Assembly (NCBI GenBank): GCA_944329375.1
Contig: CALVIB010000008.1
Location: 1 to 44,170 of the forward strand
DNA: 44,170 bases
Direction of reading: 5' to 3'
Origin: an uncultured Bacilli bacterium
GTDB lineage: Bacteria > Bacillota_I > Bacilli_A > RF39 > UBA660
Shown here in pieces: positions 1-44,170 of this stretch (positions are counted from its first letter, which is position 1; each line of letters begins with the position of its first letter). Under the pieces are notes generated by a model. The model worked only from the letters and a program-made list of their open reading frames with translations. It was not told the DNA's origin and did not search any database. Position numbers and translations under genes: made by a program.

Positions 1-59
1 GAACGCCGATTAAAGCCTTACCATGGCCTCGTAATACCTTTATACTATTGCGGCATACA
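1..59. other. G+C-richer scrap at left edge, possible 3' part of a truncated gene
   Basis: These bases are about 45% G+C by hand count, against roughly 20% in the next 200 bases. Read on the minus strand, one frame is open to the edge and ends ...LRGHGKALIGV. This loosely matches the GVRP ending of the cassette at 43242-43350. No start or upstream domain is visible because the adjoining 60-260 stretch is A+T-rich. It could be a recombination junction or a fragment of a surface-protein gene. The identity is not established. Confidence 0.25.
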
Positions 60-95
60 AAAATTATATAATATTTATATATAATTTTCAATATT

Positions 96-212
96 TTATG
101 GCAATTTTTTTTCCGATTCTAATTCATCATATTGTTTACCAATTTTAAATGAACAAAATATAAATATAACCAAAATCAAACATATTATTAAACTTATTAT
201 GAAACATAACAC
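96..212 (-). CDS. possible 38-aa membrane peptide after the LCP gene
   Basis: A GTG-initiated frame of 38 codons lies 48 bases downstream of the LCP gene. It encodes a hydrophobic segment rich in Ile, Leu and Phe, then Cys, then a charged tail (KIGKQYDELESEKKLP). This is the layout of a single-pass small membrane protein. No good ribosome binding site precedes the GTG. The same frame continues upstream through an in-frame TGA at 219-221, so this may be a decayed or truncated gene. No family is recognised. Apart from this, the 1-260 stretch shows no gene I can support and no clear terminator for the capsule operon. Confidence 0.25.
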   Translation of the reverse strand: MLCFIISLIICLILVIFIFCSFKIGKQYDELESEKKLP

Positions 213-260
213 AATATATCACCATTTTATTAATATGTAGATTTTATTAAATCATTACAA

Positions 261-1664
261 TTATTTTTTTATAAATTCATCAAGCTGACTTTCAACTTCT
301 TTCCTACTTGCCTCATCAGGAATTGTAACATATAATTTTACTCCTGGCATAGAATATGTTTCTAAATTATCTGAATGATCTCCTTTTACAGTAAGAGATG
401 TAGTTTTCCAAGTACTCATATTTTCTATTTGTTTTTTTACATATTTTTTTATTATATCTGTCGGTATATTAGTTTGGATAATATCTTTAGAATTATTTAA
501 TATATCAACATAATTATTTAATAATTCTTTACTACTAGATACCTTATTAATAATTGCAGTAATGATTACTTTTTGATGTTCACCTCTAGTCCAATCGCCA
601 TTAGGCATTTTTTTTCTTTCTCTTGCGTATTCTAAAGCTTGTTTCCCATTCAAATGAATATTACCTTGTTCAAAATATCTTGTGCCACCTTTAAAGGCAA
701 CATCATTATAAATATCAATACCACCAATAGTATCAACTAATTTTATTACACTATCAAAATTAACTCTAATATAATATGGAATATCGATATTTAAGAAATC
801 TTCTATAGTTTGTCTAGACATATCAATTCCATATATACCAGCATGTGTTAGTTTATCTTTAATTCCGTTTGTACCGTGCAATTGGACATACATATCTCTT
901 TGAATACTTGTAAGTAATATTTCATGAGTTCTTGGATTAACACTCATTATAATATTAACATCACTTCTTGAAACCTTATTTATATTTCCATTAGTATCTA
1001 TTCCACTAATTAATATATTAAAAGGTTCATTTTCCTTATATTCTTTTTCTTCCTTTTCTTTTTGTTTTATCATATCAATAGAAAATTTAGCTATTATCTT
1101 AGTATTCTCATTAAAGTTAGTTATATTTTCATCTAATAATTCTTTATTATTAGAATTAATTAAAATACTATCAACTTTATTATCTAACAACTCTTTAACT
1201 ATTATACTGATACTGTTATATTTTTTATCTTTTACTTTAATACTTTTTTCAACTTCTTTTAATACTTTTTGATAATTTTTAGATTGATTTTCAAATATTG
1301 CCATTTTTTTATTGTTCAAATCTTTAAGTTTATTATATTTGCTATCTTTTTTCACAACAACATAATATAATTGCTTTTCTTTAACTTCTTCAAGTGAACT
1401 AAAAAAACTATCAGTAACATAAGTATAATATATTCCTGCACAAGATATAATCAAATTTATAGCTAAAAATATATAACCAAATATTAAAGTAACATTTTTT
1501 TTTAAAAGCAAAATCCATGAAATAATATTAAATATTACAATAATTCCAATTATAATAATCAAATACAACATTGGAATAATATTTAATTTTATCAAATAAT
1601 ATACAAATACAATATTAATTAACAACATTAAAATTTCAATTATATTATTTATTATTTTTTTCAT
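261..1664 (-). CDS. LytR-CpsA-Psr (LCP) family ligase, last gene of the capsule operon
   Basis: A 467-aa membrane-anchored LCP protein. Family members transfer lipid-linked polysaccharide to peptidoglycan at the outer membrane face, so this one probably attaches the polymer made by the upstream genes. Three hydrophobic helices fill the first ~80 residues. A variable segment of about 120 residues follows, then the LCP core: LISGIDTNG, the RSDVNIIMSVNP strand, SIQRDMYV with the conserved Arg-Asp, IGGIDI, and GKQALEYARERK. The ATG at 1664 is chosen over an upstream in-frame start. It follows AAGGTGG, and it overlaps the flippase stop as ATGA, implying translational coupling. The core motifs are intact. 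Which polymer it attaches is inferred from the operon. Confidence 0.9.
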   Translation of the reverse strand: MKKIINNIIEILMLLINIVFVYYLIKLNIIPMLYLIIIIGIIVIFNIISWILLLKKNVTLIFGYIFLAINLIISCAGIYYTYVTDSFFSSLEEVKEKQLYYVVVKKDSKYNKLKDLNNKKMAIFENQSKNYQKVLKEVEKSIKVKDKKYNSISIIVKELLDNKVDSILINSNNKELLDENITNFNENTKIIAKFSIDMIKQKEKEEKEYKENEPFNILISGIDTNGNINKVSRSDVNIIMSVNPRTHEILLTSIQRDMYVQLHGTNGIKDKLTHAGIYGIDMSRQTIEDFLNIDIPYYIRVNFDSVIKLVDTIGGIDIYNDVAFKGGTRYFEQGNIHLNGKQALEYARERKKMPNGDWTRGEHQKVIITAIINKVSSSKELLNNYVDILNNSKDIIQTNIPTDIIKKYVKKQIENMSTWKTTSLTVKGDHSDNLETYSMPGVKLYVTIPDEASRKEVESQLDEFIKK

Positions 1665-3193
1665 GATTTTACCACCTTTAATTTTTTTAACATATTTTTT
1701 AATAAATGTAAACAATATTTATATTCTCTAGAATTATGGAAAAATACGAAAATTACTATATTTACAATGATTAAACTTATAATTCCATTAAAAAATATTT
1801 GAATTAAGGAATTATTAAAATTAATGTACTCAATAATTATAAAAGAAATAACGCCCATTAAAATAACTAATAACAAATATTTAAAAAAATGGATAAAGTA
1901 TAACAGAATACTATCAGAAAAAATCGTTTTATACACATATTTAGGGTAACTATAAAAATGTAATAACAAATAACTGATAATTGTACCCATAAAAACACCT
2001 GCCATACCAAAATAATGAACTAAAATTATTGATAAAACAATATTTATGATAGATTGACCTACCGGAACTAATCTGTCCTCGTAAAAAATTCCAGCTGCCT
2101 CCTTAAACGTATTCATAGTTTTAGTCATCGACCTAACATATAAACTCATTGATAAAGTTATAATAATCATAGTTGATAATAAATACTCTTCACCTATCCA
2201 TATCACTATAAATGGCTGTATAACACATAAAAACGCTATTGAAATAATAGAAGATATCCAAAAATTAATAAAGTATATATTTTCAAAAACACAATATTTT
2301 TTTTCTTTATTTGGTTCAATTAAAAGATTGCCAACACTTGCCGTAATAGCTGAAAAAATATGTGTCATCAAATTATTTATAGCTGTTATAATTAAATTAT
2401 AATTAGTATATAATCCAACCATTTTTATACCTAAAAAAGAAGATATAATAATACTATCAGAGCCATCAACAACAAAATTACCTAATTTATGAAATACTAA
2501 CCCTTTTGTTCTCTTAAAAATACCTTTACTGGTTTTCTTATCAAGTTTTTCATGACCATCAACAAATATTTCTGGATATTTTTTCTTGGAAATAAAAGCA
2601 ACAGCGTAATTTTCGCCAAATCTACACATTATTTTAATTATTAAATACAAATAATAATTATGTGTAATATACAAAAAAATCAATTGCAATATATTCATTA
2701 TTACTAAATAAAATATATGTATTATATTAACAATATAATTTTCTTGATTCGCATATAGAATAGATTGTTTATATGCAATCAAATATGATGCAAAAGTATC
2801 AACTAAAAATAAAATATAAATTACAATAATATTATCGGAAATTATGACATTATTAACAATAAAAGGTAGAAAAGGAATAAATAACAACCCAATTAATAAA
2901 ACCAAAAAGGCAATTATTGTATAAGCCTTTTTATAAAAAAATACAAGCGATTTAATTTTATTAATGTCATTTTCTTTAACTGGGCGATATAAATTATAAA
3001 TTATTGCAGGACCTATACCCAACTCAACAATTCCTAACATGGAAATAATATTTGTAAACAGGCCTGTTATTCCCAAATACTCTGTACCCAAAATAGTAAT
3101 AAAAATTTTTTGAGATATTAAACCAATTAAAGAAGTTAAAATAACCATAATAACAGAAACTATAGCATTTCTAATTGAATTTTTAGTTCTCAT
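1661..3193 (-). CDS. polysaccharide flippase (Wzx/PST type)
   Basis: A 510-aa protein with about 12-14 transmembrane helices and the N-terminal pattern of the PST/MATE-like exporters (RNAIVSVIMVILTSLIGLIS, then LGTEYLGITGLF). Family members flip undecaprenyl-diphosphate-linked repeat units across the membrane. The start at 3193 is set by AAAGGTGAT eight bases upstream; an in-frame GTG lies inside that Shine-Dalgarno site and is unlikely to be used. The stop overlaps the LCP start by four bases. Substrate specificity cannot be read from the sequence, but the adjacent Wzy polymerase and PGT fit a Wzx/Wzy-dependent pathway. Confidence 0.9.
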   Translation of the reverse strand: MRTKNSIRNAIVSVIMVILTSLIGLISQKIFITILGTEYLGITGLFTNIISMLGIVELGIGPAIIYNLYRPVKENDINKIKSLVFFYKKAYTIIAFLVLLIGLLFIPFLPFIVNNVIISDNIIVIYILFLVDTFASYLIAYKQSILYANQENYIVNIIHIFYLVIMNILQLIFLYITHNYYLYLIIKIMCRFGENYAVAFISKKKYPEIFVDGHEKLDKKTSKGIFKRTKGLVFHKLGNFVVDGSDSIIISSFLGIKMVGLYTNYNLIITAINNLMTHIFSAITASVGNLLIEPNKEKKYCVFENIYFINFWISSIISIAFLCVIQPFIVIWIGEEYLLSTMIIITLSMSLYVRSMTKTMNTFKEAAGIFYEDRLVPVGQSIINIVLSIILVHYFGMAGVFMGTIISYLLLHFYSYPKYVYKTIFSDSILLYFIHFFKYLLLVILMGVISFIIIEYINFNNSLIQIFFNGIISLIIVNIVIFVFFHNSREYKYCLHLLKNMLKKLKVVKS

Positions 3194-3238
3194 ATAAAAT
3201 ATCACCTTTTACTTAAAATAATTTATTTTTTTATTTTA

Positions 3239-4390
3239 TTATTTTATTATTTTATTTAATAATTTTTCTAGCTGAATAACTTTTTCTTCAACCTTTAATT
3301 GAACTTTAGCATACTGATAACCACATTTACCTATTATTTTAGAGGAAGTTAAATTATCATGTAAAAAATTGATTGCATTAATCATTTCTGTCATATTCTT
3401 TATAACAATTCCTCCAGGCAATGCCCTAATGCAACCGACATCAGTTGATATATATGGAATACCTGATGCCATAGCTTCTATAATAGATACTGGGTAAACC
3501 TCATGTTTACTAGCAAACAAATACATTGAAGCAGATTTAATCATTTTAACAGTTATACTCCTACTCTGATTAGTTAAAATCTTAACGTCTCTATTACCAT
3601 ATTTTTTTCTTAATTTATTATTCAATTTAATCAATTGTCGATAATAATTAGTTTTTTTACTTCCAATCAAAACCAATCCAAAATTTTGACAATTGGCCTT
3701 ATAAAAAGCTTTTAAAATAAATTTTTGATTTTTACCAGGAAGAAAATTAGAAACACAAATTGCATATTTATCTTTGTCACTACTCTCATGAATACAAACA
3801 TCATTGAAAAAAATAGAATCAGCAGCATTTTCCAATGTAAAAGGAACAATGTTATACATTTTCACAAAAAAGTTATAACCTACACACAATGGATGTAACT
3901 GTATAACCTTATCATAATATAAAAAATTACTTTTTTTTAAATATAGCGGCATCCAACGTATATTTTTCCATATTTTATTACAAATATCTCTAAAACTACT
4001 AAAGTTATATAAATGCCATCCAAAATCATACATTCCGTGCATATACAAAATTTTTTTACAATTAATCTCACTTAAATGTGATAATAACAAATCTGTAAAT
4101 GCTGTTTGTGTACAAACATTTATCAAAACATCAATATCTTTTGATTTAGTCAAAACATCTTTTATATATTTTTTTCTATCACCAAAATATAAGCCAAACT
4201 TAGTTCTTAAATCAAATCTTTTAATTTTAACATTATGAAATGTCTCAAAATTTTTATTTTCATCAATATTAGAAGTAAAAACTGTAACATCATGTCCTCT
4301 AGAAGCAAGACCTTCAGCCAAATATTGAGTAACCATTTGCACACCATCTTTTTTAGGATAATATGTTTCCACCGTAAATAATATTTTCAT
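3239..4390 (-). CDS. glycosyltransferase family 4 (GT-B fold)
   Basis: A 383-aa cytoplasmic glycosyltransferase. The N-terminus has the glycine-rich acceptor-domain pattern KILFTVETYYPKKDG. The C-terminal domain contains VSNFLPGKNQKFILKAF, and around residues 290-318 the nucleotide-sugar site ASKHEVYPVSIIEAMASG, which holds the EX7E motif of GT4 retaining enzymes. It presumably adds one sugar to the lipid-linked repeat unit on the inner membrane face. It sits five bases after the Wzy gene with AAAGGAGA upstream, although the spacing to ATG is long (~13 bases). Donor and linkage are unknown. Confidence 0.88.
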   Translation of the reverse strand: MKILFTVETYYPKKDGVQMVTQYLAEGLASRGHDVTVFTSNIDENKNFETFHNVKIKRFDLRTKFGLYFGDRKKYIKDVLTKSKDIDVLINVCTQTAFTDLLLSHLSEINCKKILYMHGMYDFGWHLYNFSSFRDICNKIWKNIRWMPLYLKKSNFLYYDKVIQLHPLCVGYNFFVKMYNIVPFTLENAADSIFFNDVCIHESSDKDKYAICVSNFLPGKNQKFILKAFYKANCQNFGLVLIGSKKTNYYRQLIKLNNKLRKKYGNRDVKILTNQSRSITVKMIKSASMYLFASKHEVYPVSIIEAMASGIPYISTDVGCIRALPGGIVIKNMTEMINAINFLHDNLTSSKIIGKCGYQYAKVQLKVEEKVIQLEKLLNKIIK

Positions 4391-4395
4391 TTTTC

Positions 4396-5712
4396 TTAAT
4401 CGTCTCCTTTAACTTTTTTATTTTTACAAAGCGGAATAAAAACCAAGGCCAATATATACCAAAACATATCAGCAGACATACAACTCAAAGACATTAGCAT
4501 TATCATAAATATCATCAATGGTAAATAATTAATAAAATTATTTTTAAATATAACCTTATTACGAATATTATAAATAAATAATATAATAAAGACTAATACC
4601 CCTAATACTCCCCAACTTAAAATAAAATCTAAATATGTATTATGAGCAATCAACATCATTCCATATTGTTGGTAATAAGAAAAATAATTTATTCCTCTAC
4701 CAAACAATAAAGAGATAACATCATTATTAATTAAAGTTATATATTCAGAAAACAGCTCACTTCTTCCAGAAGTAAAATTATCTAAACTTGTTGAATTATA
4801 ACTCTCTTTAAATCTTTCAAAAAATTTTTCTACTAAATATTTTAATTGTTCCTTTAAAAATAATAAAACTATCGCTATAATCGGCATAATTTTAGCAAAA
4901 ATACCACACATTTTTTTTAAATTTCCCTTAAATAAAACATTAATCAAATAAAAACAAAAGATTATCAACATTCCTAATATACACATTTTACTAGATGTAA
5001 GTAAACCAATTACAATATTTAAAACAATCACAATAGATTCAATTAAATTTAGTTTTGAACCATACGAATATATCAATAAACCCGAAATTCCTATCAAAAT
5101 ATAAAAGCTTAAATAATTTGCATCATTTCCATAAGCACTCAAACGATATCTGGAACTAAAAATAAGATTTATTGTATCAGGATTACATATAATAAATATT
5201 AAAGCTGAGATAACTACGCCAAAAGATAAAGATAAAGACATTTCTCTGAAATCTTTTTTTGACCAATCATCATTAATTATGCACAAGCAAACCATAAAAT
5301 CAAATGAAATATTTATTGCGCCAAAAAGCGTTGAATTAAATTGTTCTATATTCAAAAAACCGTGAAAGAATTCTAGTAAAAAAATCAAATATGAACAAAT
5401 AAAAATTCTTTTAATGTTTTTTATTTTTTTCCATGAAGTAATTAAATATTTAAACGAAATTAATAAAACAATTATATTAATACAACTTAAAAATCCCAAA
5501 ACATCTAAAATTCTAATATTAGGTAATAAAAAGAAAATCAATTTAATATTATCTGATGTATCATTCCTTATAATTTTATATAAACTATACAATATCGCAA
5601 CATAACCAAAAACAAACGAAACACTATTAGATAACAAAAAGAAAACAGACAAAATAGCGTAACTAAACAAATTTTTATTTATTATTTTTTTATCAAATAA
5701 AACTGAGTTCAT
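4396..5712 (-). CDS. O-antigen polymerase-like protein (Wzy)
   Basis: A 438-aa integral membrane protein with about 11-12 hydrophobic helices. A large loop near residues 310-360 carries the family signature: TSGRSELF, then GRGINYF, then IAHNTYLDFILSWGVLG. This fits the O-antigen ligase/polymerase superfamily; beside Wzx and a PGT the likely role is polymerising repeat units outside the membrane. The start overlaps the upstream transferase stop as ATGA. Wzy proteins diverge greatly, so the assignment rests on the SGR/HN loop and on context. A ligase role cannot be excluded, but the LCP protein in the operon more naturally does the attachment. Confidence 0.85.
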   Translation of the reverse strand: MNSVLFDKKIINKNLFSYAILSVFFLLSNSVSFVFGYVAILYSLYKIIRNDTSDNIKLIFFLLPNIRILDVLGFLSCINIIVLLISFKYLITSWKKIKNIKRIFICSYLIFLLEFFHGFLNIEQFNSTLFGAINISFDFMVCLCIINDDWSKKDFREMSLSLSFGVVISALIFIICNPDTINLIFSSRYRLSAYGNDANYLSFYILIGISGLLIYSYGSKLNLIESIVIVLNIVIGLLTSSKMCILGMLIIFCFYLINVLFKGNLKKMCGIFAKIMPIIAIVLLFLKEQLKYLVEKFFERFKESYNSTSLDNFTSGRSELFSEYITLINNDVISLLFGRGINYFSYYQQYGMMLIAHNTYLDFILSWGVLGVLVFIILFIYNIRNKVIFKNNFINYLPLMIFMIMLMSLSCMSADMFWYILALVFIPLCKNKKVKGDD

Positions 5713-6686
5713 ATTTTTTTACCAACAATTAGTTTCTTAATTGCAAAAAATCTGTTTAGTTTATTTTTTACAGCCTTTAATTTAATTTTTAAATATAAAA
5801 TATTTACATTAATCTTTGATGGTTGACACTTCTTAATAAAATCAATATCTATTTTTTCAAAATTAATAAAATCTTCATACGTAATTATAAATTTACTACA
5901 TTTATTACTAATTTTATTACTCATTTTCCTTTTTTGAAAATGTATATATGCATATTCTTTTTTTTCAATTAATTCTTTTGAGTTAATAGAATAATTGAAG
6001 ATTTTACCCTTTTCAAAAGAAAAAACCATTTTCTTTTTTTCTTTTTTAAACTTACCATCAATCAATCTCACCATTGTTAATCTTTTTGAAAGGCAATTAA
6101 TATCAGCAATATACTTTTCATAATTAAAAATTTTAAAATTATGATAAACTAATAAGTTATTGATTCCATAATCACCTATTTCATCAAAGCCAAAATTAAT
6201 TGGAGCACTTAAAATATCTTTAAAATCAATCTTCGAATTAGGATTATTTAACATAAAACTTTCACGTATTTCTTTTGTATTTTTCATCAAGCATAAATGA
6301 CCCAAATATGAAATTTTGTCATAATCATCATTTGGTAAAAAACTTTCTATATCACCAAAAATTAAATCCAAATCACAATATCCCCAATATTGACAACCAT
6401 TCAAATATTCTTCAAATAAATAACCATAAGTTGGCTTAAAGTCACAAAGTTTATAAGGTTTAATTAATGCAATTTTAAAATTTAATTTTTTCTGAACTTT
6501 TTTTACAAAATCAGCAAATGACAATCTTATAATCTCAACATTTTTAGGTAAAACATATGATGTATTGTCATCTGTAAAAATTATAAATTTAAATTTGGAA
6601 TTATATTCACATGAAATAAGCCACAAATTAAAATGAACTGGCAATTTTCCAAAATATGGACAAAAAATTACATATTTAAAACTCAA
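5709..6686 (-). CDS. DUF6625-like putative glycosyltransferase
   Basis: A 325-aa soluble protein. It begins with a Rossmann-like strand (YVIFCPYFGKLP) and has an aromatic-rich centre with YWGYCDLDLIFGDI, whose DxD-type acidic motif is expected for a metal-dependent nucleotide-sugar transferase. I recognise it as resembling the DUF6625 proteins found in capsule loci, without certainty on function. The start is ambiguous. A GTG at 6695 overlaps the preceding stop as GTGA, but GGCGGTGAT lies there and places a TTG at 6686 at ideal spacing, so I use the TTG. The A+T-rich C-terminal ~100 residues are strongly basic. Confidence 0.75.
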   Translation of the reverse strand: MSFKYVIFCPYFGKLPVHFNLWLISCEYNSKFKFIIFTDDNTSYVLPKNVEIIRLSFADFVKKVQKKLNFKIALIKPYKLCDFKPTYGYLFEEYLNGCQYWGYCDLDLIFGDIESFLPNDDYDKISYLGHLCLMKNTKEIRESFMLNNPNSKIDFKDILSAPINFGFDEIGDYGINNLLVYHNFKIFNYEKYIADINCLSKRLTMVRLIDGKFKKEKKKMVFSFEKGKIFNYSINSKELIEKKEYAYIHFQKRKMSNKISNKCSKFIITYEDFINFEKIDIDFIKKCQPSKINVNILYLKIKLKAVKNKLNRFFAIKKLIVGKKI

Positions 6687-6691
6687 AAATA

Positions 6692-7513
6692 TCACCGCCT
6701 CAATTTTTTCTTATAAACAATTGCCCTTAAAAAATTAGGCATATTTGCTACCACTACTCTAACAATTAAATTACACATATATTCAAACCTATTTATTATG
6801 CCTATTTTGTAAATCTTGTTTTCAAAGTTTAATATGCATTTATTATACGAAAAACCTCCACGACGTTTTGTCATATCAAAACCAGTTCTAACTTTCATCA
6901 ATGGTTCTTGAAAATTATAAAAATAGCATCCGTTTTTTATCATTTTACACCATAAATAATAATCTTCGAAATATAAACAATCTTCATAACTTCCTGCTTT
7001 TAATACAGAGTCTTTTCTATAAATGACTGTCATATGATTAATACCATTACGTTTTTTCATATATTTTTTAATTTCATTATCATGTTCAGGTACAACACGC
7101 ATTGCTAATTTATTTTTTAAGTTTTCATCATACTCTTCAATATTGCATCCAACGACGTCAACTTCGGGATGGTTTAAAATATAATCAATTTCTCTTTCAA
7201 ATCTATTGGGATAACAATAATCGTCAGCATCCATTCTTGCAACGTAATCGAATTTACAATAATTTAATCCCTCATTTAATGTTAATCCAAGTCCAAGATT
7301 TTTATCTCTTTTATATATCTCAATAATTTTATTATTTTTTACATAAGATTCTAATAAATCATCCAATTTTTTAGATACTTTACCATCTTCCATTATTACA
7401 ATCTGATTAGGTAATAAAGTTTGATTTAATAAACTATCAATAGCAACTTTCACATATTCTGAATTATCATTTTTATATACAGACATTAATACAGAAAATT
7501 TAATTTTTTTCAT
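6692..7513 (-). CDS. glycosyltransferase family 2
   Basis: A 273-aa GT-A fold inverting transferase. It shows the N-terminal FSVLMSVYKND nucleotide-binding strand and the ARMDADDYCYP DXD motif near residue 93, which binds the metal and UDP-sugar. It would add the second or later sugar to the repeat unit in the cytoplasm. The ATG at 7513 is chosen because GAGGT lies eight bases upstream; a longer reading starting inside the preceding gene lacks a site. It follows the PGT gene by four bases. The stop is TGA, one of several showing that UGA is not reassigned in this organism. Confidence 0.9.
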   Translation of the reverse strand: MKKIKFSVLMSVYKNDNSEYVKVAIDSLLNQTLLPNQIVIMEDGKVSKKLDDLLESYVKNNKIIEIYKRDKNLGLGLTLNEGLNYCKFDYVARMDADDYCYPNRFEREIDYILNHPEVDVVGCNIEEYDENLKNKLAMRVVPEHDNEIKKYMKKRNGINHMTVIYRKDSVLKAGSYEDCLYFEDYYLWCKMIKNGCYFYNFQEPLMKVRTGFDMTKRRGGFSYNKCILNFENKIYKIGIINRFEYMCNLIVRVVVANMPNFLRAIVYKKKLRR

Positions 7514-7517
7514 TATA

Positions 7518-8183
7518 TTATACCTCTTCGGCTCTTCTTCTATTTTCATTTTCTAGTTCTTTATTTTTTTCATACTCTTTTTCATGTTCAATTAATGTCT
7601 CTAATTCTGTTTGAATAGTACTTTTTCCTGCATCTGCTCCTTCTTTGGATAAAACTGTTTTAATTGTTAGAAAAAATATTTTTACATCTTGAATAAAAGA
7701 ATAATTTTTAACATATTCTAAATCATAATTTATTTTAGCTAATATACTTATATTATTTCTTCCTTTAATCTGGGCTAAACCAGTAATGCCAGGCAACACA
7801 TCATTTCTATGTCTTTGGTATTCAGTCATATTTTCATAATAATCAGGTATCCATGGTCTAGGACCTATAAATGACATTTCTCCTTTAATTATATTAATTA
7901 ATTGTGGAAGTTCATCTAAACTTAATTTTCTTAATATATTACCTATTTTAGTGTGCTGATCTTGTTTAGAAAAATCATGAACATCATTATTTGCAGTCAT
8001 ACTTCTAAATTTGTACACCTTAAAATTTTTACCATATTTACCAGTTCTTTCTTGCTTAAAAAACACGGGGCCTTTGCTGTCTAACTTAATTAAAATACCA
8101 ATAATTAACATTGGAACTAAGAAAATAATTATTAAAATTATTGCTATAATAAAATCAAACATTCTTTTTATGTATTGATACAT
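7518..8183 (-). CDS. initiating undecaprenyl-phosphate sugar phosphotransferase (small PGT)
   Basis: A 221-aa monotopic phosphoglycosyltransferase, the size of the catalytic domain only (PglC/CpsE C-terminal type). A hydrophobic hairpin spans residues ~9-32. It is followed by KGPVFFKQERTG, VYKFRSM, SLDELPQLINIIKGEMS with the catalytic Asp-Glu pair, IGPRP, and GITGLAQIKGR. It transfers a sugar phosphate from a UDP-sugar to undecaprenyl phosphate, starting repeat-unit assembly. GGAGTAGGGAGT precedes the ATG. The glutamate-rich tail after residue ~185 is unusual and without known function. Confidence 0.93.
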   Translation of the reverse strand: MYQYIKRMFDFIIAIILIIIFLVPMLIIGILIKLDSKGPVFFKQERTGKYGKNFKVYKFRSMTANNDVHDFSKQDQHTKIGNILRKLSLDELPQLINIIKGEMSFIGPRPWIPDYYENMTEYQRHRNDVLPGITGLAQIKGRNNISILAKINYDLEYVKNYSFIQDVKIFFLTIKTVLSKEGADAGKSTIQTELETLIEHEKEYEKNKELENENRRRAEEV

Positions 8184-8201
8184 ACTCCCTACTCCTACTT
8201 T

Positions 8202-8930
8202 CTACCTTAATATACCTATATTTTCATTTAAAATTACCTTATCAAAATTATTTTCTAACAAATCATCTACAATATTATCATTCTTCACTAATTTTTTCAA
8301 AAGTTTTTTTAATTTTTTTAATTTAAAATCTTTATCATGATGACAATCACTACCTAGAAAAGTTATTTTATGTTTTTTTAACAAATAAATTAACGTTTTT
8401 TTTGCTTCTTTACCGTATTTACCATATAAACTTTTATAATTTCCTTGTAATAAAACACCCATCCTCAAATATTCATCGATGTAATCTGGGTGTTTTTGAA
8501 AAATTCTATATCTTTCTGGATGTGCTAAAATAGGAACATATCCAGATATAACTAATTTATAAATAATATCTTTTGTATTATAAAGCATATTCCCCATAGG
8601 AAATTCTAATAATAAATATTTTGAATCATTAATTGTTTGAATTTCTTCTTTATTAATTAAATCAACAAAATCTTCAGTAATATAAACTTCATTACCTAAA
8701 TATAAATTAATATTTATATTTTCTTTATTTTTTCTATCTATAAGGGCTTGAAATCTTTTACTTTTTTCTTTATTATTGCAAGTATATTTAGTGTTTTTTA
8801 TATAATGTGGGGTAATAACTAAATCCGTAATTCCTTGCTTTTCAGCTTCTTTTAATAAAGATATACTCTCACTTATATCTTTACAACCATCATCTATTCC
8901 AAACAATAAATGGGAATGAATATCTTTCAT
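8202..8930 (-). CDS. cpsB: CpsB/YwqE-type tyrosine-protein phosphatase (PHP domain)
   Basis: A 242-aa PHP-family metal-dependent phosphotyrosine phosphatase. Metal ligands are visible in DIHSHLLFGIDDG (residues ~3-15), TPHY, GNEVY, HPERY (~136) and GSDCHHD (~193). In characterised systems it dephosphorylates the tyrosine tail of CpsD and so tunes polymer length. Its ATG follows the CpsD stop directly with AGAGGATAA as Shine-Dalgarno site, so the two are translationally linked. Length and motifs are typical. Confidence 0.93.
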   Translation of the reverse strand: MKDIHSHLLFGIDDGCKDISESISLLKEAEKQGITDLVITPHYIKNTKYTCNNKEKSKRFQALIDRKNKENININLYLGNEVYITEDFVDLINKEEIQTINDSKYLLLEFPMGNMLYNTKDIIYKLVISGYVPILAHPERYRIFQKHPDYIDEYLRMGVLLQGNYKSLYGKYGKEAKKTLIYLLKKHKITFLGSDCHHDKDFKLKKLKKLLKKLVKNDNIVDDLLENNFDKVILNENIGILR

Positions 8931-9644
8931 TTATCCTCTCTTCTTTTTCTTTTTTGTGCCATAATATTCATCAGAATAATAACTATAGTAACTATTATCT
9001 TTTGTTGAGGCTTTATTAATTACTATCCCAGTAATTTTAGCATTAGCTTGAGCAAAAACTTTCTTCGTTTTATCCAAGCTTTCTACCTTTGTCTTTTTGT
9101 TACTTACAACAACAATATTAGCGTCACTATATTTTGTCATAATCATGGTATCACTAAGCCCTAAAACTGGAGGACAATCTAGTAAAATAATATCATATTT
9201 ATCTTTTATCTGATTCAAAAAATTACTATTATTTTCTGAAACCAAAAGTTCTACTGGATTTGGTGGTGTTGGTCCAGTTGGTAGTAAATCAATATTTTTA
9301 TTTGTTGTATTAATAATATATTTTTTTAATTTTAAATCATCTTTATAATTTAAAATTAAATTAGAATATCCACCGCTTGTTAAATTCATAACTTCAAATA
9401 TTTCATGTTGACGACCTTTACGTAAATCACAATCAATAATTAATACTTTTTTATTTTCTTGTGCATAGGCAACTGCTAAATTAGCAGTTATAAAACTTTT
9501 TCCATCACCAGATTGAGGTGAAGTAATTAACAAAACTTTTAATTCTTTATCAATAGTTGAAAATGATAAATTTGTACGAATTGTCTTTATAGCTTCACTA
9601 AATGCTGATTTAGGATTTACATTTATAACTAGATCTGTTGACAT
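8931..9644 (-). CDS. cpsD: CpsD-type bacterial tyrosine kinase (BY-kinase)
   Basis: A 237-aa cytoplasmic BY-kinase. Walker A is TSPQSGDGKS (~42-51), Walker A' is LIIDCDLRKG (~70-79) and Walker B is IILLDCPPV (~152). The C-terminus carries a cluster of seven tyrosines (YYSYYSDEYYG) followed by a run of lysines, the expected autophosphorylation tail. In Gram-positive systems it acts with the separate membrane activator CpsC, encoded just upstream, to control polymerisation. AAGGAG precedes the ATG. Everything expected of the family is intact. Confidence 0.95.
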   Translation of the reverse strand: MSTDLVINVNPKSAFSEAIKTIRTNLSFSTIDKELKVLLITSPQSGDGKSFITANLAVAYAQENKKVLIIDCDLRKGRQHEIFEVMNLTSGGYSNLILNYKDDLKLKKYIINTTNKNIDLLPTGPTPPNPVELLVSENNSNFLNQIKDKYDIILLDCPPVLGLSDTMIMTKYSDANIVVVSNKKTKVESLDKTKKVFAQANAKITGIVINKASTKDNSYYSYYSDEYYGTKKKKKRG

Positions 9645-9651
9645 ATAGACA

Positions 9652-10317
9652 CTACTCCTTATCTTCTTTAGGTACTACACCAATAACAGTAAGTCCTAAT
9701 TTATTTTCTATAATTTCACTTGATTTAATTGATGTATCAAAATAATATATTATGAATATTGTACCAAAAGATAATACAATACCTGCTAATAAATAAATAA
9801 TATTATCCTTAACATAATTTACATTATATGGCTCTTTAGCCACTTCAGCTTTATCAATGATTGCAACGTTTTCAAGATTATAAATTTCTTGAATTTCTTT
9901 TGAAAAAACATCTGCTATTTCATCTGTTATTTTTTTAGCAATTTTAGCTTTTTCATTAGAAACCGTAATTTTAATAATTTCTGTATCCTCAACGGATGTT
10001 GTCACAATATTTTTTGATAATTCAGCAACATTCATTTTTAAATCTAAATTTTTAATTACTTGAGATAATACTTTTCTACTTTTAATAATTTCACTATAAG
10101 TTCCTATCAAATTTTGATTTAATTGTGAATCACTTTGATTATAACCATCCTTGCTCTCACCAACCAAAACAATAGTGGTATTACTTTGGTACATTGGAAC
10201 TCTTTTTAATATTGTATAAACATTACCAACTATTAATGTTGTAACTATAATAATCACAATCCAAAGAATCTTTGATTTAAAATAGCTATATAATTCTTTT
10301 AAATTAATTTCTTCCAT
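9652..10317 (-). CDS. cpsC: capsule chain-length regulator / kinase activator (Wzz family, CpsC)
   Basis: A 221-aa Wzz-domain protein, first gene of the capsule operon. Two membrane helices (~17-37 and ~168-190) flank an extracellular region with a YQSNTTIVLVG strand. The short cytoplasmic C-terminus after helix 2 is where such proteins contact and activate the BY-kinase. The second helix is preceded by the proline-containing stretch VAKEPYNVNYVKDN. GGGAG lies just upstream of the ATG, and the operon promoter is 31-59 bases upstream. Confidence 0.92.
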   Translation of the reverse strand: MEEINLKELYSYFKSKILWIVIIIVTTLIVGNVYTILKRVPMYQSNTTIVLVGESKDGYNQSDSQLNQNLIGTYSEIIKSRKVLSQVIKNLDLKMNVAELSKNIVTTSVEDTEIIKITVSNEKAKIAKKITDEIADVFSKEIQEIYNLENVAIIDKAEVAKEPYNVNYVKDNIIYLLAGIVLSFGTIFIIYYFDTSIKSSEIIENKLGLTVIGVVPKEDKE

Positions 10318-10347
10318 AATACTCCCTCTTTCGTTAAAAACGACGTT

Positions 10348-10376
10348 ATTATACTATAAACATTATAATAAGTCAA
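10348..10376 (-). promoter_or_regulatory. capsule operon promoter
   Basis: On the minus strand TTGACT (10376-10371) and TATAAT (10353-10348) are separated by 17 bases, a near-perfect sigma-A promoter. The transcript would start about 25 bases before the cpsC Shine-Dalgarno site. Confidence 0.85.
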
Positions 10377-10423
10377 TTTTAATATAAAACCTTAAAAATA
10401 GTTACTTTATAACGATTTTTATC

Positions 10424-10467
10424 ATCAAAAAACTTTATAGATAATAATTTATAAATCTATAAAGTTT
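10424..10467 (-). terminator. terminator after the phosphohexomutase/small-gene operon
   Basis: A perfect 13-bp inverted repeat (10430-10442 with 10455-10467, 12-base loop) is followed on the minus strand by a T run. It insulates the upstream two-gene unit from the capsule promoter. Confidence 0.8.
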
Positions 10468-10506
10468 AAAAATATTAACCATATTAACTTGCAATATACA
10501 AAATGT

Positions 10507-10704
10507 TTATGGCAATTTCTTTTTTCTTATTTTCTCCCTTCTTTCCATTTCTTCTTCTTCAGTGCAAAATAAACCCATTCTAATTCTAACATCACATAAA
10601 CTATATCTTAAAGGATTTTTTCTAATATTTCTTCTAAGATTTTCTCCTTCTTCTTTACTAATTGGTAAATCGGACCAAGGAGTAGATATGATATCTCTTT
10701 TCAT
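10507..10704 (-). CDS. small hypothetical protein, 65 aa
   Basis: A 65-aa charged soluble protein with no family I recognise. The first half has STPWSDLPISKEEGENLRRN, and the C-terminus is Arg/Lys/Glu-rich. It begins four bases after the phosphohexomutase stop with a strong AAGGAGATG site, and a terminator follows, so it is very likely translated as the second gene of that unit. It has no Cys pair, signal or membrane segment. Confidence 0.7.
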   Translation of the reverse strand: MKRDIISTPWSDLPISKEEGENLRRNIRKNPLRYSLCDVRIRMGLFCTEEEEMERREKIRKKKLP

Positions 10705-10708
10705 AAAA

Positions 10709-12085
10709 CTACATCTCCTTTATTTCATCAATTAAACTTATAAACTCATTTTGTATTTCTTCTAATCTTTTTTTAGTTTTAGCTTCAAATCTAACAGTCA
10801 AATCTGGACCTGTATTACTAGCTCTAACTAAAGACCAACCATCATCAAATGTAACTCTAATACCATCTATTAATGAATATTCATATTTCTTTTCTTTTGA
10901 ATATTCTATTACCTTATCAACTATTTTAAATTTATTTTCATCAGTTACTTTAATTTTAATTTCATCAGTAGAAAAATAAGAATTTACTCCATTAAATAAT
11001 TCACTTATTTTTTTATCAGTATGTGAAAGTAATTCTATTATTCTAAGAATGCCATAAATACCATCATCGAACCCTAAATACCTATCTTTAAAAAATAAAT
11101 GTCCAGAGTATTCGCCACCAAAATCTAAATTATTATCATTTACATAACTTCTGCAGTAAACACTGCCTGTTCTATTCATGCATGGCTCTAAACCAAGTTT
11201 TTTAATTTCATCAATTAAACTCATTGAACATTTAACATCAAAAACTCCTTTTTTAACCTCCATAGAATTAGCTAAAGCTCTATAAAATAAAATCATAATC
11301 ATATCCGCAGACATAAATGTTCCATCCTCTAAAACAAGACCACATCTATCTGCATCCCCATCAATAGCTAATCCCAAATCATAACCTAATTCTTTTACCT
11401 TTAACCCTAAATCTTTCAAATTATCCTTAACCGCTGGGTCTGGAATATGATTAGGAAAATTAGAATCACTTTCAGCATATAAAAGTTCATATTCTATATT
11501 AAATTCTTTTAAAATACTTTCCATAAATATACTACCAGTCCCATTACCACAATCAATAACAGCTTTAATCTTTCTATTTCCAAAACTTAAAGACTTCTTC
11601 AAATTATCTAAATAAAAAGGAAAAACATCTTCATTAATAACAGTACCTTTACCACTTCTAAAGTCATAACACTCTAAATAATCTTCAAACTTTCTAAGCT
11701 CATCACCATATAATGAATCATTTTTTTTAATAGACATTTTAAAACCATTATATTCCTTAGGATTATGACTAGCTGTAACCATTATACCAGCATTAACTCC
11801 ATAAAATATCTTCGCAAAATTATGCATTGGTGTTGTTACTAAACCCAAATTAAGTATATTAACTCCACTATCCAATATTCCTTGCATTAAAGCTGGATAT
11901 ATTTCTAAATGACTTTTTCTATTATCATGACCCAATATTACTTTAGTCTCTCCAAGCTCAAAAACATAGCTTCCAAAAGCTCTACCAATAGTATAAGCCA
12001 CATCCTCATTTAAATCTTTACCATAAATTCCCCTAACATCATATTCTCTAAAAATTTTAAAATTAATTTCTTTAGTTATTTTCAT
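10709..12085 (-). CDS. phosphomannomutase/phosphoglucomutase family
   Basis: A 458-aa alpha-D-phosphohexomutase interconverting hexose 1- and 6-phosphates, thus supplying precursors for nucleotide sugars. Visible motifs are FREYDVRGIYG at the N-terminus, the active-site serine loop TASHNPKEYNG (~105-115), metal-binding DGDADRCG (~242-249), sugar-binding GEYSGHLFFKD (~325-335) and the phosphate-binding ASNTGPDLTVRFEA near the C-terminus. All are intact. Whether Man or Glc is preferred cannot be decided. GGAGG precedes the ATG, and the adjacent capsule operon is its likely consumer. Confidence 0.92.
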   Translation of the reverse strand: MKITKEINFKIFREYDVRGIYGKDLNEDVAYTIGRAFGSYVFELGETKVILGHDNRKSHLEIYPALMQGILDSGVNILNLGLVTTPMHNFAKIFYGVNAGIMVTASHNPKEYNGFKMSIKKNDSLYGDELRKFEDYLECYDFRSGKGTVINEDVFPFYLDNLKKSLSFGNRKIKAVIDCGNGTGSIFMESILKEFNIEYELLYAESDSNFPNHIPDPAVKDNLKDLGLKVKELGYDLGLAIDGDADRCGLVLEDGTFMSADMIMILFYRALANSMEVKKGVFDVKCSMSLIDEIKKLGLEPCMNRTGSVYCRSYVNDNNLDFGGEYSGHLFFKDRYLGFDDGIYGILRIIELLSHTDKKISELFNGVNSYFSTDEIKIKVTDENKFKIVDKVIEYSKEKKYEYSLIDGIRVTFDDGWSLVRASNTGPDLTVRFEAKTKKRLEEIQNEFISLIDEIKEM

Positions 12086-12105
12086 ACCCCTATCCTCCTA
12101 TTAAC

Positions 12106-12134
12106 ATTATATATTACTTTAAACAAAAGTACAA
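12106..12134 (-). promoter_or_regulatory. phosphohexomutase promoter
   Basis: Minus strand: TTGTAC (12134-12129), 17-base spacer, TATAAT (12111-12106), then GGAGG and the start. Confidence 0.75.
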
Positions 12135-12184
12135 TCTTTTCATATTTAATAACTTTATTAAGTATAATATGTTGAGGTGGTTCA

Positions 12185-13237
12185 ATGTTAAAAAAATTAA
12201 AAGTATTTTTAACATTTATATCATTTATCATAATCATCATTTCAATCTATTTAAAATTTATCAAACAAAATAAAATAGACATACCAAAAATCACTTTATA
12301 TGGAAAAAACATCATAACAATTTATCAAAATACTAACTATAAAGAACCAGGTTATAAAGCAACAGAATCAAATAAAAATATAACAGATAAAGTAAAAATA
12401 AAAGGAAAAGTTAATACTCAAAAATTAGGAACATATGAACTTATTTATACCGTTAAAAATAAAAAAGGAGAAATAGCCAAAGCTCATAGATTTGTCAAAG
12501 TAATTAAAGAAAAAACTGAAATATATAAAGAAGAATACGATAAAATAGACAATAAATCAAGAGGCTGGTGGAGTAATAATAAACTAGATGGTAAAAGGCC
12601 ATCAGGGGGCGCTGATATAAATGAATTAAAAAAATATAATGCTTTCTTTATGGGGCCAAATGAAAAAGTCCTATATCTAACATTTGATGAAGGAGGACTA
12701 CAAACATATGTCAAAGAAATAGTTGATGTTTTAAATCAAAACAATGTTAAAGCCACATTTTTCCTTTGCCGAAAATATATTGAAGAAAATGCTAATTTAA
12801 TTAAAGAGATGGCCGAACAAGGACATACAGTTGCTAATCACACATCCCACCATTTAAATATGCCATCTTTAGCCACAAAAGAAAACTTTAGTAAATATCT
12901 AAGTGAAATTAAAGAAGTTGAAAAAACATATTATAATATAACTGGAAAAAATATGGAAAAAGTATACAGGGACCCTAGAGGCGAATGGAGTTATAGAGAC
13001 TTACAAATAATGAAAGACTTAGGATATAAAACATATTTTTATAGTGCTGACTACTTAGATTATAAAGAAGATGTTTCCAAAGAAAAAGCTCTAAATGAAT
13101 TAACAAAAAGAGTTCATAATGGTGCCATATATTTAATGCACCCTAAAAACAAAGGCAATTATGAAGCTTTAGATACTTTTATTAAAAATATGAAAAAACA
13201 AGGATATAAATTTGACCTTGTTAAAAACATTAAATAA
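12185..13237 (+). CDS. PdaA-like polysaccharide deacetylase with N-terminal Ig-like domain
   Basis: A 350-aa anchored extracellular protein. One membrane helix (~5-27) is followed by a DUF5011-type Ig-like domain (~35-105; YGKNIITIYQNTNYKEPGY to VKVI). The NodB deacetylase fold begins near residue 155: LYLTFDEGG, KATFFLCRKYI, NHTSHH with the metal HxxxH, YRDPRGEWS, and YLMHPK. The GPNEKVLYLTFDEGG block resembles the PdaA muramic delta-lactam deacetylases, in which the second Asp of TFDD is also replaced. The substrate is probably peptidoglycan muramic acid. TTGAGGTGG precedes the ATG, with TATAAT at 12163-12168 but no good -35. It converges on the amidase two bases away. A spore-cortex role is possible but unproven here. 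Confidence 0.85.
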   Translation: MLKKLKVFLTFISFIIIIISIYLKFIKQNKIDIPKITLYGKNIITIYQNTNYKEPGYKATESNKNITDKVKIKGKVNTQKLGTYELIYTVKNKKGEIAKAHRFVKVIKEKTEIYKEEYDKIDNKSRGWWSNNKLDGKRPSGGADINELKKYNAFFMGPNEKVLYLTFDEGGLQTYVKEIVDVLNQNNVKATFFLCRKYIEENANLIKEMAEQGHTVANHTSHHLNMPSLATKENFSKYLSEIKEVEKTYYNITGKNMEKVYRDPRGEWSYRDLQIMKDLGYKTYFYSADYLDYKEDVSKEKALNELTKRVHNGAIYLMHPKNKGNYEALDTFIKNMKKQGYKFDLVKNIK

Positions 13238-13239
13238 AT

Positions 13240-14436
13240 TTAAGGTAAATTAAGTATTTGTCCTATCATTAAAGTATTACTAGTTAAACCATTTAAACTT
13301 TTAAGTTCATTCACTGTCGTACCATATCTATTTGCAATACTCCATAAACTATCTCCTGATTTCACTATATAAGTATTATTAGAATTAGGCACTTTTAAAA
13401 CTTGACCTATACTTAAATTATCACTAGTTAAACCATTCATACTTTTAAGTTCATTAACTGTTATCCCATACTTATTTGCAATATTCCATAAACTATCTCC
13501 TGCTTTAACTACATAAGTATTATTATCTAAACTATTAGATATTTTTAAAACTTGACCTATACTTAAATTATCGCTAGTTAAATTATTTAAATTTTTAAGT
13601 TCTGCTACTGTAAGTCCATATTGATTAGCTATTTTCCATAAACTATCTCCTGATTTTACAATATAAGTATCATCAGAATTACTTGAATTATCTAAAGTTG
13701 GAACCTCTAAAATCTGACCAACACTTAAATTATCACTAGTTAAACCATTCATATTTTTAAGTTCATTAACTGTTATTCCATATTGATTAGCTATTTTCCA
13801 CAAACTATCTCCTGACTTTACAATATAATAGTTATCTCCAGATAAACTAGGTACAGTCTCTCCTTCATAAGTTGCTATAACAGCATCCACAACTGCATCC
13901 ACATATTCTTTATAATTATTTTGAATTTTAGCCAAATCAGTTGGATTATCAATAAAACCATATTCTACAATTACTGGATGTGTATTGCTTCCAGTATTTC
14001 TATGCATAAAATAATAATCCTTAGATGTATCACTAGGTAATCTTCTTTGATAAAACTTTCTCATCTTTTGACCAGCATTTCCTAAAGCTGTTAAAATATT
14101 AGAAGCTAAATTACTATTATCTCTCAAAGCATATATAACCTCAGCTCCTTCAGCACCTTGTATTCCAGACCCAGCCGCATTAATATGATTAGAAATAACA
14201 ACCACATTAGGATTATCTCCGTATGCAGCAAGTACTCTATTTACTCTTTCAGTAGGAGAAATTGTTTCATCAGTACCTCTAATTAAAGTAACTGGAACGC
14301 CTCTTTTTTGAAATTCTTCAAGCATATACTGACTAATCATTAAAGTTAAATCTTTTTCTCTAACACCAGAACTACTTACAGCTCCAGGGTCGCTTCCCCC
14401 ATGACCAGCATCAATTACCACCTGTAAATTATTCAT
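13240..14436 (-). CDS. N-acetylmuramoyl-L-alanine amidase (Amidase_3) with four LysM repeats
   Basis: A 398-aa peptidoglycan hydrolase. Residues 1-190 form a zinc amidase_3 domain with [14 protein letters not shown], the REKDL glutamate, SNHINA and VEYGFIDN (catalytic Glu). Four LysM wall-binding repeats fill ~203-398, each with SGDSLW(K/N/S)IAN and [11 protein letters not shown]-type sequence. There is no signal peptide: the catalytic domain starts at residue 4. This is typical of mother-cell lysins such as CwlC or of phage-type lysins released on lysis, so export is unclear. The LysM units are close paralogues, giving tandem DNA similarity across 13240-13840. GGGGTGAAG precedes the ATG. A decayed copy of its start lies near 24630-24720. 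Confidence 0.92.
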
Positions 14437-14502
14437 ATCTTCACCCCTATTTTAAAGTATGAAAATGTGGGTGTTTGGTTACAAAATTACTTTGCCAATA
14501 AT

Positions 14503-15651
14503 TTAAAAGTTTACTTTATATTTTTTATTTTTAACTAAATCTTCTAAATAATTTCTATTTCCCCCATATAATTCAACCACATCTAAAAATAAATTCCACA
14601 CTTGTCCAGTATTCATAACTTCTTTTGCAATTTTATATCCCTGCTCTAAAGATTCGACCTTATCTGCTAATAACAGAAAAATCGCTGCATTCACACATAT
14701 TGTTGTCACCTGACTTTTAGTTCCATCCCCGTGTAATATTTTTAAAGATGTAATAATATTTTCCTTCTCACTTTGTTTTTCATTAATATCACTCAACTCA
14801 AAATCATGAGATAATTGTAAAGCATCTTGTATATCAGCAGAAATTACCCTTTCCACATGTCCGTCTTTAATTCTTGCAAAATTTACACAACCAATAGGTA
14901 ATAATTCATCTAAAAAATGAGTCCCATCATAAGTAGATGAATAAGTGAGAGAATTTTTTATACCAAATTTTTTTAAAACTTCTGCAGATAACTTTACATT
15001 AGGGTGTGAAAGTCCATAAGCCAATGAATCAATTTGAACAGGAAAACTTAATCCAGCTAATGCAAAGCTCATTGCATGAGGTGCATAAAACACACCACCA
15101 TAAACTTTAGCAAATTTAGGTGTTGTTTCCTCTATAGAAAAAAACGATATATGATATTTTTTTAAAATTTCTACTTTTTTGTTAAATGGTAAATCTACAT
15201 CAATTTTACATATATCTAAAAAATCAGATGAACCAGTTTTTGATGAAGTTGAATGCGAACATGCTTTAGCAATATTTGCTCCACAAGCAGCTGCGACAAA
15301 ACATGCAGTAGTAGTTATATTAATTGTTTTTATTCCTTTTTTTCCGCTAGAAGCGACACCCACTAGCTTATTATTATTTGGCAAATCAATTTTTGGCTTA
15401 TTAACATCTAACATATTATCCATACCTAATGATGCTTTTAATAACCCGCTAACTTCATTAACAGTTGCACCTTTTACCATGATGCCATTTAATAACATTG
15501 TTAATAAACTAATTCTTTTGGACTCATCTTTTTCATTTAATATTATTCTCATAGCATCTTCTGTTTCATATTCATCTAATGATAAACCAATATTTAACTT
15601 ATATAAAGATTCGTAAGGCTCTTTATATTCTTTAACCTTTATTATTTCCAT
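14503..15651 (-). CDS. TrpD/pyrimidine phosphorylase-fold transferase, divergent
   Basis: A 382-aa protein of the anthranilate phosphoribosyltransferase/nucleoside phosphorylase superfamily. The helical N-domain (~1-80) and the core INITTTACFVAAACGANIAK and SSKTGSSDFLDI are clear. However, the PRPP loop expected as GTGGD reads GVASSGKKG, and the expected KHGN reads KACSH, so ordinary PRPP chemistry is doubtful. No other trp gene is present. GGAGG sets the start at 15651, which overlaps the end of the HAD gene by 20 bases. It is the last gene of the reductase-HAD-transferase operon. It may be a phosphorylase or transferase on a different phosphosugar; the function is unknown. Confidence 0.7.
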   Translation of the reverse strand: MEIIKVKEYKEPYESLYKLNIGLSLDEYETEDAMRIILNEKDESKRISLLTMLLNGIMVKGATVNEVSGLLKASLGMDNMLDVNKPKIDLPNNNKLVGVASSGKKGIKTINITTTACFVAAACGANIAKACSHSTSSKTGSSDFLDICKIDVDLPFNKKVEILKKYHISFFSIEETTPKFAKVYGGVFYAPHAMSFALAGLSFPVQIDSLAYGLSHPNVKLSAEVLKKFGIKNSLTYSSTYDGTHFLDELLPIGCVNFARIKDGHVERVISADIQDALQLSHDFELSDINEKQSEKENIITSLKILHGDGTKSQVTTICVNAAIFLLLADKVESLEQGYKIAKEVMNTGQVWNLFLDVVELYGGNRNYLEDLVKNKKYKVNF

Positions 15652-16324
15652 AAATTCCTCCTTCTTTATAAAATAGCATAATATCATATAAAGATTTAGC
15701 ACAAATAGCACATTTATTTTCTAGCTGTTTACTTATTCTTTCTATATCATGTACATGTATTACGCTTATATTAGCATTTAATGCGGCATGAATACCAACT
15801 GAACTGTCCTCAATAGCAACAACTTCATTCTTTTCTACATTTAATTGATTAATGGCATATTCGTAAAGAGCTGGATGTGGTTTTAAATGTTTAACATTTT
15901 CTCTACAAGCAATACTATTAAATATATTAATATCTATACCTGCTTGTTTCAACAATAATTGTGTAAGCTCAAATGAATTTGAAGTTACTAGTCCAATATA
16001 ACATTTTTCCGATTGTAAATATTCTATAAATTCAAAAAAACCATTTTTTACAAAAATTTTATGATTTAATATATAGTTGCTCCGATATTCTAATAATTCC
16101 TTCCAATACTCCTCCTTGTTATAATTATTATATTTTTCTTCCATGATACTAGAAATTATATCTTTAGATTTACCTAAAAAATTTTTAATATAAAATTTTT
16201 TTGAAACAAATATATTTTTATGACGATTATATTCTAACATTAACTTTAAATATAAATTTTCAGTATCTAATATAGTTCCATCTAAATCAAATAAAAATAC
16301 TTTAGGTAATTTCATAAAATTCAT
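15632..16324 (-). CDS. HAD hydrolase, beta-phosphoglucomutase-like subfamily
   Basis: A 230-aa HAD phosphatase/mutase. Motif I is FLFDLDGTILDT (nucleophile Asp and acid/base Asp present), motif II is LVTSNS, motif III lies in KHLKPHPALYEYA, and motif IV is VAIEDSSVGIHAA. The helical cap after motif I is typical of beta-PGM/GPP-type enzymes acting on small phosphosugars. The ATG at 16324 follows AGGGGTGTG within the end of the reductase gene (overlap 23 bases); a second ATG at 16315 is an alternative. The overlap on both sides indicates a coupled three-gene operon, suggesting all act on one phosphorylated metabolite. Confidence 0.85.
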   Translation of the reverse strand: MNFMKLPKVFLFDLDGTILDTENLYLKLMLEYNRHKNIFVSKKFYIKNFLGKSKDIISSIMEEKYNNYNKEEYWKELLEYRSNYILNHKIFVKNGFFEFIEYLQSEKCYIGLVTSNSFELTQLLLKQAGIDINIFNSIACRENVKHLKPHPALYEYAINQLNVEKNEVVAIEDSSVGIHAALNANISVIHVHDIERISKQLENKCAICAKSLYDIMLFYKEGGIYGNNKG

Positions 16325-17174
16325 TACTTGCACACCCCTTATTGAACTTAACAGGAAATTTTTCATCTAATTCTTTCCAATCTAAAGTAGAAAGTGTAAA
16401 TTTCTGCGTATCTAATATTTCTTGAATATGTGAGATTTTATTACTTTTGAAAATTATATATATATTTTCTTGTTGTAATAACCACTTAGCAACTATCTGA
16501 ACATTAGAAACATGATATTTTTCTGATAACTTATCTAATAATGGGTATGTTCCTTTACTATACATAGGATCTATCACTCCAGGATAAGAAAGAAGAATTG
16601 GGCGCCAACATATAAACTTAATTTTATTATCCTTGCAATAATTAATTACTCCTTTACATTGTGATTCTCTACATATTAAATTATATTGATTTTGAACAGC
16701 ATACACCTTTTTATTTAAATATTTATTATATTCTTCAATAGTTGAAATTCCAACATTAGATAAACCAACATTTTTTATTACTCCTTTGCTTAACAAATAA
16801 TTTAAAGCTCTACAAGTTTCTTCAATTGGAATTTTAGGATTTTGTTTATGCACATAATATAAATCAATATAATTTGTAGATAATCTTTTTAAAGAAGCAA
16901 AACAAGAATCTATTAACTTATTATACGATAAATTCCACTCCCTAACTTTAGTGGCTAAAAAAATTTTACTTCTATCATATTTTTTTATTGCTTTTCCTAC
17001 TAAAATTTCACTTTTTCCACCAGAATAACTTTCTGAAGTATCAATATGACTTATTCCATTATCAATTGCATATTGAATCGCCATAATATCATGTTCATCA
17101 TCATTATCAGGATTTGCTATGACATCACCACCTAATAGCCATGTTCCTAAGCCAATTTTAGATATACACAACAC
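16302..17174 (-). CDS. aldo/keto reductase
   Basis: A 290-aa NADP-dependent aldo/keto reductase with (beta/alpha)8 fold. The catalytic tetrad is visible as Asp45 and Tyr50 (HIDTSESY), Lys76 (FLATK) and His109 (YYVH). GLSNVG and the NQYNLI strand follow as usual. It is the first gene of the operon with the HAD and TrpD-fold genes. The start is uncertain: AGAGGTGAT precedes both a GTG at 17174 and a TTG at 17171, and an upstream GTG at 17180 lies inside the Shine-Dalgarno site. The substrate is unknown; the family is too broad to guess. Confidence 0.88.
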   Translation of the reverse strand: MLCISKIGLGTWLLGGDVIANPDNDDEHDIMAIQYAIDNGISHIDTSESYSGGKSEILVGKAIKKYDRSKIFLATKVREWNLSYNKLIDSCFASLKRLSTNYIDLYYVHKQNPKIPIEETCRALNYLLSKGVIKNVGLSNVGISTIEEYNKYLNKKVYAVQNQYNLICRESQCKGVINYCKDNKIKFICWRPILLSYPGVIDPMYSKGTYPLLDKLSEKYHVSNVQIVAKWLLQQENIYIIFKSNKISHIQEILDTQKFTLSTLDWKELDEKFPVKFNKGCASNEFYEIT

Positions 17175-17204
17175 TATCACCTCTTAGCAATACAATTTTT
17201 AATT

Positions 17205-17233
17205 ATTTTAGCACAAAGTCATAATCTTAACAA
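17205..17233 (-). promoter_or_regulatory. promoter of the reductase-HAD-transferase operon
   Basis: Minus strand: TTGTTA (17233-17228), 17-base spacer, TAAAAT (17210-17205). It is back to back with the plus-strand promoter at 17264. Confidence 0.65.
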
Positions 17234-17263
17234 CATTTGATTATAATTTTCCTTATTACATGT

Positions 17264-17292
17264 TTGATACAGTTTTTAAATTATGATAAAAT
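17264..17292 (+). promoter_or_regulatory. promoter of the NTase/HprK-like pair
   Basis: TTGATA (17264-17269), 17-base spacer, TAAAAT (17287-17292), 38 bases before the first start codon. Confidence 0.65.
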
Positions 17293-17329
17293 AGAGCTAA
17301 TAAAATTAGATTTTAAGAAGGGTATCTAT

Positions 17330-18403
17330 ATGAAAATCGAAAGAAAAATAATAATCGAACTATTAAAATATGAAAATAATAATAAAGTATTAGAATTAAT
17401 GAAATATAATCCAAATTGGATTGAAATATTAGGATTCTTAACGTACCATAGATTAGCAGGTTTAACTTATGAAAAAATTAAAAATTTAAATGTCAGAAAT
17501 TTTGATTATCCAGTATATCTTAATACGTATATGATAAATCAATCCCAAAAAATAAGAACTTATGAGCAAAATAAATGGATAAATATTATTTCTAATGAAT
17601 TAAATAAGGAAAATATCAAATATGTTTTTTTAAAAGGAGCCATTTTAAACAATGTATTATTTGAATATGGAAGTAGAGTTAGTAATGATATTGATATTTT
17701 AATTGAAAAAAAATCAATTCCAATAATTACAAATGTTTTAAATAAATTGGGATTCGTTCAAGGTAAATACAATTATAAAACCAAAACTATACGTAAATTT
17801 ACTAAAAAAGAAATTGAAGAAAGTGTTCTTACGAGGGGCGAAACTGCCCCATTTGTTAAAAAAACAAACATGCCAGAAATTGAAACAATAGATATAGATA
17901 TAAATTTTTCAATTGATTGGAAGCCAACTGATAATGAAATAGTAAATGATTTTTTAAATAATAGAATTTTAATTGTCAAAAATGACAATATACCAATTTT
18001 TTCTTTAAACCATTATCATAACTTTATAGAATTATGTATTCATTTATATAAAGATTGCTCATTAATAGATATAATCAAAAAGCGTAAGGTTTTAGATTTA
18101 TATAAGTTTGTTGATATTTATTATTACTTAAAAAAATATAAAATGGAAATAAACATGAATACTTTATATGAAATAATAAAAAAATATAAATTAAAAAAAT
18201 ATATATTTTTTGCTCTAAAATACGTAACAGAAATTTTCCCAGATATAAAAGAAGATGAACTAGAGAATTTACTTAAAAAAATCGAAAAAGACAATACTTT
18301 AAACACAATTTATAATCAATATAATCCAAGTATAAAAATGAAAACAAATGCAACAATCAATGACATTATATTTTCATATAATGTCATTGATAAATATAAG
18401 TAG
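17330..18403 (+). CDS. nucleotidyltransferase family protein (NTP_transf_5 type)
   Basis: A 357-aa putative nucleotidyltransferase. The catalytic-fold hallmark lies near residues 104-132: VFLKGAILNNVLFEYGSR followed by SNDIDILI, with the DxD metal pair; a third acidic site may be in ETIDIDINF. This matches the uncharacterised nucleotidyltransferases (PF14907-like) that occur beside HprK-like kinases in lasso-peptide and other peptide-modification clusters. The ATG at 17330 is chosen for AAGAAGGG upstream; a longer frame from 17237 would start before the promoter. It is followed 11 bases later by the kinase. No precursor peptide, cyclase or PqqD-like gene is seen nearby, so the substrate is unknown. 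Confidence 0.75.
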   Translation: MKIERKIIIELLKYENNNKVLELMKYNPNWIEILGFLTYHRLAGLTYEKIKNLNVRNFDYPVYLNTYMINQSQKIRTYEQNKWINIISNELNKENIKYVFLKGAILNNVLFEYGSRVSNDIDILIEKKSIPIITNVLNKLGFVQGKYNYKTKTIRKFTKKEIEESVLTRGETAPFVKKTNMPEIETIDIDINFSIDWKPTDNEIVNDFLNNRILIVKNDNIPIFSLNHYHNFIELCIHLYKDCSLIDIIKKRKVLDLYKFVDIYYYLKKYKMEINMNTLYEIIKKYKLKKYIFFALKYVTEIFPDIKEDELENLLKKIEKDNTLNTIYNQYNPSIKMKTNATINDIIFSYNVIDKYK

Positions 18404-18414
18404 GAGGAAAACGT

Positions 18415-19560
18415 ATGAATGACATTTTAAAAGAAATAGTTCAATATAATGATAAAAATGAAATAAATATTAATTTAAAAAATAGTAAATTATTTACTCA
18501 TATCAAATGTTACTCAACAATTTGTAAAACAAAATTAATTGAATTTTCTAACTCTTTTAATAAATTATTCGAAGCAAATCATAATAGCGAAAATATTTTG
18601 AATGCTACAATTATAGAAAATGAGGTTTTATTTGAAAGAGTAAACATTTTCTTTAATAACAGCCCATTAGAAGAAACAGATTCGATAAAAAAATTTAATA
18701 TAGCTACTATAACAACATCAAAGGCAAAATGTACAGAAGATAATAGATTTTATATATTAAAATGTTATGATTACTTTATATATATTTTTGACAAAAAAAA
18801 GAAATCATGTTACATGATAATCAAAAATAATATTAAAGCAATTACTATGGTTAATATATTACTCCTAACCCCCTATCTTATGTATGGTGAACTTTATGCT
18901 GTTCATGGAGGATTAGTAAGTAACGGAACATACAATATATTAATAAACAATTCAAGTTTAGGTGGTAAAACTACTTTTGCATTATTATTTGCATCTAATA
19001 ACTGGAATATAATAACTGAAGAAACAACATATATTACAAAAAATGGAAACATTCTTCCATATAATATTAGAAATTATTTTAATATTAGAGTAGGAACTTA
19101 TTTAACCTTTAAAGACTATTTTATAAAAAAAGGAATCTTAAATAATGAATTCCTTAAAATGGAAAATAAAACCAATGAAGAATTGTTTGATTATGGCAAA
19201 AAAAATCAATTTTCTATAGATTTTGATAAAATAGGACAAAATATAAAATTTACAAAAATGAAAATTACTCATTCAATAAAAGTTTCAATAGAAAAAAGAG
19301 ATGATATTCAAATTACAAAATGTTCACCAACTGAAAATGTAAATGCCTTTCTAGAGTTAAGTTTAGCACCTACTGTTTTACTCTTTCAAGAGTTGTTAAA
19401 TTACAATGAAATTAATAAAGAGAAAAGACAAGAAGAATTAAATAATATATTTAAAAATACAAAGAGTTTTATTTTAAAATCCAATTTTAATTATAAAGAA
19501 GAGTTTGCCTATATTATTAAAAATATAGAATGTAAAAAAAAAAAACAGAGTAATAAATGA
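18415..19560 (+). CDS. HPr kinase-like protein
   Basis: A 381-aa protein whose centre carries the HprK-type P-loop region: LYAVHGGLVSNG, then ILINNSSLGGKTTFALLFA (~175-193) and IITEETTYI. Only the C-terminal half of the Walker A is standard (GGKTT); the first glycine is Asn. The flanking sequence is unlike true HprK, with no HPr-type N-domain and no sign of a phosphotransferase operon. Related small kinases phosphorylate the C-terminus of lasso peptides. It forms a tight operon with the nucleotidyltransferase (AGGAGG upstream) and ends in a bidirectional terminator. I infer kinase activity on a peptide or protein; nothing shows the target. Confidence 0.7.
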   Translation: MNDILKEIVQYNDKNEININLKNSKLFTHIKCYSTICKTKLIEFSNSFNKLFEANHNSENILNATIIENEVLFERVNIFFNNSPLEETDSIKKFNIATITTSKAKCTEDNRFYILKCYDYFIYIFDKKKKSCYMIIKNNIKAITMVNILLLTPYLMYGELYAVHGGLVSNGTYNILINNSSLGGKTTFALLFASNNWNIITEETTYITKNGNILPYNIRNYFNIRVGTYLTFKDYFIKKGILNNEFLKMENKTNEELFDYGKKNQFSIDFDKIGQNIKFTKMKITHSIKVSIEKRDDIQITKCSPTENVNAFLELSLAPTVLLFQELLNYNEINKEKRQEELNNIFKNTKSFILKSNFNYKEEFAYIIKNIECKKKKQSNK

Positions 19561-19593
19561 TACTCACTACATCATTTAATCACCTGTTTTTTT
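19534..19593. terminator. bidirectional terminator between the HprK-like gene and trpS
   Basis: An A run ending AAAAAACAG (to 19548) pairs with CTGTTTTTT (from 19584), with an inner AATGAT/ATCATT pairing. Both stop codons lie in or next to it. Confidence 0.75.
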
Positions 19594-20740
19594 ATCTAAT
19601 TTTTTTTTCTGAATCAGAGCTATATGTTATAGGCTCAGAACCGTATTTAATACATTGGTCATTAATCAATTCTATATCATTTCTATAATCTAATCCAATA
19701 GCTCTTTTTACACGTTGTAAAGTTTCTGCGGCTATTTTTCTAGCTTTATCACTACCATCAAATAAAATTTGATATACCTCTGGTATATGTTGTTCATAAT
19801 AATGTCTTCTAGCACGAATTGGGGCTAAGGTATCTTCAATGACAAAATTTAAGAATTTTTTTACTTTCATATCACCTAAACCACCACGTTCATAATGTGC
19901 TTTTAATTCTTCCAAATTTTTATATTCTAATTTTCCTGTTTCTTTATTCATAAAATATTCTGCGAAGTGTTCATCTTTTGCAAAGGCAGATAAATAAATA
20001 AACACAGGATTATCTTTTGTATCACCTGGATCTGATACTTTCAAATGATTAGGATCAGTGTACATACTCATTACTTTCTTTCTTACTTCTTCTGGAGAAT
20101 CGGCTAAATAAATACAGTTTCCAATTGATTTACTCATTTTTGCTTGGCCATCAGTACCAGGAAGTCTTTGACAAACAACATTTTGTGGTAATACAGCTTG
20201 TGGCTCAACTAAAGTTTCACCATATAGCCTATTAAATGTTCTAACAATTTCCCTAGTCTGCTCAATCATTGGTAACTGGTCATCACCAACAGGAACTATA
20301 TTTGCATTAAAAGCTGTAATATCAGCCGCTTGACTAATTGGATATGTTAAAAATCCTACAGGAATTGAATTATCAAATCCTCTATATGTTATTTCTTGTT
20401 TGACAGTAGGATTTCTTTGAAGTCTTGCTAAAGTAACTAAATTCATATAATAAAATGTCAAATCGCTTAATTCAGGAACTTCAGATTGTAAAAATATAGT
20501 ACTTTTTGATGGATCAATTCCACAAGATAAATAATCCAAAGCAACTTCAATAACATTATCTTTTACTTTTTGAATATTTCCAGAATTATCAGTTGTTGCT
20601 TGAGCATCAGCAATTTCTATAAAAATTTGATCAAATTGACCAGAATTTTGCAACTGAACTCTTTGTGATAAAGAACCAACTAAATGTCCTAAATGTAATC
20701 TACCTGTTGGCCTGTCACCAGTTAATATAATATTTTCCAT
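19592..20740 (-). CDS. trpS: tryptophan--tRNA ligase
   Basis: A 382-aa class I aminoacyl-tRNA synthetase charging tRNA-Trp. GDRPTGRLHLGHLVGS (~7-22) holds the HIGH motif as HLGH. VGDDQLPMIEQTREI and LPGTDGQAKMSKSIGN hold the rest of the fold and the KMSKS loop. It is somewhat longer than many bacterial TrpRS (~330 aa), mainly through a C-terminal tail. AGGAGG precedes the ATG. Its promoter lies inside the end of the upstream HAD gene. No T-box is possible because only 36 bases separate the genes. Confidence 0.95.
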   Translation of the reverse strand: MENIILTGDRPTGRLHLGHLVGSLSQRVQLQNSGQFDQIFIEIADAQATTDNSGNIQKVKDNVIEVALDYLSCGIDPSKSTIFLQSEVPELSDLTFYYMNLVTLARLQRNPTVKQEITYRGFDNSIPVGFLTYPISQAADITAFNANIVPVGDDQLPMIEQTREIVRTFNRLYGETLVEPQAVLPQNVVCQRLPGTDGQAKMSKSIGNCIYLADSPEEVRKKVMSMYTDPNHLKVSDPGDTKDNPVFIYLSAFAKDEHFAEYFMNKETGKLEYKNLEELKAHYERGGLGDMKVKKFLNFVIEDTLAPIRARRHYYEQHIPEVYQILFDGSDKARKIAAETLQRVKRAIGLDYRNDIELINDQCIKYGSEPITYSSDSEKKIR

Positions 20741-20770
20741 ATTTTCCTCCTAAACATCATTTTCACGCAT

Positions 20771-20799
20771 ATACTATCATATATTATTTTTTTTGTCAA
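20771..20799 (-). promoter_or_regulatory. trpS promoter inside the 3' end of the HAD gene
   Basis: Minus strand: consensus TTGACA (20799-20794), 17-base spacer, TAGTAT (20776-20771). The -35 and spacer are the last codons of the upstream gene. Confidence 0.7.
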
Positions 20800-21568
20800 T
20801 TTCAACTAAAAAATTTGGTAAGTCATCTAACTTAACATATATATTAGCTAACTCCAACAACTCTTTTGGTGGGAGATTTTCTCCTGTTGCAATTTTATAT
20901 CCACAGTCTAATTTAAACATGTCAACATCATTTAAATCGTTTCCTATAATAATAATATCTTTTAAATCAACATTACAAATCTCAGCTAATTTCTTTACTC
21001 CAAATCCTTTATTTGTTCCTTTATTACAAATTGAATGAAATTCATTTTCAGATACAACAACATGAAAATCTTTTAACTCATCAATAGATTCATCTAATTC
21101 CAAACCTCTTGTAGTTATTCTACAAATATTATTCTTATCAATGTTATTTAAAAAATCAGTTATATTATCATAAATTTCCTCACTATAAAACCACGGCTGT
21201 GTTAAATTTTCGGTTAATTTTTTACTTCCCTTCAAAAATTTATATTTATGATTTTCTAAATCAACATAAGCTAAAAATTCATATGGCACATCATTTAATT
21301 TAGAAATTAATGCTTTAACTTTATCATAATCCATTTTATCATTATAAATTACTTTACCTTTTTTATCTACAATAACAGAACCATTTTCACAAATAAATGG
21401 TACTTTTAAATCTATATTTTTTAATGTTTCATAACCGCCTTGATAACCTTTTCCTGTACAAAAAGTACAATTATAATTTTTTAAATTGTTGAGTGTATCT
21501 AACAAATTATCATTATTAATTCCTTTGGTAGAAGCAATACCACTCATATCACAAATAATTAATTTCAT
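20777..21568 (-). CDS. Cof-type HAD hydrolase lacking the second motif I aspartate
   Basis: A 263-aa HAD-IIB protein with the usual C2 cap. Motif I reads ICDMSG where DxDG is expected: the nucleophile Asp7 is present but the general acid/base Asp is Ser. Motif II would be CTGKG (~36). Motifs III/IV are NKGFGVKKL and IIIGNDLNDVDMF. Members act on sugar phosphates or nucleotides. The altered acid/base residue suggests slow turnover, a phosphotransferase role or a different activity. It overlaps the TrpRS-like gene as ATGA, so the two are made together, and probably act together, though this is inference. Confidence 0.85.
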   Translation of the reverse strand: MKLIICDMSGIASTKGINNDNLLDTLNNLKNYNCTFCTGKGYQGGYETLKNIDLKVPFICENGSVIVDKKGKVIYNDKMDYDKVKALISKLNDVPYEFLAYVDLENHKYKFLKGSKKLTENLTQPWFYSEEIYDNITDFLNNIDKNNICRITTRGLELDESIDELKDFHVVVSENEFHSICNKGTNKGFGVKKLAEICNVDLKDIIIIGNDLNDVDMFKLDCGYKIATGENLPPKELLELANIYVKLDDLPNFLVEIDKKNNI

Positions 21569-22764
21569 TTAGTTTCCTCCACTTTAAATAATTCATTATA
21601 TGTATTGATTGGTTCATTATATTTAGATTCTTCCCATAAACATTTAAGTTTTATAAAAAAATCATAATATTTCTTTTTGTATTTTAGCCATTCATCATAA
21701 TTTCTATTTCTATTATTAAATGCTATAGTAGCATCATTAATAATATTAGCATTCCAATTTGAAGCCAGTGTAATCATTTGTAATATAACTTCTTCATTTC
21801 TAAAACCACATTCTACTATTTTTTTATAAATTTCTTCATTAGTGTCACCTAAATTAATTGATGAATCCTTAATACTTTTTGACATTTTCACATAAGGAAA
21901 TAAACCTTTTATAATTTTACCATATAAAGCACAAACAGTAGCTTCTGAATCTAATAAATTATTTACTCCACCTATTTTCTTTTTCATTCTATCTATACTT
22001 ACTTGTGCCAAATGTGGATACAAAAATTCTTCTAAACCTGCTGGAACTATAACACACTTTTTCTTATCTCTTATTAAAGGAAGCACAATATCAGCAACGG
22101 TATAACATTGACTCACCATTATAGAAAAATCATTACCTAAAATATTTAATCTTTTATACATTTTATCAGTTGCTTCACCTTTCGTGAAATCACTAGTTTT
22201 AAATACACTAGAAATAATAGAAAAAGTTCTTGAATGATCCAAAAAATTATCAGTTCTTATTTCTCCATTTTTTTCATTAAAACCTAGTTTTTTTATAAAT
22301 GTAATAAATTGTTTAGAATACAATGACAAAGAATCCAATGGCTTTTGTCGTGAATTCAATGCACTAAGTTCTGATATAACTATATGAGTGTATATACCAG
22401 TTTCTTTTTGCAATTCTAAAGTCTTAAAAATAGTTGATAATGTACCTGCTGTAGGTGCATTTGTTGGACCAAATCCAGTAACTATTGCGATATCCTTTAA
22501 ATCATAATTATTTACTTTTTCCACATTATCATAACAAATATATTTATTTTTTATTTCGCCTAATTTTCCATAACCTTTTATATTTATATTATTGAAATCG
22601 GTTTTATAATTGTTTTCTCGTATTATAGAATTTATTTCATTTAGTGAGTATTCTAAATCTTTTAAAGCATATTTATATTCACTAGCCACTTCATTTATAG
22701 TTTTTCCTTGTTTTTTTGCTATATCTTCTAATTCCTTTTTTGTTAAATCAAATTTAACATTCAT
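21565..22764 (-). CDS. TrpRS/TyrRS-like protein with degenerate HIGH motif
   Basis: A 399-aa class I synthetase-fold protein. After an N-terminal helical extension (~1-90) the Rossmann core starts with VTGFGPTNAPTAGTL. This aligns with GRGPS...HLGHL of archaeal/eukaryal-type TrpRS, but HxGH is TAGT. The KMSKS loop is intact as YVKMSKSIKDSSINLG. PAGLEEFLYPHL and NFLDHSRTFSII match catalytic-domain strands. With both HIGH histidines gone, normal adenylate formation is questionable. trpS proper is two genes downstream, so this is a paralogue. It could be a non-canonical amino-acid activator or a tRNA-binding regulator. GAGGTGG sets the start. Confidence 0.75.
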   Translation of the reverse strand: MNVKFDLTKKELEDIAKKQGKTINEVASEYKYALKDLEYSLNEINSIIRENNYKTDFNNINIKGYGKLGEIKNKYICYDNVEKVNNYDLKDIAIVTGFGPTNAPTAGTLSTIFKTLELQKETGIYTHIVISELSALNSRQKPLDSLSLYSKQFITFIKKLGFNEKNGEIRTDNFLDHSRTFSIISSVFKTSDFTKGEATDKMYKRLNILGNDFSIMVSQCYTVADIVLPLIRDKKKCVIVPAGLEEFLYPHLAQVSIDRMKKKIGGVNNLLDSEATVCALYGKIIKGLFPYVKMSKSIKDSSINLGDTNEEIYKKIVECGFRNEEVILQMITLASNWNANIINDATIAFNNRNRNYDEWLKYKKKYYDFFIKLKCLWEESKYNEPINTYNELFKVEETK

Positions 22765-22786
22765 ATTTCCACCTCTTTTTTATTAT

Positions 22787-22815
22787 ACTATATAATATTT
22801 CAAACAAACTATCAA
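22787..22815 (-). promoter_or_regulatory. promoter of the TrpRS-like/HAD pair
   Basis: Minus strand: TTGATA (22815-22810), 17-base spacer, TATAGT (22792-22787). It is immediately downstream of the rel stop. Confidence 0.55.
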
Positions 22816-22830
22816 TTTTATAGCTAAAAA

Positions 22831-24270
22831 CTATTTTTTATGAAACTCTCTAATTTTCTTTTTTGCATAACTCGTGTGTGCTTTATCTTGCCAAGCCTCT
22901 CTTGGACCAAATGACAAATCATCGGTCACAATTCTAACCCTATCTTTATTTTGAAGAATATAATCAATCGGTTCATATTCATCATTAATAAATACACCAA
23001 CCATAGTATTTCCAATATCAGTACCAAGTTTATAAGCGAAATCTATTGGCGTGGAACCTTTAGGTAATTCTACAATATCACCCCTAGTTGTATAAACATA
23101 AACCTTATCTGAAAATAATTCATTTTTTACCTGTTTAACAAATTGCTGATTATCTCCAAACATGGAATTTATTTCAATTAAAGAATTAAAAAATTGAAAT
23201 TTATCCTTTAAATCTTGTTGCATTATATCTCTAGCTTTACCTTTTTCTGCATCCCAGTATGCTGTAAGTCCAAATGAAGCAACTTTATCCATTTCAAATG
23301 TTCTAATTTGTGTTTGTACCAATCTATCACTTTCTCCAAATACCGTCGTATGTAATGACCTATACATATTAGTTTTTGGATTACATATATAATCTTTAAA
23401 TTTATCATTTATTGGATGATACTTTGAATGAATAAGTCCAAGGGTTTGATAACAATTAGCAATAGTATCTACCATAATTTTTAATGATAATAAATCATGT
23501 ATATCTGATAATTTATGGCCTTCACTTAAACGTTTATATATACCATATATATTTTTCGTTCTTACTTTTATTTCATTCGGAATACCTTTGTCACTTAACA
23601 AGTCATTAATTGTACCTAACATTTCTCTTAAACATTTGTCACTATCTTCTTCTATCTTTAATTTCTTTTCCTCAATTCTTTTATACATATCTGGTTTTAA
23701 ATATTGTAATGATAAATCTTCAAGTTCCGATTTGATTCTATAAGCACCTATATAATAAGCTAATGGTACAAATATTTCCATTGTTTCCAATGCATTTTCT
23801 TTTTGCTTAAACTCTGATTTAAATCCTAAAGTCCTCATGTTATGAAGCCTATCTGCAAGTTTAATAATAATAATTCTGACATCTTCAGTTATACTGGTAA
23901 TAATTTTTCTAGTATTTGCATAATTTTGATCTTGCTTTGATGAAAAATTCATTTTAGCAAGTTTGGTAACCCCATCAACTAAATTTGCGATATTTTGATT
24001 AAAATCATGAGCAATATCCTCTTTTGTAATTTTTGTATCTTCTAATGTATCATGTAAAAGCCCCGCACATACTGTATCTCTATCAGCATGTAGTTCTGCT
24101 AAAATATATGCCACATTTAATGGGTGGCTAATATATGGCTCCCCACTTTGCCTATACTGTCCTTTGTGTAAATCACTAGCATATTCATAAGCTCTTTTTA
24201 CAACTTCCACTTCCTCAGGGTTGTATTCTTTTAATATTTCAATTAAATCATTTAATTCAATATTTTTCAT
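22831..24270 (-). CDS. rel: RelA/SpoT-family (p)ppGpp synthetase/hydrolase, C-terminally short
   Basis: A 479-aa stringent-response enzyme. The HD hydrolase domain (~25-150) shows SHPLNVAYIL, GLLHDTLEDT and ADRLHNMRTL. The synthetase domain (~220-335) shows VRTKNIYGIYKRL, KFKDYICNPKTNMYRSLHTT and VQIRTFEMDKVASFGL. TGS (~385-445) shows VYVYTTRGDIVELPKGSTPIDFAYKLG. The protein stops about 35 residues after TGS, so the helical, zinc-finger and ACT/RRM regions of ordinary ~730-aa Rel are absent; these normally mediate ribosome sensing and autoinhibition. The 24270 ATG follows GGAGG. Transcription must cross a terminator-like hairpin at 24292-24325. Confidence 0.93.
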   Translation of the reverse strand: MKNIELNDLIEILKEYNPEEVEVVKRAYEYASDLHKGQYRQSGEPYISHPLNVAYILAELHADRDTVCAGLLHDTLEDTKITKEDIAHDFNQNIANLVDGVTKLAKMNFSSKQDQNYANTRKIITSITEDVRIIIIKLADRLHNMRTLGFKSEFKQKENALETMEIFVPLAYYIGAYRIKSELEDLSLQYLKPDMYKRIEEKKLKIEEDSDKCLREMLGTINDLLSDKGIPNEIKVRTKNIYGIYKRLSEGHKLSDIHDLLSLKIMVDTIANCYQTLGLIHSKYHPINDKFKDYICNPKTNMYRSLHTTVFGESDRLVQTQIRTFEMDKVASFGLTAYWDAEKGKARDIMQQDLKDKFQFFNSLIEINSMFGDNQQFVKQVKNELFSDKVYVYTTRGDIVELPKGSTPIDFAYKLGTDIGNTMVGVFINDEYEPIDYILQNKDRVRIVTDDLSFGPREAWQDKAHTSYAKKKIREFHKK

Positions 24271-24291
24271 ATAACACCTCCAACAAATTAC

Positions 24292-24325
24292 AAAAAAACA
24301 TGACACACTTTACGCTATGGTCATG
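24292..24325 (-). promoter_or_regulatory. terminator/attenuator hairpin in the rel leader
   Basis: On the minus strand CATGAC (24325-24320) pairs with GTCATG (24304-24299), extendable by three pairs past a bulge. Seven T residues (24298-24292) follow. It ends 21 bases before the rel start, with no room for another promoter after it. The stop codon of the upstream leader ORF lies in the loop. Confidence 0.6.
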
Positions 24326-24423
24326 CTTTCAAAGGAAACAAAAGACACAAAAGGAATTATATTTATATTATATAATAATTTACAAGAAAACCATTTGTTT
24401 AATATGTCTCTCATTTGTATCAT
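24310..24423 (-). CDS. putative 37-aa leader peptide upstream of rel
   Basis: An ATG at 24423, eight bases after GAGAGGG, opens a 37-codon frame ending in TAA at 24312-24310. The peptide starts MIQMRDILNKWF and has a hydrophobic middle (NIIPFVSFVSF); it matches no family I know. Its stop codon falls in the loop of the terminator-like hairpin, so a ribosome finishing it would cover the downstream arm. That is the geometry of translation-controlled attenuation. Support is the binding site, the position and the promoter in front. Confidence 0.5.
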   Translation of the reverse strand: MIQMRDILNKWFSCKLLYNINIIPFVSFVSFESMTIA

Positions 24424-24455
24424 ATTATTTACCCTCTCACAAAATATTTATAATT

Positions 24456-24485
24456 AAATTACTACATTATTAAATACCTTGTCAA
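24456..24485 (-). promoter_or_regulatory. candidate rel promoter
   Basis: Minus strand: perfect TTGACA (24485-24480), 18-base spacer, TAATTT (24461-24456). Transcription would begin just before the leader ORF's binding site. A weaker alternative lies closer to rel, around 24345-24380, also upstream of the hairpin. Confidence 0.6.
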
Positions 24486-24579
24486 CACTTTTTTTACATT
24501 TTTTACAATTTTTTGGTAATTTTAACATACAAAAAAATTACTTTAATACAAAAATAAACATGTTGCTTAACAAACAATA

Positions 24580-24666
24580 TTATAAGACTTCAAACTTACC
24601 CATCATACATAGAGTATAAAAGTATCCCTCATAACCAGCATCTATAACAACCTGTAAATTATTCAT
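24580..24666 (-). pseudogene. decayed remnant of an amidase gene 5' end
   Basis: A 28-aa frame begins [11 protein letters not shown], the exact first eleven residues of the amidase at 13240-14436. It then diverges: HGG becomes YEG, and the frame stops after FEVL. The similarity continues upstream of the ATG for about 55 bases, including TCACCC.TATTTTAAA and GTTACAAAA on the plus strand. The zinc-ligand His is lost and no further amidase domain follows. This is a truncated duplicate start region, not a working gene. The whole 24424-24900 stretch otherwise holds only the rel promoter and a hairpin. Confidence 0.75.
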
Positions 24667-24720
24667 AATTTCACCCTTATTTTAAAATATGTAAAAATAG
24701 GTATTCAGTTACAAAAAAAG
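24630..24720 (-). repeat. dispersed duplicate of amidase upstream and start region (other copy 14403-14490)
   Basis: About 90 bases here match the start and 5' flank of the LysM amidase gene, with scattered substitutions and a one-base gap. The conserved part covers the ribosome binding site and the upstream A+T-rich box. Confidence 0.7.
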
Positions 24721-24809
24721 ATGTATAAACACCTTTCTAAAGTTAAACATTATATACAAAAAATACTCTTAATCAAAATTTTTCAATGCAATATAAAATA
24801 ATCAAACTA

Positions 24810-24835
24810 AAACAATGGTTTAAAAGCCATTGTTT
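24810..24835 (-). terminator. terminator after the Nudix gene
   Basis: A perfect 9-bp stem (AAACAATGG with CCATTGTTT, 8-base loop) has T-rich tails on both strands. It sits 66 bases beyond the Nudix stop. Confidence 0.65.
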
Positions 24836-24900
24836 GTTTTTTTATAAAAAATCTTTAGAACTTACACATTTTTTCTTAACACACCCAATTAAGTGCTTTT

Positions 24901-25380
24901 TTATAACATTAATTCTATTTTTTCTAAAGCGGATTTTTGCTCTTGATATGTGCTTTTTTCTATGGCTTCACTCAACGGTAACCACTTTCCATCTACAAAG
25001 TTTTCCTCAGCTAAAGGAACAATCGGTTGAAATTCATCAATTCTAAATAAATAAATTTTTATTAATTTCATAGTTCCTTCAATATCAAAGCAATATTTAT
25101 ATTCTCCAACCTTATCTACAAAATCATGAGTGGTAATATTTATATTAGTTTCTTCCTTTACCTCTCTAATAGCCGTTTCTATAAATGTTTCATTTTTTTC
25201 TAAATGACCTTTTGGAATAACCCAATAACCATTAACATCTCGCAATAAAGCAACATATATATCATTATTTTTTTTACAAGAAACAATACCCATACAAGAT
25301 ATAACTTGTTCACTATTATTAACTTCTTTGTTTATTAGTCCCAATAAATTTTCAAAAACAAATTTATTTTTTTGTAACAT
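24901..25380 (-). CDS. Nudix hydrolase
   Basis: A 159-aa Nudix protein hydrolysing a nucleoside diphosphate linked to another moiety. The full Nudix box is GHLEKNETFIETAIREVKEE (residues ~65-84), with all catalytic Glu residues. The flanking strands SCMGIVSCKK and GYWVIPKGH are typical of the bis(5'-nucleosyl)-tetraphosphatase/MutT-like group; substrate unknown. The start at 25380 is set by GAGGTGG. The 25390-25654 interval upstream shows no gene or clear promoter. Confidence 0.9.
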   Translation of the reverse strand: MLQKNKFVFENLLGLINKEVNNSEQVISCMGIVSCKKNNDIYVALLRDVNGYWVIPKGHLEKNETFIETAIREVKEETNINITTHDFVDKVGEYKYCFDIEGTMKLIKIYLFRIDEFQPIVPLAEENFVDGKWLPLSEAIEKSTYQEQKSALEKIELML

Positions 25381-25640
25381 TTTTACCACCTCATCATAAA
25401 CATCATATACGAAAATATCCAGTCATCCACATATGTTATTACCAAAATTGTTTTCTAAAATCTAAAAAGTTTCTTTATATTTTTCCAATCATTATTCTTC
25501 TATATTATAATAATTTGAAAAACAAATATCAATAATTTAAAATCATATATATAAAAACTGATATCTAATTTAATATAAGTTCTTTTATTAGGCAACAAAA
25601 GTACTACAATTACACGACATTTTTTAGTTATAAAAATATA

Positions 25641-25667
25641 AAAATGATATTATTTTAATACCATTTT
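25641..25667 (-). terminator. terminator overlapping the phosphoesterase stop
   Basis: AAAATGATATT (25641-25651) pairs with AATACCATTTT (25657-25667) with one G-T wobble. The stop codon lies in the loop and T-rich sequence follows on the minus strand. Confidence 0.6.
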
Positions 25668-26545
25668 TTAGTCAAATTAAATTTACATTGATTACTAAGA
25701 GTAACTACATCCATCTGCATAGGACATAAGTGATTTAAAGGCTGTAACAACTTAAGAGCACATTTTGAAATCTTAACCACACCACCAGTTATTAAAATAT
25801 AATTATTACCAACTTTTCTAACTCCTCTAGTATTTTTCGGAAATAATTTCTTTTTAGGACTAATTATTCCTCTATTAAAGTTACCTAAACCAAAAGGTAT
25901 ACACCCATCATGAGTATGACCACATAAAATTAAATCATAATCTTTAAATAAATTAAGACATTTACTAGAATTACTAAATTCTGGAGAATGAGTTACAGCA
26001 ACAGTTGGTACATTTTCATCAATATTTTTATAAAGTAAATCATGTTTTATAAAATCCTCATAAAAATTATTATAATTGTATTTCTCCTTTCCATAATATT
26101 CTACTGTTTCAGTATAACCCATTATCCATATTTTATTATCTGAATATATATCATTATCTAGTAATGTAACTCTATTTATACTCTTAATTAAATTGCTAAT
26201 TTCTTTTATATAACTATTATATTTTTTCCTATGAATATAATCATGATTCCCTAAAATAACAATAGTTTTAGAAATTTCAGAAGCAGATTCAAGTAACGTT
26301 TTAAGTTTAAAAATAGATTCCTTATTATTAATTTCTTCTACACTATCAATTAAATCTCCTGTAAAAATCACATAATCTGCTTTTTCTCTTAAAATTTGTT
26401 TTTTCAACAATTTAATCTTTTTTAAACTAACCAAATCACTTATATGAACATCACCAATAACTAATAATTTTAAATCATTATGTACTTTTTTATTATATAA
26501 ATTAACATACCTAACTTGTAAATAATCATCAATAAATATGCGCAT
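25655..26545 (-). CDS. calcineurin-like metallophosphoesterase (YkuE-like)
   Basis: A 296-aa dinuclear-metal phosphoesterase. Ligand motifs appear in order: VIGDVHISD, FTGDLIDS, LGNHDY, AVTHSP and CGHTHDG. The layout with an N-terminal strand before GDVH, and the IPFGLGNFNRGI region after GHTH, resembles YkuE-type enzymes that act at the membrane. No signal peptide or anchor is visible. It is downstream of gmk (13-base gap) with AGGGGGAAGG as binding site, so probably in the same transcript. Substrate unknown. Confidence 0.88.
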   Translation of the reverse strand: MRIFIDDYLQVRYVNLYNKKVHNDLKLLVIGDVHISDLVSLKKIKLLKKQILREKADYVIFTGDLIDSVEEINNKESIFKLKTLLESASEISKTIVILGNHDYIHRKKYNSYIKEISNLIKSINRVTLLDNDIYSDNKIWIMGYTETVEYYGKEKYNYNNFYEDFIKHDLLYKNIDENVPTVAVTHSPEFSNSSKCLNLFKDYDLILCGHTHDGCIPFGLGNFNRGIISPKKKLFPKNTRGVRKVGNNYILITGGVVKISKCALKLLQPLNHLCPMQMDVVTLSNQCKFNLTKKWY

Positions 26546-26558
26546 ACCTTCCCCCTTT

Positions 26559-27239
26559 TTATATTTTATTCACATCAACTACCTTATTTTCCAAATCTTT
26601 ATCAACTAATATTTCGTGTATCTTTTCTTCAGGACTATCTAAAAATACTTCCTCTATTCTATCAACTCTACATTTTTCAGCTTTAATAATAGCTTCTAAT
26701 TTAGAAACAGCTTCATCAACCTCATCATTCACAATAACATAATTATACTTAGAAAGTTCATTTATTTCCTTATAAGCTGTCTCAAATCTTTCCATAACCT
26801 TTTCCTTAGATTCTGTTCCTCTATCAGTCAACCTTCTTTTAAGCTCACTCATGCTAGGAGGAAGTAAAAAAACAAACAAAGCTTGAGGGATTTTTTTCTT
26901 AATCTGTAAAGCTCCTTGTATTTCAATAACTAAAATAACATCTTCACCATTATCCAAATGTTTTTGGACACTCTCTCTAGGCGTTCCATAATAATTACCA
27001 GCAAACTTAGCATACTCAAGCATTTTATCATCAGCTATATTTTTTTCAAACTCCTCATCACTAACAAAAAAATAAGCTTTACCATCCATCTCCCCTTTTC
27101 GTGGTGCTCTACTAGTCATAGAAATTGACTCCCATATATTATGATTTATTTTTTTAACCCCATCACAAACTGTATTTTTTCCACTACCACTTGGTCCAGA
27201 AAGAACAATTAATAATCCTTGTTTTTTAGTTCTAATCAC
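26559..27239 (-). CDS. gmk: guanylate kinase
   Basis: A 226-aa enzyme phosphorylating GMP to GDP. The P-loop SGPSGSGKNT (~13-22) is followed by the GMP-binding block SMTSRAPRKGEMDGKAYFFV, GNYYGTPRESV, VILVIEIQGA and the lid RLTDRGTES. It uses a GTG start at 27239 after a strong AAAGGAGGG. The C-terminal ~30 residues beyond the core (CRVDRIEEVFLDSPEEKI...) are slightly longer than usual. Guanine nucleotide supply and the nearby rel gene are related only by pathway. Confidence 0.96.
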   Translation of the reverse strand: MIRTKKQGLLIVLSGPSGSGKNTVCDGVKKINHNIWESISMTSRAPRKGEMDGKAYFFVSDEEFEKNIADDKMLEYAKFAGNYYGTPRESVQKHLDNGEDVILVIEIQGALQIKKKIPQALFVFLLPPSMSELKRRLTDRGTESKEKVMERFETAYKEINELSKYNYVIVNDEVDEAVSKLEAIIKAEKCRVDRIEEVFLDSPEEKIHEILVDKDLENKVVDVNKI

Positions 27240-27257
27240 AAAATCCCTCCTTTGAAA

Positions 27258-27279
27258 GAAAAAGGCCGACTTAAAGCCT
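27258..27279 (-). terminator. weak hairpin between DUF1292 gene and gmk
   Basis: AGGC/GCCT (27279-27276 with 27266-27263) is followed by TTTTTC on the minus strand. It could lower read-through into gmk. Confidence 0.35.
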
Positions 27280-27565
27280 ACCCTAATAATTCTCTTAATT
27301 TTTCAGGATGCTCAATCAAATCTCTAGCCTCAGGAACTAAATCAGGTAAAATTATTTTTAATTCATTACCTCTTACAACATCCATATATTCATCATTTCC
27401 ATCAAAATAACTTCTAACAACTCTATATTCATTTATAAAATCATCTTCACTTTGATTAACCCTAATTAAATAACTATATTTATTTCCATTAATAACCTTT
27501 TCAGCTAATACAAACCATTTATCATCTTCATCAAAAACAACTACCGTATGTAAACCATTATCCAT
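27278..27565 (-). CDS. DUF1292 family protein
   Basis: A 95-aa acidic protein of the YrzB-like DUF1292 family, common in Bacillota and without assigned function. It has two strand-rich blocks: VVVFDEDDKWFVLAEKVING, and YLIRV followed by an acidic linker. The C-terminal helical part contains DLVPEARDLIEHPEKLRELL. GAAAGGGG precedes the ATG. It lies between the unknown membrane protein and gmk on the same strand. Confidence 0.85.
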   Translation of the reverse strand: MDNGLHTVVVFDEDDKWFVLAEKVINGNKYSYLIRVNQSEDDFINEYRVVRSYFDGNDEYMDVVRGNELKIILPDLVPEARDLIEHPEKLRELLG

Positions 27566-27583
27566 AAATAAACCCCTTTCTAA

Positions 27584-28852
27584 CTATTTCATCATTCCAC
27601 TTTTAACAACTTCATCTAATCCAACAAACCCAGATGGGTCAGAAATACTATTACCTAAAAGCACTGCATTATTTGGGTCTTTAGCAAGTTCTGCCATAAA
27701 AGCAGGGTCATTAAGTTGTTCAGGTGTCAACCCCATATAACTATTAGTAGCTGTATTAAATACATCCACAGGATTATTATTAAACCATTCATTAGAAATA
27801 ACCCCATTCGTATTATTAACTGCATCATAAGCATTAGTAAACACAGTATGATTTTCTCCAATACTAGAATAATCTATATTTATAGCACTTGAATCCACAG
27901 GAACATTACTAACCAAATCATTTACTTGATTAATCGTATTAACATTCTCAGGATTAATCGCATTATTAATAGTATCCATTATCTGTGGCCCTATAACAAA
28001 AACACCAACACCAACTGCTACAATTATGCCTGCCACAATTAATGCTTTTTTCTTAAATGACAAATTTTTAAATTTTTGAATCAACGAAGGTTTTGGATTC
28101 TTTCGTTCCCTAACTTTTAAAGGCTTAATTTTTTCTGCCCCTGTATTTAAATTTGACATATCTGGTAAAACATCTAAACCACTGTAATCTTTTTCATCTG
28201 AATCATCTTTATTATCTTGAATATGTTTATCATCTTCCATTGGATTATTATGATGTTCCAAAGCATCAACATTCCCCTTAAGCTTAATTCCATCACCAGA
28301 AACATCAACTTTAACATCCATACCAGATAAAGTAGTTGTACCAGTTTTTAAATTATTCCAAAGCTTAATACCTCTAAAACCACTATTATTAATTAAAGGA
28401 CTATTTAAATTTTCATAATTATCTTTTATCCATTCAGCTGTAAAATTACCAATTATATTTATATAACCATCCTTTTTAAAAATAATATATTCCGAATTCA
28501 AAATATTCTGTTTAAAATGTTTACCACCTATATAAGACTTTTTTTCATCTTGACTAGAAATATTTTCATTTATATTAATTCCCAAATCCGAAAGTTTTTT
28601 ACCACTAATAACTTTATTTCCTTTAGTATTAACAGGCGTTGTTCCATTAATTGTTTTAACATTTCTAACTTTCTTTTTAAGCTCATCAATTCTATCTTTA
28701 AGTTCTCTAATCTCATCTTCCTTTTTTTGAACATGTTGCTTTAAAGTTTTATTATCTGGTGATTTTTTTAAATTTTTTTTAAGAAAATCCAAATACTTCA
28801 AACTTTCCCTCAAAATATATTTTTGAATTCTCAATAATCTTTCATCATCCAT
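27584..28852 (-). CDS. unknown membrane protein with coiled-coil N-terminus
   Basis: A 422-aa protein with no family I recognise. Residues ~1-70 are a charged heptad-like coiled coil. Residues ~105-200 form a Gly/Asn-rich, probably beta domain (GYINIIGNFTAEWIKDNYEN, GIKLWNNLKTGTTTLSGMD). An acidic linker is followed by a basic patch and one membrane helix (~268-290, ALIVAGIIVAVGVGVFVIG). About 130 Asn-rich residues after it should lie outside the cell, ending GFVGLDEVVKSGMMK. The start at 28852 follows GGGGG eight bases upstream; longer readings begin inside that site. No Cys or sorting motif is seen. Confidence 0.8.
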   Translation of the reverse strand: MDDERLLRIQKYILRESLKYLDFLKKNLKKSPDNKTLKQHVQKKEDEIRELKDRIDELKKKVRNVKTINGTTPVNTKGNKVISGKKLSDLGININENISSQDEKKSYIGGKHFKQNILNSEYIIFKKDGYINIIGNFTAEWIKDNYENLNSPLINNSGFRGIKLWNNLKTGTTTLSGMDVKVDVSGDGIKLKGNVDALEHHNNPMEDDKHIQDNKDDSDEKDYSGLDVLPDMSNLNTGAEKIKPLKVRERKNPKPSLIQKFKNLSFKKKALIVAGIIVAVGVGVFVIGPQIMDTINNAINPENVNTINQVNDLVSNVPVDSSAINIDYSSIGENHTVFTNAYDAVNNTNGVISNEWFNNNPVDVFNTATNSYMGLTPEQLNDPAFMAELAKDPNNAVLLGNSISDPSGFVGLDEVVKSGMMK

Positions 28853-28972
28853 CAGAAACACCCCCAAAAGAATTATGAATTATTCTATAACAAATAAATA
28901 TTTATGTCAATTTTAAGCATCTTACATAAATTATAACACAATTTACTGTTAATTAAATAAATCTATATAAAT

Positions 28973-29566
28973 TTATTTAATTATTACGCCTAATAAACTA
29001 GCTAACTCCACACACTGAAATTGATTTAAAACAATCCCTTTAACACTTCCTATATCAAATAATATATCATTCATCTCACAAGAAGAAAAATCAGTACCAC
29101 TCATATTAACTTTCAAAAATTCAGACTTACAAAAATTAACGTTATTTAAACTCATTTTTTTAATTTTAACTGATGCAAAAGAACTTTCTATAAAATCACT
29201 ATTAATAATTTTTATATTACTAATATTAGAGCCAGACATATTAATATATCTTGCATTCACATTTTCAAACTGACTATCTTTTATAAAACTATCAATAAAA
29301 TTAACTCCTATCAATTTAGAGTTTTTAAATAAAACCTTTTTTATTAATCTTTCATCAAAATATTTATTTGATAAATCACAGTTTTCAAATATAACATTAA
29401 CAAAATCCACACCCTCAAAAATAATATTATCAAAATTAACATTTTTAAAAATACAATCTTCAAAAGTAATATTCTTTAATTTAATACTATTTTGAATACC
29501 TTCATAACATTTATTACTAATAGTTTCATCCTCTAAATCTTTTTCTAAAACATCACTATTAACCAT
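28973..29566 (-). CDS. pentapeptide-repeat-like protein
   Basis: A 197-aa soluble protein of irregular A(D/N)LXX-type repeats: FEDCIFKNVNFDN, FEGVDFVNVIFENCDL, SKLIGVNFIDSFI and NMSGTDFSSCEMNDILF. These should form a right-handed quadrilateral beta-helix from ~30 to 180. Some family members mimic DNA and bind gyrase, but nothing here shows that. The ATG at 29566 follows GGAGGGG; a longer frame would run into the tRNA terminator and is rejected. It sits directly downstream of tRNA-Arg. The 28868-28972 gap after it holds no gene. Confidence 0.8.
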   Translation of the reverse strand: MVNSDVLEKDLEDETISNKCYEGIQNSIKLKNITFEDCIFKNVNFDNIIFEGVDFVNVIFENCDLSNKYFDERLIKKVLFKNSKLIGVNFIDSFIKDSQFENVNARYINMSGSNISNIKIINSDFIESSFASVKIKKMSLNNVNFCKSEFLKVNMSGTDFSSCEMNDILFDIGSVKGIVLNQFQCVELASLLGVIIK

Positions 29567-29584
29567 AACCCCTCCATATATTAA

Positions 29585-29602
29585 AAGCCCAAAACTGGGC
29601 TT
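29585..29602 (-). terminator. terminator after tRNA-Arg
   Basis: AAGCCC/GGGCTT with a 6-base loop is followed by TTTTAATA on the minus strand, 11 bases past the tRNA CCA end. It also forms the leader of the next gene. Confidence 0.6.
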
Positions 29603-29613
29603 AAATATAAAAA

Positions 29614-29690
29614 TGGCGTCCATGGGCAGATTCGAACTGCCGACCTACCGCTTAGGAGGCGGTTGCTCTATCCTGCTGAGCTACATAGAC
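29614..29690 (-). tRNA. tRNA-Arg (anticodon CCT)
   Basis: A 77-base cloverleaf read on the minus strand. The acceptor arms GTCTATG and CATGGAC pair with one G-T. The D arm contains AGCTCAGCAGGATAGAGC. The anticodon arm is ACCGC-CTCCTAA-GCGGT, giving anticodon CCT. The T arm has GGCAG-TTCGAAT-CTGCC. Discriminator G and CCA are encoded. It decodes AGG. Confidence 0.95.
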
Positions 29691-29701
29691 ATTCCAAAAC
29701 A

Positions 29702-29730
29702 ATTATAACAAAAATAGAGACATTTATAAA
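29702..29730 (-). promoter_or_regulatory. tRNA-Arg promoter
   Basis: Minus strand: TTTATA (29730-29725), 17-base spacer, TATAAT (29707-29702), 11 bases before the tRNA 5' end. Confidence 0.55.
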
Positions 29731-29737
29731 GTCCCTA

Positions 29738-30244
29738 TTAAAATTTAACAATACTAATTGCAAATAATAAGAATAAATTATAAGCGTATTTAAGTCTAAA
29801 TCTAAACTTAATAGCAAACTCATTAGTCGCAACACATTTATCAACCATACTAACTATCCAACTCTCTGCATATTTAGGAACAGATAAGTTAATAGGAAAC
29901 ATATGAGATCTAATCATATCTTCCTCTTTTTTAGTAAGTTCAAAATGACTCTTTGCCATACTAACTGCTTGCTTTGGATGAGTAAAAACAGATTTCATAC
30001 GGTCCTTTTGTGTTCTATCCTCAGGACTTAAGAAGAAATCGTGTAAAAGCCCCCCAACTGCTGTTTGTTCATAATCTAAATGTAAAGCCTTAGCAATCTT
30101 ATAAGAATAATAAGATACTTTTAAAGAATGATCATATCTACTTATTCCATGATGCTCTATCTTTTTAATCTTTAAAAACTCATCATTATTTAAAATATTA
30201 TTAACTATACTCATATATTGTAAGTCTTTTTTGTGACAACTCAT
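29738..30244 (-). CDS. HD domain phosphohydrolase
   Basis: A 168-aa HD-superfamily protein. Metal ligands are in SRYDHSLKVSYYSY (first His), GGLLHDFF (HD pair) and, near residue 130, SWIVSMVDK (last Asp). The region THPKQAVSMAK and IRSHMFP fits the uncharacterised HD proteins related to YqeK-type hydrolases. The C-terminal ~30 residues become hydrophobic (YNLFLLFAISIVKF) and may touch the membrane. GAGGTGAAT precedes the ATG. The substrate is unknown. Confidence 0.85.
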   Translation of the reverse strand: MSCHKKDLQYMSIVNNILNNDEFLKIKKIEHHGISRYDHSLKVSYYSYKIAKALHLDYEQTAVGGLLHDFFLSPEDRTQKDRMKSVFTHPKQAVSMAKSHFELTKKEEDMIRSHMFPINLSVPKYAESWIVSMVDKCVATNEFAIKFRFRLKYAYNLFLLFAISIVKF

Positions 30245-30308
30245 TATAATTCACCTCAAAGTTACTTAAACAGTATACCACATTTATAAATAAATTACAA
30301 ATTGGCAC

Positions 30309-31361
30309 CTATTCAGCATTTTCCTCTTGTATTCCTTCTATTTTAACATCTTCTGATGGTGGAGTAATTTGAATATATGTATTTCCATCATTAACTTTTA
30401 TCTCCTTACCATCCATATTTTTATAAACTGTTTGACTACTTCTACTATCTTTAGACCAAGTTATCGGAATAGCATATCCATCAGTTATAAAATATCCCTC
30501 ACCAGAACCTATATCATCTAACTCTAATCTACCATAAGAATCATATGTATGTGTATCAATAGGTGTGATAATAATATTCTTAACCGTATATTGTTCACCC
30601 GTTACCGCATCTACGTGAGGAGTATCAGACATAAATCTTTTATAAACTTTATTTTCGCTATCATACTCATAACTTGTCGTAGTATAATATGAATATTTCA
30701 TAAAAACAGTATCGGCTTTTATCGCATCTTCCCTTTTACTTAAATCAATCTCATCAACACTATAATTTAAAAGTAAATCCTTATTAGTATCTCTGTCATA
30801 TCCTTTTTTTTCTGCATACTCTTTTATCTTTTCCATACTAGTAAAAACAGTATGTTCTGTGGCCTTATTTAAAGACTTATCTCTCCAAAATACTGAAGAA
30901 ACAGTTAAACCATTAATATTATCAACTCCTAAAGAATTGATATCAGATTTTGCCTTATCACTCCAACCATAATGAACATAAATTGCATCATTTTCTAAAG
31001 CATAATCTAAATAATATGGTCTCGCACTTCTAACAGAGCCAATTTTTTCAGTATCCTTATCTTTAAATAAAGCCATTAAACGGGTAATTCCCCCTTCAGC
31101 TAAAATTTCATAAGTTAAATAAGCATCTTGAAGCCCTGCATGTGGCCAAGCTACATGATTATTATTAATCATAATAGCTATAGGTCTACTTTTAGAATCC
31201 TCATCGACAATCTTTAATTTTTTAACTGGCAAGGTCTTTTCTGCATACTTCTTAACATCTTCAGGATTCATAAAATAATAAACTCCAAGACCACCAATAA
31301 TTAATATAATAATTAAAATTATCCAAATTTTTTTCTTACTTTTTTTCCTTCTTTTAGCCAT
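30309..31361 (-). CDS. DUF3048 (YerB-like) membrane-anchored protein
   Basis: A 350-aa protein with a very basic N-terminus (KRRKKSKKK) and one membrane helix (~11-30), so the rest is extracellular. The DUF3048 core shows RPIAIMINNNHVAWPHAGLQ, YEILAEGGITRLMALF, IGSVRSARPYYLDYA, YVHYGWS and SSVFWRDKS. The C-terminal part holds a second conserved block (GYFITDGYAIPITWSKDS). The function is unproven. In many Gram-positives YerB homologues are surface or lipoproteins; here there is no lipobox. GGGAGG precedes the ATG, and an extended -10 (TGATATAAT) lies upstream. Confidence 0.9.
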   Translation of the reverse strand: MAKRRKKSKKKIWIILIIILIIGGLGVYYFMNPEDVKKYAEKTLPVKKLKIVDEDSKSRPIAIMINNNHVAWPHAGLQDAYLTYEILAEGGITRLMALFKDKDTEKIGSVRSARPYYLDYALENDAIYVHYGWSDKAKSDINSLGVDNINGLTVSSVFWRDKSLNKATEHTVFTSMEKIKEYAEKKGYDRDTNKDLLLNYSVDEIDLSKREDAIKADTVFMKYSYYTTTSYEYDSENKVYKRFMSDTPHVDAVTGEQYTVKNIIITPIDTHTYDSYGRLELDDIGSGEGYFITDGYAIPITWSKDSRSSQTVYKNMDGKEIKVNDGNTYIQITPPSEDVKIEGIQEENAE

Positions 31362-31460
31362 AAAAGCCTCCCACCTTGTAATACTATTATATCAAATAGC
31401 CAAAGTAACTGCTTAAATAAGTAATTACTCTAATGTAAATATATGTCTATTTAATGAAAA

Positions 31461-32753
31461 TTATTTAGTTACTATCCAAGCATTAGGAATAGCTCTAGTA
31501 GTTTTTTTACCACTACCATTAACTGGTTTATTAGTAAGCTTACCATTTATAACTAAACCACAAGAAGTACCACCATCTAAATTAGCCGCATTATAAGCTC
31601 CATATTGCATCATAATCTCAGTAAGTTCAACCATACCTACACCATCAATACCATTTAAATAATCTCTACCATCCATAACTAAGAATAAAACAATACCATC
31701 TTTTCTTTGACCAATCGCACTTCTAGGCGCGGTACCCCAGCCACCATTGCCTTTAATAAATGAAGGCTCGCCATTGACAATTAAAAATGGACCAAACTCA
31801 ACCGCATCACGGACTCCCTTATTTAAAGCTTCTTCCGCACTCATTTTACCCATAATAAACTTATTATCTTGGGTAAATCCCATTATACCTCCGCCAACAC
31901 CAGACCTAGGTAAATTACTAACTAACTTTCCATCTTTAATGACCGCTCCATGAGGTTTACCACCATTACCTACATATCCAGGGTCATAAAAACCACTTGC
32001 ATTCATAGCCACAACTGCATTATTCTTTTCAGCAATAGTTGTAAGCATCTCACCATTACTATTCATATTACTTGCAGTTGCTACCTTAACTTTAGAAGCA
32101 TCATATATAGCTACCAAATAACCTCTCATACCATCATCATTTATATTAATTAATTTATAAGTTGCACCATCTTCATGAGTTAAAATTTCTTTTTCATATT
32201 TATTTTTATACATAACCTTAGAATTACTATAATCGACAAAACTAATTGCATCTAAATCTGTTTCTTCATTAGATTCTCTAACATAATTATCTTGCATAAC
32301 CTTATTAATAGTTTCATCATCATAAAACCATGTGGCTAAATATTTATGACTCATAGTTGTCATAGCTGTTGTAATAAGCCAATTTCTAAAATTAGGATAA
32401 GGTCCATATAAAAGAAAAGCAAAACAACTTCCTAATATTAAACCCAAACAAATTAAAACAACAACTATTTTCTGCCATAATTTCATTTTTTTCTTTTGTC
32501 TTGGCTCTTGAGAAACATTATTTTCATTATTATTTTTATCTATATTTATAGAATCATCATAATCCTTAGTTTCTTCTTCAAATTTAATTAACAAATTATC
32601 AATATCTACATCTTTCTTATCAGGGAATATATCATCTAAAGAAGTATCTTTAATAAATTCTTCTTCATTTTTTTGAGTTATAGTTTCTGTTTTTTTATTC
32701 AATTCTATATCTTCTTCATCTTCAAATAATAATTCAGCATCATCCTTATTCAT
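31461..32753 (-). CDS. phosphodiester glycosidase family (NAGPA-like) membrane protein
   Basis: A 430-aa protein. An acidic cytoplasmic N-terminus (~1-95) and one helix (~100-122, KIVVVLICLGLILGSCFAF) precede an extracellular NAGPA/exopolysaccharide phosphodiesterase-like domain. Its signatures are NNAVVAMNASGFYDP, KPHGAVIKDGK, FGPFLIVNGEPS, APRSAIGQRKDG and AANLDGGTSC. Relatives cleave phosphodiester-linked N-acetylglucosamine, including on wall teichoic-acid-type polymers. The ATG at 32753 follows GGAGG and overlaps the end of the preceding gene by eight bases, so the two are coupled. The native target is not known. Confidence 0.9.
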   Translation of the reverse strand: MNKDDAELLFEDEEDIELNKKTETITQKNEEEFIKDTSLDDIFPDKKDVDIDNLLIKFEEETKDYDDSINIDKNNNENNVSQEPRQKKKMKLWQKIVVVLICLGLILGSCFAFLLYGPYPNFRNWLITTAMTTMSHKYLATWFYDDETINKVMQDNYVRESNEETDLDAISFVDYSNSKVMYKNKYEKEILTHEDGATYKLININDDGMRGYLVAIYDASKVKVATASNMNSNGEMLTTIAEKNNAVVAMNASGFYDPGYVGNGGKPHGAVIKDGKLVSNLPRSGVGGGIMGFTQDNKFIMGKMSAEEALNKGVRDAVEFGPFLIVNGEPSFIKGNGGWGTAPRSAIGQRKDGIVLFLVMDGRDYLNGIDGVGMVELTEIMMQYGAYNAANLDGGTSCGLVINGKLTNKPVNGSGKKTTRAIPNAWIVTK

Positions 32754-33327
32754 TTGAAATAACCTCCTCTTTACCAAAACATTCCCCATCATCATCATAA
32801 TCGATATAATCTTGATAAATTTTAAACTCAGCTTTATTTACTTTAGGAAAAACATTACCGTTTTCAGCATTATATTTATCATATTCATCTACCATTTGAT
32901 TATAAAGTTTCGCATCACTTATATAATAATTCATTGCAGCTTCATAATTAGCTTTAAAAGTATTACACTTTGTACTTACTCCTACATCTCCATATTCTAT
33001 ATTACAATTTTCTTTTAACACCTTCGCACTATCTTCAACCTTTTGAATGCCCATCATATAAGTATTAATAAAATTATTCCAAGCTTCCGAATTATCTCTC
33101 AAAGTCTCTAAATATAAATCTTCCTTATAAGTATAAAATTGATTTCTTAAATTAGAAAATTCATCAACAGCCGTATTAAAAATAGGATATGCATTTTTTA
33201 TTTCATCCATTTTTTCTTTAGTTAAGGCGGTATCTTCTTTTAAACCATCTACCCATATCCAAGCACCTATAAATATAATAGCAATAACTAATATAACAAT
33301 ACCTATTATTGTTAAAGACTTCTTCAT
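32746..33327 (-). CDS. unknown membrane-anchored extracellular protein
   Basis: A 193-aa protein. One N-terminal helix (~5-25) anchors a mostly helical extracellular domain rich in Tyr, Asn and acidic residues. Two cysteines (ENCNIEY and STKCNTF) about 14 residues apart could pair, and a third is near the end. I recognise no family. It overlaps the NAGPA-like gene by eight bases and has its own promoter, suggesting the two proteins work together at the cell surface. GAGGG precedes the ATG. Confidence 0.8.
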   Translation of the reverse strand: MKKSLTIIGIVILVIAIIFIGAWIWVDGLKEDTALTKEKMDEIKNAYPIFNTAVDEFSNLRNQFYTYKEDLYLETLRDNSEAWNNFINTYMMGIQKVEDSAKVLKENCNIEYGDVGVSTKCNTFKANYEAAMNYYISDAKLYNQMVDEYDKYNAENGNVFPKVNKAEFKIYQDYIDYDDDGECFGKEEVISNE

Positions 33328-33354
33328 ACTAAGCGCACCCTCTTATCTTATACA

Positions 33355-33383
33355 ATAATATCAAAATATAAAAAAAATGTAAA
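33355..33383 (-). promoter_or_regulatory. promoter of the unknown/NAGPA-like pair
   Basis: Minus strand: TTTACA (33383-33378), 17-base spacer, TATTAT (33360-33355). Confidence 0.55.
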
Positions 33384-33431
33384 GTTATGTCGAGTAAAAA
33401 AAATTTAACTCGCTAAATTAAAATATAATAA

Positions 33432-33453
33432 AACGACCTTTTTTATGGTCGTT
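33432..33453 (-). terminator. terminator of the large surface-protein gene
   Basis: A perfect 7-bp stem AACGACC/GGTCGTT with an 8-base loop is followed by TTATTAT on the minus strand, 20 bases past the stop. Confidence 0.75.
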
Positions 33454-33472
33454 CATTCTACTAATTATGTAT

Positions 33473-34867
33473 TTATGACACTATTGTGAAAGGGTTTTCT
33501 TTTGTACCTAATCCAGTTAAAACAATGTGAGATTTTAAGAAAACTACTGGGCGAGGAGAATTAGTATGTGCTGCATTAGAAGTTCCAACTACTGCTGAAA
33601 AATCACTATTTGAAAAACCAGTCCAAACTCTACTATATGCTGGTTCGGTAACCATATAATATACATTAATTGTCCAATATCTTAAAAAATCTGTACTATT
33701 TAATAAATAATTGCTATTACAATTGTTTTGATTATTTTGAGAATATGTTGCTGATGTACATAATGGATTAGTACTTGCTCTTAATAAATCTGATACATTG
33801 GCTAGTCCCACATTTCCTATCCATGTATACATTTTCTCTCCTGATATATTTTTTTCTATACTATCTGTTCCTTCACTTAACATCTCTACTACTCCAATAT
33901 TAAATGTATGTGATGTCATTTGCTCTTTGGCTGTGTTATTTATGTTATTAACATAATAATCATCATTTAAATATATTTTTATACTTGAATCTTCCGTTAC
34001 TGTTCCTTTTACTGCGCCATCTGGTGTTGAAAATTCTCCAGATACAGCTGCAAACACTCCACAACCATATGATGGATTTGTACAATATGAATTATTTACT
34101 GTACTTCTATGATTTGCTTCATCGAATGCCCGCTTTTCTAAAACATCGTTTCTAATTATTTTATATGTTCCATCTGTTTCTTTAGCGATTATTCTCCATG
34201 TTTCATTATTGAATGTTATATAATTATTAGGATTTTGTCCGCGATATATTAATCTTCCATCTTCATAACTATCCTCATATAAGCCATCTCCCGTTGTTAC
34301 TATTTCTACCTCTTGCTCGCCTATGGTTGGAACTGAAGGCTCTACATATCCATTTGGTGCCTGACTATAATCTAATGTTACTGTAAAATCGGCTGTTAAA
34401 TTATCTGGTTGCTCTGTTACATTATTATATTTTACTATTACTGTTAAGAGTGCTGTATTACCTGCTTTTAATAATGCCCCTTCTCTTATTCCTGTTACTT
34501 CAAATCCTATGGCTGGATTATTACTTTCTGGTACAGTTATCTTATCTAACTTCGCATCTATATCTCCTTCATTAGATACTGTTATATCATATTGCATTGT
34601 ATCATTTGGTAATACTAATTTTGTCTTAAATGTTGCTGTTGTATCTGTATGAGTAGGCTCTGATATATTACTAGGTGTACCACTTACTACTTTGCTTTGT
34701 ATATCAGTTATTTTTACACTCCAATTACTTGTTATATTAGACGTTCCTGTTATTTTTAATTGTGATTGAAAAGCTGCATACCCTACTCCCATTATTACTA
34801 ATATCATACATAATCCTACTATTATATAATTACGCTGTGTTCTATTAATTTTCTTCTCATTTTCCAT
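33473..34867 (-). CDS. TasA/SipW-type signal surface protein with DUF6273-like C-terminus
   Basis: A 464-aa predicted surface protein. The basic start and helix YIIVGLCMILVIMGVGYAAF, followed by QSQLKITGTSNITSNWSV, resemble the SipW-class signal segment of TasA-like filament subunits. Residues ~45-165 form an Ig/DUF-like beta domain (ITVSNEGDIDAKLDKITVP). After ~190 comes a second domain (GLYEDSYEDGRLIYRGQNPN, NETWRIIAKETDGTYKIIR, ending RPVVFLKSHIVLTGLGTKEN) like those of DUF6273-containing surface proteins in gut Bacillota. No SipW peptidase or pilus operon is nearby. Codon use is a little less A+T-rich than its neighbours. AAAGGAGA precedes the ATG. Confidence 0.8.
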   Translation of the reverse strand: MENEKKINRTQRNYIIVGLCMILVIMGVGYAAFQSQLKITGTSNITSNWSVKITDIQSKVVSGTPSNISEPTHTDTTATFKTKLVLPNDTMQYDITVSNEGDIDAKLDKITVPESNNPAIGFEVTGIREGALLKAGNTALLTVIVKYNNVTEQPDNLTADFTVTLDYSQAPNGYVEPSVPTIGEQEVEIVTTGDGLYEDSYEDGRLIYRGQNPNNYITFNNETWRIIAKETDGTYKIIRNDVLEKRAFDEANHRSTVNNSYCTNPSYGCGVFAAVSGEFSTPDGAVKGTVTEDSSIKIYLNDDYYVNNINNTAKEQMTSHTFNIGVVEMLSEGTDSIEKNISGEKMYTWIGNVGLANVSDLLRASTNPLCTSATYSQNNQNNCNSNYLLNSTDFLRYWTINVYYMVTEPAYSRVWTGFSNSDFSAVVGTSNAAHTNSPRPVVFLKSHIVLTGLGTKENPFTIVS

Positions 34868-34895
34868 TCTCCTTTACCTTACATACCCACTTTAT

Positions 34896-34931
34896 CAAAA
34901 AAACAAGTAATATTTTTGAAAAATTACTCGT
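34896..34931 (-). terminator. uvrC terminator
   Basis: A 9-bp stem (34931-34923 with 34911-34903, one G-T) is followed by a T run (34902-34896). It ends only ~30 bases before the next start codon. Confidence 0.8.
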
Positions 34932-34958
34932 TTTAACTTTTTATTTACAAAATATAAT

Positions 34959-36722
34959 TTATTGTTCTTCTTTCATACTATTTAAAATATCAATAAGTTC
35001 TTCTGCTATCTTTTTAGGTAATACACTAGATAATTCTTCCACACTTTGTTTTCGCATATTCTCGGTGGTCTTATATTTTTTAAGTAACTCTTTTTTACGT
35101 TCTTTACCAATACCAGGAATATCATCAAGTATAGAAGCATATAAACCTTTACTTCTAATTTGTCTATGATAATTAATTGTAAAATTATGTACCTCATCCT
35201 GCATTCTTTCTAAATAATGAAATAAATTACTTCTTTTTTCAATTGGTATCTCTCCATCAAATGTCACAAGTGCATTAGTTGAATGCTTATCATCTTTTTT
35301 AAGACCAACTAAATTGATATTCATTCCTAAACTATCCAAAACTTCTTTAGCCACATTCATCTGTCCAATTCCACCATCCACAATAATTAAATCAGGTCTA
35401 ATTAAATTATCCTTAAGAACTCTAAAATATCTTCTATAAATAACTTCCCGCATCGTACCATAATCATCATTTTTATCAACAGAAATTTTAAATTTTCTAT
35501 ATTCATTTTTAGATGGACTTCCATCTATAAATACAACCATACCAGACACATTATATGTTCCAAATAAATGCGCATTATCAAAAAGTTCAATCCTATCTAA
35601 TTTATCTAATCCTAAAACATTTTTAAGTTCCTCATTAGCTTTAACCGTTTTCTCCTCAGTTTTAATAACCAAATCATATTCATCTTCAAGCTGCTTTTTC
35701 GCATTATCGCTAGCCATATCAACTAACTTCTTCTTAACACCTTTCTCAGGTACTTTAACTTTAACCTTAAAATAATCAGAAAGTAAATCACTATCTACAA
35801 TATTAGGTACTAAAACCTCTTTAGGTATCAAAGCCTTTTCATAAAACTTCGCAATATATCTAGTTAATTCCTCACCATCTTCATCAATTAAAGGAATAAT
35901 CTGATGGTGATGACCACTTATCTTACTACCTCTAACAAATAACACAAACACACTCAAATAATTTCCATCATTATAATATCCAAATATATCCCTATCTACA
36001 TTATCATTAACTTCGATTTTCTGTTTAACCAAAACAACACTAATATCATCAAGTAAATTTTTAAGTTCTAAAGCCTTTTCAAAATGTAACAAATCACTTT
36101 CTTTTTGAATTTCTTCTTTTAATTTATTTGTAACAATTTCATCATTACCCTTTAAAAAACTTACAATTTCCTTTTCCATTTTATCTATTTTATCTTGAGC
36201 AACATTATTTGTACAGTATCCTAAACATTGACCAATATGATAATATAAACAAGGTCTTTTTTGATATGTTCGGCACTTTCTTAAAGGATATAATCTATTT
36301 AATAAATTAACAACCTTTCTAGCCGCATAAACATTAGGATAAGGTCCAAACAATCTTGTTTTTTTCTTTTTTCTATGAACATTTCTAACAATAAGCAATC
36401 TTGGAATCTTTTCTTCAGTCAACTCAATATAAGGATAACTTTTATCATCCCTAAGTAAAATATTATATTTTGGGTCATGTTTTTTAATAAGACTAATTTC
36501 TAATATCAAAGACTCTGTCTCAGAAGAAACAACAATATAATCAAAATCCGCAATATCATGAACTAATCTAGCCGTTTTACCAGTATGTGAAGAGTGAAAA
36601 TAAGAATTAAGTCTATTTTTTAAATCTTTAGCCTTACCAACATAAATAATAACTCCATCCTTATCTTTCATTAAATAACACCCGGGTTTATGTGGAACTA
36701 ACTTCAATTTATCTAATACCAT
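34959..36722 (-). CDS. uvrC: excinuclease ABC subunit C
   Basis: A 587-aa dual-incision nuclease subunit of nucleotide excision repair. The GIY-YIG domain (~10-90) shows KPGCYLMKDKDGVIIYVGKA and LKNRLNSYF. A Cys-rich segment (CRTYQKRPCLYYHIGQCLGYC), a UVR helix (~200-235) and the RNase H-like domain with IELFDNAHLFG, LIIVDGGIGQ and VGLKKDD follow. Two helix-hairpin-helix motifs (DDIPGIGKERKKELLKKY) close it. All nuclease motifs are intact. GAGGTGAGGAG precedes the ATG. Confidence 0.97.
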   Translation of the reverse strand: MVLDKLKLVPHKPGCYLMKDKDGVIIYVGKAKDLKNRLNSYFHSSHTGKTARLVHDIADFDYIVVSSETESLILEISLIKKHDPKYNILLRDDKSYPYIELTEEKIPRLLIVRNVHRKKKKTRLFGPYPNVYAARKVVNLLNRLYPLRKCRTYQKRPCLYYHIGQCLGYCTNNVAQDKIDKMEKEIVSFLKGNDEIVTNKLKEEIQKESDLLHFEKALELKNLLDDISVVLVKQKIEVNDNVDRDIFGYYNDGNYLSVFVLFVRGSKISGHHHQIIPLIDEDGEELTRYIAKFYEKALIPKEVLVPNIVDSDLLSDYFKVKVKVPEKGVKKKLVDMASDNAKKQLEDEYDLVIKTEEKTVKANEELKNVLGLDKLDRIELFDNAHLFGTYNVSGMVVFIDGSPSKNEYRKFKISVDKNDDYGTMREVIYRRYFRVLKDNLIRPDLIIVDGGIGQMNVAKEVLDSLGMNINLVGLKKDDKHSTNALVTFDGEIPIEKRSNLFHYLERMQDEVHNFTINYHRQIRSKGLYASILDDIPGIGKERKKELLKKYKTTENMRKQSVEELSSVLPKKIAEELIDILNSMKEEQ

Positions 36723-36743
36723 AACTCCTCACCTCTTTAAGTA

Positions 36744-36772
36744 ATTATAATGAAATATCAATATTTAATCAA
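36744..36772 (-). promoter_or_regulatory. uvrC promoter
   Basis: Minus strand: TTGATT (36772-36767), 17-base spacer, TATAAT (36749-36744). Confidence 0.7.
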
Positions 36773-36829
36773 GATTAAACGTAAATTTGGTCGCGTTTCA
36801 AAAGTAAAGGAAAATAAAATAACCTTACA

Positions 36830-36858
36830 TTGACTTTTTAATAAGTTGTATATATAAT
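36830..36858 (+). promoter_or_regulatory. promoter of the frameshifted lipoprotein gene
   Basis: TTGACT (36830-36835), 17-base spacer, perfect TATAAT (36853-36858), 26 bases before the start codon. A strong promoter for a gene that is out of frame. Confidence 0.8.
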
Positions 36859-36883
36859 AACACCTAAAGAAAAAAGGAACATT

Positions 36884-37331
36884 ATGGAAAATATTTCTAG
36901 AAGAAAGTATTTAAAGTTAATTGGTTCACTAAGTGGACTTATCATATTAAATAGCCTAACTGGCTGTGATGAAGTTAATATAGATTATGATGAAGATAAT
37001 AACAATGAAGAAGCTTTAGATTATGATGAAAATGGAATTAAAAACGAATATTGGAAAGCCACCGGTAATACCAAACAATTTAACCCAGGTGAACACTTTA
37101 TCTATAACCAAAAACAAAAAAAATGGACAGATAATAATTCCAGATGGATATGAATATATAAGTAGTGAAGCTATCCCTGAAACGTATTGGATTAAATACA
37201 ATTTTATAAATACCGTACCTGTAACAGCTTTAGAATATAAACATAATTTAAATGACGATATCGCCTTCCCTTATTCAGGAACTCCTATACAGTTAGAAAA
37301 TGAAAATTCAAAACAAAAAACATTAAGTTAG
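36884..37331 (+). pseudogene. small lipoprotein gene broken by a frameshift at an A8 run
   Basis: The first frame (36884-37153) encodes a start with SRRKYLKL, a hydrophobic stretch and a lipobox LTGC (~24-27), then an acidic segment and FNPGEHFIYNQKQKK. The continuation (IIIPDGYEYISSEAIPETYW to KQKTLS, stop at 37331) is in the +1 frame. The frames meet at eight A residues (37116-37123); removing one A restores a single 148-aa protein. Promoter, RBS (AAAGGAAC) and terminator are all in place. Possible explanations are a real mutation, a phase-variable tract, slippage during expression, or a sequencing error. The double Arg before the helix could be a Tat signal. The domain is unrecognised. Confidence 0.75.
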
Positions 37332-37361
37332 TAAGGTGCATTTTACCTTACTTTTATTTTT
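37330..37361 (+). terminator. terminator of the lipoprotein gene
   Basis: A perfect 8-bp stem AGTAAGGT/ACCTTACT with a 7-base loop is followed by TTTATTTTT. Confidence 0.85.
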
Positions 37362-37370
37362 GTTTAAACC

Positions 37371-37399
37371 TTGTATTTTAAATATATTTTCTTTATAAT
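37371..37399 (+). promoter_or_regulatory. promoter of the yigZ-like gene
   Basis: TTGTAT (37371-37376), 17-base spacer, TATAAT (37394-37399). It starts ten bases after the preceding terminator. Confidence 0.7.
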
Positions 37400-37415
37400 C
37401 AAATTGGTGATAACT

Positions 37416-38000
37416 ATGAAGTCCATTCAAAAAAAAATAACCAATGAAATAATTATTAATAAATCAAAGTTTATTACTATTTTAACCAATATAAATGATA
37501 TAGATAAAATTAAAGAAGAATTAGAAAACATCAAAAAAACATACAAAGATGCAACACATTACTGCTTTGCTTACATTATAAATAATCATGAAAAATGTTC
37601 AGATAATGGAGAGCCTAGTGGTACTGCTGGTATGCCTATTTTAAATGTTTTAAAACAAAATAATTTAACTAATATATTATGTGTTGTAATAAGATATTTT
37701 GGTGGTATCAAACTAGGAGCTGGAGGACTCATCAGAGCTTATAGTTCTAGTGCGAGTGAAGCTTTAAACAAAGCTAATATTGTAAACTTAGTAAAAGGAT
37801 ATAAAATAATCATTGAATTTTCTTATAATAATATAAAACAAATAGATTATTTATTAAAAAATATTCAAATAAAAAAAGATTATAGTAATAATATAACATA
37901 TACTTTTAATATAAAAGAAGAAAAGTTAAATAAAATTGAAAATGAATTATCCAAGCTTTCCAAAATAAAACTTAAGAAGCAAATAACTTTAGCCTCTTAA
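37416..38000 (+). CDS. yigZ: YigZ/IMPACT family protein
   Basis: A 194-aa IMPACT-family protein. The N-terminal domain carries KSKFITIL, the block DATHYCFAYIIN, CSDNGEPSGTAGMPIL, and VIRYFGGIKLGAGGLIRAYS with the glycine-rich signature. The C-terminal EF-G IV-like domain (DUF1949 type) follows from ~130. Eukaryotic IMPACT affects translation control; the bacterial role is unsettled. The start at 37416 follows TTGGTGAT and lies downstream of the promoter, which excludes the longer reading from 37371. Its last 12 bases overlap the convergent YfmH gene. Confidence 0.92.
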   Translation: MKSIQKKITNEIIINKSKFITILTNINDIDKIKEELENIKKTYKDATHYCFAYIINNHEKCSDNGEPSGTAGMPILNVLKQNNLTNILCVVIRYFGGIKLGAGGLIRAYSSSASEALNKANIVNLVKGYKIIIEFSYNNIKQIDYLLKNIQIKKDYSNNITYTFNIKEEKLNKIENELSKLSKIKLKKQITLAS

Positions 38001-38005
38001 GTTTT
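37967..38005. terminator. bidirectional terminator shared by yigZ-like and yfmH-like genes
   Basis: AAAACTTAAGA (37967-37977) pairs perfectly with TCTTAAGTTTT (37995-38005), with T tracts on both sides. It lies inside the last codons of both convergent genes. Confidence 0.75.
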
Positions 38006-39272
38006 TATTATCCAAAATAACCACGCTTCTATTATTTAAATTAATATTATGAATAAATTTTTTAAAAGTTTCAAAATCAAGATTTTTTAACTTATTATAC
38101 ATGTCGTAAACTGGACCACCATAAAAATAGGTTTGATTAGAAATCATATTACATATACCAACAGAGTTTTCAGTTGATAAAACTACTGAATTTAATATAG
38201 ATTTTTTAATTAAATTAAAATCATTTTCATTAAAATCAAAATCTTTAATAGTCTTATCGATTAAATCTACAAGTTCATCCACCCCATCTTTAACAGTTGC
38301 ATTAAATAAAATAACATAATAATCATCTACTACCTCTAAGTAAGCAGAAACAGTTGAAATGATATTTTTATTTTTGGCAAAAACATCAGTTACTTTAGAA
38401 ATAGCTCCAAACCTCATGTCTAGTAAAAATGAAAAATAAATTTTATTTAAATAAGCATCTTTTATATATGTTGGCTTTTTAACCTTATAACTTATCAAAA
38501 TTTCTTTAGATAAATTATCCATATAAATAATATCTTTTTCTTTAACTACACTTTCAGGCTCATCTTTATGTTTAATAATAACCTTATCTCTTTTTTTAAA
38601 ATCATATTTTTTATAAAATTTTTTAATAAATTCAATAGTCTTTTCTACATCGACATCGCCACTAATTGTCAGTATCATATTACTAGGATGATAAAAAGTA
38701 TTATAGACATTATATAAATCTTCTTTAGTGATCATATTAATATCTTCTAAAGTTCCTAAAACCGTATTTTTAAAATCCAAATTATGAAAAGTATTTAATA
38801 AATTTCTATCATAGACAATAGAAAATGGATTATCTAAATCTTGTTTTTTCTCCTGTGAAATAATACCTTTTTCCTTTAAAACATTCTCATCAGTAAAATA
38901 TGGCTCATGAACACATTTAAGTAAAGTCTCTAAGTTTTCATAAAAATGACCAGTTCCTGTAAAATGATAAGCCGTAACAAATTCATTAGTAAAAGCATTA
39001 CCTGAAGCCCCATTATTCTCATAAACAGAAAGTGGGTCTTTACCATCTTTTTTTTCAAACATCTTGTGTTCTAAAAAATGAGCAACTCCCCCAGGAACCT
39101 TAGTAAATTCATTATGACCATCCATTTTAAACTCTAAAATAGAGCCACCAAAAAAAGTAGTTATTCTAGCATGAATCGTATGTCTTGGAATTTTAGAGAT
39201 AAATATTCTAAGCCCATTATCTAAAACTTCTTCATATACATCCAAATCTAATCCGACATAACTTTTTTTCAT
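37989..39272 (-). CDS. yfmH: M16 peptidase, catalytic partner (YfmH/YmfH-like)
   Basis: A 427-aa M16-family zinc protease. The inverted motif HFLEHKMF (~64-71) is intact, with downstream Glu residues around EFVTAYHFTGTG and the second half DNLSKEILISYKVK of the M16 fold. It pairs with the inactive-looking subunit encoded one base upstream. In Bacillus-type genomes this pair is annotated as associated with EF-P 5-aminopentanol modification; EF-P is not in this window. GGAGAGAG precedes the ATG. Confidence 0.93.
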   Translation of the reverse strand: MKKSYVGLDLDVYEEVLDNGLRIFISKIPRHTIHARITTFFGGSILEFKMDGHNEFTKVPGGVAHFLEHKMFEKKDGKDPLSVYENNGASGNAFTNEFVTAYHFTGTGHFYENLETLLKCVHEPYFTDENVLKEKGIISQEKKQDLDNPFSIVYDRNLLNTFHNLDFKNTVLGTLEDINMITKEDLYNVYNTFYHPSNMILTISGDVDVEKTIEFIKKFYKKYDFKKRDKVIIKHKDEPESVVKEKDIIYMDNLSKEILISYKVKKPTYIKDAYLNKIYFSFLLDMRFGAISKVTDVFAKNKNIISTVSAYLEVVDDYYVILFNATVKDGVDELVDLIDKTIKDFDFNENDFNLIKKSILNSVVLSTENSVGICNMISNQTYFYGGPVYDMYNKLKNLDFETFKKFIHNINLNNRSVVILDNKNLRG

Positions 39273-39273
39273 A

Positions 39274-40530
39274 CTATCTCTCTCCTTTTAATAAATAGAC
39301 TGTATCAATATGTACCTTTTTAGCTAAATTCATAACATCTTCTTTAGTAACTTTTTCCATTTGTTTTTTTCTAACATCTATTCTATCATTATGAATAAAA
39401 AGTTCAGATGTATAATTACTAGTAACTTCACTTTGAGTATCTTCAATTTTAATTAAAGAATTATAATAAATCTCTTTAACTCCTTCAAATAATTCTAAAG
39501 GAAAATTACCTTCTTCCATATTTTTCATTTCTTTTTTTACCAAATCATATGTCTTTTCAAAATCAGAGCCATTTATTCCCGCATATATTTTCATAGTTTC
39601 AAATAAATTTTGTCTAGTGGCATATATATAATAACAAAGTGAGTTTCTTTCTCTAACTGTTTGTGTTAAAAGAGAATTCATTCCTCCACCTAAAATCCAA
39701 GAATACAAAACAAATACATACTTTCTTTCAAAATCGGTTAAATCCATTAGTTTGCACCCTATAACTAAATTACTTTGAGTATTTAAAGATGGCTCAATAA
39801 TAATTTTTTCTTTTTTATTATAACTATCTTGCTTAATTAAATGATTTATTTTTTTCTTTGAACCTTTAAATTTAATAAGTTTACTAAATATATTTTTTAT
39901 TTTGGTAGGATTAACATCACCACAGACAAATATATCTAATGTGCCTTCCTTCATAATTTTCTTATAAAAATCATAAAGTTCTTCTGCCGTTAAACTTTCG
40001 ATACTTTGAATAAATTCATTTAATTTCATAACATCATATTTTCTTGTTTTCATTTCCTCAGACAAACGACCACTCGCATAATCTTGTGGTCTATCTTTCA
40101 TAGTCCTATAATATTCAAGTAACTTTTCCTTTTGAATTTCAAACACTTCTCTATCAAAACCATTATCTATAATTTTAGGCTCAAATATAAAACTAGTCAA
40201 AAATTTAAAATTAGCTTCATTCATTCCAATTTCTGTATATTTTTCATTTGCAAAACTAGCACTTAAAGTAAGGATGTCTTGCGAGCCACTACTTAAAATC
40301 CTAATGTTATAAGATGGGTCATAAATACTCGCACAAAAAACATTAATATCTCTCAAACTATCAAAGTGACTACTTGTTTGAATAAGTAATCTACTAAGCA
40401 TTCCCATATATCTTTCCGTATCTTTTTCATCTTCAAATCTTATATTAATATTATAAGAAATAGTTTTAAAACGATTGGTTTTAATAACGTGCAGATTAAA
40501 ACCACCCATATCATAATCAAAATATTCCAT
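39274..40530 (-). CDS. yfmF: M16 peptidase-like, non-catalytic partner (YfmF/YmfF-like)
   Basis: A 418-aa M16-fold protein without HxxEH. The equivalent region reads MLSRLLIQTSSHFDSLRD, so the zinc site is lost. The C-terminal half keeps the family's substrate-cleft residues (SWILGGGMNSLLTQTVRERN, then SLCYYIYA), matching the R/Y subunit of heterodimeric M16 enzymes. It lies one base before the catalytic subunit and downstream of deoD. Loss of the metal motif is normal for this partner, not decay. Confidence 0.92.
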   Translation of the reverse strand: MEYFDYDMGGFNLHVIKTNRFKTISYNINIRFEDEKDTERYMGMLSRLLIQTSSHFDSLRDINVFCASIYDPSYNIRILSSGSQDILTLSASFANEKYTEIGMNEANFKFLTSFIFEPKIIDNGFDREVFEIQKEKLLEYYRTMKDRPQDYASGRLSEEMKTRKYDVMKLNEFIQSIESLTAEELYDFYKKIMKEGTLDIFVCGDVNPTKIKNIFSKLIKFKGSKKKINHLIKQDSYNKKEKIIIEPSLNTQSNLVIGCKLMDLTDFERKYVFVLYSWILGGGMNSLLTQTVRERNSLCYYIYATRQNLFETMKIYAGINGSDFEKTYDLVKKEMKNMEEGNFPLELFEGVKEIYYNSLIKIEDTQSEVTSNYTSELFIHNDRIDVRKKQMEKVTKEDVMNLAKKVHIDTVYLLKGER

Positions 40531-40567
40531 ATCACACCCCCATGATTAGTATAACCAAAAACAATAA

Positions 40568-41281
40568 TTATAAAACAGAATCTAAAGCAAGTTTAATCAT
40601 TTTATCCAAACCTTGCTCTCTTTCTTCGGCTGTGGCAACCTCTTTAATATATTTTGAATCAACTACGCTCATTAAACAAGACGCTTTTTTACCAAGCATT
40701 TTGGCAATATAAAATAAGGCAAAAGCTTCCATTTCGGCCGCAATTGGTTTTATATCATTAGGCATTCTATCAAAAAATTTATTAACATCTGTCATATAAA
40801 CATCAAAACAATCTAAACAAGCTGTCATTCCACGGTACAATTTAATTTCATTTTGATAAGCCACTTTACCAATTTTAATATTTAAATCCTCATCACTATA
40901 AGCAATATGACATAAATCATTATTTAATGTTAAAGCAAAACTACTTTCTGTATAACAAGCTGTCGATAAAATAATATCAAATAATTTCATATCTTCTACA
41001 TATGCACCACATGAACCTATTCTAATAATTTCTTCGACATCATAAAACTTATAAAGTTCATAAGCATATATTCCCATACTAGGCATACCCATACCATGAG
41101 CCATAACTGTAACCTCTTTACCTTTATATAATCCAGTATAAGCATACATTCCTCTAACTTCATTAACTAATCTATAATCTGTCAAATATTTTTCAGCAAT
41201 ATACTTTGCCCTCATAGGGTCTCCAGGCATAATCACTGTTTTAGCAATTTCCCCTTTTTTCGCGCTATTATGTGGGGTCAT
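40568..41281 (-). CDS. deoD: purine-nucleoside phosphorylase (DeoD type)
   Basis: A 237-aa hexameric-type PNP that splits purine ribo- and deoxyribonucleosides with phosphate. It shows the conserved TPHNSAKKGEIAKTVIMPGD at the start, the phosphate-binding RGMYAYTGLYKG, IRIGSCGAY, the purine-site VEMEAFALFYIA region (read here AEMEAFALF) and the catalytic Asp in VVDSKY. The ATG at 41281 follows GGAGAG; longer readings add no family sequence. The length matches DeoD (~235 aa). It is followed by the M16 pair. Confidence 0.95.
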   Translation of the reverse strand: MTPHNSAKKGEIAKTVIMPGDPMRAKYIAEKYLTDYRLVNEVRGMYAYTGLYKGKEVTVMAHGMGMPSMGIYAYELYKFYDVEEIIRIGSCGAYVEDMKLFDIILSTACYTESSFALTLNNDLCHIAYSDEDLNIKIGKVAYQNEIKLYRGMTACLDCFDVYMTDVNKFFDRMPNDIKPIAAEMEAFALFYIAKMLGKKASCLMSVVDSKYIKEVATAEEREQGLDKMIKLALDSVL

Positions 41282-41325
41282 ATTTCCACTCTCCTTTTCT
41301 ATAATAGATTGTAACAAACACCTAT

Positions 41326-41457
41326 TTATAAGTCAAATATATTACCTATTTTCTTATATATTCCAGTGACATATTTTTTTCCATTAATAATTTTATAGCT
41401 TAAAGCAAAATTGGCTAAAAGAATCATAATAAAATAATTATTTCTTATTAATTGCAT
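41326..41457 (-). CDS. small membrane protein, 43 aa
   Basis: A 43-aa frame with the strongest Shine-Dalgarno site seen nearby (GGAGGAGGTAAC directly before the ATG). It encodes MQLIRNNYFIMILLANFALS, a hydrophobic helix, then YKIINGKKYVTG and a basic amphipathic end. It has no recognised family. It is the first gene of the deoD-yfmF-yfmH transcript, 44 bases before deoD, and could be a small membrane protein or a translated leader. Confidence 0.65.
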   Translation of the reverse strand: MQLIRNNYFIMILLANFALSYKIINGKKYVTGIYKKIGNIFDL

Positions 41458-41515
41458 GTTACCTCCTCCTATATATAACATACAATTTTTTTACTCTATT
41501 TCCTTCTTCCAAAAG

Positions 41516-41541
41516 AAAAAACCAGATTACTCTGATTTTTT
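41516..41541. terminator. terminator at the 3' end of the chimeric gene
   Basis: AAAAAACCAGA (41516-41526) pairs with TCTGATTTTTT (41531-41541) over 11 positions with one wobble and a 4-base loop. It has T runs on both strands and overlaps the gene's stop codon. Confidence 0.8.
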
Positions 41542-43447
41542 AAATATGTTTAGAATTTGCAAAACTACTATTTGAACTAAATGAATCAACGATTTTACCA
41601 GTACCATCTATAATCATAATATTCCCATTAGTATTCATCTTTAAAATATATTCGGTATTGCTAAGCTGTACTCCTTGCTCAATGTTAATTTCCCTGATTA
41701 AATCATTATAATCAAAAAATATACTTTTACTAACCATTTCTTTTCCAAATTTTTTAATTAACTCTTTTATAAAAACTTCCATTTGATTATCATTAATTCT
41801 ATAAATAATAACAGGCTGCTTATTACCTTGTAACATAATAAATTCAAAATCTTTTTGTTCTTCTTTTTTTAAAGAATCACTAGTTTGAGATGTATCAGTA
41901 ATATTAAAACCATCTACGATATCTGCAAATTCTTCATCACGATCATATAATTTATCTATAAAAATTTCAATAATTTCATCCTCATCATCAACATTATCAG
42001 CAAAAAACTTTATTGTTCTAATAACTTTATCAATTTCAAACTTTTTAAGTTTATCTCTATTACCTCTAGAAAAAAAGCTATACCAATTCGGATTACGACG
42101 TAAAATTAATTTTAAAATATTTTTAGTATTGTCTAAACCATGTCTACTTGTTGTTTCTTTAATAGCTGAAATCAAAGTATAGAAAAGACCTTGTTTCTTT
42201 TGAACACTATTATTTTCTAAAGATAAATTATCTATATGAATATTAGATGAAGTTTCTTCTTGATGTTTATCAGTAACATTAAAACCATCTACGATATCTG
42301 CAAATTCTTCATCACAATCATATAATTTATCTATAAAAATTTCAATAATTTCATCCTCATCATCAACATTATCAGCAAAAAACTTTATTGTTCTAATAAC
42401 TTTATCAATTTCAAACTTTTTAAGTTTATCTCTATTACCTCTAGAAAAAAAGCTATACCAATTCGGATTACGACGTAAAATTAATTTTAAAATATTTTTA
42501 GTATTGTCTAAACCATGTCTACTTGTTGTTTCTTTAATAGCTGAAATCAAAGTATAGAAAAGACTTTGCTTCTTTTGAACACTCTTACCATTTATATCTG
42601 TTGGATCTGCGGATGCTAGATATATTATTTGGGTATCTTTATCTATTTGTTTTACTCTCGCACTTTTTCCATCGCCTGTTTGTCCATGAAGCATCACTGG
42701 TATATCACTTAATATAGCTCCTTCTATAATATCTTCTTCATCTAATTCTTCTAAATCTAGGTTATATGGATTAGGCGTTTCTTCAAATAAAGTTTCAATC
42801 TCATCATTTGAATATTCTCCATCTGGTTTTAATGAATTTATAAATTCATTATTTAAAAATTGATATAACTTTGAAGTTTCAAAGTGACCATCATAATTTG
42901 GATTATCTATATTTATTGGTGCATTAAATAATACATCTTTAGATATTAACATATTATTTTCTCTATCAACATAAAATTTTACTGGCTTTACTTTATAATA
43001 TTTGCCTTCTTTATTAACATATTTTTCTCCATTATATTCATATTCTAAATCTTCATATAAGTAGCCAAAGTAATAAAATAAATAATATTTTTTACCTGTT
43101 GGTTTTAAGTTTACATTATTAGGTATATTGAACTGTACTTCTAAATCAGGATACTGTCCATATTCTACAACTTCAACACCATTTTCATATGTTATTTTTA
43201 AATTTCTGATTAAATCTTCTAGATTATCAGATTTTAGAACTGGGCGGACGCCGTACCTAAGGCAAGTATTGCCGAAGTCAAGCTCGCCAGAAGAAGTCAC
43301 ACGAAACTCGTCAGAGATGTTCCAACTGTAAAATAACGACGGCGTACTTGTCCAATAATCATAATCACAACCTCGTCCTACTTTTTCTAAAATTTTTGAT
43401 TTGCCCTCTACTTCTTCTTTTGACAATAATGTTACTTCTATATTCAT
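41540..43447 (-). CDS. chimeric protein: GVRP cassette, DUF6273-like part, truncated MoxR-type ATPase, duplicated unknown domain
   Basis: A 635-aa composite. Residues ~1-75 look like the C-terminal end of a DUF6273/C-lectin-like domain (DYDYWTSTPS ... YGVRPVLK) encoded by unusually G+C-rich DNA. Residues ~76-235 resemble the start of a similar domain (VEYGQYPD, KYYKVKPVKFYVD). Residues ~240-287 begin a MoxR-like AAA domain with Walker A HGQTGDGKS (~253-261) and IIYLASADPTDINGKS, but no Walker B, sensor or arginine finger follows. Instead a ~105-residue unknown domain occurs twice (289-392 and 414-518), then a unique tail. The ATG at 43447 after AGGTG starts inside a domain, so the gene is probably 5'-truncated. 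ATPase activity is unlikely. Confidence 0.65.
   Translation of the reverse strand: MNIEVTLLSKEEVEGKSKILEKVGRGCDYDYWTSTPSLFYSWNISDEFRVTSSGELDFGNTCLRYGVRPVLKSDNLEDLIRNLKITYENGVEVVEYGQYPDLEVQFNIPNNVNLKPTGKKYYLFYYFGYLYEDLEYEYNGEKYVNKEGKYYKVKPVKFYVDRENNMLISKDVLFNAPINIDNPNYDGHFETSKLYQFLNNEFINSLKPDGEYSNDEIETLFEETPNPYNLDLEELDEEDIIEGAILSDIPVMLHGQTGDGKSARVKQIDKDTQIIYLASADPTDINGKSVQKKQSLFYTLISAIKETTSRHGLDNTKNILKLILRRNPNWYSFFSRGNRDKLKKFEIDKVIRTIKFFADNVDDEDEIIEIFIDKLYDCDEEFADIVDGFNVTDKHQEETSSNIHIDNLSLENNSVQKKQGLFYTLISAIKETTSRHGLDNTKNILKLILRRNPNWYSFFSRGNRDKLKKFEIDKVIRTIKFFADNVDDEDEIIEIFIDKLYDRDEEFADIVDGFNITDTSQTSDSLKKEEQKDFEFIMLQGNKQPVIIYRINDNQMEVFIKELIKKFGKEMVSKSIFFDYNDLIREINIEQGVQLSNTEYILKMNTNGNIMIIDGTGKIVDSFSSNSSFANSKHI
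41894..42208 (-). repeat. 315-bp direct repeat, copy 2 (coding order)
   Basis: Nearly identical to 42269-42583 at an offset of 375 bases, with only about four substitutions seen by eye. It is in frame and encodes LFYTLISAIKETTSRHG through the acidic end VDGFNITD. Confidence 0.92.
42269..42583 (-). repeat. 315-bp direct repeat, copy 1 (coding order)
   Basis: The upstream coding copy; a 60-base unique spacer (42209-42268) separates it from copy 2. Its first residues directly follow the AAA fragment's NGKS, which marks the fusion point. Confidence 0.92.
43242..43350 (-). other. G+C-rich GVRP cassette inside the chimeric gene
   Basis: By hand count 56 of 109 bases are G or C, about twice the surroundings, and the boundaries are sharp. 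It encodes TSTPSLFYSWNISD through CLRYGVRP. The pattern W-S/T-S/T ... G ... GVRPV is that of C-lectin-fold ends, including targets of diversity-generating retroelements. No reverse transcriptase or template repeat is in the window. Confidence 0.5.
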
Positions 43448-43523
43448 CTGTCTCACCTACTGTATATATTATACCTTAAATACTATTAAAAACACAAGAA
43501 AATAATAAAATGTTAATTTAAAT

Positions 43524-44105
43524 TTGAAGTGCAACACTTTCCAATTTGAAAAAAGACCTGAAAACATCAATAATCGCACGGAATTTGGCCATTTTGAGAT
43601 TGATACAGTCATAGGCAGTAATAAAGGTATTCATAGTTGTTTACTAACTATGACTGAGCGTAAAACAAGATTTGAAATAGCTTTAAAAATAGAATCAAAG
43701 TCATCAGAATCAGTAGTAAAAAAAGTTAATCAATTAAAAGTTTATTTGAAGAAAAATTTCAGTAAAATCATTAAAAGTTTAACCACTGATAATGGTAGCG
43801 AATTTAGTGATTTTCTAGGTATCATTTCAGATACTGATACAAAAATATACTTCTGCCATCCATACGCATCTTGTGAAAAAGGAACTAATGAAAGACATAA
43901 CGGAATACTTAGATACTTTATTCCAAAAGGAACAAACATAGATGATTATTCGCTTAAATACATTAATAATTCAGTTAACTGGATGAATAATTATCCAAGA
44001 AAAATTTTAGATTATAAAACACCAATTGAAGCGTTAAAAGATGAGTTTCAAAATGAAAAATTATTAAACAAAATATTAAATATACAAAAAATGGTTAATG
44101 CATAA
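43524..44105 (+). mobile_element. IS30-family transposase, 5'-truncated remnant
   Basis: About 190 residues of the IS30 DDE catalytic domain: GHFEIDTVIGSNKG (first Asp), TMTERKTRFE, TTDNGSEFSDF (second Asp), and HPYASCEKGTNERHNGILRYFIPKG with the catalytic Glu. The N-terminal helix-turn-helix region of a full (~330-380 aa) enzyme is missing; the open frame begins at a TTG with no binding site. The bases AATTTAAATTTGAAGTGCAA at the 5' edge resemble an IS30 terminal repeat, suggesting an internal deletion. No matching right-end repeat is seen before the window ends. The 44106-44170 tail shows nothing I can assign. Confidence 0.8.
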
Positions 44106-44170
44106 TATTTATTCCAATTTCCTTTTGTAGACAGGTTCCCAGCATTGATACTTTCACTTTTCGCAACTAC

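Follow-up and report, generated by a model that had tools for sequence, protein, structure and literature searches.

The question that this locus raises is why a very A+T-rich gene of an uncultured Bacilli bacterium contains a sharply bounded G+C-rich island. The original prediction, made from the window (the complete 44,170-nt stretch of DNA under analysis, which is all of contig C8), proposed as a hypothesis that the island is a variable region of a diversity-generating retroelement (DGR). The answer that we favor, with a probability of roughly 0.8, is that the island constitutes a remote variable repeat (VR), which was written by a DGR from cDNA anchored by a 3′ motif and resides in a permuted N-terminal domain. 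DGRs as such are already known; the new aspects here are the permuted N-terminal target and the arrays of templates (TRs).

The G+C-rich island and its genome

The island, at positions 43242-43350, has a G+C content of 51.4%, against 25.7% for the window and 26.4% for the gene, and is the highest-G+C stretch of 109 bases in the 44 kb window, which bears out the compositional part of the prediction. About 50% G+C over 109 bases is reached from just 19 start positions, in three places of the window. At codon position 3, the G+C content is 57% in the island and 14% in the gene overall. The island lies on the minus strand, within an open reading frame that has an ATG at 43447 (Table 1), and encodes the peptide YWTSTPSLFYSWNISDEFRVTSSGELDFGNTCLRYGVRPVLK; originally assigned to the C-lectin-like end of the protein, it actually corresponds to residues about 32-70, that is, to the N-terminal end.

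The genome is a MAG of 1.19 Mb in 48 contigs, 81% complete, and the target gene is located 0.7 kb from the end of C8. At this contig end, beside the target gene, positions 43524-44105 of the plus strand hold a fragment resembling a transposase, whose integrase core matches rve at 6.9e-10. The link between C8 and contig C7, which is considered below, rests on binning only. When checked for contamination, the UvrC encoded on C8 is 94% identical to that of the sister species G017 and 89% identical to that of G016, and the FeoB and reverse transcriptase (RT) encoded on C7 are, respectively, 86% and 84.5% identical to those of G017; the identities of both contigs to G017 are compatible with a single genome, short of proof.

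A DGR in the same genome

As the original prediction stated, the window lacks an RT. The search of the genome for a DGR-type RT and a template that it proposed reveals a complete DGR on C7, comprising a DGR-type RT (the only RT of this genome), bAvd, three tandem TRs and a cognate target. In the order of transcription, the locus consists of a 938-aa target with a terminal VR, TR1-TR3, bAvd, a 218-aa protein and the RT. The RT contains the motifs IGNETSQ and YMDD, which conform to the DGR type ([IVL]GxxxSQ, YxDD), and matches RVT_1 at 2e-18, and the bAvd gene is recognized by Pfam with E=1.5e-12. Between the cognate VR and TR1, 8 of 29 template adenines and 1 of 75 other bases are changed; one of the 8 adenine changes is a deletion, because of which the assembled gene for the 938-aa target is frameshifted.

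Among named records, two RT relatives come from MAGs of uncultured Bacilli. A viral origin of this DGR was considered and rejected: IMG/VR contains no relative of the RT and none of the N-terminal domain, and the chromosomal neighbors of the DGR on C7, FeoB-like and radical-SAM genes, are the same in G017.

The window VR compared with the TRs

The window VR and the C7 DGR are on separate contigs, at least about 12 kb apart. The VR aligns with TR1 without gaps over its entire length; of the template positions, 15 of 29 adenines but only 8 of the 75 remaining bases are changed (Fisher p=2e-5), and each of the 15 adenine changes is at codon position 1 or 2, as are 28 of the 29 adenines. A search of the genome with the window VR yields matches to the TRs and the cognate VR only, at 79-80% identity. 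The window VR terminates in the motif CGGCGTCCGCCCA, as does TR1, and the 3′ IMH-type motif reads GGCGTCCGCCCAG in the VRs, that of the window included, and GGCGTCCGCCCAA in the TRs, so that a mutagenic-homing-type end, which had been proposed as a feature to look for, is present in VR-specific and TR-specific forms. Given the ungapped match to TR1, the shared end motif and the adenine bias, the window island is identified as a remote VR. Together with the RT, bAvd and three TRs in the same genome, the strongly adenine-biased differences between VR and TR support the original DGR hypothesis, and neither of the two outcomes that were to refute it was observed; the island is, judging from sequence comparison, almost certainly the VR of a DGR.

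The expected template, nearly identical and differing mainly at adenines, was found in one respect only: the changes are indeed concentrated at adenines (p=2e-5), whereas the near-identity at other sites that would be expected of a recent copy does not hold, with 8 of 75 differing. The exact template was not found in the genome, each TR tested leaving at least 8 non-A changes. Across the genus, comparison of each main VR with a TR from its own genome gives 0-2 non-A and 6-16 A differences; the 8 non-A changes exceed the former range, which implies that the immediate template of the window VR is absent from the assembly. Comparison of the TR1 of G017 with that on C7 reveals differences at 9 of 75 non-A sites; TRs thus drift about as fast as the 8 changes in the window VR would require. 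An older or missing TR would fit as the donor, and the assembly, at 81% completeness, may lack the actual template.

Table 1. Coordinates of the target gene, its variable repeat and the associated elements. Positions refer to the window unless a locus is named.
Feature	Position	Strand	Remarks
Target gene, 638 aa	41540..43456	-	Permuted DUF6273 with VR, truncated MoxR-type AAA segment, duplicated C-terminal module
DUF6273 C-terminal half, holds VR	43235..43369	-	Profile 124-168; E=0.0095 for the piece alone
VR, 104 nt	43240..43343	-	Ungapped match, from 43343 down to 43240, to TR1 of the C7 DGR; adenine bias, Fisher p=2e-5
IMH-like VR 3′ end, TACGGCGTCCGCCCAGTT	43238..43256	-	CCCAGTT in VRs vs CCCAATT in TRs
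Weak candidate hairpin just downstream of VR, in coding sequence	43205..43231	-	DNA fold z=-2.35; 4/200 shuffles equal it; tentative
DUF6273 N-terminal half, placed after the VR half	42830..42958	-	Profile 3-50; E=2.5e-6
Walker-A part of MoxR-type AAA (GQTGDGKS...NGKSV)	42563..42733	-	Shorter than in intact 644-aa relatives; phrog_1297 ATPase 1.6e-5
Three non-coding TRs of the C7 DGR	L006 about 11326-11432, 11166-11277, 10800-10905		Between cognate target and bAvd

A permuted domain in a rearranged gene

In the window protein, Pfam DUF6273 matches residues 27-71 with the C-terminal part of its profile and residues 164-206 with the N-terminal part (Table 1). A genus HMM, built from 13 ORFs at DUF6273 matches and controlled with shuffled sequences, finds the same swap in the window protein, the G016 copy, two paralogs on contig C5 (C5a and C5b), the copies from G017:C18 and G023 and both MoxR relatives described below, although several single pieces score no higher than shuffled sequences (top shuffled score, 6.9 bits); in the main targets, the same HMM finds the normal order of the halves. 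The DUF6273/C-lectin-like domain of the window protein is thus, on the evidence of these profile matches, very probably circularly permuted, with the C-terminal half coming first, and it is due to this permutation that the VR is N-terminal. A single-sequence AlphaFold2 model (pLDDT 36) is too poor to judge the C-lectin fold.

A complete AAA domain was not found in the window protein: the AAA segment ends after NGKSV, whereas the domain is intact in the relatives from G017 and G020. Downstream of the Walker-A part, the gene runs into a duplicated module, an in-frame direct duplication of 358 nt (41891-42248 and 42266-42623, 91.6% identical); C-terminal modules resembling it occur in other proteins of the genus. 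The truncated AAA domain and the internal duplication imply that the gene may be decaying or misassembled, and we regard it as a rearranged, perhaps dying, member of its family. PADLOC gave no convincing defense match for the target.

Relatives of the target

Stand-alone proteins from the same genus, 230-320 aa long, match residues 1-206 of the window protein; four of them are encoded on C5 of this genome and others in G016, G023, G017, G013, G020 and additional genomes. The copy from G016 has an N-terminal VR with 55% G+C that is 83% identical to a VR-like sequence at the DGR of its own genome. In other, older copies, including the paralogs on C5, GVRP is retained but the codons are A+T-rich and the G+C excess is gone, which looks like erosion after rewriting has stopped. 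Some genomes of the genus encode more than 20 DUF6273 proteins, and additional G+C-rich VR-like ends with the exact motif are found in canonical DUF6273 proteins on scattered contigs of G028 and G031 (L049, L051 and L052).

The relatives from G017 and G020 are 644 aa long and consist of the permuted domain followed by a complete MoxR-type AAA domain, with an adjoining vWA-like gene. Between these two MoxR genes, 14 of 72 bases of the VR block are different, compared with 50 of 1863 outside it (p=3e-8); all 14 of the VR-block differences involve an A in one of the two species, and 12 are at codon positions 1-2. A template for this VR was found in neither of the two draft genomes. G132 represents another genus of the family; here, a gene of this kind has a DGR-type RT gene directly upstream and is followed by a DUF2201/vWA gene. 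The N-terminal VR beside this RT (L170, 6206-6460) contains a TAA stop, possibly the product of an A-to-T change.

Alternative explanations

Could the island be a plain compositional or horizontally acquired G+C-rich segment without any connection to a DGR? The sharp step in G+C is what such a segment would produce, but the 79-80% match to sequences of this very genome, the TRs and the cognate VR, with its adenine bias, refutes this explanation, to which we assign next to no credence. Alternatively, ordinary recombination or gene conversion, rather than retrohoming, might have brought in the island from the main target, given that YWT..TPS...GVRPV and a short 3′ flank are common to both genes; this, too, appears very improbable because the window VR lacks the variable residues and the other flanks of the main VR, and its differences track template adenines.

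A different kind of alternative, which we give only slightly less than even odds, accepts past writing by a DGR but holds that the VR is a fossil, copied from a vanished TR and no longer changing, within a gene that is rearranged and possibly dying. The best TR still leaves 8 non-A differences, the AAA domain is truncated, the gene contains the 358-nt internal duplication, and the paralogs on C5 display a later stage of the same erosion. Moreover, a strong hairpin downstream of the VR is absent: in most of the species checked, the main targets have a hairpin with a perfect 8-bp stem, located at the stop codon and 62 nt past the motif, whereas only a weak candidate follows the window VR (Table 1), and such a hairpin is required in BPP-1 (PMC3240598). 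Yet, the reading frame of the window gene is open, its VR retains 57% G+C at third positions, compared with 14% for the gene overall, and the VR still ends in an intact 3′ motif. That the window VR is still being rewritten is conceivable, with the odds somewhat against it.

As for its origin, the window VR was probably copied in trans from the DGR lineage on C7, by retrohoming that we infer to act in trans. The RT of this DGR would copy TR RNA into cDNA, with errors at adenines; the shared 3′ motif GGCGTCCGCCCA would anchor the cDNA, which would then replace the VR of target genes, one adjoining the DGR and the other being the window gene on another contig. The window VR would encode the ligand-binding end of the permuted DUF6273 (C-type-lectin-like) domain, and its direct donor would have been a TR that is now lost or unassembled.

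Relationships to known systems

The system on C7 shares with the canonical DGR of Bordetella phage BPP-1 (Mtd, Avd, TR and RT) an SQ-type RT, bAvd, a TR, A-specific changes, a common 3′ initiation motif, a lectin-like variable domain and an 8-bp-stem hairpin after the main VR. It differs from the BPP-1 type in having three tandem TRs rather than one, and the window target differs in being remote and carrying its VR at the N-terminus. The hairpin of the main target is located 62 nt from the VR and has a GTAA loop; in phage DGRs, the distance is 4-34 nt and the loops are of the GRNA type (PMC3240598).

DUF6273 reportedly resembles a C-type lectin (PMC10743442). In the phage DGR targets with this domain (tentaclins and those of Faecalibacterium prophages), the VR lies in the C-terminal end of DUF6273 (PMC10743442, PMC11792537), which is also the part of the domain that holds it here; those proteins are described as having an N-terminal DUF6273 followed by Fn3 or Ig, the available portions of the two reports include no permutation (PMC10743442, PMC11792537), and N-terminal VRs are noted there as rare in phages (PMC10743442). 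Unlike these targets, the window protein has the halves swapped, its gene is cellular, and its relatives are fused to a MoxR-type AAA. The MoxR-vWA ternary conflict systems with DGR-diversified sensors (Kaur 2020, PMC7159879; Thiohalocapsa, PNAS 2024, PMC10907252) are similar in combining a MoxR AAA with vWA partners, a DGR-diversified lectin-fold domain and remote targets rewritten in trans. In those systems, the variable domain is C-terminal, often in the vWA protein, whereas here it is permuted and fronts the AAA protein itself, the AAA of the window protein being truncated. The MoxR fusion and the adjoining vWA genes suggest that these small-genome Bacilli have a diversified intracellular sensor; by analogy (PMC7159879, PMC10907252), the VR might supply a variable binding loop to a sensor signaling through MoxR/vWA, a role for which we see a nearly even chance.

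In a survey of DGR targets, VRs were found to be near-universally C-terminal, which was tied to the DNA hairpin required after the VR; this survey was contig-based, and remote targets were beyond its detection (Roux 2021, PMC8144416). A permuted domain, which places an N-terminal VR within coding sequence far from the RT, is a way to break the C-terminal rule, and the window VR offers a test of the need for a hairpin.

Arrays of templates in the genus

Next to the DGR, three TRs are found in G000 and in G017, two in G021 and four in G026, with one seen in each of G014 and G031, and the donor of the main VR is TR1 in G000, TR3 in G017, TR1 in G021 and TR4 in G026. The genus carries arrays of one to four TRs, in which the position that donates to the main VR differs between species. 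Multiple TRs at one locus are already on record (PMC6642488); among open-licence papers, we found no published tandem TR array with a varying donor position. If the TRs of an array donate in turn, this would add a second layer of diversification, the choice among templates. Tentatively, and at somewhat less than even odds, we propose a cellular DGR lineage in which a multi-template array rewrites in trans a permuted lectin-like sensor fronting a MoxR-type AAA, breaking the C-terminal-target rule, with different templates providing different loop scaffolds for one VR.

The first of the four TRs in G026 (L050, G026:C19, near 3263) is adenine-poor and resembles an already mutated VR, as if the TR position itself had been rewritten. 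At L084 (5738), a locus of the G016 genome, the main VR runs directly into a TR-type 3′ end, and no separate TR was seen at this locus; the template may have been lost through a VR-TR deletion. In G017 (L042, G017:C2, about 86729-87032), a second, TR1-like VR copy immediately follows the stop-codon hairpin of the main target, with the 3′ flank repeated, and may be a trace of integration at the hairpin.
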